Shown: positions 1-64,000 of the stretch, piece by piece
Position numbering within the stretch: position 1 is the first letter of the stretch
Layout of the letters: every line of letters starts with the position of its first letter
NCBI GenBank assembly: GCA_022823185.1
Contig: JAJDXQ010000015.1
Coordinates: forward strand, 159,645-223,644
Direction: 5' to 3'
DNA: 64,000 bases
Source of the DNA: Caldilineaceae bacterium
GTDB lineage: Bacteria; Chloroflexota; Anaerolineae; Caldilineales; Caldilineaceae
Notes under the pieces: model-generated
Databases searched by the model: none
Told to the model about the DNA's origin: nothing
The model's input: only the letters and a program-made list of their open reading frames with translations
Program-made: the position numbers and the translations under genes

Positions 1-1138
1 GGTACAGACCGTGAAGAACCCATACCAGGCCTTCTGTCAGCCGGGGCGTCACGACCACCAGCGTCGAACCCCAACTCAAATGCGCCGTCCGCGCCGGCAA
101 CCAGGTCGGCAGGGCAATCGGCGAAATCCAGTCCTCCCCTCCCGCTTCCCCCTCGGCCGTCTCCGCCTGACGCCCGCCCTTCCGGCCTGCCGGCTCCACT
201 TCAGCCTTCCGCGCGTCGCGCAGCTGAATCCGCGCCAGGATCTCAAGAATGCCCATCAAATGGCCGCGCCCGTTTCGGGAAGGCACCTCCAGCACCTCCG
301 CGCCTGAACGGGGATCCTCCCCGTTGCTGAGAAATCCCACCTCCTGCCTCTGCTCGGCCACATGACTCGCCACAGACGCCGCCAGTATCACCGCCCATTC
401 GCTGCCGCTGTACTCCTCCCTGTACGGAAATGCGCTACGGTCCAAATCAAGCACTACAGTCGTGCTCAGGGCCATCGAAGGCTGGAACTTCTTTACCAGT
501 AGCGCGTCCTCCCGCGCGCTCGCCCGCCAGTGAATATGACGCATACTGTCCCCGCTGGCATAGGGACGGACGCCTGCCATCCGCGTCGGGTCCTGAAAAA
601 GCCGGTGAGGACTGCGCATATCGCCGAACGGCAGCAGACTGGGCAAACCCAGTTCGGCCAGAGAATAGACCTTGGGATAGACCGTCAAGAGGTGGGACTT
701 CGTCTCCTGCCAGGAGGACTCGGCAAACCCGAACAGGTCTCCTGTTTGCAGGTTGAGAGGACCGATCTCGTAGTAGCCGCGGCGGTGACAGTGCAGCGAA
801 AACCGGCGGTTTGTCAGCGAGCGGCCCCCAATGCTGATCACCGTGCTGTACTCATCGACCGCTCGCAGGTCGATCGGGATATTCTCCTGCAGCCTCAACC
901 ACGGGATCGGCAGACGGCTGCGGTTCTGAAAACTGACATCGCTGCGAATTGTCTCGCCGGCAAACGCCTTGGCCGGCGCTCGCCGCGAAACCTTCAAATT
1001 GCGCAGGCTGCGCCGGGTCCACCAATGACTGATCAGCCATACGCCTCCTACCACATAGAAGACATAGTAAATCCAGTCCATCCGCAGAAAGACGGCAAAC
1101 CCAAACAAAAAAAGAAGAAGAAAGAAAAGGTCAAACAA
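1..1138 (-). CDS. DUF58 domain protein, 3' end cut by the window edge
   Basis: The reading frame stays open on the minus strand from about 1138 to the left edge, so the C-terminus is missing. I chose a TTG at 1138, four bases after the MoxR stop; an in-frame ATG at 1081 is the alternative. The TTG start includes a first hydrophobic stretch (LFFLLLFLFGFAVF) and a second one (WIYYVFYVVGGVWLI), the usual two N-terminal membrane helices of the family. The family signature is around residues 190-212: GVRPYASGD, then IHWRASARED and LLVKKFQP. DUF58 proteins are nearly always encoded next to a MoxR AAA ATPase, as here, and carry a vWA-like fold. The pair is thought to act in assembly or maturation of envelope or metal-containing proteins, but the exact role is unknown. 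About 379 residues are visible. Confidence 0.9.
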   Translation of the reverse strand, partial: MFDLFFLLLFLFGFAVFLRMDWIYYVFYVVGGVWLISHWWTRRSLRNLKVSRRAPAKAFAGETIRSDVSFQNRSRLPIPWLRLQENIPIDLRAVDEYSTVISIGGRSLTNRRFSLHCHRRGYYEIGPLNLQTGDLFGFAESSWQETKSHLLTVYPKVYSLAELGLPSLLPFGDMRSPHRLFQDPTRMAGVRPYASGDSMRHIHWRASAREDALLVKKFQPSMALSTTVVLDLDRSAFPYREEYSGSEWAVILAASVASHVAEQRQEVGFLSNGEDPRSGAEVLEVPSRNGRGHLMGILEILARIQLRDARKAEVEPAGRKGGRQAETAEGEAGGEDWISPIALPTWLPARTAHLSWGSTLVVVTPRLTEGLVWVLHGLY

Positions 1139-1142
1139 TCCG

Positions 1143-2129
1143 CTAAGCCTCTTCCTCGACAGCAGGAGCCCCAGGCCACTCCTCCGTCGTATCGCCCAGA
1201 TCGAGCGTGATCTCATCCAGCAGCTCGGAGATGATCTGCTCTGCCGTGCGCCCACGCAGCGCCGCGTCCGAACGCACGATGCAGCGGTGCGGCAGGGCCA
1301 GCGGAGCCAGCGCCTGCACATCGTCCGGCAACGCGAACGCTCGTCCCCGCAACGCGGCCCGCGCCTGCGCGCCTCGATACAGCGCCAGCGAACCACGCGG
1401 GCTCGCGCCCAACGCCAGGTCCGAGTGGCTGCGCGTCGCCTGGACAAGCCCCACAATATAGTCCCGGATGCTGTCAGCCACCGTCACCTGCCATATCTGT
1501 TCCGCCAGCTCCGGCAGATTGTGGCCGTCAACGACCGCATCCAATGTCTCAATTGGGTGTCGATGCCCTAAGTTGACCAGCATCTCCCCCTCCTCCGTGT
1601 CCGACAGGTAGCCCAGGTTCAATTTGAACAGGAATCGATCGAGCTGTGCCTCCGGCAGCGGAAAGGTGCCTTCATACTCCACCGGGTTCTGCGTCGCAAT
1701 CACCATGAACGGGCGCGGCAAAGGCCGGGTTACCCCGTCCGCGGTGATCTGCTGTTCGCCCATACACTCCAGGAGAGCTGCCTGCGTGCGCGGCGTGGCG
1801 CGGTTTATCTCGTCCGCCAGCAGAATATGGGTGAATGCGGGCCCGGCGATAAACTGGAACTGCCGCGTCTCCTGGTTGAAAATGCTCGTGCCCGTGATGT
1901 CGCTGGGAAGCAGGTCCGGCGTGCATTGCAGGCGGCGAAAGTCCACGCCCAGGCTGACCGACAACGCCCGCGCCATCATCGTCTTGCCCACGCCCGGTAC
2001 ATCCTCTAGCAGAACGTGGCCTTCGCACAACAATGCGATAAGCAGATGCTCGATGACCTCCTCTTTGCCAACGATCACATCGCCGACATTTTCCTGTACA
2101 CCGCGAAAAAACTCCTGCGCGTTCTGCAT
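1143..2129 (-). CDS. MoxR-family AAA+ ATPase
   Basis: A 328-residue AAA+ ATPase of the MoxR type. Walker A is GVGKT at residues 46-50, Walker B is ILLADE at 102-107, and the MoxR-typical ATQNPVEYEGTFPLPEAQLD stretch follows with the sensor region. The C-terminal lid contains GASPRGSLALYRGAQARA, also characteristic of the family. Length and domain order match complete MoxR proteins. The stop lies four bases before the likely TTG start of the downstream DUF58 gene, so the two are probably co-transcribed and translationally coupled. MoxR ATPases act as chaperones that remodel or load cofactors into partner proteins, usually vWA or DUF58 proteins from the same operon. The client cannot be told from this window because the operon runs off the edge. 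Confidence 0.93.
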   Translation of the reverse strand: MQNAQEFFRGVQENVGDVIVGKEEVIEHLLIALLCEGHVLLEDVPGVGKTMMARALSVSLGVDFRRLQCTPDLLPSDITGTSIFNQETRQFQFIAGPAFTHILLADEINRATPRTQAALLECMGEQQITADGVTRPLPRPFMVIATQNPVEYEGTFPLPEAQLDRFLFKLNLGYLSDTEEGEMLVNLGHRHPIETLDAVVDGHNLPELAEQIWQVTVADSIRDYIVGLVQATRSHSDLALGASPRGSLALYRGAQARAALRGRAFALPDDVQALAPLALPHRCIVRSDAALRGRTAEQIISELLDEITLDLGDTTEEWPGAPAVEEEA

Positions 2130-2340
2130 GCAATGCCTCTATTCCTGGATCGGTGAGGGCTTCGCCACTCCGCCCCATCTCGGCGCGCGCCGCTGTCTTG
2201 ACTGCCGGAAAATGCGGGAGCAGGTGGCGTCCATTCAGCGCGCCAGACCAACGCGGATGGGCGATTCTATCCGCCCATTCTACTTTAATCCCATGATTTC
2301 TCCGAACTTGCTGGCCCCAACCATGCCCCGCCCCGCAGTT

Positions 2341-2363
2341 CCCCCAAATCCCTGTCCAGACAA
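2341..2363 (+). repeat. Intergenic repeat, CCCCAAATCCC...CAGACAA family
   Basis: A diverged copy of a C-rich repeat (CCCCCAAATCCCTGTCCAGA then CAA). Better copies occur near 13186-13209 and 63601-63623, in the same orientation. It lies in the roughly 330-base spacer between moxR and the tRNA gene, where I see no gene. Confidence 0.6.
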
Positions 2364-2410
2364 CCAACCCCTGCAATTCCCGACGCGCCCCCAAATCCAC
2401 CCTGCTTCCT

Positions 2411-2439
2411 TTGACCTCAAAGGTCCTTTGTGCTATCGT
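2411..2439 (+). promoter_or_regulatory. Promoter of the split tRNA-Arg gene
   Basis: TTGACC at 2411-2416 and TATCGT at 2434-2439 are 17 bases apart. The -10 box ends 23 bases before the first base of the tRNA, which leaves a short 5' leader for RNase P to remove. Boxes were read by eye. Confidence 0.55.
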
Positions 2440-2779
2440 CAAGAAGGTGCGCAGTGCTTCCTGCCCCCGTAGCTCAGAGGATAGAGCAGAGGTTTCCTAA
2501 ACGTGCGCCATGTAACGGCGTGACACCATGTCCGAAAGGTCGGACACAAGTACAGGAGCAATTGTAGGTCAACTGCCCAACCGGACTCCGAAAGGAGGTA
2601 AGGGAAAATAGCATGGCAGTAAAGGCGGAATGCAGAATTGCCATGAATTTCAGCAGGTTCGCCAAGACCTGCGCCCTAAGATTAAGACTAAACTGTTTGA
2701 ATCTCAGATTCCACTAAGCCTAAAAAACCAGCTTGCGGGAAGCATGGCTGAAACCCGCATCCCCAAGTTCAAGCTCAGG

Positions 2780-2786
2780 GTTTAGG
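2780..2786 (+). other. EBS1 of the group II intron
   Basis: GTTTAGG is the exact reverse complement of CCTAAAC at 2496-2502, the last seven bases of the 5' tRNA exon (IBS1). This complementarity, read directly, indicates that the intron targets this site rather than having been carried here by chance rearrangement. Confidence 0.8.
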
Positions 2787-3013
2787 AGCTTGATGTCCTG
2801 ACAACGGGGATAGACCTGCAAATCCAGCAGGGCAAGGAATCGAACGAGAAATCTAAGGGGCGCCGGAGGTGTCACGAGCGGAACATGGGAAAGCCTAACA
2901 GCCGAAAGGCTTATGGCTTCGGAGTTCCCATAGTAGTCAGAGAGTGGGAAAACCACTTACAAGGCGAAGGGGAACAGGTGTGATTCGACGATGAGAAAAG
3001 CAAGGTATGCGAA

Positions 3014-4840
3014 ATGCAGAATTCCGAAGCTGTACTCAGAGTCTATAGCGAAAGAGGGAAGGAGGGAAAACCCCTAAATCGACTGTACCGACAGCTTTTC
3101 AATCCGGAATTGTACTGGGAAGCGTACAACAGTATCTACGCCAACCTTGGCGCAAGAACCAATGGCGCGAGCGAAGATACACTCGATGGCATGTCGAAGA
3201 AACGCATAGACAATATCATTGAGAAAATAAAACGGGAAACCTATAGATGGAATCCGGTACGTAGAACATACACTCCAAAAACCGATGGCAGGCGGAGGCC
3301 ACTGGGAGTCCCATCAGGGGACGATAAGCTACTGCAAGCCACGATGAAAATGCTGCTGGAAGCCTACTACGAGCCAACGTTCAGCGATCGAAGTCACGGA
3401 TTCAGGCCGAAAAGAGGTTGCCACACCGCCCTGATCCAGATCAGCAAAATGCACACGGGCGTAAACTGGTTCATTGAAGGCGATATCAAAGGTTGCTTCG
3501 ACAACATTGACCACGAATCCCTGCTGGGAATCCTGGGAAACAGGATCGAAGACGGCAGAATGCTGAGGCTCATCAGCAACCTGCTGAACGCGGGATATTT
3601 GGAAGACTGGGCTTACAATGAAACGCCAAGCGGAACACCGCAAGGTGGAATCATCAGCCCGCTACTCACCAACATCTATATGGATGTACTGGACAAATGG
3701 GTAGAAAATGAGCTTCTCCCCCGCTACAACCGCAGTCGAAAAAGTCGGGGAAACGGAAAGCTGTGTGGGCGAAGATTAAACCCCGAATACACAAAATTGA
3801 CCAGGCAAATCACAGTTTCTGAGAAAAACGGGGACATAATCAGCGCCAAATCGCTCCGCAAAATGAGAAACGAAATTCCATCCGGAGACCCAACCGACGA
3901 CGGGTATCGAAAGCTGGAATACATCAGATATGCGGACGACTTCCTGTTGAGCTTCGCAGGCCCAAAAAGCGAGGCAAGGGAAATTAGAGAGGAAATCAGA
4001 AAGTTTCTGCAAGACAGGCTGAAGCTGGAACTGTCCGAGGAAAAGACCCTGATAACCCACGCCAAGACACAGAGCGCCAGATTCTTGGGATATGATCTGA
4101 GAGTTATGCACTCAAGCCAAATCCGAACAATCAACGGAAAAATGTGGCTTGGAATCCCGCCAGAAGTAATCAGGAAGAACATGAGAAAGTACATGGTGGA
4201 CGGAAAGCCGGGAACAAGAACATACCTGGAAGAGAACTCCGATTACGCCATCATAACAACCTATCAAGTGGAATATGTAGGGTTGGTTCAGTACTACATC
4301 ATGGCGCACAACTTGCGAAAACTGACACGGGTAAACTGGGCGGTCAGGACATCCTTGCTGAAAACACTGGCAAGCAAGCACAAAAGTTCCGTCACAAAGA
4401 TGGCGCAAAAGTACGCGGCCACCTTAAAGAAGAATGGCCGCAACTACAAAGTGCTTGAAGTCACTGTAGAAAGAACAGGCAAGAAACCGCTCATTGCACG
4501 ATACGGGGCAACCCCTCTAACTCGAAACCCGAATCCCGCAGAAATCAAGGACACGACGCCAACTGTCTACGGAAGGCGAACAGATTTGATCGATAGAATC
4601 AAATCGGATGTGTGCGAGATGTGCGGGGAAAATGGGCAGACGGAAGTTCACCATGTGAGAAAGCTGAAAGACCTGACAAGGCCGGGCAGAAAACCAAAGC
4701 CCGCGTGGGTCAAGAGGATGGCGGCGTTGAGACGCAAAACATTGGTAACGTGCAAAACGTGCCACAGAGCTATCCACAATGGAGAACACCGTCCAGAATG
4801 GGACGCTAACACGATCGCACTGGAGAGCCGAATGCTATGA
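3014..4840 (+). CDS. ltrA: Group II intron reverse transcriptase/maturase with HNH domain
   Basis: A 608-residue intron-encoded protein. The reverse-transcriptase domain covers roughly residues 60-370, with the YADD active site at 306-309 and the upstream motif GTPQGGIISPLLTNIYMD. The maturase X domain follows at about 390-500. The C-terminal HNH endonuclease has paired CxxC motifs (Cys 534/537 and a later CKTCHRAIH) and EVHHVRK. The protein would help splice the intron and, as an RNP, drive homing by nicking and target-primed reverse transcription. Its codons differ from the neighbours: many AGA and AGG arginines where host genes use CGC. The stop codon lies inside catalytic domain V of the ribozyme. 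The ATG at 3014 has only a weak upstream AAGGT. Confidence 0.95.
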   Translation: MQNSEAVLRVYSERGKEGKPLNRLYRQLFNPELYWEAYNSIYANLGARTNGASEDTLDGMSKKRIDNIIEKIKRETYRWNPVRRTYTPKTDGRRRPLGVPSGDDKLLQATMKMLLEAYYEPTFSDRSHGFRPKRGCHTALIQISKMHTGVNWFIEGDIKGCFDNIDHESLLGILGNRIEDGRMLRLISNLLNAGYLEDWAYNETPSGTPQGGIISPLLTNIYMDVLDKWVENELLPRYNRSRKSRGNGKLCGRRLNPEYTKLTRQITVSEKNGDIISAKSLRKMRNEIPSGDPTDDGYRKLEYIRYADDFLLSFAGPKSEAREIREEIRKFLQDRLKLELSEEKTLITHAKTQSARFLGYDLRVMHSSQIRTINGKMWLGIPPEVIRKNMRKYMVDGKPGTRTYLEENSDYAIITTYQVEYVGLVQYYIMAHNLRKLTRVNWAVRTSLLKTLASKHKSSVTKMAQKYAATLKKNGRNYKVLEVTVERTGKKPLIARYGATPLTRNPNPAEIKDTTPTVYGRRTDLIDRIKSDVCEMCGENGQTEVHHVRKLKDLTRPGRKPKPAWVKRMAALRRKTLVTCKTCHRAIHNGEHRPEWDANTIALESRML

Positions 4841-4858
4841 AAGTAGCACGTTCGGTTC
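4825..4858 (+). ncRNA. Group II intron domain V
   Basis: A 34-base hairpin with the canonical features. The lower stem is GAGCCGAA/TTCGGTTC and contains the AGC catalytic triad at 4826-4828. A two-base CG bulge follows on the 3' side, then a six-pair upper stem with a GAAA tetraloop. The maturase frame ends here: its last codons AGC-CGA-ATG-CTA-TGA overlap the triad, stem and loop, so the catalytic core is also coding sequence. Confidence 0.9.
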
Positions 4859-4986
4859 GGAGGGGGATTGTAGGAAAAGTGCTTTCAGCAACTCGTCTGC
4901 AATCTACCCTACCTTTGGCCGTAGGTTCGACTCCTACCGGGGGCGCTCTTCTTCCCCACAATTCAGAGGCAATTTGGTAACGAAAA

Positions 4987-5010
4987 AGAGAGTCGCGTCC
5001 GCGACTCTCT
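4987..5010 (-). terminator. Rho-independent terminator of the M81 gene
   Basis: AGAGAGTCGCG (4987-4997) and CGCGACTCTCT (5000-5010) form an 11-base inverted repeat. Read on the minus strand the hairpin is followed by TTTTCG, about 30 bases after the M81 stop. It may also stop transcription coming from the tRNA side, although that side has no T tract. Confidence 0.8.
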
Positions 5011-5041
5011 CCTCCCGCTTCTCGCCTGCCAAAACGACAAG

Positions 5042-6529
5042 CTAATCCAGATCTAATCCAGCAGTGAACGGATAGACAGCGCGTCCCAGCCGCCGGAAGG
5101 ACAGGTCCGCCAGGCTGTGCACGCTCGGCTCCGCCACCACGTGGATCGCGCCCGCCCACGACGCAAACCCGGCGCGAAAGTGCGCGCTCGATTTCACGCA
5201 AATATACCGCATCTGCCGCGGATCCAGCCCGAGCGTCCGCGCGAACGCGGTATCAAAAGGTTGCTCCCGCCTGCTCACCAGCAACACGTGGATCCCTTCC
5301 TGGACCACATGCGCCGACGGGCCCATTTCCCCTCTCAACCCCGCATACATGGGCCCGTCATACCGAAACGCCCCGTCAGAAAGCGCCGCAACCTCCACCT
5401 CCATCGGCACAGGCGCCCCCTGCATCGGAGACGACTTGCCGCCCACCTCCAGGGCCGCGTGTCCGCCTACACCCGCCTCCTGACAGATTGCAACCGCCTC
5501 GGGGTCGACAATGTAAAGCACGCACGCATCCTCCAACTGCATGTCGATAAATGTCCGCAAGACGCCCGTGCTGTCTCCCGGCGACCCGCCGCCCGTGTTG
5601 TCCTGCATATCGGCCAGAATGACAGGGTAAAGTCCCTCCTCCTGCGCCCTTTCCAGCGCCGCGCGCGCAGAAAACAGCTCCAACTGCCAGTCTTCTCGCC
5701 GCGCAAATATCCACTCCCCCAACTGGTCTGCAAGAGCCTGCGCCAGCCGCTGATTGTCCTCAGTCACAATATAGACCGACGCGCCCATATCCGGTACATC
5801 CGCCAGAAAGAAACAGGTCGCGATTGAGCCGCATACGACCCCTGGCTGAGACTCGATCCGGTGCAGTTCAGCGATCGCTTCCCGCATCGGCAGATGCGCC
5901 GTCACCTGGTTCAGCCCCCACGCCATCGGAATCCTGTGCAGAGCCATCGTCGGCCGCAGGCCCTCTCCCAAAATCCGCGCCAGCACATCCGCGCACTCTC
6001 GGCCCCGCGCCGCCATGTCAACCTCAGGAAACGACTCCCGCCCGATCAGCGCATCGGCCATCTCGACCATCTGCCGCGAAACATTCGAGTGTATGTCCAG
6101 CTGCGCCAGCACCGGCACGTCCGGGCCAACCGTCTCCCGCACCTTCGCGAGCAGATGGCCCTCCGCATCCCCCAACCCGTCAGGCCCGTCGAGATCCCCG
6201 ACCGCCATCGAACCGTGCAGCTCCAACAGCACGCCGTCCAAAGGCAGCGCTTCCGTCAGCCCGTCCAATATGCGCCCCAGCAACTCATCATACAGCGGCC
6301 GCGGCGTCGGCGCGCTCGGCTGCGGTTCGCCAAACAAAGTCGGTACAAGCTCGAGTCCGTGCGCTCGCGCCCCCTCAATAAACCCGCCAATCGGCGTGTT
6401 CGTCCCCGCAAATGTATGCAGGATCTCGTCGCCTTCAAGCAGGAACCGTTCCTCGTAGCTCGCGCGCGTCGTCGGTACCGGCGTAAACGTGCTGCTCTCG
6501 TGGCTGAGTCCCCCAACCGCAACTCTCAT
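5042..6529 (-). CDS. M81 family metallopeptidase (MlrC-like)
   Basis: The product is 495 residues if started at the ATG at 6529, which has GGAGGG nine bases upstream; the frame is open further upstream, but that part is low-complexity. It begins MRVAVGGLSHESSTF, the MlrC/M81 opening with a probable metal-binding His-Glu. LDIHSN and the acidic FPEVDMAARG stretch follow in the N-terminal DUF1485 domain, and DNTGGGSPGDST marks the C-terminal MlrC domain. The length matches complete family members. MlrC was first known from microcystin degradation, but most homologues sit in sugar or amino-acid catabolic clusters with an unknown peptide or amide substrate. Here it lies downstream of an SDR, with a GC-rich double hairpin between, and ends at a terminator. 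Confidence 0.88.
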   Translation of the reverse strand: MRVAVGGLSHESSTFTPVPTTRASYEERFLLEGDEILHTFAGTNTPIGGFIEGARAHGLELVPTLFGEPQPSAPTPRPLYDELLGRILDGLTEALPLDGVLLELHGSMAVGDLDGPDGLGDAEGHLLAKVRETVGPDVPVLAQLDIHSNVSRQMVEMADALIGRESFPEVDMAARGRECADVLARILGEGLRPTMALHRIPMAWGLNQVTAHLPMREAIAELHRIESQPGVVCGSIATCFFLADVPDMGASVYIVTEDNQRLAQALADQLGEWIFARREDWQLELFSARAALERAQEEGLYPVILADMQDNTGGGSPGDSTGVLRTFIDMQLEDACVLYIVDPEAVAICQEAGVGGHAALEVGGKSSPMQGAPVPMEVEVAALSDGAFRYDGPMYAGLRGEMGPSAHVVQEGIHVLLVSRREQPFDTAFARTLGLDPRQMRYICVKSSAHFRAGFASWAGAIHVVAEPSVHSLADLSFRRLGRAVYPFTAGLDLD

Positions 6530-6761
6530 TCTGCCCTCCCAGTGGCCATCCCCTGCTTTCTCTTCTAAGCTCCAATGCAGTTCTGGGCCTCCCCCAACCC
6601 CCACCCAGCAACGGGGTAGCCTTGCCCTGTATCGGCGGCCCCTCCGCGCCCCGCCCTTCTCGCGGCCCGCCGCCGCGCCTGTCCGACCACACGCCGCCAG
6701 CAACCAGGTCTCCGCTCGACGGGGCGGGGCAGTGCGTGGACCAGGTGGCCTTGCGTCGAAC

Positions 6762-6804
6762 CCCGGCGGCAAACACACGCCGCCGGGCCGGGGGACACCC
6801 CCGG
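6762..6804. repeat. Two consecutive perfect GC-rich hairpins
   Basis: CCCGGCGGC (6762-6770) pairs with GCCGCCGGG (6779-6787) around an 8-base loop. CCGGGGG (6788-6794) then pairs with CCCCCGG (6798-6804) around ACA. Neither is followed by a T tract. They occupy the 346-base spacer between the SDR and M81 genes, which holds nothing else I recognise. They could attenuate or stabilise the minus-strand transcript. Confidence 0.6.
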
Positions 6805-6875
6805 ACCCCCCACAACGCCGCCCTGCGCCGCTGCGTCAATACAGCGGCATTCTCCGCCAACCACCACACCAGCCC

Positions 6876-7676
6876 CTATCCACCGTCCTCCGCCGCCTCC
6901 GGCAGCACGAGCCCGTGTACAAAACCGCCGTCGACTCGCAGAATCGTGCCCGTCACGTAGTCGGCATCATCGCTTGCAAGGTAGGCCGCGGCCTTGCCAA
7001 TATCCTCCGGCGCCCCTATCCGCCCCCATGGGATGCGGCGGCCGCCCTCGGCAATCTCCTCCTCACTGTAGAATTTGCGCTCCCCCGGCGTATCGATCCA
7101 GCCGGGATTGATCACATTGACATTGATCCGGTCTCCCGCCAACTCCGCCGCCATCGTGCGGGCCAGATGGTTGATCGCCGCCTTCGACATGTTGTAGGCC
7201 CCGCTGCTGGGGAATGCGATCTCCTCGTGAACTGAGCTGATCACCACGATCTTGCCCCGGCTGCGCCCCGCAAGCGGCTGCTTCAGCATCTGCTGCGCTG
7301 CCAACTGGCACGTGTGATAGACGCCGAACTGGGTCACCTCAAACGTCCGCATCACGTTTTCCCACTTCGCCTCCACCACCGGCTCGCGCACAGAGACCGC
7401 CGCATTGGCCACTGCCACGTCGAGCCCCCCAAACCGCGCCACCGCGCCCTCGATCATCGCCGCGATCGCATCCCGATCCGACACGTCCGCCTGCCATACC
7501 AGCGCCTCTCCGCCCATCCGCCGGATCTCTTCCGCCGCGCTCTCGGCCTCAGCCTCCGACGTGCGGTAATTCACCACCACGTTCGCGCCCTCTTCCGCCA
7601 GGCACAACGCAATGCCCCGCCCGATGCCCAGCGACGCGCCCGTCACCAACGCCGTCTTCCCCTCAAATCGCCTCAT
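6876..7676 (-). CDS. SDR family NAD(P)-dependent oxidoreductase
   Basis: A 266-residue classical short-chain dehydrogenase. The start at 7676 (MRRFEGKTALVTG) has GGAG eight bases upstream; a 13-residue extension is possible but unlikely. The Rossmann motif TGASLGIGRG is at residues 10-19, the NAA motif is present (ANAAVS), and the catalytic Ser and YxxxK are in SSVHEEIAFPSSGAYNMSK. The C-terminus NPGWIDTPGERK and VTGTILRVDGGF is typical of glucose-1-dehydrogenase/3-oxoacyl-reductase-like SDRs. The substrate is probably a sugar or polyol, judging by the neighbouring glycosidase-like and Gfo/Idh/MocA genes on the same strand, but the sequence alone does not fix it. Confidence 0.9.
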   Translation of the reverse strand: MRRFEGKTALVTGASLGIGRGIALCLAEEGANVVVNYRTSEAEAESAAEEIRRMGGEALVWQADVSDRDAIAAMIEGAVARFGGLDVAVANAAVSVREPVVEAKWENVMRTFEVTQFGVYHTCQLAAQQMLKQPLAGRSRGKIVVISSVHEEIAFPSSGAYNMSKAAINHLARTMAAELAGDRINVNVINPGWIDTPGERKFYSEEEIAEGGRRIPWGRIGAPEDIGKAAAYLASDDADYVTGTILRVDGGFVHGLVLPEAAEDGG

Positions 7677-7805
7677 CTCAAAACTCCATTCATGGTGTAT
7701 ATTCCTTCCTACCAATAGACCGCCTCACTTCATCCCTTCACTTCGTCCCCTTCCCCGCCGCTCCCACTATGCCTATGCCGCCTCTCCGCCGCGGTGCCTC
7801 CCCGC

Positions 7806-7847
7806 TGACCACTGACCACTGACCACTGACCACTGACTACTGCAGTT
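7806..7847 (+). repeat. Heptad array (TGACCAC)n ending TGCAGTT
   Basis: Four exact TGACCAC units and one variant (TGACTAC) run without gaps into TGCAGTT. The array stops six bases from the stop codon of the minus-strand gene at 7854. Confidence 0.9.
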
Positions 7848-7853
7848 TCATCC

Positions 7854-9335
7854 TCAACTGAACCAGAACGAATAAAGCTCCGCCTGCCACAAATGAAAAC
7901 GCAGCCTGACAGTCCGGCCCGCCAACTCCTTCAGACTCCGCCCATCGCGCCATTCAACCCGTTCGTCAATACTATCCTTGATGGCCGGAATGCAATCCTC
8001 TTTCGTATAGCCGGGAATGGGCGCGCCGCTTCCCGCGTCAATCACCTCTACCAGCACACGCCCCCGCCACGAATCCGCGTTCACATGCAGCGTATCGCCG
8101 CCCACCTCCACCGGACGTGTAAGGACCGACCCCCACTCAACCCCGCCTTTAAGCGAAACAAAGCCGTCCATGCGCAGCCGCGCAAGGCAGAGCGCGCTGG
8201 CATCCATGTAGCGCCTGTTCAGCGTATCCTCAACAGAAAGGCTGCGATAGCGAAACCCCAGATAGTAGAACCACAACTCATTGTTCCGTTGAACCGGGCG
8301 GTTCAGGATCAGGATCTGGCCCGTATCGTACGTCTCACCGTCCCCAACCGGCGACAGCTCCATAAATGGCGCCCGGTCCGCAGCCCGCTCCCAGTCCAGC
8401 AGATTGCGGCTGGAAGCCAGCTCCACTGACTTGCGGCTGTCAACGTTCTCATACATGGGGGGATGTTTGCCCGCCCAGTGGTGCATCACCGGCATCGCCA
8501 GGTAGAGGCCCTCATACGGAAATATCGGGAAGTTGTAAACATCCGTCCGCCACTCCTCAGGCCGGTTGAAGATCGGCGTCAGATACGCCGGATCGTCGAA
8601 AAATCGCTGCAGCCGTTCATGGCCGTTTTCCTGGTCGGTCTGGTCCGCGCGAAAGATCAGCCCGTGCTCCTCCCAGTCGGCGAAATCCTCGCTCGTGTAC
8701 AGATGCCACGATCGTCCGTAAGGTCCGTTCCGCTTAACCGCAGCGATAAACTGCCGCCGAGCCTCGTCGTAGGTCAGGTGCGACTCATCATGGCTGTGCA
8801 GCGTGGGAACTTCCAGTTCCTCCCAGTGCAAAAAGTCCGCCGAAACCACCGAGCGCAACGCGCTCCCGCCGTAGCGCAGACCCTTGAAACGCCGGCGGGG
8901 ATCGGGATCGTGCGGATCGTAAATCGGCCCTTGAAGCAGCCCTTTCGCGCTGGGAAGAATGTTGTTCTCGCCGCCGACCGGCGTGCCCTGCCAGGTCAGC
9001 GCAGAATAGTCATACAGCCCCAGAAACGGCTTCTCCCAGTTCACGCCGTCCTCCGAAACCGCATAGCAGGCGAAACTCTCCCCGCCGGCCGGCGCCCCGG
9101 TCACATCCAGCCGCACTTCTGGATCCAACCCCTCGGCCCCGGTCAGGTAGATCATCTTGAAGATCCCCTCATCCGGCAGCCAGACCGGCGTCGTCCGGAT
9201 CTGAATCACATTGTTCTCCCAGCGGTATTCCGGCCGGATCACAACGTTGTCGCGCGCCTTCCGCGGCTGGTGCAGCTTGCGCGCCAGATTGTCGATCGCC
9301 TCGACCTCGTGATCGTCGATAAAGAGATGTTTCAT
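7854..9335 (-). CDS. Five-bladed beta-propeller glycosidase-like protein (GH32/43/68 superfamily type)
   Basis: A 493-residue soluble protein with no signal peptide. Repeated blade-like patterns such as ISVDG-type turns (AVSEDGVNWEKP, SADFLHWEEL, TSEDFADWEEHG, SSRNLLDWERA) are typical of five-bladed propellers related to GH32 and GH43. Proteins of this kind are common in Chloroflexota and Planctomycetota sugar clusters and are usually annotated only as hypothetical. I cannot assign catalytic acids with confidence, and the substrate is unknown. The RBS GGAGGG lies nine bases before the ATG. The gene follows a Gfo/Idh/MocA oxidoreductase by 31 bases on the same strand, so the two are probably co-transcribed. 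Its stop is next to a heptad repeat array. Confidence 0.75.
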   Translation of the reverse strand: MKHLFIDDHEVEAIDNLARKLHQPRKARDNVVIRPEYRWENNVIQIRTTPVWLPDEGIFKMIYLTGAEGLDPEVRLDVTGAPAGGESFACYAVSEDGVNWEKPFLGLYDYSALTWQGTPVGGENNILPSAKGLLQGPIYDPHDPDPRRRFKGLRYGGSALRSVVSADFLHWEELEVPTLHSHDESHLTYDEARRQFIAAVKRNGPYGRSWHLYTSEDFADWEEHGLIFRADQTDQENGHERLQRFFDDPAYLTPIFNRPEEWRTDVYNFPIFPYEGLYLAMPVMHHWAGKHPPMYENVDSRKSVELASSRNLLDWERAADRAPFMELSPVGDGETYDTGQILILNRPVQRNNELWFYYLGFRYRSLSVEDTLNRRYMDASALCLARLRMDGFVSLKGGVEWGSVLTRPVEVGGDTLHVNADSWRGRVLVEVIDAGSGAPIPGYTKEDCIPAIKDSIDERVEWRDGRSLKELAGRTVRLRFHLWQAELYSFWFS

Positions 9336-9366
9336 TGCCGTCCCTCCTTCCTGCCCCGCGCCCGAC

Positions 9367-10467
9367 TCAGAAATGCCCTTCGTCTCTCAGCATGTACAAC
9401 TGAGAAGAGCGATCGGCCAGCGGCAGCTCCACCGGCCGGTTCCCCTGCCGCTGTGACTCGTAAATGGCCATCACCATCTCCAGCGAAGCCACCCCGTCCT
9501 CTCCGTTCGAGCTCGGTTCGCCGCCGTCCTCGATGCAGCGTACCAGCTCCTCCACCGCCAGCTGGATCGAGCTTGCCTCTTCTATCGCTGGAAAAGGCTG
9601 CGGCTCCAGTGTAAACCACTCGATGCGGGGATCCGGCTCATTCAGGCGGTCGGTCGTGTCCACGCCCAACAGCCACTGGTTACCCGCATACTCCAGGCTG
9701 ATCACCCCATCAGTTCCCTGCAGCTCCAGACCGAATCTGGCATACCGCGTCAGCTCGTTCGCCATGCACACCGCGCTGACGCCCGAATGGAAACTGAAGA
9801 TCGCATCACTGATGTCCTCCACCTGAAACTCATGGCGGTGGCGCCGGTGCGCCGTACCGACTACCGATTTAACGTCGCCCGCATAGATGCGAAACAGGTC
9901 AAACGTATGCACTGCATCGTGGATCAGCGGCCCCTCTTCGTCCGCCGTCCACGCCGGGAACGGCTTTACGCCCTGGCAGATGCCCAACATCGAAATCAGG
10001 TCTCCGATAGCCCCCTCATTGACCATCTCCTTCGCCTTGATAAAGGCAGGATTCCAGCGTCTTGAGTGATTGACTGACAGCACGCATCCAGTGCGCCGGC
10101 ACGCCTCTACAATCGCGTCCCCGTCCTCCAGGCTCAGCGCCAGCGGCTTCTCACACAGAATCCCCTTGGCGCCGTTTTCCACCGCTGCCTCCACAATGTC
10201 CCGGTGCAGCCCCGGATGTGTCGCCACGCACACAATATCCAGCTTCTCCTTCTCCAACATCTGCCGGTAGTCCAGATAGAGCGCGTCCACATCCCACATA
10301 CGCCCAAACACTTGCAGATGCTCGTTCCCCCGGCTCGCCCCGGCCACAAGCTCCGTCTGCGCGCACACAGCCAGCCCGCCCGCATGGGTAAGCGGCGTCG
10401 GCGGGTCCGTCTCCCAAAGAGTGCCAATCCGGCCGCATCCAACCAGACCGGCGCGATAAGTATTCAT
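9367..10467 (-). CDS. Gfo/Idh/MocA family oxidoreductase (1 of 7)
   Basis: A 366-residue NAD(P)-dependent sugar/inositol-type dehydrogenase. The N-terminal Rossmann fold starts with VGCGRIG at residues 9-15, and CEKPLALS is the family EKP motif. The second domain contains HDAVHTFDLFR, with the conserved His of the catalytic region. The RBS AAAGGA lies six bases before the ATG. The gene is followed by the propeller glycosidase-like gene, so a sugar substrate is likely. Seven members of this family occur in the window with low mutual similarity, so the individual substrates cannot be inferred. Confidence 0.92.
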   Translation of the reverse strand: MNTYRAGLVGCGRIGTLWETDPPTPLTHAGGLAVCAQTELVAGASRGNEHLQVFGRMWDVDALYLDYRQMLEKEKLDIVCVATHPGLHRDIVEAAVENGAKGILCEKPLALSLEDGDAIVEACRRTGCVLSVNHSRRWNPAFIKAKEMVNEGAIGDLISMLGICQGVKPFPAWTADEEGPLIHDAVHTFDLFRIYAGDVKSVVGTAHRRHRHEFQVEDISDAIFSFHSGVSAVCMANELTRYARFGLELQGTDGVISLEYAGNQWLLGVDTTDRLNEPDPRIEWFTLEPQPFPAIEEASSIQLAVEELVRCIEDGGEPSSNGEDGVASLEMVMAIYESQRQGNRPVELPLADRSSQLYMLRDEGHF

Positions 10468-10606
10468 ATGGTTCCTTTCTGTGGATGTTTTGAGAGGGTT
10501 ATGTTACTTGCGTGCAATTCTGCGCGGCGGTGTGATTCTCACGAAAAGCCCCTCAAGGCGATCGAGGATCCTATTCGTCCTTCGCCTGACGCGACGTTCC
10601 TGGCCA

Positions 10607-11047
10607 TCACGCCTGGCTAAACGGGTTCCGCGTTTTGAGTTCCGGAAACAAAGCGAAGTCACGATCACGAGTAAGGAGCACTTCTGTGCCGTGGGCATGG
10701 CAGATCGCGGCAATCCTTGCATCATGGACAGTCGCGCCCCGCACCTGCGGACGCTGTACAAGCCCGCTCAAAATCTCAAGAAAGCCGTCGGTCTCTCCAA
10801 TGAGATGATTCACCGGTGACGCAATCCACACTGCGAGCTGCTGCCATGCCAGTTCCGGCGACGTGGCGGCCTCTTTCCAGATTCGCCGATTTGTCACGAT
10901 GCTCAGAAACTCAAAACAACAGGGCCAGGGGATCGCCCAGCCCCGGCTTCCTTCAGCCAATCCGCGGACTATGTCGTACGCAGCCCCATGCACTTCAGAT
11001 TCCCTGCGATGGGCGTAAACGAGCAGATTCGTATCGACCGCGATCAC
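10607..11047 (-). CDS. vapC: PIN-domain ribonuclease toxin, VapC type
   Basis: Started at a GTG (11045-11047) that overlaps the antitoxin stop as GTGA, giving 146 residues; a longer ATG start at 11092 would run inside the antitoxin gene and is less likely. The PIN acidic residues are visible: Asp5 in VDTNLL, Glu46 in CCFEF, Asp109 in VHDARIAA, and Asp128/Asp130 in LTRDRDF. VapC toxins cleave RNA, often initiator tRNA or rRNA, and are held inactive by the VapB partner. The four-base overlap and gene order (antitoxin first) are the standard vapBC arrangement. Confidence 0.88.
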   Translation of the reverse strand: MIAVDTNLLVYAHRRESEVHGAAYDIVRGLAEGSRGWAIPWPCCFEFLSIVTNRRIWKEAATSPELAWQQLAVWIASPVNHLIGETDGFLEILSGLVQRPQVRGATVHDARIAAICHAHGTEVLLTRDRDFALFPELKTRNPFSQA

Positions 11048-11292
11048 GGGGACTCCGACTCCCCGTAAACGGTCTCCCGCAAATCCTGCCATGACATGGC
11101 ATTGAGCGGGTCCACAGCGTTCGGATCCCCCACACTCATATCGGGCAACTTGTACTTTCTCTGTGGTTCAGGCGCGGCAAGTGCGAGGCGAATGCCATCC
11201 TCGATAACGGCGCGCAGCGAACGGCCCGTGGCCTTCGCGTGCTGCCGCGCCCGTCGCAGCAGTTCATCTTGAATCTCAATGGTCGTTTTCAT
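11044..11292 (-). CDS. vapB: Antitoxin of the VapB type (ribbon-helix-helix-like)
   Basis: An 82-residue protein beginning MKTTIEIQDELLRRARQHAK, the pattern of ribbon-helix-helix antitoxins that pair with PIN toxins (a beta strand, then the helix with RSLRAVIEDGIR). The C-terminal half is probably the disordered toxin-binding tail, including NAMSWQDLRE. It is translationally coupled to the PIN gene. As in other vapBC operons, the antitoxin or complex would repress its own promoter; I could not identify the operator. Confidence 0.85.
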   Translation of the reverse strand: MKTTIEIQDELLRRARQHAKATGRSLRAVIEDGIRLALAAPEPQRKYKLPDMSVGDPNAVDPLNAMSWQDLRETVYGESESP

Positions 11293-11479
11293 GGCAGCAA
11301 TCCTACCAATATTCTGGGGATATGAGCAAGTGTCCTATCACGGTCAACAAAAGCGAAGACTGACCCATATCGTCGCTACGCTATCTCGGCCGCGGCCCCG
11401 CAGTTCCTCAACAGCTTTCCGCGGGACTCGCCGACAGCGCCCGGATCGGTAGACTGCCCCCCTCCAACGAACCCCCCGC

Positions 11480-12778
11480 CTACACCCGCGAAATCCGCCG
11501 CCGGAACGGCCACCGGTACCGCAGCCTCTGCCGCTCGCTGTAACCCTCATCACCCGGGGCCGGCGCCTCCACGCGGCCAAACATTACCCACCCCATCACC
11601 AGGAATGCCGCGCTCAACAGAAACACCGCGCTGTGCGGCGCCCCCAACCGCAACAGCCCGACCGTCACCAACGGAGCCACCAGGCCCCGCAGCCCAACCA
11701 CCGTCGACTGAATCGCCGCATACTCCGTCACCCTGTCCGGGTCCGCCAACTGTATACCCGCGCTGATCCGTCCCAGCTCAAAACCCGCCATCCCCAATCC
11801 CCGCGCAATAGCCGACGGCATCAACATCCACAGGCTTTGTGCTGACATATACGTCAGTGGCGTCACGATCGAGATCGCCGAGATAGCCCGAACGACAAAA
11901 AGGCCCCCCCGCTTGTCAATCGTCCGCCCCCACAGCAGATAGCTGAAAAACCAGGTTAACGACTCAACCAGCCCCAGCAATCCAATATCCGAATACGAGA
12001 GTTGCAAGCGGTCCACCTGCACGACCGGATAGAGCGGCCAGCTCAGCAGCCCCCCCAACCCAAACAATGAATAACTGAGTAGATAAACCGCGAAGTTCTT
12101 GTCGCCGCGCACGATCTGCCACAGCTCCGAAAACGCCTTCGTCTTGCGCCGCGGCAACTCCCCCTCGTCAAAGTCAATGCGTGTGAAAAGATATGTGGCC
12201 AGAATCCCAAACAGCGCCCCAATCGGGAAAAGCACCTGGTACCCCACCTTGTCCAGAGCCCATCCCGCCAATGGAGTGACCAGGAGAATGACGGAAACGC
12301 GCCCCATCCGCACCGTCGACATCACCTTGCCCCGCCCGCTTTCAGGATAGATCTTCTGAATAACGCGCGTGTATGCCGGGATCACAAACGCTTCCAGCAG
12401 CCAGAACACAATGCCGATCGCCATCAGCTGCGCCGCGCCCGTCACGAACGCCGTCAGCAGGAACAGCGAACGCCCCAGCAGCCAGCAGAAAACGATAATG
12501 TTGATTGTACGCCGGCGACGCATCAGAACGATGCTGAACGAAGTGAAGACCGATCCTACAAAGAGAAGCGCCGTATAGAGCGCCAGCATATCAACCGAGG
12601 CGCCCTGACGTCGCAGCACAACCTGCGTGAAGGGGATGATCGTAGCATAAAAAACGCCGTAGGCCAGCGACATCGAGAGCTCGATGTGCATGACACGGCG
12701 CACAGAGGGCGAAAGCGAACCGGCCAGCGCCGTCTCAAACCAGATGACGCTCCGGCTCAGTAATTCTCTTGTTTTCAT
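11480..12778 (-). CDS. MFS transporter, 12 TM
   Basis: A 432-residue integral membrane protein. Regularly spaced hydrophobic segments give about 11-12 helices, starting near residue 30 (LSMSLAYGVFYATIIPF), with an arginine-rich loop RRRRTI after the third helix that matches the MFS A-loop position. The C-terminal tail is cytoplasmic and basic. The ATG at 12778 has GGAG five bases upstream. The substrate is unknown. It stands alone between the vapBC pair and the divergent exporter operon. Confidence 0.8.
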   Translation of the reverse strand: MKTRELLSRSVIWFETALAGSLSPSVRRVMHIELSMSLAYGVFYATIIPFTQVVLRRQGASVDMLALYTALLFVGSVFTSFSIVLMRRRRTINIIVFCWLLGRSLFLLTAFVTGAAQLMAIGIVFWLLEAFVIPAYTRVIQKIYPESGRGKVMSTVRMGRVSVILLVTPLAGWALDKVGYQVLFPIGALFGILATYLFTRIDFDEGELPRRKTKAFSELWQIVRGDKNFAVYLLSYSLFGLGGLLSWPLYPVVQVDRLQLSYSDIGLLGLVESLTWFFSYLLWGRTIDKRGGLFVVRAISAISIVTPLTYMSAQSLWMLMPSAIARGLGMAGFELGRISAGIQLADPDRVTEYAAIQSTVVGLRGLVAPLVTVGLLRLGAPHSAVFLLSAAFLVMGWVMFGRVEAPAPGDEGYSERQRLRYRWPFRRRISRV

Positions 12779-13092
12779 CTTGCTCCAGCCTCAGGCGTTT
12801 CCGGCGCCTGGCCTCTTGCTTGCGAACTGCGATGACCAATCTACTCTCAGGCCGGAGCGGGACCCCCAGTCCATCAAGGTCCTCTATCCGCTGCCGCGAC
12901 AATGCCGCAGCGTCCAACGATCGGTGACGGTCAAACTCGTCCCAACACGGTTCTCCCCGCGCCGCCCTGTAGGCAGCCAGGGACACTCCCCCTAACCTAT
13001 CACAGAGCCCGCCACACAACAACCCGGACAACCGCCTGTGAACCGCCAATCCGATGCCTGAACCCATCCTGCTCAAACGCCCTTCCTCCCAC

Positions 13093-13120
13093 TGACCATT
13101 GATCACTGACCACTTCAGTT
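13093..13120 (+). repeat. Heptad array, three units
   Basis: TGACCAT, TGATCAC and TGACCAC followed by TTCAGTT. It lies in the roughly 640-base divergent spacer between the MFS gene and the exporter operon. No gene is visible in that spacer (12779-13417). Confidence 0.75.
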
Positions 13121-13154
13121 CCAACACCACCACTCGTCGTCAATTCCCTTTCAA

Positions 13155-13245
13155 GACACCAACCCATCCCCCAAATCCCAAGAATCCCCCCAAATCCCCG
13201 TTCAGACAACAGCCCTTCCCCCAATCCCCGTCCCGACCACTTCGC
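13155..13245 (+). repeat. C-rich intergenic repeats, CCCCAAATCCCCGTTCAGACAA type
   Basis: The best copy is at about 13186-13209; partial copies (CCCCCAAATCC, CCCCCAATCC) flank it. It has the same orientation as the copies at 2341 and 63601. Confidence 0.7.
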
Positions 13246-13262
13246 CCTCCCGCGCAATCGAG

Positions 13263-13291
13263 TTGACATCTATCCCAATCGCGTTTAGCCT
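13263..13291 (+). promoter_or_regulatory. Promoter of the exporter operon
   Basis: TTGACA at 13263-13268 and TAGCCT at 13286-13291 are 17 bases apart. The -10 box is weak but the -35 is perfect. Transcription would begin about 120 bases before the adaptor gene. Confidence 0.5.
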
Positions 13292-13417
13292 AGTCACAGG
13301 GTGTCCCCAACCGGGTCTGCCCGCTGAACGCAGATTCATGGAACGCGTTCAACAGTAGGCGACAACCCAATACCCACCGCGACTCTCTCGCCGCGTTTGA
13401 ACCCCTACGGACCAGCG

Positions 13418-14632
13418 ATGTCTGCCTCACCTCAACCGACTTCCAGCTTTCGATCCCGCCACTCAATCCGCCTACTCCTCCTGTTGGCCGTGCTGGCAAT
13501 CGCCATCTCGGGCTGCCTCACACCTGTGCGCGTCGTGCCCACCCCAACACCCTGGCCCACGCCCGTTCCCTCGGAACAGAACCGCTATACCGTCACGCGC
13601 GGCGTCATCGAAGATCGCTTCCAGCTCATCGCGGAGGTGGCCCCCTTGCGCTGGGAGCCTCTCGCTTTCGCCGTTGACGGCAAACTCGGCGCAGTTCTGG
13701 TCAGCGAAGGGGAACAGGCCGAAGAGGGGCAGATCCTTGCCGAGCTGATCATGCCCGACCTGCTCGAACAGCTCGAACAGGCCCGCCTCGACCTTTCACG
13801 GGCGGAAAGTGTCCTTTGGGTCTACGAAAACGAACTCAGCTTCGACCTGGAAAGAGCCCAACTGGATGTCCGTCGCGTTGAACTCCTGCTCGAACACGCC
13901 CGCAATGCCGGTGACGCCAACCTGGTAGCCATCCAGGAAGTCGAGCTCGAACTCGCCCAACTCAACCTGCGCGAAGTCGAGAGCCGCGTCGACCCTTCCC
14001 TCGTACAATCGGTCGCCCGCGCCAATCTGGCTGTCGTGGCACTCGAACGCCAGGTCGAGGAACGCCGCATCCGGGCCCCGTTTTCCGGCCAGGTCGTGGC
14101 CGTCGGAATCGGCCTAAACAGTATGCGCGGCCCCTTGGATCCGCCGCAACGCCGCGCCGACGTGCCCGCCTTTTCTCCCTTCATGGTTATCGTCGAACCT
14201 CAACCCGTGGAGCTGATCGTCTCCAGCCAGAGCTCGCGCGCCTCAGAACTGAGCGTCGGCCTGGAGGTGACCGCAACCCATCGTTGGGCCCAGGACGAGC
14301 CCTTCCCGGTTCAGGTTTCCCAACTGCCGACAATCTCCTCCGGCGATCGCTTCACCCCCGGCTTCCCCGGCTCCATTCACCTCGCTGTGGAAGGCGAAAC
14401 GCCGCCGCTCGTCGCCGGAGAATTCATCAACATCGAAGTCGTCGCCGCCGTGCGCGAAGATACACTCCTGCTGCCCGACGCGGCCGTGCGCCGCTTCGGC
14501 GGCCGCACCTTTGTCGTCGTCCAGGATGGAGACCGCCAGCGCCGCATCGACATTCGCACGGGCCTGGAAAGCCAGGGCATGGTCGAAGTGCTGGAAGGAC
14601 TCGAAGAGGGCGACGTCATTGTGGGACGTTAG
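13418..14632 (+). CDS. Efflux periplasmic adaptor lipoprotein (HlyD/MacA-like)
   Basis: 404 residues from the ATG at 13418; a TTG at 13397 would add seven. A hydrophobic signal ends in a lipobox (ISGC, Cys33), followed by a proline/threonine-rich linker, so it is an extracytoplasmic lipoprotein. A biotin/lipoyl-like half-motif (GAVLVSEGEQAEEGQILAEL) precedes a coiled-coil hairpin of about 80 residues rich in Glu, Leu and Arg. The second half-motif (RIRAPFSGQVVAVGI) follows, then a beta-barrel domain with VVVQDGDRQRRIDIRTGLES. This is the order of MacA-type adaptors. The stop is directly followed by the ATG of the FtsX permease, so the genes are coupled. Confidence 0.9.
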   Translation: MSASPQPTSSFRSRHSIRLLLLLAVLAIAISGCLTPVRVVPTPTPWPTPVPSEQNRYTVTRGVIEDRFQLIAEVAPLRWEPLAFAVDGKLGAVLVSEGEQAEEGQILAELIMPDLLEQLEQARLDLSRAESVLWVYENELSFDLERAQLDVRRVELLLEHARNAGDANLVAIQEVELELAQLNLREVESRVDPSLVQSVARANLAVVALERQVEERRIRAPFSGQVVAVGIGLNSMRGPLDPPQRRADVPAFSPFMVIVEPQPVELIVSSQSSRASELSVGLEVTATHRWAQDEPFPVQVSQLPTISSGDRFTPGFPGSIHLAVEGETPPLVAGEFINIEVVAAVREDTLLLPDAAVRRFGGRTFVVVQDGDRQRRIDIRTGLESQGMVEVLEGLEEGDVIVGR

Positions 14633-17473
14633 ATGCCTGCCCGTCTCCCTTTCCTCGGTCTTGCTCTGCGCCGTCTTTCCAGCCGGCCCAGCCTGACCTT
14701 ACTCTCTCTACTTAGCATCGTCCTCGCCATCGGCATGGTCGCCAGTATCCCCATCTTCTCGCAAGGGGTCAGCTACCTCCTGCTTCAGGACGAACTGACC
14801 AATATCGCCAACATCTTCCACCGCCCGCCCCTGACGATGCGCTTCTACTACATCGTCCCCAAGAGCAGCGCACTGTCTCTCGACAACGCCCTGCGCCTGG
14901 AACACGACTTCACCCGCATCGTCGAGCGAGAAACGGGCCTGGCCGTGGCCGACACGCTCACCTACGTCGCCAGCCCCGGTATGACCATCCAGCCACTCGA
15001 CGAAAAACATACCTACTCCGACCTCAAAGAAAATGTCATCGTTGAAAATGTCCAGTTCGCCGTCGTCACCGACATCGGGAATCGCATCGACATCATAGAG
15101 GGCGTGCCCTACGGCGTCACGAGCGGCGGCGCCTCCGTAAACGTCTGGCTCTATCACGAAAAAGCCACAGAACTGGGCTTCCAGGTTGGCGAATCCTATC
15201 ATATGGTCGAAGGCGCCTCCGGCAACGACATCCCCATTACCGTCGCCGGCGTCTGGAGACCCAGCGACCCCTCAGACTTCTACTGGTCTGCCACCACGAT
15301 CTCCTGGCGCAAACTCCTGCTCGTGCCCGATGACGTCTACCGCAGCGCCATCGAGCCCAACATCAGCCGCAGAACCGGTATCGCCGTCTGGTATCTCAGC
15401 CCGGACGAAGAAACGCTCAAACTACATCAGGCCGATACCGTCGCCAACGGCCTCCGCACCGTCCCAAGCAGAGCCGACCTGCTCTTCCCCGGCTCCAAAA
15501 TGGATGTCTCGCCCGAACTGCCTCTGAACCGTTACCTGCAGAGAAGAGCCAGCCTGTCCGCTCTGCTTGTCGGGTTCAGTCTGCCCGCCTTGGGTCTCCT
15601 GCTCTTCTTCTTGTGGATTCTCTCGCACGTAACAGCCCAGTTCCAACAGGAAGAGGTCGCAATTCTCGCTTCCCGCGGGGCGGGCCGCCGTTTTGTCACC
15701 TTGCTCATCCTGCTTGAAACCCTCCTCCTCCTCGCCGTCGGCATCCCCCTGGGCCTCGGCGCTGGCTATATCATGGCGCGCGCCATGGGCCTGGCATCCG
15801 GCTTCCTCGTCTTTACCCCGCGCGCCGGCATCCCCGCCACTCTACTCGAAGTGGACTGGCGTCTCATCGGACTCGCCTTGCTGCTCCTCGTTCTGGCGCG
15901 CGGCATCCCCGCCCTGCGCGCCGCTGGCAGCGGTATCGTCCAGCACCTGCGCGCCCGCTCCCGTCCCCACGCCGCCATCACCACTCTCCTGCTGGCCGGC
16001 GACGCAGCCCTCATTCTCCTCTCCTGGTACGCATACCGCCAGCTGAGCCAGCGGGGCACACTCGGCATCATCGGCTGGGAGCCAAGTGGCGATCCCTTCC
16101 GCGACCCGCTCCTGCTCCTGACTCCTTCCCTCTTCGTGTTCACTTCAGCCCTTGTGCTTACCCATCTCTTCCCCCTGCTCATGGGGCCCGTTGATCGCCT
16201 CGGAAACCGCCTCCGCTCCTTCGTCGCCTATATGGGTCTCACCCAGCTGCACCGCCAAGGCAGACACTACTCCGGCAGTCTCTTCCTCACCATGGTCTGT
16301 CTCAGCCTCGGCGCCTTCTACGCCTCCATGGCACTCAGCCTCGACCAGTGGCTGGCCGACCGCATCCACTACCAGGTCGGGGCCGACTACCGCTTCCAAC
16401 AGGGCATCCCGCCCCCGGACATGGGAGGCCCCGTCTTCCCCGATGAAGAGCCTGACCCTGAGGTGGTCAGCGCATGGCTTCTGCCCGTGGACGACTACCT
16501 CAGCATCCCCGGTGTCGAGGACGCGACCCGCGTCGCCGTCTTCAACGCCAACACCAGCGTCTCACGCTCCATCGACGCCGTCTTCCTCGGGATCGACCGC
16601 TACGACTTCGCCCGCGTCGCCTTCCATCGCCCCGATTTCAACTACGCGCCGCTTGGCGAACTGATGAATCGGCTCGGGATGTATCCCAACGGGATCCTCG
16701 TCTCGCGCAACTTCCTCAGGCGCAGCCGCCTCCTCGAAGGACAGATGACTGAGTTGGACATCTCCATAAACTACGGCTCATTTGAACACGAATTTCTCAT
16801 CGTCGGCGCCTACGACTACTTCCCGACCGCCTATCCCGAAGACACAGAAGTCTTCGTCGGCAACCTGGACTACGTGTTCGAGCAAGTCGGCGATGAAAGC
16901 CTCCACCAGATCTGGATGAAGACCGGCGAAGACGCCGTCCCCGAAACAATCATCGAAAACCTGCTGGATATGGGAATCTGGCCTATCCGCATCCGCGACG
17001 CACGGGCCCTCCTCACACTGGACGAAGAACGAGTGGAGCGCATCGGTCTCTACGGCATTCTCTCGGTCGGGTTCCTGGCCTCTACGCTCCTCGCCAGCCT
17101 CGGCCTGCTAGTCTACACCTATGCTTCGCTTCAAGGACGTCTGCAGCAGATCAGCGTCATGCGCGCCGTCGGCCTCAAAACCCGTCTCGTCCTCGCTATG
17201 GTCGGCGTCGAATACCTCGGCGTCATCCTCTTTGGCGTCCTCTGGGGCGTTGTCATCGGCATCGCCACCGCCTGGCTCTTCGTGCCCTTCTTCCGCGTCA
17301 GCGGGGATCCGATCTTTGCCTTGCCCCCCTTTGTGCGCCATATCGCCTGGGGCCAGATCGGCATCCTCGCCCTTGTCTTCGGCGCCGCCCTATTGGGGTC
17401 CCAGACGATCATCCTCTACTGGAGCACGCGTCGCGATCTCTTCCAGGTCCTGCGCATGGGGCAAAGGGAGTAG
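14633..17473 (+). CDS. FtsX-like ABC transporter permease with two FtsX domains
   Basis: 946 residues. An N-terminal helix at about 20-42 (LLSIVLAIGMVASIPIF) is followed by a large extracytoplasmic domain. A first FtsX block lies at about 310-450 (three helices around LLILLETLLLLAVGIPLGLGAGYIMARA). More helices follow, then a second outer domain and a second FtsX block at about 800-940 (SVMRAVGLKTRLVLAMVGVE is the typical coupling segment). This resembles the large MacB/LolCE-like permeases of type VII ABC systems, which move lipids, peptides or drugs by a mechanotransmission mechanism rather than through a channel. The start codon abuts the adaptor stop, and the ATPase gene follows after three bases. 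Confidence 0.9.
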   Translation: MPARLPFLGLALRRLSSRPSLTLLSLLSIVLAIGMVASIPIFSQGVSYLLLQDELTNIANIFHRPPLTMRFYYIVPKSSALSLDNALRLEHDFTRIVERETGLAVADTLTYVASPGMTIQPLDEKHTYSDLKENVIVENVQFAVVTDIGNRIDIIEGVPYGVTSGGASVNVWLYHEKATELGFQVGESYHMVEGASGNDIPITVAGVWRPSDPSDFYWSATTISWRKLLLVPDDVYRSAIEPNISRRTGIAVWYLSPDEETLKLHQADTVANGLRTVPSRADLLFPGSKMDVSPELPLNRYLQRRASLSALLVGFSLPALGLLLFFLWILSHVTAQFQQEEVAILASRGAGRRFVTLLILLETLLLLAVGIPLGLGAGYIMARAMGLASGFLVFTPRAGIPATLLEVDWRLIGLALLLLVLARGIPALRAAGSGIVQHLRARSRPHAAITTLLLAGDAALILLSWYAYRQLSQRGTLGIIGWEPSGDPFRDPLLLLTPSLFVFTSALVLTHLFPLLMGPVDRLGNRLRSFVAYMGLTQLHRQGRHYSGSLFLTMVCLSLGAFYASMALSLDQWLADRIHYQVGADYRFQQGIPPPDMGGPVFPDEEPDPEVVSAWLLPVDDYLSIPGVEDATRVAVFNANTSVSRSIDAVFLGIDRYDFARVAFHRPDFNYAPLGELMNRLGMYPNGILVSRNFLRRSRLLEGQMTELDISINYGSFEHEFLIVGAYDYFPTAYPEDTEVFVGNLDYVFEQVGDESLHQIWMKTGEDAVPETIIENLLDMGIWPIRIRDARALLTLDEERVERIGLYGILSVGFLASTLLASLGLLVYTYASLQGRLQQISVMRAVGLKTRLVLAMVGVEYLGVILFGVLWGVVIGIATAWLFVPFFRVSGDPIFALPPFVRHIAWGQIGILALVFGAALLGSQTIILYWSTRRDLFQVLRMGQRE

Positions 17474-17476
17474 AAT

Positions 17477-19507
17477 ATGGTTCAATCTGCAGCCCCGGCC
17501 GCTGAAGGCGCCCCCCTCATCGTCTGCGACAATCTGGTTAAAATCTATCAGATTGATGAGATCGAAGTCGTCGCCCTCCAGGGCCTTGACCTCGAAATCC
17601 GCCGCGGCGAAATGATGGCCATTATCGGCGCCAGCGGCAGCGGCAAATCCTCTCTTCTCAACATCATCGGCGGCCTCGATCGTCCCTCGGCCGGCCAGAT
17701 AACCATTAACGGACGCAACCTGCTCAAAGCCGCAGACAAGGAGCTTGAGGACTACCGCCTGAACGACGTTGGCTTCGTCTGGCAGCAGTCTGCCCGCAAC
17801 CTCATCCCCTACCTGACCGCCCAGGAAAACGTCGAGCTCCCCATGATTGCAGCCCGGGAGCGCGAAGACTCGCCCGCTCAGCGCGCCCGCGACCTGCTCG
17901 ACGCCGTCGGCCTGCTCAGTCACAGCCACCACCGCCTGGCGCAACTTTCCGGCGGCCAGCAGCAGCGCGTTGCCATCGCCGTGGCGCTGGCCAACCAGCC
18001 CCAGATCCTCCTGGCCGATGAGCCGACGGGCGAAGTGGATTCTGTCACCGCCAACCAGATCTGGCAGCTCCTCCGCGAGCTGAACCGCCGCTTCAACCTC
18101 ACCAGCATCATCGTCAGCCACGATCGTGACATCGCTCGCGTTGTCGATCGCGTCATCGGTATTCGCGACGGCAAAATCAGCACTGAAATCGTGCGCCAGA
18201 CCCATGCCGGTCTGCTCGACGACCAGCTTTCCGCAGGCCTGGACGACGCTGAGGACGGTCCGCTCGTCACCGATGAACCCGCTGAAGGAGCCAGCAGCGC
18301 AACGCTCCAACTCGAAGAGCGCGTCGTCCTTGATGCCGTCGGTCGGCTGCAGATGCCCCACGACTATCTGGAACAGCGCGGCATCGGGCGCAGAGCGGTC
18401 GTGCAGCTGGTCGAAGACGGCATCCTCGTCCGTCAGGCACAGGAGCAACTCCCCTTCGCCGGCGACATCAGCGCTCCAGGCGGATACGCCGGCGGGGAGG
18501 ACGACCAGTCTGCCTGGGAACAGGACCCGACGCCTCGCCGCAAGAACCCGTGGTGGCGTCGGCTTCTACTGGGAGCGCCCAGAGAAGTTGACGAGACGCC
18601 GGACGGGGAACTGGCTGAAAGCCCCTGGGCCAGCGATGTAACCTCGTCTGCGCAGAACGACGCCGACAGGCCCGCAGACAGTTCACGCGAAACGCTTCAG
18701 TGGGACAATGACCGCGCCGGCCCTCGCGCCACCTTTGCGCCGCCTGACCCAACCCCCGAGCCCAGCCCCGCCGACGAATCCGAACGCTTGGTGATTTCGG
18801 AGTTCTACAGAGGTCCCCTCGTCGAGGTCAGCGATCTCCAGCGCGTATACTCGGTCGGCGATCAATCCGTCTATGCCCTGCGCGGTATCGACCTGTCCGT
18901 CCCCCGCCGCTGCTTCGCGCTTTTCCGCGGCCGGTCCGGCTCCGGAAAAACGACACTGCTCAACCTGATCGGCAGCCTCGACACCCCAACCGCAGGCCGT
19001 GTCTCCCTTTTCGGCCAGGATATCGACAAGCTGACCGCCGATCAATGCGCCCAGATTCGCCAGCGCTATATCGGCTTCGTTTTCCAGGCCTTCTCCCTCA
19101 TCCCCACCCTGTCAGCCCAGGAAAACGTCGAGATGACACTGCGAATCCTCGGCCAGGCCGCCGCCGAACGCCGCCGCAGGGCCGCCTACTGCCTGTCGCT
19201 GGTGGGGCTCGGCCGCTGGGCCGATCACCGTCCTTTTGAAATGTCAGGCGGCCAGCAGCAGCGTCTCTCGATCGCCCGCGCCCTGGCGCACGGCCCGGCA
19301 ATGCTGATCGCAGACGAACCCACCAGCGACCTCGACAGCGAGACCGGCCGCCAGATCCTCGAACTCTTCGCGCAGCTGGTCGCAGAAGAAGGCATCACAG
19401 TGCTCATGGCCAGCCACGATCCGACCAGCGATGACTTTGCCACAGAAGTATACGAGCTTCAGGATGGCCAGATAGCCAAACACATTGCCAACGGCGGCTC
19501 GAATTAG
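17477..19507 (+). CDS. Fused double ABC ATPase (LolD/MacB type) with AbrB-like linker segment
   Basis: 676 residues carrying two complete nucleotide-binding domains. NBD1 (about 13-235) has Walker A GASGSGKSS, signature LSGGQQQR and Walker B ILLADEP. NBD2 (about 446-676) has Walker A GRSGSGKTT, signature MSGGQQQR and Walker B MLIADEPTSDLD. Both have the LolD-like switch His (SHDRD, SHDPT). The linker of roughly 210 residues contains LDAVGRLQMPHDYLEQRGIG at about 281-302, whose spacing resembles the GRxxIPxxxRxxLGI core of AbrB/SpoVT swapped-hairpin domains; the rest is acidic and low-complexity. LolD-type ATPases normally work as homodimers of single-NBD chains, so a fusion implies an obligate asymmetric pair serving the two halves of the FtsX permease. 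Confidence 0.9.
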   Translation: MVQSAAPAAEGAPLIVCDNLVKIYQIDEIEVVALQGLDLEIRRGEMMAIIGASGSGKSSLLNIIGGLDRPSAGQITINGRNLLKAADKELEDYRLNDVGFVWQQSARNLIPYLTAQENVELPMIAAREREDSPAQRARDLLDAVGLLSHSHHRLAQLSGGQQQRVAIAVALANQPQILLADEPTGEVDSVTANQIWQLLRELNRRFNLTSIIVSHDRDIARVVDRVIGIRDGKISTEIVRQTHAGLLDDQLSAGLDDAEDGPLVTDEPAEGASSATLQLEERVVLDAVGRLQMPHDYLEQRGIGRRAVVQLVEDGILVRQAQEQLPFAGDISAPGGYAGGEDDQSAWEQDPTPRRKNPWWRRLLLGAPREVDETPDGELAESPWASDVTSSAQNDADRPADSSRETLQWDNDRAGPRATFAPPDPTPEPSPADESERLVISEFYRGPLVEVSDLQRVYSVGDQSVYALRGIDLSVPRRCFALFRGRSGSGKTTLLNLIGSLDTPTAGRVSLFGQDIDKLTADQCAQIRQRYIGFVFQAFSLIPTLSAQENVEMTLRILGQAAAERRRRAAYCLSLVGLGRWADHRPFEMSGGQQQRLSIARALAHGPAMLIADEPTSDLDSETGRQILELFAQLVAEEGITVLMASHDPTSDDFATEVYELQDGQIAKHIANGGSN

Positions 19508-19561
19508 AAGACAACAACCCAACGCATCGCTCCGCACCACCCCTGCACAGGAGATTCGAAT

Positions 19562-20590
19562 ATGACCCAGACTTGGCGCGTTGCCATCGCCGGCTGCCAT
19601 CGCATGCTCGACAGAAAACCGGCCAATCACAACTTTGCCACCGCCTTCGATTCCGTGCCCGGAACCGAAACTGTCGCAGTCTTCGACCTCGGCGCCGAAA
19701 CACGCCAGGAATTCGTGGCCTGCTGGGGAGACAGTGTCACCGCCTACGACAACTTCGGCAAAATGCTCCAGCAGGAACAGCCCGATATCCTCTGCATCGC
19801 CACCAGCCAGAAGATGCACGCCGACCAGATCCAGCAGGCCGTCGCCGCCGGCGTAAAGGGGATCCTCTGCGACAAGCCCCTCGCCACCAGCCTCTCGGAA
19901 GCCGACCGCCTGCTGGACGCCTGCCGCTCAGCCAGCGTCCCCTTGGCGCTGGGCCTGGACCGCCGCTGGCTCGTCTCCTACCGCCGCCTCGCCGAGCTCC
20001 TGCGCGACGGCATCGTAGGCCAACTGCAGTCCATGATCATCTACGGCATCCCCAATCTGATCAATCACGGCTGCCACTGGTACGACGCCGCCCTCCACCT
20101 CGCCGGTGATCTCGAACCCCATTGGGTAAGCGGATTCGTCGATGATATATCGGACGAACCGCCCGACTCACGCCGCCGCCTCGATCCCACCGGTCGCTGC
20201 ATCGTCGGCCTCCAGGATGACGTTCATCTCTACTTCACGCCCGGCGGCAGCCAGCGCCCCGCCTTCGACGTCGTCGGCGACCAGGGCCGCCTTACCATAC
20301 TGGACGACGGCCTCAACGCCTGGCACTGGCAAGAAGTCGACGCGCCGCCGCAACCCCTGGCCATCCCCGAACCGATCGGCGATTTCCCCTCCGGCCCCGC
20401 TATCGTGCAGGATCTGCTCGACGCCCTCGCCAGCAGCGGCAGGACCGCCTGCGACGTCGACGAAGCCCGTCGCGCCACCGAAATCGGCTTCGCAGTTCAC
20501 TTATCGCACGCGCGCCAAGGCGCCCGCGTCGACCTGCCCGCCGCCGACCGCGAACTGCGTATTCCTTCGTTCCCGTGGGGAAATGAATAG
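19562..20590 (+). CDS. Gfo/Idh/MocA family oxidoreductase (2 of 7)
   Basis: 342 residues with a clear AGGAGA RBS before the ATG. The nucleotide-binding N-terminus is VAIAGCHRM, a variant of the usual GxGxxG. CDKPLATS replaces the common EKP by DKP, and INHGCHWYDAALHLAGD carries the conserved catalytic-region His. It follows the exporter operon by 54 bases on the same strand but is more likely linked in function to the convergent DegT and heparinase-like genes. The substrate is unknown. Confidence 0.88.
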   Translation: MTQTWRVAIAGCHRMLDRKPANHNFATAFDSVPGTETVAVFDLGAETRQEFVACWGDSVTAYDNFGKMLQQEQPDILCIATSQKMHADQIQQAVAAGVKGILCDKPLATSLSEADRLLDACRSASVPLALGLDRRWLVSYRRLAELLRDGIVGQLQSMIIYGIPNLINHGCHWYDAALHLAGDLEPHWVSGFVDDISDEPPDSRRRLDPTGRCIVGLQDDVHLYFTPGGSQRPAFDVVGDQGRLTILDDGLNAWHWQEVDAPPQPLAIPEPIGDFPSGPAIVQDLLDALASSGRTACDVDEARRATEIGFAVHLSHARQGARVDLPAADRELRIPSFPWGNE

Positions 20591-20612
20591 GGCTGCCCCG
20601 TCTCCGGCTCTG

Positions 20613-21872
20613 TCAGCCGGCCCGGTAGGCTGCCGCCACCTTCTGGAAGATGGCGATAACGTCGTCTATATCCCGCGTGCGCCAGTTCTCATGCAGCGTC
20701 ATCGTGAAGTGGCTCTTGAGCATCGCCTGCGCGTTGGGGCAGGCGAACTCGCGATTTGGGTCGCCCTCATATAGCGGGCTGGCCCAGGGGTAACCGCTGC
20801 TGCCAAAGACCCGCCGCTCCGTATACCACGTCTGCCTGTGCGGCATCCCGTACCGGTAATCGTCCGTAACCGGCAGGCCCTCTGCCCGCAAGCTCTCACA
20901 GAACGTCTCCTTGTCACACGCCGCCCGCTCCGGGTAAAACGCCACCGGCAAGAACCAGTTGCTGGACACGACATCCTCCCCAGGCCGCCGCATCGATATC
21001 ATTGCCGCGTCCGCCGTGCCTTCGATCAGTTGGCCGACAATGGCCTGCCTGCGTTCGATCATATCCGGCAGTTTGCGCAGCTGAATCAGTCCGACCACGG
21101 CGGCCAGGTCCGTCTGGTTGAAGTTCAGCGTCGCCTGCATGTTCGTCGCGCCTTCCGGCAGAAAGTGCGGCTTGCCCCTGTCAGCCATCCGCCGCGCCGA
21201 CTGGTAGAGCGCCTCGTCCTGGGTGAAGACAATCCCGCCCTGCCCGCCCGAGCTATGGTTCTTTCCCGAATTCGTCGAGAAGGCCGACAGATCGCCGAAG
21301 CTCCCGGCAAGCCGCCCCTTGAATCGCGCCCCGTGCGCCTGCGCGCAATCTTCGATCACAGGAATGCCGTGCCGCCCCGCCAACTCCATGATGCCCACAA
21401 TATCGGCCGGCTCGCCCGCAATATGCGGCACGATGATCGCGCTCGTGCGCGGCGAAATCAACGCCTCGATCTGCTCTGGCCCAGTGTTGAAGCTACCCGG
21501 CGCCGAGTCCGCGATCATCGGGATCATGCTCTGCAAGGGGATCGGCATAATCCCGCCCGGGTCCGTAAAGGGGCCGATGATGACCTCGGTGAACGCCTCA
21601 AGTTCCAGCGCCAACAGCGCCACGTAGATAGCCGCCGACCCCGAGCTGACCGCATCCGCGTACCCGCCCCCCATGTACTCGGCAAACGCCGCGCAATACG
21701 CCTCCTCCTCCTCGCCCTGATACGCGCCAAGCGTCCCCGTGGCAACGACCTTGTCCATGTACGCGCTGACCGCCGCCAACTCCTCACTCCCAATGTGCCC
21801 GCGCGCCGGCAACGGCGCCTCCCGCACGGGGCTGCCGCCATGCAGAGCCAGCTTGTTCACACCTTCACCCAT
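20613..21872 (-). CDS. DegT/DnrJ/EryC1/StrS family aminotransferase (1 of 2)
   Basis: 419 residues with the fold-type I PLP architecture. SSGSAAIYVALLAL is the phosphate-binding region, VIEDCAQAHGA holds the conserved Asp that contacts the PLP ring nitrogen, and the Schiff-base lysine is in FSTNSGKNHSSGGQGG at about residue 204. The C-terminal domain contains the YRYGMPHR loop. These enzymes transfer amino groups to keto-sugars, or act as dehydratases when the lysine is missing; the lysine is present here. The ATG lies four bases after the stop of the upstream heparinase-like gene, so the two are co-translated and the substrate may derive from an aminated polysaccharide. This is inference. 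Confidence 0.9.
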   Translation of the reverse strand: MGEGVNKLALHGGSPVREAPLPARGHIGSEELAAVSAYMDKVVATGTLGAYQGEEEEAYCAAFAEYMGGGYADAVSSGSAAIYVALLALELEAFTEVIIGPFTDPGGIMPIPLQSMIPMIADSAPGSFNTGPEQIEALISPRTSAIIVPHIAGEPADIVGIMELAGRHGIPVIEDCAQAHGARFKGRLAGSFGDLSAFSTNSGKNHSSGGQGGIVFTQDEALYQSARRMADRGKPHFLPEGATNMQATLNFNQTDLAAVVGLIQLRKLPDMIERRQAIVGQLIEGTADAAMISMRRPGEDVVSSNWFLPVAFYPERAACDKETFCESLRAEGLPVTDDYRYGMPHRQTWYTERRVFGSSGYPWASPLYEGDPNREFACPNAQAMLKSHFTMTLHENWRTRDIDDVIAIFQKVAAAYRAG

Positions 21873-21875
21873 GTC

Positions 21876-24032
21876 TCAATCCTCCAGACTGTATTCGAAG
21901 CGGCTGCTGGCCGGCAGGTCGCCTAGCCAGGAGGGGACCTCCGCTTCCGGCCCCATGCGGATTATCCACAGATCCTTCCAATCCGACCCCTCCACCGTAC
22001 ACGCCGCCCAGCCCGCCCCAATCAGGTCGCAGCCATGCCAGGCGACCGATTCAACGCGGCGTGTATCCCGGTAGGGATGGCATACGCTGATAAAGGCCGT
22101 GCGCGACGCGTTTCGCTGGCGGATGAACAGGTCCTGCATGTCCTCCGCTGGGTTTCCCGGCGCAGGCCCCGCATAGAGAGGCGTCTCCTCCTCTTCCGCC
22201 GCGAAGAGTTTCACGCCGGTTTCGCCAAACTGCCAGTCCAGTACGATATGTCCGTACGCAGGGCGCGTGCTGAGATCCTCGATGTATTCGTATCCGTCCC
22301 CCTCTAACGCGGCAGGCACAATCGGAACGCCGTCGCCAAGTGGCGCCAGCACGCCGCGATTGCGAAAGATCCAGTCGATGCGGCGCTCTTGACCGGCATC
22401 GACCAAGTATATGTCCACAAAATAGTCGCCGCGCGCCAGGACTGCCCTCCGCATCCTGGTTCCATCGTAAACCTCGGGGGCCTCTTCGTCGACGCCGTAT
22501 GTGGGGACGTCAATCCCGGACACGGTATCATCGCCCCAATCTATCGCCGCGTCAGCGATCTGAAACGGCCCGTCAGCCCGAAAAGCAATGCGCCGGCCCG
22601 CGCCCGCCGGCTGCGACTTGCCGTCCAGCACAACCGTGTTATGGCTCACTGTTTGGCGGTACCAGCCCTGAAACAGATCAATCCCGTAACCGGGCGTCCC
22701 CAGGTCCGGAGCCTGCCGTTCGCCGCATGCAAACACTGTCAGTCCCAGCTTGTCCGGGTGCCCGTGACCGCCGCCGTGGACCCCATACTTGAGTAGCAAG
22801 TACTGCTCGCTCGCGGTCGACGGCTCAGCCTCCTGCTCCGGCTGCGAACGCAGAATCGCGTACCCCGATGCAGGCATCTCGACACTGGGAAGCCTGAGTC
22901 CCCCATCCGCTCCGGACTCTAAATCCGTTGCGCCGTACAACAGCGCGTCCAGGCTTTCCCGCGGACCGTGTTGATATGCCCGCGCCAGGACTTTGCCAAA
23001 GAGCGGTTCGTCGAACCATGCCTGCCCGATCTCGTAGAACGCCGGCGCCTTGGGTACGCCGTGGCAGCAGTCATCGTTCAGACTCGTGAAGTACCAGCAG
23101 TCATTCGTCGCCGGCAAGCTCCCGTCAGGGTAGGCGCACAGCACAGGCGCCCGCAATACAGCCGCCAGTGACGGATGTTGCCGCAGATCCCACGCCGGCA
23201 GATTGGCCGTCGCCTTCGCCAGCAGGAGCAGCGCCGCCACCGTGTAAAAGTGATAGCTGAACGAGCCCTCAAACCACAGCCCGTCCGCCAGAATCCCCTC
23301 CCGCGCCTGCGTATGGAAGCCGTACTCCCCGTCAATCGCGAAAGCCAGCAGCTCCTCGCTCCCGGTCACCGCGCCGATCGTCCCAATCGCCGCGTTGTGC
23401 CAGCAGGCAAAGTTGTGGATTCCCCCGAAATGCCGCTCCATCAGAAACTCGGCTGCCGGCAGCAGCAGTTTCCCAACGATCTCCTCCTCCTGCCCTTCGC
23501 TCAGCGTTGCTCTTATCAAGTCGAATGACCACGCCAGCGGAATCGACCACACCGCCTCGTCCAGCGTACTGAACTGAGCGACCCCATGGTTGTCCGGCCG
23601 CCAACCCGTGTAGGCCTTGTACCCGTCGTAAGCCGCAGCATAGCCCAACAGGATTTCCTGCACGCTCTGCCGGTTTCGCTCCTCGCCCTCCAGCCTCCAC
23701 AGCACCGCCAGCCGCAGCGCCGACTCCGCCAGCCTGTTGTTCACCGACCAGCGCCACGCCGAGTCAAAAGGCTCCCCGCTGAACGCTTCTCCGTCAACCG
23801 GACACCGATGCAGATGGGGCGAGTCAGGCTCAAAGACCAGCTGCACCGCATGCTTCGGGCAAAAATAGTCGTGATAGTAGCCCCCCGGCAACAGCGGAAC
23901 ATCCACAGGACGAGCAAAGAAGTCCTCTACTTCATCACGCAACAACCCTGCCGCCGAAGCGAACTGCGGCAACCCAGCCTTCAGCCGGATATCGGACCAC
24001 TGGTCGTCAGAAATCAGTGTTGTGTTTGTCAT
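21876..24032 (-). CDS. Heparinase II/III-like polysaccharide lyase
   Basis: 718 residues. An N-terminal alpha/alpha toroid is visible as helical repeats with WRPDNHGVAQFSTLDEAV, HNFACWHNAAIG and GSFSYHFYTVAALLLLA (likely catalytic Tyr near 259). The C-terminal beta-sandwich has HGGGHGHPDKL near 413-424 and SHNTVVLDGKSQ, the heparinase II/III signature regions. No signal peptide is visible, so it may act on imported oligosaccharides. The family includes heparin, alginate and oligoalginate lyases (PL12, PL15, PL17, PL21), and the exact substrate is not resolvable. The gene is upstream of and coupled to the DegT aminotransferase. Confidence 0.85.
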   Translation of the reverse strand: MTNTTLISDDQWSDIRLKAGLPQFASAAGLLRDEVEDFFARPVDVPLLPGGYYHDYFCPKHAVQLVFEPDSPHLHRCPVDGEAFSGEPFDSAWRWSVNNRLAESALRLAVLWRLEGEERNRQSVQEILLGYAAAYDGYKAYTGWRPDNHGVAQFSTLDEAVWSIPLAWSFDLIRATLSEGQEEEIVGKLLLPAAEFLMERHFGGIHNFACWHNAAIGTIGAVTGSEELLAFAIDGEYGFHTQAREGILADGLWFEGSFSYHFYTVAALLLLAKATANLPAWDLRQHPSLAAVLRAPVLCAYPDGSLPATNDCWYFTSLNDDCCHGVPKAPAFYEIGQAWFDEPLFGKVLARAYQHGPRESLDALLYGATDLESGADGGLRLPSVEMPASGYAILRSQPEQEAEPSTASEQYLLLKYGVHGGGHGHPDKLGLTVFACGERQAPDLGTPGYGIDLFQGWYRQTVSHNTVVLDGKSQPAGAGRRIAFRADGPFQIADAAIDWGDDTVSGIDVPTYGVDEEAPEVYDGTRMRRAVLARGDYFVDIYLVDAGQERRIDWIFRNRGVLAPLGDGVPIVPAALEGDGYEYIEDLSTRPAYGHIVLDWQFGETGVKLFAAEEEETPLYAGPAPGNPAEDMQDLFIRQRNASRTAFISVCHPYRDTRRVESVAWHGCDLIGAGWAACTVEGSDWKDLWIIRMGPEAEVPSWLGDLPASSRFEYSLED

Positions 24033-24300
24033 ACCTTGACCTGTACTTGAAGTCAGCGAGCGCCCAATAGACGTGTACTAATCGTGTCTGGGATTCCATT
24101 CAACTGAAATAGGAAACACTGCAGTTGAAAGGTTTCACAAGGTTCAAATCCCTTTGGTCGCAAAGATTGTAAAGCACCCCACTTTGAATTTGTGTATGAA
24201 CGCTTTAGAATCTCTTCAGACCTTCCCCTCTCACTGACGGCATTTCCCAAAATATCTCTGGCCGTTGGATAAACGAGGGGCCCGAGCTGGACAGATTCCT

Positions 24301-25491
24301 ATGTCTGAATTCAGAAAATATCAACAGACCCATCCCTGGATAAATTTTCGGCTGGATCTGCGCAGGATCGATTATACGCTATGGTTCCACCTGGGAGAAG
24401 TACAGGCAAAATGCGAGCAAGTCGCTGGGGTGCCCCTTCTGCCTGAAGTTGCAGAGCACTTGCATCAGGTCTATCTGGCCAAGGGAGCGCTGGCAACGAC
24501 AGCCATTGAGGGAAACACTTTGACCGAAGAAGATGCCTTGGGGTTGGTTAGGGGAGAACTCAAGCTACCGCCCTCCAAAGAGTATCTGGGGCAAGAAATA
24601 AGAAACATAGTCAGAGCCTGCAACCATATCCCGGAAGGCATACTGTCCGGCGAGTTTGCAGAACTGACCGTTGACAGGATCATGGAACTCAATGCCCTGG
24701 TCCTGCGTGACTTACCGTTAAAGGATGAAGTTTCTCCCGGCATTATTCGGGAGCACGATGTTGGCGTAGGGCGATACCGCGGCGCCCCCTATCAGGACTG
24801 TGAATATCTTCTGAAAAGGCTTTGCAGTTGGATAAGTATCAACAGTTTCCTACCGAACGAAGAACTAAGAGTTGTATCAGGAGTTCTTAAAGCAATCGTT
24901 GCCCATCTCTATTTGGCTTGGATCCATCCGTTTGGCGATGGCAATGGACGAACAGCGCGCCTGGTCGAATTTCAACTGCTGCTGTTAAGCGGCGTGCCGA
25001 CTGCGGCAGCCCATCTCCTGAGTAACCACTACAACATGACCCGCACGGAATACTACAGGCAGCTCGATCTGGCGAGCAAGTCGGGCGGGGATGTCCTCCC
25101 CTTTATCCAATACGCCCTGCAGGGACTAAGAGATGGTCTGGATGAACAGCTGCAAACGATTCGGGCACAGCAGTTCCACGTTTTCTGGATAAATCATGTT
25201 CATAATTCGTTCCGCCAGAAGGTAAGCGCCACAGATTTGCGTAGAAGACAACTTGTGGTCGATCTTTCCGAGAAAACTGAACCTGTACCCATCGTACAGT
25301 TACGTTACATCTCCCCAAGAACTGCAGAGGCCTACGCTGGCAAGACGGACAACACTGTTCGGAGAGATGTTAATGTGCTTGAGAAAATGGATCTGGTCAG
25401 AAGAAGCGATGAGGGTGTCAAAGTCAATATAGAGTTGATGGCTGCCTTCCTGTCTCCAGTAATTGCTGTCGAGGAAAATAATGATTCGTAG
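24301..25491 (+). CDS. Fic family protein (AMPylating-type) with C-terminal winged helix
   Basis: 396 residues from the ATG at 24301; a TTG at 24265 would add twelve. The Fic motif HPFGDGNGRTAR starts near residue 209. An inhibitory helix motif of the (S/T)xxxE(G/N) form, TTAIEG, lies at about 66-71, ahead of the Fic core, so activity is probably self-inhibited. A C-terminal winged-helix segment (about 300-385, SPRTAEAYAGKTDNTVRRDV) suggests DNA binding or autoregulation. Fic enzymes transfer AMP from ATP to Ser, Thr or Tyr of target proteins. The lower GC content, mixed codon use and lack of related neighbours suggest recent transfer. The 270 bases before it hold no clear promoter. Confidence 0.9.
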   Translation: MSEFRKYQQTHPWINFRLDLRRIDYTLWFHLGEVQAKCEQVAGVPLLPEVAEHLHQVYLAKGALATTAIEGNTLTEEDALGLVRGELKLPPSKEYLGQEIRNIVRACNHIPEGILSGEFAELTVDRIMELNALVLRDLPLKDEVSPGIIREHDVGVGRYRGAPYQDCEYLLKRLCSWISINSFLPNEELRVVSGVLKAIVAHLYLAWIHPFGDGNGRTARLVEFQLLLLSGVPTAAAHLLSNHYNMTRTEYYRQLDLASKSGGDVLPFIQYALQGLRDGLDEQLQTIRAQQFHVFWINHVHNSFRQKVSATDLRRRQLVVDLSEKTEPVPIVQLRYISPRTAEAYAGKTDNTVRRDVNVLEKMDLVRRSDEGVKVNIELMAAFLSPVIAVEENNDS

Positions 25492-25610
25492 CAAGGTTCC
25501 TTCTCTACTGCCGACCAAAAGAAAAGGAGAGAAAGATTCATCTCCCTCTCCCGTCCCTTCGCAATTGCAAAGTCGTCTTGCGACCAGTTGTCTTCACCGT
25601 GCAACGCCAC

Positions 25611-26363
25611 TCACGATCCCGCAGCCTCCTCCACCTTCGCCAGGAACGCCTGCCCGCCGGAAGCAACCCAGGCCGCCCAACCCGTCAACAGAAAACGAAC
25701 GCCCAGGTTGACGTAATGCGCGGCGTTTGCATCACTCGCAAGCCCGCCCGCATTCCTCCCGGCCGCAATGATCTGCGCAAACGCGCCCTCGATCGTTTCC
25801 ACAACCTCGGGATGGTCCATGCCGCCCAGATGCCCCATCGACTGGGCCAGATCGCTCGGCGCCACAAAAAACACGTCAATATGGTCTACGGTAAGAATCT
25901 CGGCCAGATTCTGCACCGCAACAATATCCTCAATCAAAACAACGACTAGCGTCTCATCGTTGGCGCGGTCGAAATAATCCGGCACACCATATCCCTGTCG
26001 GCTCGTATACATGCCCCGCCTGCCGTCAGGATGAAATTTCGCAGCGTCCACAACCGCCTGCGCCTCTGCCTTCGTATTTACATGGGGAACCACAATCCCC
26101 TGCGCGCCCAGGTCGAAAGTGCGGTAGATGATCCCCTCGTTGTTCCGGTTGACCCGCACCACCGATGTCATGCCCCACAGGTCGCACGCCCGCGTCAGGT
26201 CTGGAATGTCGCCGTAGTCCACCGGCCCGTGCTCCCCTTCCAGCCAGATGGCGTCGAACCCCAGCGGGCCCAATTGATCGATCATGTCAGTGGAATTGTT
26301 CCCTGAAAGGCAAACAACCGCCTCCCCCCGTTCCAGCTTTCGCTTGGCTCTGTTTTCTCGCAT
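25611..26363 (-). CDS. HpcH/HpaI family aldolase (2-keto-3-deoxy sugar-acid type)
   Basis: 250 residues, a TIM-barrel class II (metal-dependent) aldolase. IWLEGEHGPVDY at about 40-51 has the family Glu and His; VVVLIEDIVAVQN holds the metal-binding Glu and VAPSDLAQSMG the second ligand, Asp. The related enzymes YfaU/RhmA, GarL and HpaI cleave 2-keto-3-deoxy acids to pyruvate and an aldehyde. A rhamnonate-dehydratase-like gene is 5.6 kb upstream on the same strand, so a 2-keto-3-deoxy-rhamnonate-type substrate is plausible but inferred. It lies after a terminator, so it probably has its own promoter in 26364-26455, which I could not define. Confidence 0.88.
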   Translation of the reverse strand: MRENRAKRKLERGEAVVCLSGNNSTDMIDQLGPLGFDAIWLEGEHGPVDYGDIPDLTRACDLWGMTSVVRVNRNNEGIIYRTFDLGAQGIVVPHVNTKAEAQAVVDAAKFHPDGRRGMYTSRQGYGVPDYFDRANDETLVVVLIEDIVAVQNLAEILTVDHIDVFFVAPSDLAQSMGHLGGMDHPEVVETIEGAFAQIIAAGRNAGGLASDANAAHYVNLGVRFLLTGWAAWVASGGQAFLAKVEEAAGS

Positions 26364-26459
26364 CTCGATGTGTCTCCCCTTCCGCGTGGATTCGATCCCT
26401 CAACTAGAGAATCATAGCACAATTTTGCAGCCTGGTTGGAAAAAGCTCAACTTACAAAA

Positions 26460-26489
26460 AAGGGCGGCCCCGTTCTTGGGGCCGCCCTT
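26460..26489 (-). terminator. Rho-independent terminator of proX1
   Basis: AAGGGCGGCCCC (26460-26471) and GGGGCCGCCCTT (26478-26489) form a perfect 12-pair stem with a 6-base loop. On the minus strand it is followed by a T run (A run at 26456-26460). It lies 43 bases after the proX1 stop and separates it from the aldolase gene. Confidence 0.9.
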
Positions 26490-26531
26490 CCTGTTTCAGA
26501 TTCACAGACGTACTGCGAAATGAGCTTTCCG

Positions 26532-27599
26532 TTACTCCGTGGGCCAGCCTTCCGGGATCTCATTCGCCGCAAGCGCTTCTTCGATCGCCGCCGCCGCGTC
26601 GTCCGTCACCCAACCACTCCATATGTCCGACTTGCTGTTCAGCCACCACAGAGCCGCGTCATTGCTGCTGGCATCGCTGTTGTTGTTCAGCCACCGGGCA
26701 ACCTCTTTGTAAACTTCGATATTGAAGTCCCACGCCTCCAGCATCGCAATGACGTCTGGCGCCGCGTCCACCAGGTCCGGATGCACCGCGATCAGAATGT
26801 CCGCGTCTTCGTAAGCGCAAGCCTTATTGGCTTCCCAGCACTCTTCGCTGTAAGCAGGCTCCTCCAGACGGACCAGATCCAGAATGAGCGCCGGGTCGTT
26901 CGTGCCCCACTGGTAACCGACCCACGGCTCCTCCTTCTCGTAGGCGCCATAGAGGTCGGCATTCAGCGCCGCGCCGTCACCCGGATTCACGATGTGGACA
27001 TGGTCCTCCAGTTCATATCCGATGACCTGCGCAGCATTGACCTCTTCACATGCCCAGCCTATCACGCACGAAACCAGTCGCGCCTTCCCGCCAGTCTCGG
27101 CAGTCGCAAACAACTCTTTGAACTGCTCGTCCTTCAAGTCGTCCACACTGTCCAGCTCAGGATACTGCTCCTGCAAATACTTGGGAATGACAAACGCGGA
27201 CTGCCAGTCCTTCCCCAGGCTATGGCCAATCTCAACAACCTCCTCGTTGCCCAGGGCCTCATACCAGGCCTCATCCTGGTTGGGCAGCCAGATCTCCAGG
27301 GTCACATGCGTATCGCCGTTGCGCAAACCCTGGAACAAGGGCAGCGTTGACCCGAAGACAACGTCAGTGGAATAACCGTAGCCCTTCTCCACAATATACT
27401 GGGCGACACGGTTCTGAATCTGGGCGCTGCTCCAGTTCAAGTCGCTGAAGATTATCGTGTCAATTGAGGCTGCCGGGGCCTCCTCAGCCGCCGGAGCAGC
27501 CGCTTCCTCGCTCGGCGCGCTCTGCCCAGCCGGCGCACAGGCTCCGGCAACAAAGATGACAATCAACGACAAAATAAGCAAACGGTACTGGACGCGCAT
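26532..27599 (-). CDS. proX: Glycine betaine/proline-type ABC substrate-binding lipoprotein, copy 1
   Basis: 355 residues. A signal peptide with lipobox VAGAC (Cys21) is followed by an Ala/Glu/Pro-rich tether and an OpuAC-type binding domain. IIFSDLNWSSAQIQNRVAQY and LEIWLPNQ are the regions that carry binding-site aromatics in ProX/OpuAC; the ligand is therefore probably a quaternary amine such as betaine, choline or proline betaine. It is very similar along its whole length to the protein at 28209-29249. It is the last gene of the proV-proW-proX2-proX1 series and is followed by a strong terminator. The RBS AGGAGAG lies seven bases before the ATG. Confidence 0.88.
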   Translation of the reverse strand: MRVQYRLLILSLIVIFVAGACAPAGQSAPSEEAAAPAAEEAPAASIDTIIFSDLNWSSAQIQNRVAQYIVEKGYGYSTDVVFGSTLPLFQGLRNGDTHVTLEIWLPNQDEAWYEALGNEEVVEIGHSLGKDWQSAFVIPKYLQEQYPELDSVDDLKDEQFKELFATAETGGKARLVSCVIGWACEEVNAAQVIGYELEDHVHIVNPGDGAALNADLYGAYEKEEPWVGYQWGTNDPALILDLVRLEEPAYSEECWEANKACAYEDADILIAVHPDLVDAAPDVIAMLEAWDFNIEVYKEVARWLNNNSDASSNDAALWWLNSKSDIWSGWVTDDAAAAIEEALAANEIPEGWPTE

Positions 27600-28208
27600 A
27601 ATTCTCTCCTATGGGTGTATGGTCGAAGAGAGGCCGGCATTTGGGGCAAGCACTCCAAAAAGGCGGGGCCAACTTTGCCGTCTGGCCTGACGCCCTCTGT
27701 CCTTCAGCCTGAGAAGTGCTGCAAGTGACCAGCGTATCAGAGATCGTTCCCTGACAAGAGGCGGAAATATGTCCCCGCCCGCGCCTTTCGGCCTTCTCTG
27801 GTTGAACTTTTTCCCCTAAGCCTCTCCTTGGATTAGTACCCGCTCATGCAGTGCCAGCCGCATATGAAACCGCGAATTCAGGTTGGCAGGCCATCCCGAA
27901 GAAAGCCTTGCAGGCTCCTGGCCAGCCAGGCTGCACAAAGTGGGGCGGACTATCTTTTCCGCGACCCTATGTTATCAGCCTATGGGCAGAAGGTCAAATG
28001 AATGCTGCCAAGTCCCTGTGCAGGTTCTGTCACAGCCTGAACTGTCTGAGGACCCCGTTTGGCAATGCTGGTCCGGGTCCAAATAGGGCAAAAAAAAACT
28101 GTGCCTTCGTGTAAACTGGCGTGCTTGGGCGATAGCCAGAGGCGTGCAACCCAATGACCGACTTGTACTGGGAATGATGTGAAGGAGCAGGCGGTATCGG
28201 CCGCCAGG
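27600..28208. other. 609-base spacer between the two proX copies, no gene seen
   Basis: I found no convincing coding frame, tRNA or terminator here. On the minus strand it should hold whatever allows proX1 to be transcribed apart from proX2, but no clear -35/-10 pair could be picked. It is unusually long for this operon. Confidence 0.5.
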
Positions 28209-29249
28209 TTACTCATCGGGCCAGCCTTCCGGAATCTCGTTGTTTGCAAGCGCAGCCTCGATAGCTGCAGCCGCCTCATCGGAGACCCAGCTGCGCCAGA
28301 TTTCAACGTTGCCGTTAAGCCACCATAGCGCCCCATCATTGGAGCTTGCACTGCTGTACTCGTCCAGCCACTTCGCTACTTCCCGATACAGGCGGATGCG
28401 AAATCCCCACGCCCCCAGCATCTCGACCACATCCGGAGCTTCCTCGATCAGGACCGGGTGCACCGCGATAATGATCCTAGCGTCTTGGTAAGCACAGGCC
28501 TTCGTCGTCAACCAACACTCTTCGCTGTGTGCCGGCTCCTCAAGCCGTACGAGGTCCAGCAGCAGCGCCGGGTCATTTGTGCCCCACTGGTAGCCAAGCC
28601 ACGGTTCACCCTTCCCATACGCGCCGTAGAGATCAGTGTTCAATGCCGCGCCGTCCCCTGGATTGATAATGTGAACATGCTCTTCCAGGCCGTAGCCCTT
28701 GATCTGAGCGGCGTTTACTTCCTCACACGCCCATCCAATTACACAGGACACCAAGCGCGCCTTGCCACCCGTCTCAGGCGTAGCAAACAACGCCTTGAAC
28801 CGTTCCTCCTTCAGGTCCTCGACGCTGTCCAGGTCAGGATAATTCTCCTGCAGGTAAGCGGGTATCACAAATGCCGATTGCCAGTCATGTCCCAGGCTCT
28901 TCCCGACCTCGACAACCTCCCCATTGGCCTGCGCCTCATACCATGCCTCGATCTGATTAGGCAGCCAGATCTCCAGACTCACGTGGATATCTCCTCTTCG
29001 TAAGCCCTGGAACAACGGCAACGTCGCACCGAACACGACATCGGTGGAATAGCCATACCCCTTTTCAACTATGTATTGGGCGATCCGGTTCTGAATCTGG
29101 GCGCTGGCCCAGTTGTAGTCGGCGAAGACGATGGTGTCTATCGAGCTGGAGGGTCCAGCCGCCTCGCCTGGGGAACTCTGCTCCGCCGGCGCACAACCGA
29201 TGAGGACAAAAACAAACAGCAGAATGAGTACTCGCCATTGAGTAGACAT
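28209..29249 (-). CDS. proX: Glycine betaine/proline-type ABC substrate-binding lipoprotein, copy 2
   Basis: 346 residues from the ATG at 29249 (GAGGG upstream); an upstream in-frame ATG at 29384 would add 45 residues that do not look like a signal peptide. The lipobox is LIGC (Cys19). The mature part parallels copy 1 almost residue for residue, including LPLFQGLRRGDIHVSLEIWL and SCVIGWACEEVNAAQI. Differences cluster in the leader and tether. A duplicated binding protein feeding one permease may widen ligand range or allow different regulation. It follows proW by 135 bases. Confidence 0.88.
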   Translation of the reverse strand: MSTQWRVLILLFVFVLIGCAPAEQSSPGEAAGPSSSIDTIVFADYNWASAQIQNRIAQYIVEKGYGYSTDVVFGATLPLFQGLRRGDIHVSLEIWLPNQIEAWYEAQANGEVVEVGKSLGHDWQSAFVIPAYLQENYPDLDSVEDLKEERFKALFATPETGGKARLVSCVIGWACEEVNAAQIKGYGLEEHVHIINPGDGAALNTDLYGAYGKGEPWLGYQWGTNDPALLLDLVRLEEPAHSEECWLTTKACAYQDARIIIAVHPVLIEEAPDVVEMLGAWGFRIRLYREVAKWLDEYSSASSNDGALWWLNGNVEIWRSWVSDEAAAAIEAALANNEIPEGWPDE

Positions 29250-29384
29250 TTTCAATTTCCCTCTGAATGTGGACACTTCAGTCTTAATTGCTGCCGGGGA
29301 AGTACCAATCCCTACCCATTCCGACAGCTGCCGCATGTTGACCTTGCGGCAGTCAGCAAAATTGGTGCATGCACTGCCCTTCAC

Positions 29385-30551
29385 CTACCCCGCGCTCCGT
29401 CTATCCTCCTGTTCCTGCGCTACCGATTGCGTCAAGCGGTCGATGACAATCGCCAGAAACACGATCGCCAGCCCCGCGATTGCCCCGTTCCCCGGCTGGT
29501 TTTTCTGCAGCGCACGCAGCACATTATCACCCAGCCCGCCCGCTGCCACCATACTCGCGATTGTAACCATCGCCAGCGCCATCATCGTCGTCTGGTTGAT
29601 CCCCGCCATGATCGTCGGCAACGCCATCGGAATCTGCACCTTGGTCAGCAGCTGAAACGGCGTCGTCCCAAATGCATGCGCCGCCTCCACCGCCTCCGCC
29701 GACACCTGCCGGATCCCCAAATTGGTCAAGCGAATCACGGGTGGCACAGCATAGATGATTGTCGCAAAAATGCCCGCCGGCTTGCCAAGCCCAAAGAAGA
29801 GAATCCCCGGCAACAGGTAAACGAAACTCGGCATCGTCTGCATCCCGTCCAGTATCGGGCGCAACAGATTATCCGCCAACTGATTGCGCGCTGCCAGTAC
29901 GCCCAGTGGCAGACCGATCCCGACCGCAATCACCACCGCCACCACCATCAGAGCAATCGTGTCAATCGTGTTCTCCCACAAGCCCATGAACCCAACGAAA
30001 AACAGCGCGAACAGCGTGAACCCCAACATACGCCAGCGGCCCACCGCAAAGGACAGCACAGCAAGCGCCATCACAACCGCTGGCCAGGGTACCCACTTCA
30101 ATACGTCTTCGATCGCCACCAGTGAATACGCAACCGCGCTGCTCAGCCCGTCAAACAGCCAGCTTATCTCGCGCGTAATCCAGTCGACTGCGTCGTCTAT
30201 CGCACCGCCGATCACCTCGCGCACCGTCTTCTCCAGGACCAGCGTTCCTCCGTTGTCAGTCTCGACCTCGGTCCGCGCTATCGTTGTGGGAAACTCCATC
30301 TCCGGGCCCCAGATACCAAACGACGCGATAAGGACAACGATAACCAGCGCCCATCCGGCAATCCAGAAGTAAGGGGGAAGCGCGTTCGCCCTGCTCTGCG
30401 GCGCAACTGTCTCCTCGGGCGGCAACTCCCTCCTTCCCGCCCCGCGCGGCGGCATTGACGGGTCCTCGCCTTCAATCCTGAGGATGGCGTCCATCCCAAC
30501 CGGCCTGGCGCCCGGCTCAGCGCCCGCCGGCGTGCTGTCAATCTGGCTCAT
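29385..30551 (-). CDS. proW: Glycine betaine/proline-type ABC permease
   Basis: 388 residues from the second of two adjacent ATGs, placed seven bases after AGGAGG. An N-terminal cytoplasmic tail rich in Pro and Glu is followed by one helix near 65-85, an amphipathic region, and a core of about seven helices. The ABC permease EAA-like loop is AVEAAHAFGTTPFQLLTKVQIPMALP. This is the ProW/OpuAB layout, with a long N-terminal extension as in ProW of enteric bacteria. Partners are the ATPase gene just upstream and two binding proteins downstream. Confidence 0.92.
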   Translation of the reverse strand: MSQIDSTPAGAEPGARPVGMDAILRIEGEDPSMPPRGAGRRELPPEETVAPQSRANALPPYFWIAGWALVIVVLIASFGIWGPEMEFPTTIARTEVETDNGGTLVLEKTVREVIGGAIDDAVDWITREISWLFDGLSSAVAYSLVAIEDVLKWVPWPAVVMALAVLSFAVGRWRMLGFTLFALFFVGFMGLWENTIDTIALMVVAVVIAVGIGLPLGVLAARNQLADNLLRPILDGMQTMPSFVYLLPGILFFGLGKPAGIFATIIYAVPPVIRLTNLGIRQVSAEAVEAAHAFGTTPFQLLTKVQIPMALPTIMAGINQTTMMALAMVTIASMVAAGGLGDNVLRALQKNQPGNGAIAGLAIVFLAIVIDRLTQSVAQEQEDRRSAG

Positions 30552-30593
30552 CATTAAGCCTCCTCTCACCTCTCAACATTTCCGGACGGGATG

Positions 30594-31796
30594 CTATTCG
30601 ACCATCCCGGCCAGCAGCGCCCGCCGGTCTATCTCACCCAGAAATCGCCCCTCTTCATCAACCACCGCAATGAAATGTTCCGTCTCCGCTGCCAGGGGAA
30701 TGATATTCTCAATGAATGTCCCCGGGCTGGTGGTTGCCAGACCTTCCGTGCGTGCCGCTTCCAAGACCGTTACCTTGTCGTCGTCCAGACCTGTGATCAA
30801 CGCCTGCGTCAGAACGCCTTTGAGAATGTCGCCGTCCCCTACCACGTAAGCCGCCTCCGCGTTGTTCTCCCGCATGGCCGCCAACGCAGCACGCGCGTCC
30901 TGCCCTTCGTGAATGACAACGTCAGGATCCGCCATGATCGACCCAGCCCGGATCACTTTGGCGCGCGACACATCCTGTACAAACTCCGATACATAGTCGG
31001 TCTCTGGTCGTGTGACGATCTCCTCCGGCGTTCCCTCCTGTACGATCACGCCGTCTCGCATGATCGCGATGCGGTCGCCCAGCTTGAGCGCCTCATCCAG
31101 GTCATGCGTAATAAAGATAATCGTCTTCTGCAGCTCCGACTGCAGCATCACGAGCTCGTCCTGCATCTCTCTGCGAATCAACGGGTCCAGCCCGCTGAAC
31201 GGCTCGTCCATGATCAGCACATCCGGGTCCACCGCCAGCGCTCTGGCAAGCCCCACCCTCTGCTGCATGCCGCCGCTCATCTCACTCGGATAATAGTACT
31301 CCCACCCCTTCAGCCCTACAGTCTCAATTGCTTCCCCCGCGGCTTTGTAGCGGCTGTCCCTGTCCATGCCCTGTACTTCAAGACCGTACGCCACATTATC
31401 CAGAACGCGGCGGTGAGGCAGAAGCGCGTAGTTCTGAAACACCATCGCGATCTTATCGCGCCGAAACTGCCTCAAATCCTCCTGCGAATAGTCCAAAATG
31501 TTCTCGCCGTCGAACCTGATCTCACCCCGCGTCGCCTCGATCAAGCGGATCAGACAGCGCGCCAGCGTCGATTTGCCGCTGCCCGAAAGCCCCATCACGA
31601 CGAAAGTCTGCCCTCTCGGAACTCTGAAGGACAGATCCCGCAGCCCCACAACCAGCCCATACTCGTCCTGAATCTCGTCCCGGCTCTTGTTCGCGTTCTC
31701 CGGCAGCAGCGCGCGCTCCGGCCGGTTGCCAAAAACCTTCCACAGCCCGTTCACTTCAATCTGATACGTCGTTTCATCCATGTTCTCGCCTGCCAT
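30594..31796 (-). CDS. proV: Glycine betaine/proline-type ABC ATP-binding protein with CBS domains
   Basis: 400 residues from the ATG at 31796 (AAGGA five bases upstream); an in-frame TTG at 31814 is possible. The NBD has Walker A GLSGSGKST, signature MSGGMQQR and Walker B VLIMDEPFSGLD. The ProV-specific insertion between the first strand and Walker A is present (about 20 charged residues). Two CBS-like repeats follow at about 285-400 (DARAALAAMRENNAEAAYVV and TEHFIAVVDEEGRFLGEID). In OpuA-type importers these sense ionic strength, so transport is probably gated by osmotic stress. It is the first gene of the operon. Confidence 0.93.
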   Translation of the reverse strand: MAGENMDETTYQIEVNGLWKVFGNRPERALLPENANKSRDEIQDEYGLVVGLRDLSFRVPRGQTFVVMGLSGSGKSTLARCLIRLIEATRGEIRFDGENILDYSQEDLRQFRRDKIAMVFQNYALLPHRRVLDNVAYGLEVQGMDRDSRYKAAGEAIETVGLKGWEYYYPSEMSGGMQQRVGLARALAVDPDVLIMDEPFSGLDPLIRREMQDELVMLQSELQKTIIFITHDLDEALKLGDRIAIMRDGVIVQEGTPEEIVTRPETDYVSEFVQDVSRAKVIRAGSIMADPDVVIHEGQDARAALAAMRENNAEAAYVVGDGDILKGVLTQALITGLDDDKVTVLEAARTEGLATTSPGTFIENIIPLAAETEHFIAVVDEEGRFLGEIDRRALLAGMVE

Positions 31797-31879
31797 GTAG
31801 TCCTTTTGAGACAATCCCCCTTCCCGCGTTCCTTAGCAAACCCGTAAACCCGCGTTGGACTGCCCCTGTTCAACCGCCT

Positions 31880-31915
31880 ACACTATCATGCTGCCCACAA
31901 GGATTCAAATCCTTG
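31880..31915 (-). promoter_or_regulatory. Candidate promoter and palindromic operator of the proV operon
   Basis: On the minus strand TTGAAT (31903-31908) and TAGTGT (31880-31885) are 17 bases apart. The -35 box lies inside the perfect palindrome CAAGGATT-CA-AATCCTTG (31898-31915), an arrangement expected for a repressor or activator site. It is 84 bases before the proV start. Boxes are weak individually. Confidence 0.45.
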
Positions 31916-31935
31916 AAGGCATCGCTGGGAACCGC

Positions 31936-33117
31936 TCAAAGATTTTCAATCACGTCCCTGTCCACCTCAATCCCAAATCCAGGCGCGTCGCTGGGAACCA
32001 GATATCCGTCCTTTATGACCGCCGTTCCGGGCAATGTAACCATCTCTGCCAGAGGCACGCCGGGCGGTGAGACGCCACCGGAACGTTCACCCCAGGTCAC
32101 TGCCGGCATCGCATAAGCCAAATGCTGCCCGTACGGTGAGTTCATACCCCCGTGCGGAACCACTTCGACCCCCGCTCCCTCCGCCATATGACAGATCCGC
32201 AGGCACGCCGATACACCGCCCACCCACAGCGGGTCCGGCTGCCAGATATCCACCGGGCGCTCACTGGCCGCCTGCGCAAATCGCTGCGGCAGATACCAAT
32301 GTTCCCCCGTCGCCAGCGTCTGCCACGGCAGCCGCTGCCGCACCTGCATAAACCCTTCCCTGTCATCCGGCAGCAAATAATCCTCAATCCACCTGAGCCG
32401 GTAAGGTCGCAGCCTCTCCGCCAGCCGCACCGTGTAATCCACGTCCAGCGCCATCCAGCAGTCCAGCATCAACGCGGCATCAGGCCCAATCAACTCACGG
32501 ACGCCGGCCACCAGCGCCTCCGCCTTCCTCAGACCTTCCTCGCCGTCAGCCGGCCCGTAAGGATACGGCAGCTTTACCGCCCGAAAACCCAGCTCCAGGT
32601 ACCACGCCGCCTCGAAACCGGTGGCATAACAGAAAATCCTCTCTTTCTGCGGTCCGCCCAACAGCTCATAGACCGGCCGCTCAAGCACCTTCCCCTTAAG
32701 GTCCCACAACGCCAGATCGACCGCGCTGATCGCATAACTGGCTAAGCCCTGCCCGCCGTATGGCGTGGCCAACCGCGACATCATGTCGAACAGTTTCTCC
32801 GTCGCCATGCAGTTCTCGCCCACAATATGCGGGGCAAAATGATCGTTGATCACCTTGCTGACCGGCCCCCCAAACGAAGAGACCCCCAGCCCGAATCTCC
32901 CGTCCGCCGCCGTTACAACGCACACCGTGCCCTTCCACTTCGCCGACCACGACGACCTCCGCTCCTTGTACTTCGGATAGCGCCCCATCGGGCTTGACGG
33001 CTCCAACCCATCCCACACATAAGACGGCCTGGGCGCGCGTTCTTGTTCCCTTCGGGACTTTCCGGGATTCAAAGAGTCCAGATCAGTTTCAAAGGCCCTT
33101 ACCTCTGTGATCTTCAC
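31936..33117 (-). CDS. Enolase-superfamily sugar-acid dehydratase, L-rhamnonate dehydratase-like
   Basis: 393 residues from a GTG with AGGAG eight bases upstream. Mandelate racemase/muconate lactonising fold: the metal ligands are Asp near 218 (LMLDCWM), Glu near 244 (RWIEDYLLP) and Glu near 272 (LATGEHWY). The likely general base is His in VVPHGG near 321. From memory, SPMGRYPKYKERR, VDLALWDLKGKV, the spacing around LDCWMALDVDY and the PGFGIEVDRD ending resemble E. coli RhmD. RhmD converts L-rhamnonate to 2-keto-3-deoxy-L-rhamnonate. Other acid sugars (fuconate, mannonate) cannot be excluded. The HpcH/HpaI aldolase at 25611 could act next in the pathway. Confidence 0.82.
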   Translation of the reverse strand: MKITEVRAFETDLDSLNPGKSRREQERAPRPSYVWDGLEPSSPMGRYPKYKERRSSWSAKWKGTVCVVTAADGRFGLGVSSFGGPVSKVINDHFAPHIVGENCMATEKLFDMMSRLATPYGGQGLASYAISAVDLALWDLKGKVLERPVYELLGGPQKERIFCYATGFEAAWYLELGFRAVKLPYPYGPADGEEGLRKAEALVAGVRELIGPDAALMLDCWMALDVDYTVRLAERLRPYRLRWIEDYLLPDDREGFMQVRQRLPWQTLATGEHWYLPQRFAQAASERPVDIWQPDPLWVGGVSACLRICHMAEGAGVEVVPHGGMNSPYGQHLAYAMPAVTWGERSGGVSPPGVPLAEMVTLPGTAVIKDGYLVPSDAPGFGIEVDRDVIENL

Positions 33118-33190
33118 GGAAATCTCCTACAATATCTGCCGTTTCCACATTCCTCGCCAAGCACGGCAACTCTCGGCAACAGCCGTAACC

Positions 33191-34252
33191 CTACCCCGAT
33201 TCATAAACGTGCCGGGTCCTTTCGGCAATCTCTCCCCAGTCCAGCGAATGCGCACGCGCCCACGCCGCCTCCCGCATCGGGCCCATCTCCCGTTTCTGTA
33301 TCTCCAGCATCGACCGCCGCAACCCCTCCTCGTCCTCCGCACTATACACAATGCCAGCCTCCGGAGGGACCAGCTCAGTCAGACATCCGACCCCCGGAGC
33401 AATCACAGGCAAGCCAAAGGAGAACGCCGTGATCACCGAACCCGAAGTCAACACCTCCAGGAAGGGAAAGACGCCAACGTCGCCTGCGTTAAACAGGTAC
33501 TGAAACTCATCGTTGGCAAAGTGGCGTGACGAGCGCAACATCACCCGCGGGTCGTCCGGCGGGACCGACGCGACCAGTTCCTGCCCGTACTCCGTGTAGA
33601 ACTTCGCGCCCAACAGCAGCCGCAAATGCGCCCCGGGCAACGACTGAAACACCTCAATCAAACGCTCAATCCCCTTGTACCGCCGCACGTTCCCAAAGTA
33701 GAAGAAAACAAAATGGTCATCGTTCAACCCCATCCGCCGCCGCGCTTCGTCACGGCCGACCTCGTTGGGATACGGGTACATGAAATTACCGTGGTTGATG
33801 ACAAAAACACCCTCTGTGCGATGAAAGTGCTTTCGCACAAGCTCCCGCGCATGCTCGCAATGGACGATTACCGCATTCGCCAAATGGGTGATGGCTGTCT
33901 GCGCCAGGTGGTCCAGATCGCGGCTGTTGCTCTCATGTGGATAGAGATTGTGAACCGTCCACACGATCCTGTAACCCAGCAGCCGCGCCAGGGCCAGGTT
34001 GTCGATCAGCTCGGCCAGGAGCCCCAACTGGGCTTCCAACTCCTCCCCATCGTACATGTAATTCGGCCAGTTGAGATGCAGCACGTCGATCCTGTCCCGG
34101 TTCTCCTCCAGCCATTCCTTCGTCAAAGTCTCAGGATGCCCAGCCTCCAGTTCGACTCCAACCTCCCGCATCGCCCGCGCCAGCAAGGCCCCGTACGGAT
34201 TCGCACGATCCAGCGACAGCCCCGCCGCTTCCCAGAAAAAAACGCCGCGCAT
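33191..34252 (-). CDS. Glycosyltransferase, GT4-like
   Basis: 353 residues from the ATG at 34252, preceded by GGAAGGA; the frame is open upstream but without a plausible protein. GT-B fold: the N-terminal domain contains IDVLHLNWPNYM and YRIVWTVHNLYPHE. The C-terminal domain has FVFFYFGNVRRYKGIERLIE, the usual GT4 G-x-x-x-x-x-KG motif, and GLPVIAPGVGCLTELVP, although the family ExxxxxxxE acidic motif is altered (FLEVLTSGSVITAFSFGLP). The product probably adds a sugar to an envelope lipid or polysaccharide. It is flanked by sugar-acid genes on the same strand, but no other glycan-assembly genes are present. Confidence 0.85.
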   Translation of the reverse strand: MRGVFFWEAAGLSLDRANPYGALLARAMREVGVELEAGHPETLTKEWLEENRDRIDVLHLNWPNYMYDGEELEAQLGLLAELIDNLALARLLGYRIVWTVHNLYPHESNSRDLDHLAQTAITHLANAVIVHCEHARELVRKHFHRTEGVFVINHGNFMYPYPNEVGRDEARRRMGLNDDHFVFFYFGNVRRYKGIERLIEVFQSLPGAHLRLLLGAKFYTEYGQELVASVPPDDPRVMLRSSRHFANDEFQYLFNAGDVGVFPFLEVLTSGSVITAFSFGLPVIAPGVGCLTELVPPEAGIVYSAEDEEGLRRSMLEIQKREMGPMREAAWARAHSLDWGEIAERTRHVYESG

Positions 34253-34324
34253 AGTCCTTCCTATCTTGCCATGAGAGTGAATGAATGCGTGATCGAATGC
34301 GTGCGGATGCACGCTGTTGTCCGA

Positions 34325-35347
34325 TCAATCAGGGGGATCCTGCAAGGCTACAAACTGCCCGCTGCGCGCCGACCCGTAAGCCGCCTCCACAACCGCCAGG
34401 CCCGCCAAGCCCTCCTCTCCAGGAATGGGGTTCGGACCCTCTCCTGACACGGCCTCGCCAAACGCCTCCAGCAGCGCAACGTGCGGCCTCAGCCCGCCCG
34501 GTTCAACCCCGTAGTCCCGGATCCCGTCCGCCGTGCTGACAATCAACGTCCCCGCCGAGTCTTTCGCCGAAATCGGCGCGGCCCGGATCGACCCCTCCGT
34601 CCCGCAGATTTCCAACCCGTTCGTCTGCTCCGGCTGATGGTTGGCCGTCGTCCAGTGACTGGTGACGACAGCTTGCGCGCCGTTCGCCATCCGCAAAAGA
34701 AGTGTCGCTGTGTCATCCACCGGCGAGTCGTCAACCAGCGTTTCCGCCAGCGCGGCAACCGTTTCCACGCGGCCGCACAGGTAGCGCAGCAGATCGATAC
34801 AGTGAATGCCTAAATCCATCATCGGTCCCCCGCCGCTGACCTCCGGATCGTGATGCCAGAACCCAGCCTGCGGCGGAAACCGGTCGGAAAAGTTGATCCG
34901 CGCCGCCGTCACCTGCCCGATCGCGCCTTCCTCCAGGAGGCTCCTGATGCGCTGATGACGGGCATTGAACCGCTGGTAATGGCAGATCGTCAGCACGACC
35001 CCGTTGGCGCGGCAGGCCTCGATCATCTCGCGCGCCTCCGCAGTGGTCATCGCCATCGGCTTCTCGCACAGCACATGCTTACCCGCCTCCGCCGCCTGAA
35101 CTGTCTGCCGCGCGTGGAGGTGGGGCGGCGTGGCAACGTAAACGGCATCGATCTGATCATTCTTCAGTAGAGCTTCCGTAGTGTCGTAGGCGCACGGTGC
35201 TCCATGTCTCTCCGCAAACTGCTGCGCAGCATCGAGTTCCCGCCGTGTCACGGCTATCAGCTCATGACCCGGCGCCGCCGCAATAGCAGGAGCCATCTGG
35301 CTCTCTGCAATCTTGCCTGCCCCCAGGATTCCCCACTGGACCGTCAT
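34325..35347 (-). CDS. Gfo/Idh/MocA family oxidoreductase (3 of 7)
   Basis: 340 residues. ILGAGKIAESQMAPAIAAA is the Rossmann start, CEKPMAMT the EKP motif, and GGGPMMDLGIHCIDLLRYL the conserved D-x-G-x-H-x-x-D active-site region. This subtype resembles xylose/glucose-fructose-type and 1,5-anhydrofructose reductase-like members. Its ATG overlaps the stop of the upstream Gfo gene by four bases (ATGA), so the two proteins are made together and may act on successive intermediates. Confidence 0.93.
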   Translation of the reverse strand: MTVQWGILGAGKIAESQMAPAIAAAPGHELIAVTRRELDAAQQFAERHGAPCAYDTTEALLKNDQIDAVYVATPPHLHARQTVQAAEAGKHVLCEKPMAMTTAEAREMIEACRANGVVLTICHYQRFNARHQRIRSLLEEGAIGQVTAARINFSDRFPPQAGFWHHDPEVSGGGPMMDLGIHCIDLLRYLCGRVETVAALAETLVDDSPVDDTATLLLRMANGAQAVVTSHWTTANHQPEQTNGLEICGTEGSIRAAPISAKDSAGTLIVSTADGIRDYGVEPGGLRPHVALLEAFGEAVSGEGPNPIPGEEGLAGLAVVEAAYGSARSGQFVALQDPPD

Positions 35348-36357
35348 CTCTCCACTTCTTCCTCGCGGCCGCTCTCCAGCGCCCGCTCAAGCGCCGCCGC
35401 TACCTGAATCGCCGCCAGCCCGTCCCTGCCCGTGACGATCGGCTCCCACTTCCCCTGTACCACCCCTACAAAGTGGCTGAACAGCGAACGGAACATCCCC
35501 TCCTGCCGCCCGTGCAGCACCGGTGTGTAACCGATGTCGGGATAGTCCGGATCACCGCCTACATGATAGATAGCAACCGCATTCTCATGGCCCAATACTT
35601 CGGCCGCGCCCTCTGTGCCGTGAATGCTGAAGTGCTCGGCCTGCGAACGTCCGCTGAACGCCGGCGTACTCCACGATGTCTCCAACACACCCACGACGCC
35701 ATTATCGAATGTAAACACCGCAATGATAAAGTCCTGCTTGCCCTTCGCCTTCTCCCGGGCGTACGCCTTCACACTCGTAATCGGCCGACCAACCGTCCAC
35801 AGCATCATATCGATGTCGTGCGGCGTCAGCCAGTACGCCAGCGAAAACTTGCCCAGCACCCGCTCCGCCGCGAGCTGTATCGTATTCCGCCGCGAATACA
35901 GATGCATTACCTCCCCGATCTCGCCCGCGGCCACCGCCTGCCGCATCGCCGCGTAAGGATGGTCGAACCGCAAGCTGTGGCAGACCATCAACTGCACGCC
36001 GACCCGGTCGGCCGTCTCGACAAACTTCTGTGCGTCCGCCGCTGACACCGCCATCGGCTTCTCCACCAGCACGTGCTTGCCCGCCTCAAGCGCAGCCAGC
36101 ACCGGCGCCGTGTGCATCCACTCCGACACCGACACCACCACCGCCTCGATCTCGGGGTGCTTGGCCAGCATCGCCTCGTGCCCCACATTCGGATAGCCCG
36201 GCACGCCGTACTGCCCTGCAACTTCGTTCGTGGATCCCTCACTGCGGCCCGATACCGCCACCAGGTTGGTCTCGCTCAGTTCGCTCGCCAGCCGCGCGTA
36301 CACACTCCCCATCCGGCCCGGGCCGACAACGCCTATCTGCAAAGGTGAATAAGTCAT
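35344..36357 (-). CDS. Gfo/Idh/MocA family oxidoreductase (4 of 7)
   Basis: 337 residues, myo-inositol 2-dehydrogenase-like. VVGPGRMGSVYARLA is the nucleotide-binding start, VEKPMAVSAAD the EKP region, and YWLTPHDIDMMLWTVG contains the conserved His-Asp. HSLRFDHPYAAMRQAV matches the family RRFDPxxxxMR substrate loop. It is coupled to the gene at 34325 and lies 54 bases downstream of the gene at 36412 on the same strand, giving a three-gene run of related dehydrogenases. Confidence 0.92.
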   Translation of the reverse strand: MTYSPLQIGVVGPGRMGSVYARLASELSETNLVAVSGRSEGSTNEVAGQYGVPGYPNVGHEAMLAKHPEIEAVVVSVSEWMHTAPVLAALEAGKHVLVEKPMAVSAADAQKFVETADRVGVQLMVCHSLRFDHPYAAMRQAVAAGEIGEVMHLYSRRNTIQLAAERVLGKFSLAYWLTPHDIDMMLWTVGRPITSVKAYAREKAKGKQDFIIAVFTFDNGVVGVLETSWSTPAFSGRSQAEHFSIHGTEGAAEVLGHENAVAIYHVGGDPDYPDIGYTPVLHGRQEGMFRSLFSHFVGVVQGKWEPIVTGRDGLAAIQVAAALERALESGREEEVER

Positions 36358-36411
36358 GGAATAATTGCATTCCTTCTTGTTCTGTTCAGTTTACTGGCCA
36401 TTTATCGCGAT

Positions 36412-37302
36412 CTACTGCCCGAACTCACTGATCTCTACCGTGCGCCCGCCCTCCTCGGCCGAACGCACCAGCGCCGCCATGATCGCCATCACCTCAACCG
36501 TCCACGCCACCGGAAAAGGCGGCTCGCCGCTGACCGCCATCTCTATTACTCGCGCCAGCGTCTCTGTATAGAACCGGTCCCCGTCCACAATATCCGCCTC
36601 GCCCCAACCCGCCGCGCCGAACACCGCGCCATGATACAGTCCGGGCGTTTCATGCAGCAGGTTGACCACTCCCTGCCGCCCATCCGCATAGTGGACAAGC
36701 CCAATATCGCACCGTCCCGTTCGCCGCGTCGTCACCGCCTCCGCGCCGCTCCCCAATAGCGTGTGCAACAACTCAGCCGCGTGAATGCCGTAAAAGAAGG
36801 GGTGCAACGCCCGCGGATCGGGAAAATCTCCGGCAGCCGCCCCGCTGACTACAGCGCAGTTCAGCGCGCCGAAGCCCGCCATCCTCTCCTGCAGTTCCAA
36901 CACCTCCCCCGCATAACGCAGCGCCGAACACGACATCAGCGGCGTCCCCTGCTCCGCGGCCAGCCCGACCAAACTGTGAACGTCGTCCATCTCATTGGCA
37001 AAAGGCTTGTCCACAAAGGTCGGAAGACCGGCTTCGATCGCAAGCCGGGCATGGGCCGGATGGTCCTCGCCATAGCGATTGACGACCATCGCCAGGTCCA
37101 CGTCGCTCAGAGCCTCGCCCGGGCTGCCCACCACTTCCGGGATCTGCCACGCTTCCGCCTTCGCACGCGCCTGTTCCCCATCCTCCCCCCACAGCTTCAC
37201 CACCTGCGCCCGCCCGTGCAGCGGACTGTCCGGCGGGTTGACCAACCTCGTCCACGCCTCCGTGTGCGTACTGTCTGCCCCAATCATTCCTATTCGTATC
37301 AT
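36412..37302 (-). CDS. Gfo/Idh/MocA-like oxidoreductase, short form (5 of 7)
   Basis: 296 residues, shorter than the other family members. The N-terminus MIRIGMIGADSTHTEAW lacks the GxGxxG glycine pattern (GADSTH), so cofactor binding may be altered. VDKPFANEMDD corresponds to the EKP motif, and FFYGIHAAELLHTLLG carries the conserved His region. Such shortened members occur in Chloroflexota and Planctomycetota sugar clusters, and the activity is not established. It is the first gene of the 37302-to-34325 run and is divergent from the PhyH gene; the shared spacer is 187 bases. Confidence 0.82.
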   Translation of the reverse strand: MIRIGMIGADSTHTEAWTRLVNPPDSPLHGRAQVVKLWGEDGEQARAKAEAWQIPEVVGSPGEALSDVDLAMVVNRYGEDHPAHARLAIEAGLPTFVDKPFANEMDDVHSLVGLAAEQGTPLMSCSALRYAGEVLELQERMAGFGALNCAVVSGAAAGDFPDPRALHPFFYGIHAAELLHTLLGSGAEAVTTRRTGRCDIGLVHYADGRQGVVNLLHETPGLYHGAVFGAAGWGEADIVDGDRFYTETLARVIEMAVSGEPPFPVAWTVEVMAIMAALVRSAEEGGRTVEISEFGQ

Positions 37303-37379
37303 CTTCTCTCCCTCAAGAGCTCTGTGGCCGACTCTCGCTGCTTCGCGACTGATTTCTCAGCGCAACTGATCATATCTGA

Positions 37380-37409
37380 TTGACATATTTTTTGCCTGTT
37401 CGGTATACT
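37380..37409 (+). promoter_or_regulatory. Promoter of the PhyH gene
   Basis: TTGACA at 37380-37385 and TATACT at 37404-37409 are 18 bases apart, in a locally AT-rich stretch. The untranslated leader would be about 75 bases. Near-consensus boxes imply strong constitutive expression unless repressed. Confidence 0.75.
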
Positions 37410-37489
37410 CTAAATGATATTCAATCGCAGCCTGTCCGCTGTCCCCCGGCAACCTGTTCTGCCCGAAAGCTCGCAAAGGAGTTCTCCCA

Positions 37490-38287
37490 ATGGCCTTGTC
37501 AGACGAACAAAAAGAATTCTTCTGGGATAACGGATATCTCCCCTACCACCGTATCCTTTCAGACGATGACCTCGCCGCCCTGCGCAAACGCAGCGAAGAC
37601 ATCATTAGCGGAAAGGTCAACCATGTCCCGCCCCGCTATATCCAGTTCGAAGCCCAGTTCCGCAACGGCCTGCCCGACGACGTTGAGCCGCTTGACGCCG
37701 TCCGCAAGATGACCCAGCTTTGCTACTTTGACGACGAATTCGAACGCATCGCCCGCAAACCCGAAATCGTCGACGTCATCGACGACCTCATCGGCCCCAA
37801 CATCAAGCTCTATACCGATCAGCTGATGATGAAACCCCGCTTCCACGGCACCGTAACCGACTGGCACCAGGACTCCCTGTCCTGGCTCATGTTCGCGCCC
37901 CAGGGGCACGTAAGCTGCTGGGTCGCCCTCGATGACGCCACCGTCGACAACGGCTGCATGACCGTCATTCCCGGCAGCCATAAATGGGGCCCCATCGATT
38001 CGGAGCACAAGGACAAATTTCTGAACAGCCCGATCCTGAACAAACCCGTTCCTGTCGAACTGCCCGCCGGCAGCTGTATGTTCCATCACGGCCTCAACTT
38101 CCACCGCACCGGCGCCAATGCCACGCCCCACCGCCGCCGCGGGCTCGCGCTCCACTACATCCGCTCCGAGACAATGTACTTCGGCATCGAAGACGAAGAG
38201 GCCCGCTTACTCACCGAATGCGAAAAACCGCGCGGCGAGTTTCGCTTCATGCTGATTCGCGGAAAAGAGTACCCCGGCAGAGTCTAG
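37490..38287 (+). CDS. Phytanoyl-CoA dioxygenase (PhyH) family protein
   Basis: 265 residues with a strong AAAGGAG RBS. Fe(II)/2-oxoglutarate double-stranded beta-helix: the HxD motif is in VTDWHQDSLSW (about 124-128). The distal His is in GLNFHRTGAN near 203, followed by the Arg-rich RRRGLALHYI that binds 2-oxoglutarate. VIPGSHKWGP is a family hallmark. These enzymes hydroxylate small molecules, and the large bacterial expansions have unknown substrates. It is the only plus-strand gene between 26 and 44 kb, convergent with the next Gfo/Idh/MocA gene. Confidence 0.93.
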   Translation: MALSDEQKEFFWDNGYLPYHRILSDDDLAALRKRSEDIISGKVNHVPPRYIQFEAQFRNGLPDDVEPLDAVRKMTQLCYFDDEFERIARKPEIVDVIDDLIGPNIKLYTDQLMMKPRFHGTVTDWHQDSLSWLMFAPQGHVSCWVALDDATVDNGCMTVIPGSHKWGPIDSEHKDKFLNSPILNKPVPVELPAGSCMFHHGLNFHRTGANATPHRRRGLALHYIRSETMYFGIEDEEARLLTECEKPRGEFRFMLIRGKEYPGRV

Positions 38288-38332
38288 CCAACGAACGATG
38301 CCCGCGCCCGAAGACTTCGCGGCCGCAGCCGC

Positions 38333-39424
38333 CTAAATCTCTATCCTCCGGCCCGTCCGCGAAGACGCATACGCAGCATCGAAAATCTGCAAAATGTGGT
38401 GAGCGTCCTCGATGCTCACCACCGCCTTGCCCCCTTCTCGTACAGCCCGCACAAAGTCCGACACATACTCGAAACCCCACTGCTCCGCATAGACCGGCCG
38501 CGGCGCCGGCGGCATGTCAAAGCGCCGCTCCGGCGCGCCTTCCCATGCCGGCGCCGCGCTGCTCACGTTCAGGACACCGTCTCCGACAGGTGACCACGTC
38601 GCCGCCCCAAGCTGACCCCGCACCGCCATAAACGTATCGTTGCGCGGTCCGATCCCGCTCAGCAAATAACCCATGTGCAGACAGGCATGGACGCCGTTCT
38701 CATACTCCAGCGCCACCGTCGCCGCGTCCTCCACGCCCTCCTGAATCTCGTCCGTGCGCCGGCTGCACAGCGCCGTCACCGACCGCACCCGCGACTGCGC
38801 AAACATCTGGAAGAGGGTCAGCCAGTGCCCGCCCTCCATATGCAATATACCGCCCCCTTCAGTTTCCTCGCGGTACATCCAATGGTCCGGCTCGCGCAAT
38901 CCGGGCCCAACCTGTATCGTCACCAGCCTCGCCTCCATCGCCAGCAACTTCCCCAGCACGCCCTCGTCCAGACAGCGCCGGATCTCCTCCGCCACCGGAT
39001 GACGCGGCCACGGGTAGCCAATCTGTACCACCAGGCCGCGCGCCTGCGCCAGTTCAACAACCGGTTGCAGCTCCGCCGCCGTCCGCGCCGCCTGCTTTTC
39101 GATAAACATATGCTTGCCGGCCTCGGCCAGCCGTTCCGCTGCCCGCGCAGCCTCGTCCGGCGGCAGCATCACGACCGCCGCGTCAAACCCGTCCCACTCG
39201 AACAGATCGCAAAGATTGTCGAAAATGCGGGCCTCCGGATCGTGCCGCGCCAGACTCTCCAGCGCCGCCGCCTCATCCGCATCCCACTCACAGTAGGCCG
39301 TGATCCGGGCCTCCTCCTGCCCGTGAAACGACTTGATCAGGCCGTGATTGCGGTCCGGCTCCAGCCCGCCCGCATGTATCCGCAAGCCCACCACCGCGAC
39401 CCGCAACAGTTCTTTTCCGCTCAT
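38333..39424 (-). CDS. Gfo/Idh/MocA family oxidoreductase (6 of 7)
   Basis: 363 residues. The N-terminus LRVAVVGLRIHAGGLE replaces the common GxGxxG, and IEKQAARTAAEL replaces the EKP motif by EKQ, so cofactor handling or chemistry may differ. GGILHMEGGHWLTLFQMFA holds the conserved active-site His. The start overlaps the stop of the upstream gene by four bases (ATGA). The pair probably acts on the same pathway. Confidence 0.88.
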   Translation of the reverse strand: MSGKELLRVAVVGLRIHAGGLEPDRNHGLIKSFHGQEEARITAYCEWDADEAAALESLARHDPEARIFDNLCDLFEWDGFDAAVVMLPPDEAARAAERLAEAGKHMFIEKQAARTAAELQPVVELAQARGLVVQIGYPWPRHPVAEEIRRCLDEGVLGKLLAMEARLVTIQVGPGLREPDHWMYREETEGGGILHMEGGHWLTLFQMFAQSRVRSVTALCSRRTDEIQEGVEDAATVALEYENGVHACLHMGYLLSGIGPRNDTFMAVRGQLGAATWSPVGDGVLNVSSAAPAWEGAPERRFDMPPAPRPVYAEQWGFEYVSDFVRAVREGGKAVVSIEDAHHILQIFDAAYASSRTGRRIEI

Positions 39425-40455
39425 AGCGTGACCGTCTTCCCCTCCGCCGCCGACGCATGCGCGGCCTCGATGATCTGCAGCGACCTGATGATCTCCTCAA
39501 CCTGGTAACCACTGCTTCCCTCACCGCGAATCGCTGCCGCAAACGCCTGGATTGACGTCCTCCCCTCCGCCCCATAGCCCGGCACCTGAGCCGACGGAAT
39601 GTCATACTCCCGCGTCGGCGCGCCCGACCACTTCGGATGGTCGCTCATGATCGTACACCTGCCTTCATCCACGTCCCACTTGATCAACCCCAACGACCCG
39701 CGCATCCCGATCGAGATCTCGCCGTATCCGGACGTGAAGTAACCCGCATGAAGGCTGCCAATCATCCCGTTGTCAAAACCCATCGAGACCGTCGCCGCAT
39801 CCTCCACATCAATGTCATGCCCGCCAACATTGGCCTCAATCGCCGCAACCCGCGCCACATCCGCGCCCGTCAAATACCGCATCAGGTCAATCCAGTGGCA
39901 CCCCAGCCAGTTGAGAATCCCTCCACCCGCTTCCTCGCGCTTGAAGTACCAGGTATCCGGGCCGCGTCGGGCCACGCTCGAAGTCAGGAAACAAAACTCG
40001 ATCGAATAGGGCTTCCCCAGCAGTCCCGATGCCCACGTCTTCTTGATGAGATTCGCAATGGGGTGGAAGCGCCACGTATAGCCGCACGAAAAGTGAAGAT
40101 TGTTGCGCCGCACAGCCTCCGCCACCGGAACCAGCTCGCTCGAATGCACCGCGAACGGCTTCTCCCCCCACACGTGCACCCCTGCCTCGGCCACCTGCAC
40201 CATCCACGCGGGCATGTCCTTCAGATAGGTGGAGACCATCACCGCATCCGGCTTGCCCTGCGCGAGCAGCTCGCCCAGGCTGTCGTAAAACGGCACGTCC
40301 TGAACGTCCGCCTTCAGGTTGGGCGTCACGCCCTCCGGGTCGGGATCGTAGAATCCGATCAACTCAATCTCAGCGGGCAGCAGCATCAGCGTGTCGCGGT
40401 ACATGTTGGCATGCATAAGCGAAACACCGGCCTGCGCAAATCTCAGCTTTTTCAT
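39421..40455 (-). CDS. Gfo/Idh/MocA family oxidoreductase (7 of 7)
   Basis: 344 residues. The first strand is KLRFAQAGVSLMHANMYRD, again without the usual glycine motif. GEKPFAVHSSEL is the EKP motif, and GGILNWLGCHWIDLMRYLTG is the active-site H-x-x-D region. It is translationally coupled to the gene at 38333. GGAGAG lies upstream of the ATG. It is separated by 77 bases from the unknown gene at 40533 on the same strand. Confidence 0.9.
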   Translation of the reverse strand: MKKLRFAQAGVSLMHANMYRDTLMLLPAEIELIGFYDPDPEGVTPNLKADVQDVPFYDSLGELLAQGKPDAVMVSTYLKDMPAWMVQVAEAGVHVWGEKPFAVHSSELVPVAEAVRRNNLHFSCGYTWRFHPIANLIKKTWASGLLGKPYSIEFCFLTSSVARRGPDTWYFKREEAGGGILNWLGCHWIDLMRYLTGADVARVAAIEANVGGHDIDVEDAATVSMGFDNGMIGSLHAGYFTSGYGEISIGMRGSLGLIKWDVDEGRCTIMSDHPKWSGAPTREYDIPSAQVPGYGAEGRTSIQAFAAAIRGEGSSGYQVEEIIRSLQIIEAAHASAAEGKTVTL

Positions 40456-40532
40456 TTTCGACGGTCTCTCCGACTGAAAGTAGTAGTTTGTCTATCCATT
40501 GAACGACTGTCCATCCGCAGGCTGCTGCCCTC

Positions 40533-41126
40533 TCACGGCACAGCCCAAATCTCGTCGGCGATCAGACAGGAGCTGAGCGGTCGCCCCACCAGCGCAATCC
40601 AGTCCTGGCGGGCATACAGGTCGCCGGGAACCATCTCCCCATTCACCTCAATGCCGGCGCCGTTTGCCACCACAAAGAGACAATACGTGTACAAGCCCGA
40701 GCCCCCCGCGATGCCGTGATGAACAAAGGGCGCCTCCAGCTCGGTCCACGCCGCCCCCACAGTCCCATCCGCGCTGTCGATCGAATAACCCAGCCGTTGC
40801 CGCATATCGCCGCCGCGGCCAAAACGCGCCGTGATGATCCTCTCGCCGCACGCCGCCAGCGAATTGTCGCTGTCGCGGTACATCCTGTCGTAAAGCCAGC
40901 CCGCCATCTCCGGATTGTCCGTATACACCGCGCTGGCCGGCGCCGAAGGCATGCACGAAGGATCAATATGCAAAAAGCCTGCGTGCCCTCCCCCAGCCGG
41001 GCTGTACTCCGTCTGAAACAGGCTGAACCGCGCGCAATCCTCCTCCGCCCCCGCCAGCCGTAAATAAAGCAAATAGTGAATCCCGCACCAGATCGGCTTC
41101 TGGCCGCTCGTCTCCCGGGTCATCAA
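40533..41126 (-). CDS. Hypothetical protein, 197 residues
   Basis: I do not recognise this family. The start at 41126 (or the adjacent ATG at 41123) has GGAGG upstream. The protein is soluble and has aromatic-rich motifs such as YTDNPEMAGWLYDRMYRD, with WTELEAPFVHHGIAGGSGL and a beta-rich C-terminal half. The C-terminal part could be a small beta-barrel, but this is a guess. It lies between DegT2 and a Gfo/Idh/MocA pair on the same strand, so a role in the same sugar pathway is likely. Codon use is host-like. Confidence 0.7.
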   Translation of the reverse strand: MMTRETSGQKPIWCGIHYLLYLRLAGAEEDCARFSLFQTEYSPAGGGHAGFLHIDPSCMPSAPASAVYTDNPEMAGWLYDRMYRDSDNSLAACGERIITARFGRGGDMRQRLGYSIDSADGTVGAAWTELEAPFVHHGIAGGSGLYTYCLFVVANGAGIEVNGEMVPGDLYARQDWIALVGRPLSSCLIADEIWAVP

Positions 41127-41236
41127 CCGCCTCCATCAAGACGCAACTGCTGTGCCCCTGTCCTTCCCCGCCCTTCCACCCCGTGGTCTCTCGCCCCATC
41201 CCCTACTGCTCTATCCGGTCAGTCCCCTGCAGTTTC

Positions 41237-41264
41237 TGATCACTGACCACTAACTATTGAAGTT
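41237..41264 (+). repeat. Heptad array overlapping the DegT2 stop codon
   Basis: TGATCAC, TGACCAC and TAACTAT, then TGAAGTT. On the minus strand the last codons and the TAG of the aminotransferase (41250-41252) are part of the array. Confidence 0.75.
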
Positions 41265-42512
41265 CCCTCGCTTGCGGAAATGCCCGAACACCTTCCGAAT
41301 CCCAGCCGCGATGTCGGCTGCATCCTCCTCATCCATGCTCGGCTGCATCGCAAAACTGAATCCGCGCCGCATCAGCTTCTCTCCGTTCGGGCACTCCGCC
41401 AACCTGTAGTCGACCGGCTTCTCACGCTCGTAATCAAACGGAAAGCGGCTGCGGCCATAGCAGTTCGGCTCCGACAGGAACGGGTTGCGGTAGAGCGGCC
41501 CCTCTTTGCCCGACCCAATATACGGGCCTCCGGCCGGAATTCCCTCGTGCTGGAGCGCTTCGGCAAACTCCCACGCGTCGCACTCCATCTTGTCCGTATC
41601 CAGCGTCATCCCCAGCACCCAGTACGAGTTCCGGTCCCCTTCCCGCACGCGCTGCGGCGTGATCTCTTCGATATCCGACACCTGCTCGATTATCCCTTCC
41701 GCCGCCGCGATCTTCTTCTCGATGTAGCCGTCCACCTTCTCCAGCTGCGAGATCAGGACCGCCGCCATCAGGTCGTTCAGCTTGTAGTTCGGCGCCAGGA
41801 AATAGTTCGCGTATGGCCGGCCCTCATAGGGCCCGCCATTGCGCGGCAACGCGCAGTCAGAGAAGATCAGCGCCCGCTCCCACAACGTCTCGTTATCCGT
41901 CATGATCGCGCCGCCGCCCCCCGCAGAGAGATGCTTCCCCCCAAAACTGAAGCCGTTTATGTCCCCCATTGAACCCACCACCTTGCCCTGATATTCGGCA
42001 AAGTGGGCCTGGCAGCAGTCCTCAATCAGAAAGATCTGATGCCGGTCCGCGATCTCCCGCAGGGCAGCCATGTCACAGGGATTGCCAAAGAGATGAACCG
42101 CGATGATCGCCCGCGTCCTCGGCGTAATCTTGGCCTCGACGTCCGCCGGGTCCACTGTAAACGTGTCATCAACGTCGGCGAATACCGGCACGCAGTTGTG
42201 CAGCAGCGTGCCGATGATGCTGCCCCCGGACGTCCACGGCGTCACGATAATCTCATCCCCAGGATCGGGATTTACCGCGCCGACACAGGTGTGCATCGCC
42301 GCCGTGCCCGATGTCACCGTGACCACGTGGGCCACCCCGTGCCGCGCCGCAAATGCCTCCTCGAACTGCCTCACTTTCGGGCCCTTCCCCAACGCGCCCG
42401 ACCGGATCACCTCAGAAAGCGCTTCAATATCCTCGTCCCCAAAATAGTGGCTCGGTCCAAATGGCAGCGTACGCACCGGCGCGCCGCCTGTCATCGCTAA
42501 CTGTTCGCGCAT
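41250..42512 (-). CDS. DegT/DnrJ/EryC1/StrS family aminotransferase (2 of 2)
   Basis: 420 residues. TSGTAAMHTCVGAV is the phosphate-binding region, LIEDCCQAHFAEYQGK the conserved Asp region, and FSFGGKHLSAGGGG the Schiff-base lysine near 192. It is clearly diverged from the copy at 20613 but has the same domain order. A keto-sugar transamination is likely; the substrate is unknown. RBS AAGGAG. The start lies two bases after the stop of the upstream unknown gene, so the pair is co-translated. The last residues are encoded by heptad-repeat DNA. Confidence 0.9.
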   Translation of the reverse strand: MREQLAMTGGAPVRTLPFGPSHYFGDEDIEALSEVIRSGALGKGPKVRQFEEAFAARHGVAHVVTVTSGTAAMHTCVGAVNPDPGDEIIVTPWTSGGSIIGTLLHNCVPVFADVDDTFTVDPADVEAKITPRTRAIIAVHLFGNPCDMAALREIADRHQIFLIEDCCQAHFAEYQGKVVGSMGDINGFSFGGKHLSAGGGGAIMTDNETLWERALIFSDCALPRNGGPYEGRPYANYFLAPNYKLNDLMAAVLISQLEKVDGYIEKKIAAAEGIIEQVSDIEEITPQRVREGDRNSYWVLGMTLDTDKMECDAWEFAEALQHEGIPAGGPYIGSGKEGPLYRNPFLSEPNCYGRSRFPFDYEREKPVDYRLAECPNGEKLMRRGFSFAMQPSMDEEDAADIAAGIRKVFGHFRKRGNFNS

Positions 42513-42514
42513 TG

Positions 42515-43255
42515 CTACCTTTCTCCTTCGCGCCTGACACCGTCCGGTTTATCTCGTCTTTCGCCCAGCACACCGCCGAAGACCTCGACCAGCCTCTCCA
42601 GATCGCGCGGCAATGTGAACGTCTCGCTGTCCTTCGTCACCCTCTTCTCTCCTCGTTCCAGCAGACCAAACTGCCAGATCGGCCCTGCCGTCAACACACC
42701 GTACACCTGCGTTTTTCCGCCTTGGGCAAGCCTCGACTGCCCGCCCGCTTCACGGGCCCGCCGAGTGCGCTCAGCCTTCTGCGCTCGACGTGGATGTTTC
42801 GGCCCAACCGTCGGCATCGCCGTGTACTCGCTCACTGATACCATCTGTACGGCCAGCTTCTGGAATCCACGCGCCAGGGCCTCGCTCCGCACGCCGGCCA
42901 CCACAAGGTCCTGCCCGCCCCGCAGCAAAAAGTCCACCGTGCCGGTCAGCCTCCCGCCCGCCACCGGATACGCGATGTTCATTTTGAATCTGAACTGATC
43001 CAGCGCCGCAAACAACACCGGAACTGCGTAGAAAGATCGGTACGCGGCCTCGTTGGTCAGCGGCACATACGGCAGCCGCTCCCGCATCTGCGCGCGCAGC
43101 GGCCCGAGCTGCGCACGGCGCGGAATCTCTTCAGTTGGCAATTCAAGGGGCGCGTTGCAAAAGCGGTAGCCTAAATCGGCAAGAATCTCGTCCGTCTCTG
43201 AGTTCAACTCGAGGATCTGGGAAAACGTATAGGAAGTTCCTTTTTGGAGAACCAT
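42515..43255 (-). CDS. Hypothetical protein, degenerate PD-(D/E)XK-like
   Basis: 246 residues from the ATG at 43255; an ATG at 43303 would add 16. The pattern LTGTVDFLLRGGQDLVVAGV, followed by SEALARGFQKLAVQM and QVYGVLTAGPIWQFGLL, resembles a widespread family of restriction-endonuclease-like proteins. In those a G-x-x-D is followed by V-E-A-K and then a Q-L helix. Here the E-x-K is replaced by AGV, so catalysis is probably lost. A basic insertion rich in Arg and Lys (about 150-180) interrupts the fold. It has its own good promoter and is coupled to DegT2. Function unknown. Confidence 0.55.
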   Translation of the reverse strand: MVLQKGTSYTFSQILELNSETDEILADLGYRFCNAPLELPTEEIPRRAQLGPLRAQMRERLPYVPLTNEAAYRSFYAVPVLFAALDQFRFKMNIAYPVAGGRLTGTVDFLLRGGQDLVVAGVRSEALARGFQKLAVQMVSVSEYTAMPTVGPKHPRRAQKAERTRRAREAGGQSRLAQGGKTQVYGVLTAGPIWQFGLLERGEKRVTKDSETFTLPRDLERLVEVFGGVLGERRDKPDGVRREGER

Positions 43256-43411
43256 GAATCTCCAGCGCTGGCACGCCGTTTCCGGCACGACAGCCTGCCG
43301 CACGCGCGTGGATGACGCCGCCTACCCACCGTGCGCAGGCTGAACAGAGCCGTTGCTTCGCTTCCCAGACATGATTGAGTTGCCGCCCGACCCGCGGCGC
43401 AACGTGCCAAC

Positions 43412-43440
43412 ATCCTAGCAAAGCGTTGGTCGCATGTCAA
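43412..43440 (-). promoter_or_regulatory. Promoter upstream of the gene at 42515
   Basis: On the minus strand TTGACA (43435-43440) and TAGGAT (43412-43417) are 17 bases apart. It would drive the unknown gene, DegT2 and probably the 197-residue gene. The rest of the spacer 43256-43600 shows nothing. Confidence 0.65.
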
Positions 43441-43600
43441 TGTGTTGCAAATGGGCACGTGCCGCGAGCTGGAGTCGTAACTCTAGTCCAATAGCGAGGA
43501 TTTATGAGAGGCCCTGCCTGGGCACTTCAGAACCTTTATCAGCAGACCCATTCGAAACCCGGCGTCGCCCTTTTTCGGCAGGCGTCAACCGGTTCGAAGC

Positions 43601-43948
43601 TCATTCTTTAGCAGCGAGGGCGTTGATTCCAACGGTTTCCGGGCCAGCAGGCAGTTGCGCCAGCACATCCAGATACCACCACCAATGTTCAGGTGTAACG
43701 CCTGCGGTGGTCTCGCGCCAATGGGTCAAATCTGCGATGGACTGGATAGCGTCGTTGTACTTCCGGACATGCTGGAGTAGCTTCTTGTCGGCATTCGCCA
43801 AACGTGTCTGCTGGTCCGTGGTCAGAAGATGGCCTGCATCGTGAAGTTCGCTACGCGTCATTAACATCTGCAAATGCTCCAAGCCGCTGACATCAGGAAA
43901 CTCGACGTCCACTTCATAAGCAGATAATCTTTCTTCGACAGTGTTCAT
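43601..43948 (-). CDS. Hypothetical protein, second gene of an overlapping pair
   Basis: 115 residues, acidic, predicted mostly helical (MNTVEERLSAYEVDVEF, then LTTDQQTRLANADKKLLQHV). The ATG overlaps the stop of the preceding gene by four bases. I do not recognise the family. Small size, coupling and a private promoter are features of toxin-antitoxin pairs, but no known toxin or antitoxin motif is visible. Codon use and GC are lower than in flanking metabolic genes, suggesting transfer. Confidence 0.65.
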   Translation of the reverse strand: MNTVEERLSAYEVDVEFPDVSGLEHLQMLMTRSELHDAGHLLTTDQQTRLANADKKLLQHVRKYNDAIQSIADLTHWRETTAGVTPEHWWWYLDVLAQLPAGPETVGINALAAKE

Positions 43949-44313
43949 GATAGAACCTCATCCAGGGTGCCCATTTTTTCAAAAGCAGGATTACTCAAAT
44001 ACAGATCTGGGCGTTCAACGATATACGCGCTTTCAAGAAGTCCATCCAGAGCAAACAATGCCAGCCAAGTCCGCCGCTGTATGATTGAAACGACGGCTAC
44101 ATAGGCAGCGCTGTTGTAAACATAAAGATACACTGTCGCATTCACGTCACCTACTACCGAGCGTATAATCCGTTCGTAGTCCGTCAGCGTTGCCTCAGGC
44201 GAAAGATGACCGCGCCTTTTGCGTTTCCCCAGGTGATTCGCAGCACTGCCCGGCTTCCAGCGTATTCGATTCTGAACTAAGTGAATCGCGTCTGCCACCT
44301 TGGCACGCATCAT
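43945..44313 (-). CDS. Hypothetical protein, first gene of an overlapping pair
   Basis: 122 residues; tandem ATGs at the start. The N-terminus is basic (NRIRWKPGSAANHLGKRKRRG). The rest alternates beta and helix: ATLTDYERIIRSVVGDVNAT, then VYLYVYNSAAYVAVVSI and a tail LYLSNPAFEKMGTLDEVL. The hydrophobic stretch VYLYVYNSAAYVAVV is too short and polar for a clear membrane helix. No family recognised. Its promoter lies about 40 bases upstream. Confidence 0.65.
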   Translation of the reverse strand: MMRAKVADAIHLVQNRIRWKPGSAANHLGKRKRRGHLSPEATLTDYERIIRSVVGDVNATVYLYVYNSAAYVAVVSIIQRRTWLALFALDGLLESAYIVERPDLYLSNPAFEKMGTLDEVLS

Positions 44314-44351
44314 TCCGTCCCATTAGATGGCAAGAATAACGTCTAGTGGGT

Positions 44352-44379
44352 ATTGTAGCGCGACGCGTCCGGTTTTCAA
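44352..44379 (-). promoter_or_regulatory. Promoter of the 44313-43601 gene pair
   Basis: On the minus strand TTGAAA (44374-44379) and TACAAT (44352-44357) are 16 bases apart, leaving a leader of about 30 bases before the tandem ATGs. Confidence 0.6.
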
Positions 44380-44682
44380 AGGGAATCCGAGCCCTGTTCT
44401 GGCGGCCCGACGCCCCATCTGAGTCCCCAGACAGTCATAGATCAAGTTTCAGTCTCCCGCCAAAGTCTTTCCCCCGACCAGAGCTCCACACAACCCAAAA
44501 CGCAAGACACATCCCCCGAAATTTGGAAATAAGCCATGCCTGTTCTATCATTCCCCCTAACCCCAAATAACCGCGTTCCGCCATCTATCCACCAAGCTCC
44601 GTTTGCCCGCTGAATGAAAGCCGTTCTTAAACGATCGGTTTCGCAAGAGCCCAACGTGGTCGCGATGCGTACAACAGAGTTT

Positions 44683-44713
44683 AGAATTCGTCGCTTTGTG
44701 TAGGGCGAATTCT
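44683..44713. promoter_or_regulatory. Inverted repeat upstream of the sugar importer operon
   Basis: AGAATTCG (44683-44690) and CGAATTCT (44706-44713) are separated by 15 bases, about 110 bases before the binding-protein gene. It could be an operator or an mRNA hairpin. The rest of the spacer 44380-44826 shows no gene, and I could not find a convincing promoter in it. Confidence 0.4.
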
Positions 44714-44826
44714 GAGGCACGCGCCGCCCCCCTGAATTGACCATGGGTTCCCGTCCCTGAACGTAGACCTGGGGCATGAAAAGCCGCCCCAAACTGTCAA
44801 TATAACCGCCTCAAAGGAGACAGATT

Positions 44827-46173
44827 ATGTCCAAACTTCAGACCCCTTCCCACCCAAACATGAGCCGCCGCGACATGTTGCGCATCGCCGGCATTGGCAC
44901 AGCCGGCGCCGCGCTTGCCGCCTGCGCAGCGCCCGCGGCCTCGACCGACGCCGGCGCAGACTCCGAACCGGCCAAGGAGCCGGTCTCCGTCATCGCCACC
45001 ACCTCCATGCCCGTCAACACCTTCGACAACGCCCTGGATCGGTCAATGGAGAGGATCCCCGGCATCGAAATGGAAGTGAATGCCAATGGCTGGGGCGAAG
45101 GCGGCTGGGATGGTTACTCAGACACGCTCCTCACCCGCATCGCCGGCGGCGAACAGATCGACGTCATCATGATCGCCATCGAAGGCCTCCGCCTTCTCAC
45201 GGCCAAGAACGTTCTCGTCGCCCTGGACGACTTCCTCGCCGGAGACGCCCCCGCCAACGAAATCCTGCAGAACGACGTCCACGTCACCCTGCGTGAAATG
45301 TTGCAGGTCGACGGCAAACAGTACGAGTACCCCTTCTCCTGGAACAACATGGTCATGTACTACAACACCGCCATATTCGAGGAAGAAGGTCTCGACCCGC
45401 CCTCAACCGACTGGAACTGGGACGACTTCCTCGAAACCTGCCTGGCCGTCGCCAACGTGACAGGCGGAGCCGACGACCGTTTCGCCTACTCCTTCTGGGG
45501 CGCCGGCATGTTCGGCATGGCTGCCTGGTACTTCAACAACGATGTCTCCCCCTTGTCTGACGACTGGTTGGATTCCAATCTGCTCGATCCCAAGGTCGCC
45601 GAAACCGTTCAGTTCATGGCCGACCTGATTCTGGAACACAAAGTCGCCCCCAGCCCCGAAGGGTGGGATGAATGGGCCCAGTTCCACGCCGGCAACCTCG
45701 TCATGCGCACCTGCGGCCGCTGGTGCATCGGCGGGTCGCTCGAGGCCGAATTCGAGACCTACGACATCCAATATCAACCGCACCAGGCCGGCCCGCTCAA
45801 GACTGTGGCCGGGACCGACGGTTGGGGCGTCTCCACTTCCAGTGAGAATCCGCACGAGGCCTGGGAAGTCGTCAAGCTGCTCTCCGACACCGATACTTCG
45901 ATCGACATGGTGCAGTTGGGCGGCAACATCCCCGCCCTGCGCTCCGTCGCCGAGATGCCTGTGTTCTCCGAGTACGGCCCGCCCAATACGGCGCTCTTCT
46001 ATGAATCGCTCGACTTCGCCGCAACCGTGCCGTCACCCACCAACTTCAATATCGTCGAACCAATCCTCAACCGGAACTACGCCACGATCTGGAACGGCGA
46101 ACGCTCCGTTGAAGAGGCCCTTCAGGCCGCCCACGACGAGCTGCAGCCCGAAATGGACAAGCTGAAGGCATAA
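44827..46173 (+). CDS. Sugar ABC transporter substrate-binding lipoprotein (Tat-exported)
   Basis: 448 residues, family 1 extracellular solute-binding protein. The N-terminus MSRRDMLRIAGIGTAGAAL has twin arginines (14-15) and ends in a lipobox-like AAC (Cys33), so it is probably a Tat lipoprotein. The mature part shows the usual features: ITRIAGGEQIDVIMIAIEGL, then YEYPFSWNNMVMYYNTAIFE and VVKLLSDTD. These proteins bind oligosaccharides or glycosides for MalFG-type importers. AAAGGAGA precedes the ATG. It is the first gene of an operon with two permeases and a DUF624-like protein; no ATPase gene is present, so a shared MsmX/UgpC-type ATPase elsewhere is expected. Confidence 0.92.
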   Translation: MSKLQTPSHPNMSRRDMLRIAGIGTAGAALAACAAPAASTDAGADSEPAKEPVSVIATTSMPVNTFDNALDRSMERIPGIEMEVNANGWGEGGWDGYSDTLLTRIAGGEQIDVIMIAIEGLRLLTAKNVLVALDDFLAGDAPANEILQNDVHVTLREMLQVDGKQYEYPFSWNNMVMYYNTAIFEEEGLDPPSTDWNWDDFLETCLAVANVTGGADDRFAYSFWGAGMFGMAAWYFNNDVSPLSDDWLDSNLLDPKVAETVQFMADLILEHKVAPSPEGWDEWAQFHAGNLVMRTCGRWCIGGSLEAEFETYDIQYQPHQAGPLKTVAGTDGWGVSTSSENPHEAWEVVKLLSDTDTSIDMVQLGGNIPALRSVAEMPVFSEYGPPNTALFYESLDFAATVPSPTNFNIVEPILNRNYATIWNGERSVEEALQAAHDELQPEMDKLKA

Positions 46174-46272
46174 GTAGCGCACACAAAAAGCAGGTTGCCT
46201 GGCGGCCTCTGGCCCATCGCCATTCGACCGGCAGGCAACCTGCCATTCTGGCAATTCCAAATAGGACACGCA

Positions 46273-47214
46273 ATGACGTCTACAGCGCTGTCTGAAGACA
46301 GAGTAGACCGGCAAGCCAAACACCAACGAAGCCAAGCCCTGGCGCGGCGGGAAGCCTTGGCGGGCTATCTGTTCGCCACGCCTGCCCTCCTCGGCCTCCT
46401 CGTTTTCACCGCCCTGCCCATCGTCGCGTCTCTCATCCTTATCTTCCTGCACTACGACCTGCTGACACCGCCAAAGTGGGCCGGCGCCGAAAACATAACC
46501 CGGCTTGCCACCGATTCCAGAATGTTCAAGATCTACTGGAACTCGCTGCGCCTTACAATCGGCGCCACACTCCTCAACAACGTTCTCGGCCTTCTCCTGG
46601 CCGTCGGTCTCAATCGCGCCATGCCATGGGGCCTGCGTTACGTCCTGCGCACCTCCATCTTTTTCCCGGTCATGACCACCACCGCCTCCCTTGCCGTCGT
46701 CTGGCGCTTCCTCCTCACGCAGGACAGAGGCGTTGTCAATTTCCTCATCGGCCAGATCGGGCTCGACCCCGTGCCCTGGCTCAGCAGCTCCACCTGGGCC
46801 CTGGTCTCAGCCATGATCTACGACGTTTGGAAGAGTTGCGGCTACCTCATGGTCATCTATCTCGCCGGCCTCCAGGGCATTCCCGCCGTCTATTACGAAG
46901 CCGCCCGCATCGACGGTGCCGGCTTCTGGCAACAGTTCCGCAACGTCACGCTTCCCCTCATCTCGCCCACCGCCTTCTTTGCCATCGTTATCTCTCTCAT
47001 CGGCGCATTCCAAATCTTCGACAATGTGTGGGTGCTCACTGAAGGCGGCCCGGGGGACGCCTCCCGCGTCATTGCCATGTATATCTACGAGAAGGCATTC
47101 CGCGGCTTTGAAATGGGCTACGCCTCTGCCGTCTCCTTCACCCTGTTTATCATTCTGATCACGCTCACGCTGCTGCAGTTCCTCGGCGCGCGCCGCTGGG
47201 TTCACTATGAATAG
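46273..47214 (+). CDS. Sugar ABC permease, MalF/UgpA type
   Basis: 313 residues from the ATG at 46273, preceded by AGGA; an upstream ATG at 46195 would add 26 residues that are not conserved in type. Six helices: the first near 35-60 (YLFATPALLGLLVFTALPIV). The EAA motif is YEAARIDGAGFWQQFRNVTLP, followed by the last two helices. The gene pairs with the MalG-type permease downstream. Confidence 0.93.
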   Translation: MTSTALSEDRVDRQAKHQRSQALARREALAGYLFATPALLGLLVFTALPIVASLILIFLHYDLLTPPKWAGAENITRLATDSRMFKIYWNSLRLTIGATLLNNVLGLLLAVGLNRAMPWGLRYVLRTSIFFPVMTTTASLAVVWRFLLTQDRGVVNFLIGQIGLDPVPWLSSSTWALVSAMIYDVWKSCGYLMVIYLAGLQGIPAVYYEAARIDGAGFWQQFRNVTLPLISPTAFFAIVISLIGAFQIFDNVWVLTEGGPGDASRVIAMYIYEKAFRGFEMGYASAVSFTLFIILITLTLLQFLGARRWVHYE

Positions 47215-47271
47215 AGGGGCGCCCTGCTCAAAGCCGCCTCGTCAGACGTCGACCGTCAAAAGACAAAGCTG

Positions 47272-48165
47272 ATGGCAACCACTACCAGAACCGCGTCCAA
47301 GCCTGTTTCACTTCCCAGAACATATAGAATGTCTGTCTGGCTTCAACTGGGCGAAGCTCTCCTGTGGATCCTGCTGATAGGCATTGCGGTCATCGAAATC
47401 GCGCCCATCAGCTGGATGTTCTCGACCTCATTGCGCGACCCGAAAAACTCCTTCGATCTCCCCCCCGATTTCTGGCCCACAGCGTTACACTGGCAGAACT
47501 ATGTCGCCGTCATCAACTCTCCTGACATCGAGTTCATGCTCTTTTTCTGGAACAGCCTCAAGATCGCACTCATCGTCACCGGCGCGCAACTGCTCACCTG
47601 CTCAATGGCCGGATACGCCTTCGGCCGCCTGCGTTTTTTCGGTCGCGATATCCTCTTCGGACTGTTCCTCGCCTCGCTCATGGTCCCCGCCACTGTCACC
47701 CTGATTCCCTCATTCATCATCATCCGCTCCCTCGACCTCATGAACACGCACTGGGCGCTCATCCTCCCCAGCGTTACCAGCGCATTCGGCGTCTTCCTGC
47801 TCCGCCAGCACTTCAAATCCCTGCCCGAGGAGCTCCTCGACGCCGCCAAAATCGACGGCGCCGGTTACTTCCGCATCTACTGGCAGATCCTGCTCCCCTT
47901 GACCGGCCCCGCCCTTTCCGCCCTCGGCATCTTCACCTTCCTCGCCTCCTGGAATAACTTCGTCGGGCCGCTGCTCTTCCTGCGCGACTGGGATAAATTC
48001 ACCTTCCCAATCGCCATCGCCACCATCCGCGGCTACATGGGCTCCGGCAACCAGTCCGAAGTACTCGCCGGCATCATGATCTCCATCTTTCCCCTGCTCG
48101 TCTTCTTTCTTTTGGCCCAGCGATGGATCGTCCAGGGCGCGGCGATTACCGGTATGAAAGGATGA
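47272..48165 (+). CDS. Sugar ABC permease, MalG/UgpE type
   Basis: 297 residues. Six helices, the first near 25-45 (LWILLIGIAVIEIAPISWMF). The EAA motif is LLDAAKIDGAGYFRIYWQILL, and the C-terminus LLAQRWIVQGAAITGMKG is nearly invariant in this family. Its stop overlaps the start of the next gene (ATGA), so a third membrane component is made with it. Confidence 0.94.
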   Translation: MATTTRTASKPVSLPRTYRMSVWLQLGEALLWILLIGIAVIEIAPISWMFSTSLRDPKNSFDLPPDFWPTALHWQNYVAVINSPDIEFMLFFWNSLKIALIVTGAQLLTCSMAGYAFGRLRFFGRDILFGLFLASLMVPATVTLIPSFIIIRSLDLMNTHWALILPSVTSAFGVFLLRQHFKSLPEELLDAAKIDGAGYFRIYWQILLPLTGPALSALGIFTFLASWNNFVGPLLFLRDWDKFTFPIAIATIRGYMGSGNQSEVLAGIMISIFPLLVFFLLAQRWIVQGAAITGMKG

Positions 48166-48839
48166 CCAGTCAGCAGGGCATCACCGGCGGCACATACGTG
48201 GTACAGGTTGTCCAAACACTTTGGGAAAACCTGCCCCAACTGCTCTGGGCAGCGCTGCTATTCAATCTTGCCAGTCTGCCCGCCGCCTTCCTCTTCACCA
48301 CCGGTCTCTTCATCCCATCCCTGTTCGCGGCCGCCCTCACCATCGGACCCGCATGGGCCGCCCTGCTGGCCTTCGATATGCGTCTCATGCAAGGTGTAGT
48401 GCCCCGTCACCACGCAATCTTCAAAGACTTCCGCCGTGTCTGGCCGCGCAGCGTCCTCTTGAGCCTTCTGACTGCCTTTCCGCTGTTCGCTCTCATCACG
48501 ACTCTGCCGGCCCTCCAAACTGAACCCGTTGCCCCCATCGTATGGCTCGGCCTCGGAGCCGACCTCCTCGGCTGCGCTGTTATGGCAACACTGTCGCTCT
48601 ATGCCTTTCCCAATCTCGTCCAACAACCCGATAGTGGCGTCCGCGCCCATATACGCGACGCCCTGATCCTGGCCAGCCGCAATCCCGCCAACAGCCTGGG
48701 TATCCTGGCCATCGGCATTCTCTTCGCCTTCAGCGTCGTCTACATCAGCCTGGGCCTGATCCTCCTCCTACCAGCAATCTACAGCCTCTTCATCGCCGCA
48801 AACTACCAACTCGTCCTCCAACAAGAGGAGGCAGCATAA
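48162..48839 (+). CDS. DUF624/YesL-like membrane protein
   Basis: 225 residues from an ATG that overlaps the permease stop. Five to six hydrophobic segments are visible (about 23-55, 57-75, 103-120, 135-165, 180-215), joined by short loops; LTIGPAWAALLAFDMRLMQG resembles the conserved region of YesL/DUF624 proteins. Members of that family sit in sugar importer operons of Firmicutes and Chloroflexota with unknown function, perhaps as accessory or sensor components. Similarity is judged by pattern only. Confidence 0.7.
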   Translation: MTSQQGITGGTYVVQVVQTLWENLPQLLWAALLFNLASLPAAFLFTTGLFIPSLFAAALTIGPAWAALLAFDMRLMQGVVPRHHAIFKDFRRVWPRSVLLSLLTAFPLFALITTLPALQTEPVAPIVWLGLGADLLGCAVMATLSLYAFPNLVQQPDSGVRAHIRDALILASRNPANSLGILAIGILFAFSVVYISLGLILLLPAIYSLFIAANYQLVLQQEEAA

Positions 48840-48950
48840 CCCTGTCCCGCTTTCGAACGCTGTTTCAGTCAGTCTTCAACTGCCATCATCACATTGCCAG
48901 CAGCCAGGGCAAAACGGCCAACACCCAACCATCTCAAAACCGCAGACTAC

Positions 48951-49007
48951 TGACCACTCATCACTGACCACTGACCACTGACCACTGCCATTCTGACCAC
49001 TGCAGTC
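48951..49007 (+). repeat. Heptad array, seven units with one interruption
   Basis: TGACCAC, TCATCAC, three TGACCAC, a TGCCATTC interruption, TGACCAC, then TGCAGTC. It ends 11 bases before the GH116 start codon and contains only a short space for the RBS (CGGAGA). Confidence 0.85.
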
Positions 49008-49018
49008 CGGAGATTCAA

Positions 49019-51646
49019 ATGGAGCGCTTCGTCTACAAGAACGAAAAAACCAACCAGATCAGCTTCCCACTCGGCGGAATCGGTACCGGTTGCATCGGGC
49101 TCGCCGGCAATGGACGCCTCATCGACTGGGAGATCTTCAACCGCCCCAACAAGGGCGGCGTCAACGGCTTCTCCCACTTCGCCATCCGCGTCGAAGATAA
49201 CGGCGAAGTAGCCGACGCCCGCATCCTCCACGGCAACCTGCACGCGCCCTTCCAGGGCGACCTCCTCGCGCCCCAGTTCAGCACCTTCGGCTGGGGGCCC
49301 CGCCGCGAATACCTGACCGGGCTGCCCCACTTCGAAAGCGTCGACTTTCGCGGCGAATTCCCCATCGCCGAGCTCACGTATCGCGATGACACCTTCCCCG
49401 GACAGGTCCAGCTGACCGCTTTCAACCCCTTCATCCCCACCAACGAGGACGACTCCGGTATCCCCGCCGCCTTTTTCGAATTCAGCGTCACCAACACCAG
49501 CGCCGCCGATCACACCTACACCATCGTCGGCGTTCTCACCAATCCCCTGCCCGCCGTAAACCTGAACGCAATCGAGGAGCGCGCCTGGGGCCATGCCCTC
49601 CACCTCTCCTCCGACAGCCTCCAGCCCGAAGACACGGCCTATGGCGACCTGACCCTCGCCACTGACGCCGGGCTCGCCGGCGATGTTGACGTCAGCTGGC
49701 AGCAGAACTGGTTCCGCGGCGCCTGGTTCGACAACCTCGAAGTCTACTGGAAAGACCTCAATACACCGGGTCCCTTCGAAAACCGCCTCTACGACACGCC
49801 TGAAGAGAGGGGCGCCGGCGCCCAGTTTACCCAGCAGGACACCGGCCTGCTCGCCGTACACCTGCCCGTCGCCGCCGGCGAAACACGCCGCGTCCGCTTT
49901 CTCATCAGCTGGAGCTTCCCCACCTGCGAAAACTATTGGAAGAAAGAACAGGCCGACGCAGGGAACTGGAAAAACTACTACGCCACCCTCTGGAACGATT
50001 CCAGGGCCAGCGCCCGGTACGCTATCGAGAACTGGCCGCGCCTCTACGACGAAACAAAACGCTTCAAAGAAGCGCTCTTCGCCTCAACCATCCCCCACAC
50101 AGCCCTCGACGCCGTCTCCGCCAACATCTCCATCCTCAAATCCCCCACCGTGCTGCGCCTGGAAGACGGGACCTTCTACGGCTGGGAAGGCCTGCACCCC
50201 GACGAAGGCTGCTGCGAGGGCAGCTGCACCCACGTCTGGAACTATCAGCAAGCCCTCCCCTTCCTCTTTCCCCACCTGGAGCGCACCATGCGCACCGCCG
50301 ACTACAAGTACAACCTGCTCGAAAACGGCGCCATGCCCTTCCGTATTCAGCTCCCTCTCGGCTCCGAGCCCTGGCCCTTCCGCCCATGCTGCGACGGCCA
50401 GTTCGGCGGCGTCATGAAAACCTATCGCGACTGGAAGATCAGCGGCGATCACGCCTGGCTGCGCTCCGTCTGGCCCGGCGTGCAGAAGTCCCTCGAATAC
50501 GCCTGGAGCCCCGAAAACATCGACCGCTGGGATCCCGAAAAGTCCGGCGTGCTCACCGGCCGCCAGCACCATACGCTCGATATGGAGCTCTTCGGCCCCA
50601 ACTCCTGGCTGACAGGCTTCTACCTCGGCGCCCTCAAAGCAGCCTCCGAAATGGCCGAAGCCATAGGGGACGTGGCAAGCGCCTCCGAATACCATGCCAT
50701 CTTTGAACGCGGCAAGGCCTGGGTCGATGCCAATCTCTTCAATGGCGAATACTACGTTCAGAAAGTCGACCTTGGTGATCGCGAACTCGTCGAATCCTAC
50801 GGCCCCCAGGAGGACGCCCTCAAAGGCGGCTCCGCCCTAGACGCCTACTGGAACCCCGAGCACAACGAGATAAAGTACCAGATCGGAGAAGGCAGCAGCA
50901 TCGACCAGGTTCTCGCCCAGTGGCACGCCTCCCTCTACGGCCTCGGCGACCTCCACGACCCCGATCAGGTCAAACATGCTTGCGCCGCCATCTACAAGCA
51001 CAACTTCGTCCCTGAAATGAGCCAGGCCTACAACCCCTGCCGCATCTACGCCCTCAACGACGAAGGCGGCCTCGTCATCTGCGCCTGGCCCGAGGATGTC
51101 CACAAGCCCCTCATCCCTGCCCCCTACTCACAGGAGACGATGAACGGCTTCGAATACGCCGCCGCCTGCCACATGATCATGGTCGGGCTCGTCGACGAAG
51201 GCATGCACTGCATCGACGCCATCCGCCACCGTTACGACGGTGAACGCCGCAACCCCTGGAACGAATTCGAATGCGGCAACAACTACGCCCGCAGCATGGC
51301 ATCCTACGCCCTCCTCAACGCCTTCTCCGGCTTCCAGTTCGACATGGTCAACGGCGCCATCGGCTTCCAGCCAGTCCAAACCGGCAAGGGAGATTTCAGC
51401 TGCTTCTGGTCCCTCGACTCCGGTTGGGGCCAGTTCCAATCGGCACAGGACCATTCCTCCCTGAAGGTCCTCTACGGCGACCTCCGCCTCCAGCGCATCA
51501 ACCTGCCCGCCCTCGCCGATACGCAAGTAGCCCGCGTCACCCTCGACGGCGAACCCGTCCCCTTCAGCAAACAGGAAGGCGCCATCACCCTGCAATCAAG
51601 AACGCAAGTTCAGACAGGACAGACACTCGAATTCCTGCACCAATAA
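49019..51646 (+). CDS. GH116 family glycosidase (GBA2-type glucosylceramidase/beta-glucosidase)
   Basis: 875 residues. The N-terminal beta-sandwich begins with [19 protein letters not shown], the hallmark of the GBA2 N-terminal domain, and continues to about residue 330 ([15 protein letters not shown]). The catalytic (alpha/alpha)6 domain follows: [20 protein letters not shown], then [14 protein letters not shown], where the Glu near 523 aligns with the GH116 nucleophile region, and later [18 protein letters not shown]. No signal peptide, so it is probably intracellular, acting on glucosides brought in by the importer encoded just upstream. The substrate could be a glucosyl or xylosyl conjugate. 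Confidence 0.9.
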
Positions 51647-51680
51647 GCCCCCAATCCCCTCCCAACCCTGCCAAATAAAC

Positions 51681-51708
51681 CGGCGCCGAGCCCCCAAGCT
51701 CGGCGCCG
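51681..51708. terminator. Hairpin after the GH116 gene
   Basis: CGGCGCCGAGC (51681-51691) pairs perfectly with GCTCGGCGCCG (51698-51708). It lies 34 bases after the stop. There is no T tract on the plus strand, so it may work as a stability element or a factor-dependent terminator. On the minus strand GTTTATTT follows. Confidence 0.6.
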
Positions 51709-51737
51709 CCCCAAAGCAGGCAGGCAAAGATGCCCTC

Positions 51738-51858
51738 CACCCCTCAACGCGGACCAAAAGGGTATTCTCCGTGGACAAAAAGGTGTTCTTCGCGCTCTTT
51801 CGCGCCCCTACGCGGATCACAAAAGCGAATTCCTCCGCGCCTCTTCGTGGACTGTCCA
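51738..51858 (+). repeat. Diverged repeats of the CTNCGTGGATCAAAA type
   Basis: Short units such as CAACGCGGACCAAAAG, CTCCGTGGACAAAA, CTACGCGGATCACAAAA and CTCTTCGTGGA recur in tandem. Related units appear at 63365-63570. The spacer 51647-52021 has no gene. Confidence 0.65.
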
Positions 51859-52021
51859 GCCCTCTCACCCAGAAATTCTCAACCTCTACCAGCCCAGACA
51901 AGCCCTGGTAGAAGGTTCCCGCCTCTTCCGTATATAATTCCCTCAACGCAACGGAAGCGGATTTCTCTCAGCAGTTCCCTGCGCCGCGCCGCGCAAACCA
52001 GTCACGCCGGAGGCCAAAACC

Positions 52022-53422
52022 ATGCAGCCAGATCAAAACAGAGCCCCAGGAATGCTCACAATAGATCAACTGCGCGCAGCCGTCGAAGACGGCTCAATCG
52101 ACACCGTCATCCTCGCCTTCCCCGACCCCTACGGAAAACTCATGGGCAAGCGCCTCGACGCCTCCTACTTCCTCACCGACGTCGCCCGCGGCGCCCACGC
52201 CTGCGACTACCTCTTCACCATCGACATGGAAATGGAGCCTGTCCCCGGATACCAGTTCTCCAACTGGGAATCAGGCTACGGCGACGTCCACCTGGCCCCC
52301 GACCTCCCAACCCTTCGCCGCCTCTCCTGGCTCGACCGCACCGCCCTCGTACTCTGCGATGCCCAGCTCGACCCCAGTCATGAACCAGTAACTGTCGCCC
52401 CCCGTTCCATCCTGCGCAAACAGCTCGAACGCCTGCGCGCCCATGGATTCGAAGCCATGGCCGGATCCGAGCTCGAGTACTTTCTCTATCGCACTTCCTA
52501 CCTCGACGCCGCCCGCAACGATTACCGTAACCTGGCCGAAGTCGGATGGTACCGCGAAGACTACACCCTCCTGCAGATGTCCAGGACCGAAGACCTCAAC
52601 GGCGCATTCCGCCGCCGGCTCGCTGCATCCGGCGTCCCCGTCGAGTCCACCAAGGGCGAGTTCGGCAAAAATCAGCACGAGCTCAACATCCGCTTCGCGC
52701 CAATCCTCGAAATGGCCGACCGCCATCTCCTCCTCAAGCAGGCGGTGAAGGAAATCTCAGACCAGCTCGGCTGCAGCGCCACCTTCATGGCCAAGCCCTA
52801 CGCGGGGGAGGCCGGCTCCAGCGCCCATCTCCACGTAAGCCTCTGGACCACCGTCGAAGGAGACCTGACCAACGCCTTCCCCGGCAACGCAAACCTTTCC
52901 GGCATCGCCTGCTCCGACACCTTCCGCTGGTTCCTCGGCGGCTGGATGTCCTACGTGCCCGAGCTCATGGTCTGCTACGCCCCAACCGTCAACGCATACA
53001 AACGCTTCGAGGCCGGCAGCTGGGCCCCAACCGCGCTCGCCTGGTCGCCCGACAACCGCACCGCCGGCTTTCGCGTCGTCGGCGCAGGCCCCAGGCTGCG
53101 CATCGAATGCCGCATCCCCGGCGCGGACATCAACCCCTACCTCGCCTATGCAGCCGTCATCGCCTCCGGCCTCGCCGGCATCGACCAGCGGATCGAGCCC
53201 CCGCCCGCGCACATCGGCGACGTCTACGCGGCCGCCGACATCCAGCCGCTGCCCGCCACCCTCGAAGAAGCCGTCAGCAACTTCTCAACCAGCGGCCTCG
53301 CCCGCGCCGCGTTCGGCGCCGACGTCGTCGAACATTACTCCCACTTCTACGCCACCGAAGCTCAAGCCTTCCGCAACGCCGTCACCGACTGGGAACGCAC
53401 CCGTTACTTTGAGCGCATCTAG
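52022..53422 (+). CDS. Glutamine synthetase family protein
   Basis: 466 residues with GGAGG upstream of the ATG. The N-terminal beta-grasp (DTVILAFPDPYGKLMGKRL) and the catalytic domain are both present: SELEYFLYRTSY is the first metal/ATP Glu region, KGEFGKNQHELNIRF the second, and SSAHLHVSLW the His region. RIECRIPGADINPYLAYAAVI contains the conserved Arg. The adenylylation-site Tyr loop of GlnA-I is not recognisable. Such members are often gamma-glutamylpolyamine synthetases or other glutamylation ligases rather than nitrogen-assimilating GlnA. Neighbours (SDR, MFS) do not settle the substrate. Confidence 0.9.
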   Translation: MQPDQNRAPGMLTIDQLRAAVEDGSIDTVILAFPDPYGKLMGKRLDASYFLTDVARGAHACDYLFTIDMEMEPVPGYQFSNWESGYGDVHLAPDLPTLRRLSWLDRTALVLCDAQLDPSHEPVTVAPRSILRKQLERLRAHGFEAMAGSELEYFLYRTSYLDAARNDYRNLAEVGWYREDYTLLQMSRTEDLNGAFRRRLAASGVPVESTKGEFGKNQHELNIRFAPILEMADRHLLLKQAVKEISDQLGCSATFMAKPYAGEAGSSAHLHVSLWTTVEGDLTNAFPGNANLSGIACSDTFRWFLGGWMSYVPELMVCYAPTVNAYKRFEAGSWAPTALAWSPDNRTAGFRVVGAGPRLRIECRIPGADINPYLAYAAVIASGLAGIDQRIEPPPAHIGDVYAAADIQPLPATLEEAVSNFSTSGLARAAFGADVVEHYSHFYATEAQAFRNAVTDWERTRYFERI

Positions 53423-53607
53423 TCCACCCCGCCCCTCTCAATCAGCCCTGAATCCGGCGATCGCCCTCCCCTCCCCCCTGTCCGCGCTCAGCGCACTTTT
53501 GTGGGCGCCCGTGGCCGGTCCCGCCAACTCCTCCCTTCCTCCCTTAACCGCCCTCCCCGCATGTTTCCCGCAGGCCCTCCCCGGCCTATACGCGCCCCGT
53601 CACCCAC

Positions 53608-53635
53608 CGACCACTGACCACCAAACACTGCCGTA
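53608..53635 (+). repeat. Heptad array, three units
   Basis: CGACCAC, TGACCAC and CAAACAC, then TGCCGTA. It sits in the 386-base spacer after the glutamine synthetase-like gene, which holds no gene. A TATTAT near 53718 has no good -35 partner. Confidence 0.7.
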
Positions 53636-53808
53636 AAGCCGCCCCTATCCACACGAACGCGAAAACGCCAATAGCAGAGCCGATTCTTTGCCGACCTAAG
53701 CCATTTCCGGTTACAGTATTATCGACAAACAGCCGTTCAGCGGTAGAGCGAATGAGCCCGCCGCCCAATCGGCAACTTAGCGCCAGCGAACATCTGGAGG
53801 ACTTCACC

Positions 53809-54639
53809 ATGTACAACCTGTCAGGAAAGACTGCCTTCGTCACAGGAGCCGGGGGCGAACACGGCATCGGCCGCGGTATTGCGTTGCGCCTGGCCGCAGA
53901 CGGGGCCGACGTTGTCGTTACCGACCTCGTAGAGAAACCCTATCCCGAAGCCGACTGGGAAGGCCTGCCTGCCTTGCAGGCTGAAATCGAAGGCATGGGG
54001 CGCCGCTCTCTGGCCCTGACCTGTGACGTCACTGACGTCGCGTCCGTCGAGAGCGCCATGCAACAGGCAATCGACGCCCTCGGCCAAATCGATATCCTGG
54101 TCAACAACGCAGCGGCCCGCGGCGGCAGAGATCGCGTCCCCGTCGTCGACCTCGAAGAGGACGAGTGGGACCGTGTCATGTCCGTAAACCTCAAGGGCTC
54201 GTTCGTCTGCAGCCGCGCAGCCGCGCGCCACATGGTCGACCGCGGCGGCCGCGGTCGGATTATCAGCGTCTCCTCAGTCTTGGGCTTGCGCGGCATTGCC
54301 CGCTTTGCCGCCTATTGCTCATCCAAATTCGGCATCGTCGGCCTGACACAATCCCTCGCCCAGGAGCTGGCTGAATTCGGCATCACCGTCAACGCCATCT
54401 GCCCCAGCCTCACGCCCACCGAACGAGTTGGACATATGACCAACCTGTTTGACAACCCAGCCCTGCAAGTCAAGGACGCCACTGACGCCCTTCTGTCCGG
54501 CGCCGCGGGAAGCACGCCGATCGGCCGCCTTGCTCAGACCGACGACCTTGCCCACGCCGTCTCCTTCCTGGCCTCCGATGGAGCCGACTTTCTCACCGGC
54601 CTCTCGATTCCTGTCACTGGCGGTTCCTTCATGCGCTAG
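53809..54639 (+). CDS. SDR family oxidoreductase
   Basis: 276 residues from the ATG at 53809 with GGAGG nine bases upstream; the frame is open 19 codons further. TGAGGEHGIGRGIA is the cofactor loop with a two-residue insertion, NNAA is present, and the catalytic Ser and YxxxK are in SVLGLRGIARFAAYCSSK. The C-terminus ends LTGLSIPVTGGSFMR, typical of polyol/3-hydroxyacyl SDRs. It is on the same strand as the glutamine synthetase-like gene but separated by a long spacer, so it is probably transcribed separately. Confidence 0.9.
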   Translation: MYNLSGKTAFVTGAGGEHGIGRGIALRLAADGADVVVTDLVEKPYPEADWEGLPALQAEIEGMGRRSLALTCDVTDVASVESAMQQAIDALGQIDILVNNAAARGGRDRVPVVDLEEDEWDRVMSVNLKGSFVCSRAAARHMVDRGGRGRIISVSSVLGLRGIARFAAYCSSKFGIVGLTQSLAQELAEFGITVNAICPSLTPTERVGHMTNLFDNPALQVKDATDALLSGAAGSTPIGRLAQTDDLAHAVSFLASDGADFLTGLSIPVTGGSFMR

Positions 54640-54736
54640 ACCAATCCAAATTCAAGGCCGCGTGCTCTCCCAAGTCTGCGCACAGTGCCAAGTGTAGCCG
54701 CTCGTCTTAACAGACTGGCCCGAGTAAGGAGCCACT

Positions 54737-54784
54737 ATGCCTGTGTTCGCCCGTGCGCAAACCCTTTGGTCCAGCATGAAATGA
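54737..54784 (+). CDS. Leader ORF 1 upstream of the multidrug MFS gene (15 residues)
   Basis: MPVFARAQTLWSSMK, with AAGGAG seven bases before the ATG, the only good RBS in the region. Its TGA overlaps the ATG of the next mini-ORF (ATGA at 54781-54784). Too short to judge by composition; the support is the RBS and the chain of overlaps. It could act as a translated leader that controls downstream initiation. Confidence 0.5.
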   Translation: MPVFARAQTLWSSMK

Positions 54785-54864
54785 ACCTTGACAAAAAGCC
54801 CGCCCCCGGCGCATCGACCTCAAACGCCCTGGCAAATCTCCACCGCGTCTTCTGCCCCCAATGA
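54781..54864 (+). CDS. Leader ORF 2 upstream of the multidrug MFS gene (27 residues)
   Basis: The frame starts MNLDKKPAPGASTSNALANL, has no RBS of its own, and ends with a TGA that overlaps the MFS start as ATGA (54861-54864). Translation would depend on ribosomes finishing leader ORF 1, and MFS translation on ribosomes finishing this one. It lies in a different frame from the MFS gene. Confidence 0.45.
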   Translation: MNLDKKPAPGASTSNALANLHRVFCPQ

Positions 54865-56312
54865 CGAAAACTTCTCAAGCGCCGCCAATTGACCGCAAAT
54901 GGCTGATCTTCGCCGCGCTGGGGACCGGCGTCTTCCTGGCCTCCTTCAATATCGGCATCGCCAACGTCATCCTCCCGACACTGGTCATGGAATTCAACGT
55001 GGACTTTGCCCTTGTCCAGTGGGTCGTTCTTTCTTTTACCCTGACGCAAACCGCCATCTCGCCCGCCGTGGGCCGCCTGGGCGATATGCTGGGCCACAAG
55101 CCCATCTTCCTCTGGGGCACAATCGCCTTTGCCCTCGGCTCCATTCTGGCCGGCCTGGCCCCCAACATTGCGCTCCTGCTGGCCTTTCGCGTCGTTCAGG
55201 CTGCCGGCGGCGCCTTTGCCATCGCCTTAAGCATGGGAATCGTCACCGAGACCTTCCCCAAGTCGGAGCGGGGCAAAGCGCTTGGCCTCTTCAGCGCCGC
55301 CGTCTCCGCCGGCGGAGTCGCCGGCCCTCTCCTCGGCGGCGTCCTCCTCGACCTCCTCTCCTGGCGCTGGACCTTCTTTGTCGGTTTTCCATTGAGCTGT
55401 ATCAGCCTGGCCCTCGCCTGGCTCTATCTCCCCAAAGACCGCCCTCGCTGCAAAGAGCGGTTCGACTGGACCGGCGCAACGACCTTCTCAGCCGGTCTTT
55501 TGGCGCTCATGCTCTTCCTGACCGTCGGAGAGAGCAGAGGCTACGGGTCGCCACCGATGATCGGCCTGTTCGCCTTCGCCCTGTTCACGCTTGCGCTCTT
55601 CATCCACACAGAAAGGCGCGTCAAGGAGCCCCTGCTCGATCTCACCATCTTTCGCAGCCCCCGGTTCAGTCTGAGCCTGTCGACGCGCCTCATCAGCTTC
55701 ATCGTGTTCGGCGGCGTCTCGCTGATCTTCCCCTTCTATCTGACAAACCTGCTGACCCTCGAACCTTCTCTCGTCGGTCTCCTTTTGGCGATCACTTCCC
55801 TCTTCTTTGGCTTGGCCTCGCCAATCGCCGGCGCCCTGTCGGATCGGTTCTCGTTCCACATCATCGCCGGCGCGGGGCTCGTCATGTTGGGATTCGGCTG
55901 TTTCACGGTCAGCACCCTGAACGCCGATACCTCCATCCTTGGGTTCATCCTGCGGGTTACGCCCCTTGGGCTCGGCATGGGCCTCTTCCAGTCGCCCAAC
56001 AACAGCGCCGTGATGGGGGCCGTCCCACGCGAACGGCTCGGCGTCGCCAGCGGCCTCAACACGATCGGACGCACGCTCGGCCGCACCTCAGGCGTTGCCG
56101 CGCTCGGCGCCCTTTGGGCCGTCCGCGTCTCCCACCACGGCGGCCCCGAATTCACCGGCAGCGTAACCCAAGCCGCGGCTGCCGCGCAGGTCGCCGGCCT
56201 GCGCGACGTCTCCTACACCGCCCTGGCCATTGTCCTTCTCGGCCTCGCCCTCAGCGTATGGGGCTTTCTCAAGGACAAAGCGCCGGCGCAAACACGCCAT
56301 CGCAGCCCGTAG
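54861..56312 (+). CDS. MFS transporter, DHA2 (EmrB/QacA) type, 14 TM
   Basis: 483 residues. About 14 helices; the first is KWLIFAALGTGVFLASFNIGIANVILP with the TM1 pattern of drug:H+ antiporters. Motif A-like GRLGDMLGHKP follows TM2, and the motif C-like GGVAGPLLGGVLLDLLSWRW marks TM5, a signature of drug exporters. The start ATG lacks an RBS and overlaps the end of a mini-ORF. Substrates are unknown. It is the last intact long gene before the toxin-remnant region. Confidence 0.9.
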   Translation: MTKTSQAPPIDRKWLIFAALGTGVFLASFNIGIANVILPTLVMEFNVDFALVQWVVLSFTLTQTAISPAVGRLGDMLGHKPIFLWGTIAFALGSILAGLAPNIALLLAFRVVQAAGGAFAIALSMGIVTETFPKSERGKALGLFSAAVSAGGVAGPLLGGVLLDLLSWRWTFFVGFPLSCISLALAWLYLPKDRPRCKERFDWTGATTFSAGLLALMLFLTVGESRGYGSPPMIGLFAFALFTLALFIHTERRVKEPLLDLTIFRSPRFSLSLSTRLISFIVFGGVSLIFPFYLTNLLTLEPSLVGLLLAITSLFFGLASPIAGALSDRFSFHIIAGAGLVMLGFGCFTVSTLNADTSILGFILRVTPLGLGMGLFQSPNNSAVMGAVPRERLGVASGLNTIGRTLGRTSGVAALGALWAVRVSHHGGPEFTGSVTQAAAAAQVAGLRDVSYTALAIVLLGLALSVWGFLKDKAPAQTRHRSP

Positions 56313-56328
56313 CGGGGCTTCGATTCAG

Positions 56329-56494
56329 GCGCGTTCGAAGACAACTGCGAACCGCAATCGGGCGGACGCGCAGTGCCCGCTGCCTTCCCGTCGTCTACCC
56401 GAACATCGAATACATCTTCGTCATCACGGAATATGAACTGAGAGGCAGACAGCTGGCCGCTTATCGAAGCCGCATAAGAAGGAGAGACAAATGA
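56329..56494 (+). pseudogene. C-terminal remnant of a toxin-like gene
   Basis: In one plus-strand frame the 3' end reads IGRTRSARCLPVVYPNIEY then IFVITEYELRGRQLAAYRS before TGA at 56492-56494. From memory this resembles the end of a family of small toxin-like proteins (YIFVITAYEL...). No start codon or N-terminal part is present: upstream is the end of the MFS gene. The stop overlaps the ATG of the next gene (ATGA), as in coupled two-gene modules. The left boundary given is approximate. Confidence 0.45.
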
Positions 56495-56691
56495 AAGATC
56501 CCAACCAATACCCCCCAGGCTGGAACCTGGAACGCGTCCGCCGCTTGATCCAGCATTACGAATCCCAGACCGACGAAGAGGCCATTGCCGAAGACGAAGC
56601 CGCCTTTGAAGATCGCTCTACGACCGTCATGGACATACCCGTCGAGCTGGTCCCGGCCGTAAGAGCCCTCCTCGCCGAGTACACCGATTAG
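56491..56691 (+). CDS. Small conserved hypothetical protein, possible antitoxin
   Basis: 66 residues with AGAAGGAGAG upstream. The pattern PPGWNLERVRRLIQHYESQT, an acidic middle (EEAIAEDEAAFED) and VMDIPVELVPAVRALLAEY is one I recognise as widespread in Chloroflexota and cyanobacteria, usually next to a small toxin-like gene. Here only a remnant of that partner remains, so the protein may be an orphan antitoxin. Confidence 0.65.
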   Translation: MKDPNQYPPGWNLERVRRLIQHYESQTDEEAIAEDEAAFEDRSTTVMDIPVELVPAVRALLAEYTD

Positions 56692-56743
56692 CCGGCTCGG
56701 AATTTTCTCGTTCCTTCCCCTGCCGTTCCGACTCGTGCATTTC

Positions 56744-56764
56744 CGACCACTGACCACTGACGTT
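56744..56764 (+). repeat. Heptad array abutting a four-helix-bundle gene
   Basis: CGACCAC, TGACCAC, then TGACGTT, ending at the base before the stop codon of the minus-strand gene at 56765. Confidence 0.75.
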
Positions 56765-57148
56765 CTACTGTCTATTCGACAACGCGCGCATCAGACCATT
56801 TATCATTCTGTTTATCTCCGCGCACTCTTCCAACACGCTACCGCCTATCTCGCTCCCGATCAAACCCAGCCGTTCGGACAATGACACGAAAGTTTCCAAC
56901 TCCGCCAAAGAACCCCGCGCGATACCAAGCATCTGAAGAAACTCCTTCGGCGATCGCCTTGCCTGCCCTTCCGCGATGTTCGCGGGCACCGAGGCCGCTG
57001 CCCGTCGCATCTGAGAGACAAGCCCATACTGCTCCTCCGCAGGAAACCGCCTCGTAATTTCATACGTCCGAACCGTCATATCCATGGCCCTCTGCCAAAC
57101 CTTCAAATCCCGATAGGACTGTATGCTCGTCCTCTGCTTCTCCACCAT
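56765..57148 (-). CDS. Four-helix bundle protein (S23/IVS-encoded type), copy 1
   Basis: 127 residues from the ATG at 57148, with GGAGGGAGGGGG upstream; longer frames run into heptad-repeat DNA and encode VSGQW-type nonsense. The sequence has YRDLKVWQRAMDMTVRTYEI, then RFPAEEQYGLVSQMRRAAAS and VPANIAEGQARRSPKEFLQ, the classic pattern of the four-helix bundle family first found in 23S rRNA intervening sequences. Function is unknown; the bundle forms pentamers with a basic surface. A near-identical copy lies at 60438, and the upstream spacer and heptad array are also duplicated. Confidence 0.92.
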   Translation of the reverse strand: MVEKQRTSIQSYRDLKVWQRAMDMTVRTYEITRRFPAEEQYGLVSQMRRAAASVPANIAEGQARRSPKEFLQMLGIARGSLAELETFVSLSERLGLIGSEIGGSVLEECAEINRMINGLMRALSNRQ

Positions 57149-57202
57149 AGATCCCCCTCCCTCCTGATTTCCTGGAGAATTTGCCACCGACTCCTGCCGG
57201 TC

Positions 57203-57244
57203 CAACCACTGACCACTGACCACTGACCACTGACCACTGCAGTT
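57203..57244 (+). repeat. Heptad array overlapping the dnaE2 stop codon
   Basis: CAACCAC and four exact TGACCAC units, then TGCAGTT, which shares two bases with the TAA stop of dnaE2 (57243-57245). Confidence 0.9.
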
Positions 57245-60200
57245 AATGCCAATCGTGCGCGCGCGGCATCTTCACCCCCACCCGTATCGCCCGCAGCGAA
57301 GACACAATCACATTCGTCGTCCCGTCCCACTTCGACACCGTCCCATTCACCTCGATCACCTGGCTGTCAAGCTCCCGGCTGTAACGCGCAAACACATCCC
57401 CCCACAATATGATCTGCACGTCGCCGAACTCGTCCTCTATCGTCACAAACACCGTCCCATCCCGCCCGCGCGGATGCTGCCTCGCCACCGGCCACCCCGC
57501 CACCGTCACCGCCGCTCCGTCATCCAGCCTCTCCACATCCACCGACGCCAGAACATGCCCCGCCAGCGACGGCCGCACAAACTCCATCAAATGTCCCTTC
57601 GGATAGATCTCCAGCACCTGGTACTCGCCGATCATCTGCTCGCGCGCATCAAAATCGGTCAACGCCGCCGCGCTCTCCGTCCGCGCCAGCGACAGCGCCC
57701 CCTGCCCGTTTCCCGTAGAACGCACCGTCAGCCCCGCCTCCCACAACGCCTCCCGCCGGTTGCTGGCGATCCCGTCAAACGCCCCCGCCATCGCCAGCGA
57801 TAACACCGCCTGGTCCGTCATACCCGTCCGCCGCGTCAGGTCGCCCGCATTCACGTACGCCCCATTCCGTGTCCTCTCCTCCACAAGCCGCCTCGCCCAC
57901 GACTCCCCCACATCCTTCGTGAACACCAGTCCCATCCGCACAGCTCCCTCCTCCGGCGCGCACCGCACGTCGCTCCGGTTCACGCACGGATTGCGAAACG
58001 GGACCCCGAACCGCCGCGCATCCTGTTTCAGCGTCTCCAACGGATAGAAACCCATCGGCTGGTTATTCATCAGCGTCACAAAAAATTCCAGCGGGTAATA
58101 ACACTTCAGCCACGCCGCCTGGAATGCCGTAATCGCAAACGCATGCGAATGGCTCTCCGGAAACATGTAATGCCCGTTGATCTTCTCGAAAATCGTGCGC
58201 GCCGTCTCCTCCGGCACACCCTTGCCCCGCGCCCCCTCGCGAAACTGCTCCCAGTGCAGCGCAATCAGATGCTCGTTGTTCCTCTTGGCAAACGACCGCC
58301 GGATCTCGTCCGCCTGCGCCGCCGTCAGCCCCGACACATCCGTGATCAGCTGCACCACCTGCTCCTGCCACACAATGATCCCATACCCCCGCGCCAGCGC
58401 CCGCTCCTCCAGTGGATGATCATACGTCCACTCCGCACCGTGCCGGTACCTCTCCACAAACTGCGACACCGCGCTCCCCTGCACCCCCACCCCCGGCCGG
58501 ATCAACGCCACCTGGTACGCCAGGTCCAGCAGGTTGCGCGAGAGCAAACGCTGCCCCATCTTCAGCTGCGCCGGCGACTGCAGCAGGAATATCCCCTTCG
58601 ACAGACCGGCGTTGATCATGTCGTACACCTTTGGATCCTCCGGGTCGATCCGGCTCAAATCCGGCCGCCTCCCCTCCCGCGCCTCCACCAAATCCAGCGC
58701 CTCCTGCAGCTGATCCAACACCGGCAGCGACAGGATGTCGATCTTCGCAAAACCCGCGTCCGCCACACTGTCCTTGTCCCAGTCCATGATGAACCGGCCC
58801 TCCATCGCCCCCGCCCGCACCGGAACCATCTCCGGAATCGGCGAACTGCTCAATATCATCCCCCCCACATGCTGGCTCAGCAGCTTCGGCGCGCCCATCA
58901 ACTGCGGCCCAAGCTCGATCAACTCCCTCCACCCGCCGGCGTTCACCCGCTGGCTGAACGCCGGCAGCTGCTCCATCTCCTCCCGCAAACGCCCCGCATC
59001 ATGCGAACGCATCTGCTTCGAAAGCAGGCGCAACTCCTCCTGCGGCAATCCCAACGCCTTGCCCAGGTCCTGCAGCACCCCCTTGATCTTGTACGTGAAA
59101 ATCGCCCCCGCCAGCACCGCATACTCCGCCCCGAACCGCTGATGCACCCGCTCGATCAACTCGTCCCGCAACGCCCGCGGAAAATCAAGGTCAATGTCCG
59201 GCAGCACCGTCATCTCCGCCGATAGGAACCGCTCCAGCGTCAGATTCCACTTCAGCGGATCCACGTGACTGATCCCGATCAGATACCCCACCAGCAGCGC
59301 CACCGACGACCCCCGCCCCCGCCCCGGCGGCTCCTGCCCCTCACGCTCCGACCGCCCCCCTCTCTCCTCCACAATCTCCTGCGCGAGCATCACGATCTCC
59401 CGGTACAGCAGCAGAAAACCCGCCAGCCCGTGCCGCCCGATCAGACTGAACTCCTCCTCCAGCCGCGCCGTGATCTCCTTCGTCACCCCGCCGTAGCGCC
59501 GCGCCGCCGCCTCATAACACAGCTCTCGCAGATACCCCTCAGCCGTATACCCCTCCGGCAACGCCGGCTTCGGCAGCGTATACCCCAAATCCGTACCCAG
59601 GTCGAAAGCGCACCGCTCCGCTATCCGCGCCGTGTTCGCCACCGCCTCCGGAAACTCCGCAAAAAGAGCCGCCATCTCCTCCCCCGTCCTCAGATAGAAC
59701 TGATCGTTGGGCTGCAGATGCGGCAACGCCTGGTCGACCGTCGTGTTCAGCCGGATCGCCACCAGCGCATTCTGCAGCCGGTACCGCTCCGCCGCGTGGT
59801 AATGCACGTCGTTGCTCACCACCAGCCGGATGCCCGCCTCCTCCGCGAGTCCCGCCAGCTTACGGTTCCGCATCGTGTCCCCCTCCAGAAAATTCTGCTG
59901 CAACGCCGCATAGACCGAATCCCCGCCATACCACTCCGCATACGACCGCAACAGCCCTGCCGCCTCCTGCCGCCGCCCCGCCAGCGCCAGCCGCGACACA
60001 CAACTGTCCCGCCCCCCCGTCAGCAATATCACCCCCTCCGCATGGCCCGCCAGATGCCTCGGATCCAGCCGCGGCTCCCTGCGATCCACCCTGTTCGCAA
60101 GCGTAAACAAACGTGAAATGTTCGAATACCCCTGCCGCGTCTTTGCCAGCAGCGTCACCCGGGACCCGTCCGCCAGCGTCAACGTCCCTCCGCTGATCGG

Positions 60201-60383
60201 CCGCATCCCCAAACTGTTCGCCAGACGGGCAAACTCCAGCGCCCCGCACAAATTCGTGTCCGTCAGCGCCAGCGCCCCGTACCCATACGTCTTCGCCTGC
60301 GCCAGCAGCTCATGCACATGCGACGCTCCCTCACCAAACGAATAAAAACTCTTCGCCCGCAGTTCAACATATCCCCCATCCAT
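57243..60383 (-). CDS. dnaE2: Error-prone DNA polymerase III alpha subunit (DnaE2/ImuC)
   Basis: 1046 residues, the length of DnaE2 rather than replicative DnaE1. The PHP domain at the N-terminus starts ELRAKSFYSFGEGASHVHEL, where the usual metal-binding HxH is RAK, so PHP nuclease activity is unlikely. The polymerase core has PDIDLDFPR (catalytic aspartates near 394-402), preceded by the GRGSS motif of the palm. The helix-hairpin-helix region contains AFPESHSHAFAITAFQAAWLK-type sequence, and an OB domain ends the protein (VTVAGWPVARQHPRGRDG). It works with ImuB in SOS-induced translesion synthesis. GGAGG precedes the ATG. A four-helix-bundle gene separates it from imuB. Confidence 0.93.
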   Translation of the reverse strand: MDGGYVELRAKSFYSFGEGASHVHELLAQAKTYGYGALALTDTNLCGALEFARLANSLGMRPISGGTLTLADGSRVTLLAKTRQGYSNISRLFTLANRVDRREPRLDPRHLAGHAEGVILLTGGRDSCVSRLALAGRRQEAAGLLRSYAEWYGGDSVYAALQQNFLEGDTMRNRKLAGLAEEAGIRLVVSNDVHYHAAERYRLQNALVAIRLNTTVDQALPHLQPNDQFYLRTGEEMAALFAEFPEAVANTARIAERCAFDLGTDLGYTLPKPALPEGYTAEGYLRELCYEAAARRYGGVTKEITARLEEEFSLIGRHGLAGFLLLYREIVMLAQEIVEERGGRSEREGQEPPGRGRGSSVALLVGYLIGISHVDPLKWNLTLERFLSAEMTVLPDIDLDFPRALRDELIERVHQRFGAEYAVLAGAIFTYKIKGVLQDLGKALGLPQEELRLLSKQMRSHDAGRLREEMEQLPAFSQRVNAGGWRELIELGPQLMGAPKLLSQHVGGMILSSSPIPEMVPVRAGAMEGRFIMDWDKDSVADAGFAKIDILSLPVLDQLQEALDLVEAREGRRPDLSRIDPEDPKVYDMINAGLSKGIFLLQSPAQLKMGQRLLSRNLLDLAYQVALIRPGVGVQGSAVSQFVERYRHGAEWTYDHPLEERALARGYGIIVWQEQVVQLITDVSGLTAAQADEIRRSFAKRNNEHLIALHWEQFREGARGKGVPEETARTIFEKINGHYMFPESHSHAFAITAFQAAWLKCYYPLEFFVTLMNNQPMGFYPLETLKQDARRFGVPFRNPCVNRSDVRCAPEEGAVRMGLVFTKDVGESWARRLVEERTRNGAYVNAGDLTRRTGMTDQAVLSLAMAGAFDGIASNRREALWEAGLTVRSTGNGQGALSLARTESAAALTDFDAREQMIGEYQVLEIYPKGHLMEFVRPSLAGHVLASVDVERLDDGAAVTVAGWPVARQHPRGRDGTVFVTIEDEFGDVQIILWGDVFARYSRELDSQVIEVNGTVSKWDGTTNVIVSSLRAIRVGVKMPRAHDWH

Positions 60384-60424
60384 AACCCCGCCTCCCTATC
60401 CCCTTCCCTCTCGCCACCACACAC

Positions 60425-60438
60425 CGACCACTGCAGTT
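60425..60438 (+). repeat. Single heptad unit with TGCAGTT end
   Basis: CGACCAC then TGCAGTT, whose last base is the first base of the stop codon of the four-helix-bundle gene at 60438. Confidence 0.65.
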
Positions 60439-60821
60439 CACTCCCGATTCGACAGTGCCCGCATCAGACCATTCATCATTCTGTTAAGCTCCGCGCACTC
60501 TTTCAATAAGCTGTCGCTGGTCTCGCTTTGGATCAGGCTTAGCCGTTCGGACAACGTCACGAAAGTTTCCAACTCCGCCAAAGAGCCTCGCGCGATACCA
60601 AGCATCTGGAGAAACTCCTTTTTTGAACGCCTTGCCTGCCCTTCCGCGATGTTCGCGGGCACCGAGGCCGCTGCCCGTCGCATCTGGGAGATAAGCCCAT
60701 ACTTCTCCTCCGCAGGAAACCGCCTCGTAAGTTCATACGTCCGAACCGTCAGATCCATTGACCTCTGCCAAACCTTCAAATCCCGATAAGACCGTATGCT
60801 CGTCCTCTGCTTCTCCACCAT
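60438..60821 (-). CDS. Four-helix bundle protein (S23/IVS-encoded type), copy 2
   Basis: 127 residues from the ATG at 60821, with AGGAGGAAGG upstream. It differs from copy 1 at scattered positions only (for example VRTYELTRRFPAEEKYGLIS and RRSKKEFLQ). The upstream sequence CCGGCAGGGGTCGGTGG and the heptad array beyond are shared with copy 1, so the duplicated unit is larger than the gene. It lies between imuB and dnaE2 on the same strand and is probably co-transcribed with them. Confidence 0.92.
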   Translation of the reverse strand: MVEKQRTSIRSYRDLKVWQRSMDLTVRTYELTRRFPAEEKYGLISQMRRAAASVPANIAEGQARRSKKEFLQMLGIARGSLAELETFVTLSERLSLIQSETSDSLLKECAELNRMMNGLMRALSNRE

Positions 60822-60875
60822 AAATCCACCTTCCTCCTGATGTCCTGGAAAATTTACCACCGACCCCTGCCGGTC

Positions 60876-60924
60876 CAACCACTGACCACTGACCACTGAC
60901 CACTGATCACTGATCACTAACCAC
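60876..60924 (+). repeat. Heptad array overlapping the imuB stop codon
   Basis: CAACCAC, three TGACCAC, two TGATCAC and TAACCAC, then TGCTTTT. The TAG of imuB (60917-60919) and its last codons (SSG) are encoded by the array. Confidence 0.9.
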
Positions 60925-62521
60925 TGCTTTTCTGCCGATACCACACACCATCCCGCTCATCCCGAAACAACGTCACCTGCCCATCGCCGTTCCCGCCCGC
61001 CTGCCCATTCTCCGCCAACCCAACCCGAAAATACGCGCGCGTGATCGGCTGCGCCAGCCACCACAGATCAAACGTCCACTGGTCCGCCACCCGCGCCACC
61101 CGCCGCCAGCGCTTCCCAAGCTGTACCTCCGCCGGCTCTCCCCCCGACCCCTCCCGCACCGTCACCCGCGCCGGCGCATGCAACGGCCTCATGTCATCCC
61201 GCTTCGCCGGATCGATCGGGATCTGCAGCGCCCGCATCTCCGGCGCAGGATGCCACGGCGCCACCTCCGCAATGCGGTGCAGAACGTGGTTGCCGTTCAT
61301 CCGCGCCTGCAGCCGCTTCTCCATCTCCATCAACTGCCGTCCCGCCGTCTCCTTCACATCCTCAAACAGCCCCATCTGCATCCCCGTGCCCCCGCGAAAA
61401 TCCGACAGCGTCAGCGTCACGTCCTCAACCGGAATCTCCGGCGGCTCCAGCTCCATCCGGTTCCTGATAAGCCCGGCCGCGTTCTCCCAGCGCCCCACCG
61501 GCTCCTTGAAGGCCACCGACAACGTCCACGGCGGCCAGCCTCGCGCCCGGCCCTGCAGCGCCGCCGCCCCCACCACCCTCCCCCCCAGCTCAGGCCGCGC
61601 ATACCCCCGCCGCAGCAGCGTATCCACCGCCACCAGCAGCAACTCGATCGAAGTCGAATTGAACGGCAGCGCGATCTCCTCAACGATCGACTCCTCAAAC
61701 GCTGTCGGAACCACAGGACTGTCATCGATCCCATTGCACAGCGCCCACAACCGGCTGCCCTCCCGCCCGAACTGGGCCGCGAGCAGATGCTCCTCCATCG
61801 CCGCCACATCCGCCATCCTGTACAGACCGAAACGGTGCAGCTTGCTCTTCACATCCGCGTCCACCGGCAGCAGCTCCACCGAATACGGCGCCAGGAACCC
61901 CCGCGCATCCTCCGGCGCGTGCGACACCCCCGGCTCCCGCATGCGCGCCGCCACAAACGCCGGAAACTTCGCATCCGCCACCCCAATCCGCGGCGTCAGG
62001 TCCGCCGGCGCCGCCTCCAGAAGCGCCTGCACCGCCTGCGCCTCACCCCCATACAGCCCCTCCAGCCCGTCCAGCCGCACATAAGCCGTGCCCAGCTCCG
62101 CCCCTTCAACCCGGTCGCTCACCCCCTGCAGCGCCCGGATCACCTCCCCGAACACTTGCCGGTAATACAGCGCATCCGCATTCAGCACGACCGTCTCCCC
62201 AAGATACGACACCGCTTGCTCCAGCGTCATCCCCACCTTCACCCCCGCCGCCCCCGGAAAATAGTCCACCACCACCGGCCCCCCGCCCCCATCCCCCCCG
62301 CGCTCCACAATCAAAGTCGCCGGCTTTGGCGACTGCATCTGCCGCGCATTTGCAAGAGCAGCGGAAGGCTCCTCCGACCCCGAATCAGAGCCGAGAGACT
62401 CCGAAGGCGAGCAGTCCAAGGTGTTCTCTCTCTCCTCACTCCTCTCCCCTCTCTCCTCGCCCTGCCTTCTCATCTCCGCCTTCGCCCGCAAATGCGTAAT
62501 AAGAACACAAGCCACTCGCAT
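60917..62521 (-). CDS. imuB: ImuB-like Y-family polymerase homologue
   Basis: 534 residues. The N-terminus MRVACVLITHLRAKAEMRRQ corresponds to the first palm strand of DinB, but the catalytic DxD is absent (ITHLRAK), and the SxDE motif is replaced by GTAYVRLDGL, so it is a non-catalytic ImuB. A candidate beta-clamp motif, MQMGLFEDV, is near 380-388. The C-terminus (RAYFRVGLAENGQ, then VTLFRDERDGVWYRQ) is, from memory, typical of Chloroflexota members. About 45 low-complexity residues (RERSEER..., SESLGSDSGSEEPS) interrupt the palm after residue 20. ImuB recruits DnaE2 to the clamp at lesions. The operon promoter carries a LexA-type box. Confidence 0.9.
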   Translation of the reverse strand: MRVACVLITHLRAKAEMRRQGEERGERSEERENTLDCSPSESLGSDSGSEEPSAALANARQMQSPKPATLIVERGGDGGGGPVVVDYFPGAAGVKVGMTLEQAVSYLGETVVLNADALYYRQVFGEVIRALQGVSDRVEGAELGTAYVRLDGLEGLYGGEAQAVQALLEAAPADLTPRIGVADAKFPAFVAARMREPGVSHAPEDARGFLAPYSVELLPVDADVKSKLHRFGLYRMADVAAMEEHLLAAQFGREGSRLWALCNGIDDSPVVPTAFEESIVEEIALPFNSTSIELLLVAVDTLLRRGYARPELGGRVVGAAALQGRARGWPPWTLSVAFKEPVGRWENAAGLIRNRMELEPPEIPVEDVTLTLSDFRGGTGMQMGLFEDVKETAGRQLMEMEKRLQARMNGNHVLHRIAEVAPWHPAPEMRALQIPIDPAKRDDMRPLHAPARVTVREGSGGEPAEVQLGKRWRRVARVADQWTFDLWWLAQPITRAYFRVGLAENGQAGGNGDGQVTLFRDERDGVWYRQKSSG

Positions 62522-62563
62522 AATTCCTTCCTCCAGCGATCGCCGGAATCCATTTCAGCCGCC

Positions 62564-62591
62564 ATTATAGAACTTATGTTCTAAATGTCAA
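62564..62591 (-). promoter_or_regulatory. Promoter of the imuB operon
   Basis: On the minus strand TTGACA (62586-62591) and TATAAT (62564-62569) are both perfect and 16 bases apart. The spacer is almost filled by the palindrome at 62568-62583, so a repressor bound there would block RNA polymerase. The leader is about 35 bases. Confidence 0.88.
62568..62583. promoter_or_regulatory. LexA (SOS) box
   Basis: TAGAACTTATGTTCTA has perfect 6-base arms and contains GAAC-N4-GTTC, the core of the Gram-positive-type LexA operator. Its position between -35 and -10 of the imuB promoter fits DNA-damage control of the mutasome genes. Confidence 0.82.
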
Positions 62592-62625
62592 ATCACATTT
62601 CTCCGTTTATCCAGCTGACCGGCGC

Positions 62626-62646
62626 TGACCACTGCCTACTGCTGTT
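62626..62646 (+). repeat. Heptad array, short
   Basis: TGACCAC and TGCCTAC, then TGCTGTT, in the divergent spacer between imuB and the FnIII gene. Confidence 0.6.
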
Positions 62647-62772
62647 TGCCATTCGCTCTTCCCCACGAAAGTTCATTTGTTGTAAACTGTTCGTTGCGGC
62701 CTAAATGCCGAGGCCGGCAATGCGAGATTTCGGCAGGCGCCACAGATGCAAGACCGAACGCGTAAATCAGCC

Positions 62773-63240
62773 ATGCGGTCCCGGAGCGTCCTGCTTCCGG
62801 CCGTCCTCCTTGTCGTTGCCGCCGCATTTTCCCTGCTGACAGACAGCGAAACGAATGCGCAGACGGAGTCTTCGACGGCGTTGGACGCGCCGGTTGTGAC
62901 CGCGTCTGCGACGGCGGGCGCGGTGGAGCTGAGCTGGGAAGGGGTGTCGGGCGCGGCGGGTTATGCGGTGTATGCCTGGTGGGGAGAAGAGCCCGGCTGG
63001 GTGCGTCTTGACGGGGGCGGTGTGGCGGGCACGAGCTACACGCACGGCGACCCCGTACCCGGCCGGACCTACTGGTACTCGGTCTGCGCGGTGGACGGCA
63101 ACGGCGACCTGGGCGCGTGTTCGGGCGCCCCGTTCCCCTCGGCGACGGTGTCCGCGGCCGGCACGGAAACGCCCACGCCGACTGAAGCTGGCATCAGCAT
63201 GAACCGTTTGGCTGCTGAACGACTGTTGTTGCGGCGTTAG
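62773..63240 (+). CDS. Secreted fibronectin type III-like protein, probably truncated
   Basis: 155 residues from the ATG at 62773 (an ATG at 62746 adds nine). A signal peptide (SVLLPAVLLVVAAAFSLL) precedes one FnIII-like domain at about 40-130: VELSWEGVSGAAGYAVYAWW and YWYSVCAVDGNGDLG. A short TPTPTE linker follows, and the chain then ends in an atypical basic tail (MNRLAAERLLLRR). Secreted proteins of this kind usually continue with long TPT repeats and further domains, so the 3' part was probably lost by deletion or frameshift. Codon use differs from neighbours (more G-ending codons). Confidence 0.65.
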   Translation: MRSRSVLLPAVLLVVAAAFSLLTDSETNAQTESSTALDAPVVTASATAGAVELSWEGVSGAAGYAVYAWWGEEPGWVRLDGGGVAGTSYTHGDPVPGRTYWYSVCAVDGNGDLGACSGAPFPSATVSAAGTETPTPTEAGISMNRLAAERLLLRR

Positions 63241-63364
63241 AGCACTGTCTCTTGTCCCGCCGGCCCGGCAGCGCTTTCCGAAACTCCTCGACAATTAGCG
63301 AAAGCCGCTCAAAATGTGACAAATGCAAGTTCCCCCATTCCCCCGTAGGGGGCGCCCTCCCCCC

Positions 63365-63570
63365 GCCGTTCCCCTCTACCTTTCTCCGTGTCCCTCCGTG
63401 GATCAAAGAATGTTGCCGTTCGCCATTCCCTCTCCCCGTCGACCCGCCGTTTGCCCGACCCACGCCGCCCCCCCCCCGTCCCACCCACTGACCACCACCT
63501 CCAGTTCCCCCGCAGTTCCTCTTCCCTTCTCCATGCCCCTCCGTGGATCAAAAGACGTTGCCCTTCGCCG
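63365..63570 (+). repeat. Two direct copies of a CTCCGTGGATCAAA-type repeat and a heptad unit
   Basis: About 60-base copies at 63365-63425 and 63508-63570 share CCTCCGTGGATCAAA and a following GTTGCC-TTCGCC. A TGACCAC unit at 63489-63495 lies between them. No gene is seen from 63241 to 63640. Confidence 0.75.
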
Positions 63571-63575
63571 TTGCC

Positions 63576-63623
63576 CCTAATCCCCCTAATCCCCTCAATC
63601 CCCCCAAATCCCCGTTCAGACAA
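63576..63623 (+). repeat. C-rich repeat, CCCCTAATCCCC...CAAATCCCCGTTCAGACAA
   Basis: Short CCCCTAAT/CCCTCAAT units lead into CCCCCAAATCCCCGTTCAGA-CAA, the best-preserved copy of this family in the window, in the same orientation as those at 2341 and 13186. Confidence 0.8.
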
Positions 63624-63645
63624 TATCCGTGTCCCAAATTGACCC

Positions 63646-63674
63646 TTGACATTGCGCGCATGATCAAGTACACT
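63646..63674 (+). promoter_or_regulatory. Promoter with overlapping palindrome near the right edge
   Basis: TTGACA at 63646-63651 and TACACT at 63669-63674 are 17 bases apart. CAAGT-AC-ACTTG (63665-63676) is a perfect short palindrome over the -10 box, a possible operator. ATG at 63681 opens only a 10-residue frame. Confidence 0.6.
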
Positions 63675-63844
63675 TGTTCCATGCTGTTCATACAAATCCT
63701 CGCGTTTGTGTGATCTCCCCCGACACCAACCAACCGCCCCGCCCGCGCCAGCCAACCGGCCGGCTCTCGGGCAGCACCCCGTAACAAGTATATCCCACCA
63801 GGAACGACTCCTGCGCGCACGCGCACGCCCCCACCACGCCCCAA

Positions 63845-64000
63845 TGTAAACCACTCTGCAAAAGCGTAAAACGCGACGGCTCGCCCTGCCAGGCCCGCGG
63901 CCTCGACCAGTTCGACGGCTACTGCTTCGCCCATGGCCCCGCCCACATCACCAGCGCCTGGCGCGCCCGCGGCGGCAGAAACTCCTCCACCGCCGCCCGC
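63845..64000 (+). CDS. Cys/His-rich small protein, right end cut, start unclear
   Basis: The frame reads CKPLCKSVKRDGSPCQARGL, then DQFDGYCFAHGPAHITSAWR and ARGGRNSS at the edge. The pattern C-x3-C, then P-C, then Y-C-x2-H is, from memory, common in small zinc-ribbon-like proteins of Chloroflexota. No ATG, GTG or TTG lies in frame between the upstream TAA (63784) and the first Cys; an ATG at 63844 is followed at once by TAA in another frame. Either the start is non-canonical, or a base is missing, or this is a decayed gene. Confidence 0.4.

Follow-up and report, generated by a model that had tools for sequence, protein, structure and literature searches.

Introduction

How could a bacterium produce tRNA-Arg(CCU) if the only gene found for it is split by a retroelement? 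The question matters because essential genes of bacteria are generally considered to be free of group II introns. Bacterial group II introns are reported mostly to avoid housekeeping genes (PMC4424553; PMC6003770), and one explanation comes from the Ll.LtrB intron, which after splicing rebinds the ligated mRNA exons through EBS-IBS pairing and reopens them (PMC6003770). Here we analyze a window, i.e., the whole 64,000-nucleotide stretch of DNA under study, from an uncultured bacterium, in which such an intron interrupts a tRNA gene.

Results

A tRNA-Arg(CCU) gene is interrupted beside the anticodon

Scanned as it stands, the window gives no tRNA call. When positions 2463-2502 are joined to 4913-4945, ARAGORN reports a 73-nt tRNA-Arg(cct), a cloverleaf with all seven acceptor pairs; the split in the anticodon stem that had been proposed in a sequence-only reading of this DNA is confirmed. 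The 5' exon (2463..2502, + strand) provides nucleotides 1-40 of the tRNA and is identical in 13 genomes of the same genus; the 3' exon (4913..4945, + strand) provides nucleotides 41-73 and does not encode CCA. The intron is inserted at 40^41, on the 3' side of the anticodon stem and right beside the anticodon. It should be noted that, because a C ends both the 5' exon and the intron, the joint could be shifted by one base with the spliced tRNA unchanged; the GTGCG...AY ends of the intron resolve this ambiguity. The borders that we found are those proposed earlier: 2410 bases between the exons, starting with GTGCG and ending with CTAC.

Upstream of the tRNA, a consensus scan detected a promoter-like TTGACC-17-TATCGT (2411..2439, + strand). 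There are two promoter-like motifs in the region, compared to 1.4 expected by chance; the TTGACC and TATCGT hexamers are identical in all 9 of the 9 sibling loci inspected. A 10-bp inverted repeat read from the sequence at 4988..5009 (no strand assigned) is a possible terminator lacking a T tract; it is absent from the output of a terminator scan, and two sibling loci (L045 and L046) have a similar one.

The intact gene is conserved in the genus

The host genome (5.17 Mb in 46 contigs, listed as 99.29% complete with 3.48% contamination) has 46 tRNA matches, which correspond to 45 distinct sequences when ARAGORN is applied to the matched loci; its arginine anticodons are CCG, TCG, TCT and one that ARAGORN gives as GCG. 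The nearest relative with an organism name of a protein encoded next to the locus (84% identity) is from a Caldilineaceae bacterium, as is the closest intron relative in named genomes (see below), so that the host probably belongs to the Caldilineaceae (Chloroflexota). A second, uninterrupted tRNA-Arg(CCU), a check that the sequence-only reading had suggested, was not found in this genome, either among the ARAGORN loci or by a search with the spliced tRNA, whose only matches besides the two halves are the genes with the anticodons UCU and CCG. One copy of the intron protein and one domain V were found in the genome.

The search for empty sites in relatives, also suggested earlier, was productive: 15 of the 16 other genomes of the genus carry an uninterrupted tRNA-Arg(CCU) at the syntenic place. 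In 13 of these 15 the gene equals the spliced tRNA at 73/73 bases, and in the other two it is 97% identical. The sixteenth genome (G009, 81% complete) yielded a UCU match only, and its CCU tRNA was not found, so the tally for 17 genomes is one with the intron, 15 empty, and one in which no CCU tRNA was found. The flanks of the window locus align to all 15 intact sibling loci, with the nearest (L045 and L046) at 92-95% identity, and the exons are invariant compared to 13 siblings although the flanking DNA is mostly 72-84% identical. The exact empty sites in 15/16 genomes show an insertion event. Four genomes of genus g2, in which the tRNA match ends at nucleotide 41, looked interrupted at first sight; their tRNAs are intact.

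These flanks also bear on another explanation, in which an artefact of assembly or binning merged a contig that carries an intron with the tRNA gene. The genome is indeed a draft in 46 contigs; however, the contig in question has 223,644 bases, identity of both flanks to the nearest siblings is 92-95% as far as the splice points, and IBS1 in the 5' exon is complementary to the intron's own EBS1 (see below). We regard an artefact as barely conceivable.

The insert is a group II intron with an intact protein gene

The insert (2503..4912, + strand, 2410 nt) is in sense orientation relative to the tRNA gene, and its GTGCG...AC ends resemble those of related introns. It matches the Rfam model Intron_gpII (RF00029) in domains V-VI, at 4823-4912 and model positions 1-77, with 68.2 bits against a gathering score of 40, and this match stops exactly at the border between the intron and the 3' exon. 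Domain V (4825..4858, + strand; pattern match at locus L163), described earlier as textbook, lies within this match. No group I intron family reaches its gathering score within the window (Rfam). Domain VI (4861..4910, + strand) was delineated by a predicted fold, in which A4906 is a single bulged base of the 3' strand, the seventh base from the intron end. In group II introns the bulged branch A of domain VI sits 7-8 nt from the 3' end, and A4906 is the predicted branch point.

Domains I-III and the start of domain IV (2503..3013, + strand) were defined by a consensus structure of 18 sequences (the comparison sets in this study comprise 17-21 related introns, depending on the test). The consensus of domains I-III has 111 pairs, of which 93 covary, i.e., in at least one of the 18 introns both sides are changed and the pair is kept. 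The sequence-only reading had tied its interpretation to a domain I-III fold in 2503-3013, and these compensatory changes point to such a fold. GTGCG lies 511 nt ahead of the protein in the window intron and 509-514 nt ahead of it in 17 of 80 related introns, in a listing that covered 470-560 nt, with others elsewhere in this range or beyond. At the 3' end, CTAC is found within the last nine bases of 17 of the 18 introns, and the end placed by the Rfam match is AC in 16 of the 18 (the exceptions are L086 and L101). The terminal motifs, the match to domains V-VI and the covarying domains I-III all bear out the group II identity.

The intron-encoded protein (3014..4840, + strand, 608 aa) has a reverse transcriptase with the YADD motif, maturase domain X and an HNH endonuclease (RVT_1, Intron_maturas2 and AI2M-like_HNH); a reverse transcriptase/maturase had been claimed before, and the HNH domain is an addition. 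The protein is colinear with LtrA: the alignment spans residues 7-587 with 422.7 bits. Its score with the NCBIfam model group_II_RT_mat is 274.1, below the cut-off of 300. Given the placement of EBS1, the delta pairing and the LtrA-colinear protein, we classify the intron as LtrA-type and, presumably, IIA-like as to subgroup. The DNA itself shows the insertion, a protein gene and ribozyme parts that are intact, and the complementarity of EBS1 and delta to the exons.

Recognition of the tRNA exons

In the scheme known from Ll.LtrB, the exons are recognized by EBS1, EBS2 and delta. EBS1 of the window intron, GUUUAGG (2780..2786, + strand), lies in the loop of a hairpin at 2769-2793, with its last base in the stem, and its DNA letters, GTTTAGG, are the exact complement (7/7 pairs) of CCTAAAC at 2496-2502. 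The latter is IBS1, CCUAAAC (2496..2502, + strand), which comprises tRNA positions 34-40 and so takes in the anticodon, what follows it in the loop, and two nucleotides on the 3' side of the stem. EBS1 starts at intron position 278, inside the stretch used by relatives: in most of 22 loci the best pairing with the intron's own 5' exon falls near intron positions 265-281. The summed score of exon pairing at intron positions 264-282 in the 22 loci is 121, whereas 2000 shuffles of the exons among loci averaged 66.7 and never exceeded 87.5; this sum is biased towards pairing to the extent that L085, L087, L100, L101 and L103 have several GTGYG starts, of which one was chosen by length or by pairing. 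The pairing is weak in four of the 22 loci (L083, L090, L096 and L121), and the window intron has the highest single score, 8.0. The full complementarity of 2780-2786 to the last seven bases of the 5' exon, reported in the sequence-only reading, is confirmed, with the EBS1 of relatives in the same place.

The base 5' of EBS1, the delta G (2779, + strand), can pair with C4913, the first base of the 3' exon, which agrees with what had been noticed previously. The corresponding bases are pairable in 15 of 18 introns (all except L086, L095 and L104), a count that takes in L090, L096 and L121 despite their poorly placed EBS1 and that was reached by 1 of 5000 shuffles. For the second pairing, AAACC (2725..2729, + strand, intron positions 223-227; read from the sequence) is likely EBS2. 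By reading, it can form 5/5 pairs with GGUUU (2491..2495, + strand, tRNA positions 29-33), the likely IBS2. This candidate adjoins intron positions 218-222, a stretch in which exon base -7 or -8 could find its partner in many relatives, and the window intron has one extra base just there in the alignment of 18 introns; the candidate lies outside the four best-scoring sites of the window intron, the top-scoring one being GAAACC at intron position 248.

If the likely IBS2 is counted in, the target reads GGUUUCCUAAAC, tRNA positions 29-40 with the anticodon included, and this 12-mer has a single exact occurrence genome-wide. The uninterrupted 13-nt site is present in 31 of the 34 host-family loci examined; the three loci that lack it (L057, L058 and L061) have UCU anticodons by reading.

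Is the tRNA still made?

It is conceivable that the insertion is a recent event of retrohoming or retrotransposition into a dispensable gene, that the tRNA is mostly lost, and that tRNA-Arg(UCU) reads AGG. tRNA-Arg(UCU) may read AGG by wobble, and since its gene is present in the host genome, AGG could possibly be decoded without tRNA-Arg(CCU). The host also seldom uses AGG (100 of the 16444 codons of the other long ORFs in the window), and the intron occupies just one of 17 genomes of the genus; if the insertion is recent, as this distribution allows, intact exons say little about function. Conversely, the exons have no single change compared to 13 siblings, EBS1 and delta are exactly cognate to them, the ribozyme parts and the protein are intact, and a CCU tRNA was found in 15/16 other genomes of the genus. 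On balance, we consider loss of the tRNA rather improbable and favor splicing to a mature tRNA.

The codon counts raise another possibility, namely that inefficient splicing limits the supply of the tRNA and so regulates decoding of AGG, including that in the intron's own AGG-rich maturase gene. There are 13 AGG codons among the 608 of the maturase, compared to the count given above for the other long ORFs of the window. However, AGG richness is common to the relatives: the window maturase ranks 5th among 75 intron proteins (a set from which those with internal stops were left out). Feedback on the maturase gene was dropped for this reason, and a regulatory role of this kind seems very improbable.

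Related introns and a search for other tRNA-resident copies

The relatives comprise 80 introns from named genomes and 26 from viral contigs. The closest in the named genomes, L083 from a Caldilineaceae bacterium, has 57% protein identity. The nearest protein of all (P0002) is 81% identical and is encoded on a contig of 2560 bases. Six introns of the same genus (L190-L193, L195 and L220; L195 and L220 share a genome) have 60-64% identical proteins and occupy one site in genes for single-strand binding protein (SSB); Pfam confirmed SSB at L190, and the other ssb loci were judged by eye. L194 (58% protein identity) lies, by eye, in a MazG-like gene, at the same site as L083. For L219, a second copy in genome G013 (57% protein identity), domain V was not found by pattern. 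Within the genus, then, this intron family does enter housekeeping-type genes. Relatives elsewhere sit in frames that resemble genes of mobile elements: L105, for example, is in a recombinase frame (Pfam), and L085, L088, L090, L109 and L101 are in helicase-like, TraG-like and RT-like frames by eye.

No other tRNA-resident intron was detected by ARAGORN in the joined flanks of the 80 relatives and of four of the 26 viral relatives (the other 22, mostly partial or distant, were left out). Of the 80, 74 had enough flank, those too short being L098, L108, L136, L137, L143 and L154; L091 and L123 are of odd length, and 25 without a domain V by pattern were joined with looser 3' ends. Joined flanks of the same-genus copies (L190-L193, L194, L195, L198, L219 and L220; further, shorter protein matches were left out) gave no tRNA, nor did those of L196 and L197 from the same class.

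Pattern searches gave a similar picture. In 400 genomes of the phylum, the host included, the only exact match to the 5' junction pattern is the window itself; 79 of the 400 genomes had any match, those with 1-2 mismatches being by eye not above a reversed-pattern control. Twenty loci from junction matches, one being the window's own, gave no tRNA by ARAGORN, a result that excludes only intact tRNAs. A pattern combining the intron 3' end and the T-arm had seven matches in 346 genomes of the class (host included), with a domain V only in the window's, and in viral contigs a domain V was found by pattern in 0 of 80 loci among the matches listed. Because these patterns respond only to this insertion site or to this intron 3' end, other types of introns in other tRNAs would escape them.

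Discussion

Proposed mechanism

Because the intron splits the only gene found for tRNA-Arg(CCU), the mature tRNA would need splicing. We think it quite probable that a mobile LtrA-type group II intron resides here in the sole tRNA-Arg(CCU) gene found, with maturase-aided splicing predicted to yield the tRNA. In the proposed pathway, transcription from the tRNA promoter (TTGACC/TATCGT) would give a precursor of ~2.5 kb, from which the maturase would be translated. In this precursor, tRNA positions 29-40 would be free to bind EBS2 and EBS1, since C41, U42 and U43 of the anticodon stem are 2.4 kb away. A4906 would attack C2502^G2503, and C2502 would then be joined to C4913. The joined exons would form the anticodon stem, pulling the exons off EBS1 and EBS2, after which RNase P would act, the 3' end would be trimmed and CCA would be added to complete the tRNA. 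The excised lariat and its protein could retrohome into uninterrupted tRNA-Arg(CCU) genes.

This pathway can be compared to folding energies calculated with ViennaRNA for short sequences without the intron, in which the precursor was mimicked by exon sequences with an A30 linker. The calculated cost of making the 12-nt target accessible is 7.2 kcal/mol for the spliced tRNA, compared to 2.2-2.3 kcal/mol in the 5' half or the precursor mimic; for IBS1 alone, the values are 4.3 and 0.1-0.5 kcal/mol. In the gain from folding over 12 nt the window locus ranks first of 23 with 4.87 kcal/mol, the next values being 4.25 and 3.82; if only IBS1 is considered, it comes third of 23 (3.81 kcal/mol, after L121 with 4.56 and L105 with 4.02). 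The same two protein-gene loci thus approach the window over 12 nt and exceed it over IBS1, so that the predicted burial after ligation is not unique to the tRNA. This modelling suggests that folding of the tRNA hides the intron's target after ligation and could spare the product from reopening. The conflict between splicing and tRNA folding, raised in the sequence-only reading, may even be an advantage, as the anticodon stem of the precursor lacks most of its 3' strand.

Taken further, a single-copy tRNA would depend on ribozyme splicing, and the tRNA fold would act as a ratchet: positions 29-40 would be open to the intron before splicing and buried once the exons are ligated, such that the excised intron could not reopen the product in the way Ll.LtrB reopens its mRNA; we offer this as a tentative and doubtful extension. 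If it were true, group II introns would find a refuge in folded RNA genes. Because the tRNA's own fold is predicted to hide the IBS, the locus is a natural test of the reopening explanation.

Comparison with known systems

The open literature, insofar as it was accessible, describes bacterial tRNA introns as group I (PMC4033280, PMC3984707), and in the Table 1 of one paper, itself seen in part, the row of ribozyme introns for bacteria is group I. The accessible parts of PMC4033280 and PMC4390854 treat group I and group II introns in bacteria generally, without an example of a bacterial group II intron in a tRNA, and that of the survey PMC8919778 has no mention of an intron inserted into a bacterial tRNA gene. 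Among the open papers that the literature searches listed, no title or beginning of an abstract describes a bacterial tRNA gene that harbors a group II intron; a report in a subscription journal could exist. The rarity of such introns, put forward in the sequence-only reading, has held up within these bounds: the pattern and flank searches give one case, and the literature as accessed describes group I. The sequence gives good support to the finding, an unusual one, that a single-copy tRNA gene of a bacterium harbors a complete and presumably mobile group II intron whose target takes in the anticodon. A whole retroelement, with both its ribozyme and its protein, is thus found in a kind of bacterial gene for which the accessible literature reports group I introns.

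With Ll.LtrB/LtrA of Lactococcus, the window intron shares the GTGCG start and a protein colinear over RT, X and HNH; however, Ll.LtrB interrupts an mRNA gene for a relaxase (PMC6003770), whereas the window intron interrupts a tRNA gene and has a target that includes the anticodon. The ssb introns of the same genus are similar in protein (60-64% identity), in the GTGCGCC start and in the CTACCCTAC end, but their host gene encodes a single-strand binding protein, not a tRNA. Group I introns in bacterial tRNAs (Leu-UAA, Arg-UCU and fMet, among others) are self-splicing and, like the window intron, lie at the anticodon (PMC4033280, PMC3984707, PMC4853749); they represent another ribozyme, and the majority are at 37/38, next to the anticodon (PMC4033280). 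Finally, group II introns also lie inside tRNA genes of plastids, among them trnK, whose intron carries matK (PMC8393795, PMC4424553). Those are organellar, whereas the window intron is in a 5.17-Mb bacterial genome, where it is a possible bacterial parallel to the trnK/matK situation of plastids.

tRNA and rRNA genes

Directly after the insertion point of the group II intron (2503-4912) that splits tRNA-Arg(CCU) into exons 2463-2502 and 4913-4945, the uninterrupted tRNA of the two nearest sister genomes (L045 and L046) is altered, with CTTGAGCC replacing CTTTGGCC; the interrupted copy in the window, unlike these two, retains the common sequence. It should be noted that one tRNA-like gene of the window's own genome, at G000:C23:67523-67595 (L080), received no amino acid assignment from ARAGORN. 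tRNA-Ile(GAU) was not found in the whole genome of the window, and this gene is located between the 16S and 23S rRNA genes in all three siblings examined; thus, an rRNA operon is probably absent from the assembly.

Relatives of the window intron

The maturase gene of the window intron (3014-4840, plus strand) is rich in AGG/AGA compared to the host, these codons accounting for 35 of its 59 arginine codons, and this richness is common to the relatives of the intron. Three relatives (L089, L093 and L101) have a 5' exon resembling another reverse transcriptase, and in L093 and L101 a second domain V lies close by; because of these features, the three are read as possible nested group II introns. 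A MazG-like gene, recognized by eye, holds a relative at one common site in two genomes (L194 and L083), the source organisms of which may be identical or very close.

In five same-genus genomes, ssb genes (Pfam SSB for L190; L191-L193, L195 and L220 assigned by eye) are split by relatives, all of which share a single insertion site with the protein sequence GRDPEMR^YTPSG or a close variant of it. Thus ssb, a housekeeping-type gene, is a recurrent home for relatives of the window intron in the genus.
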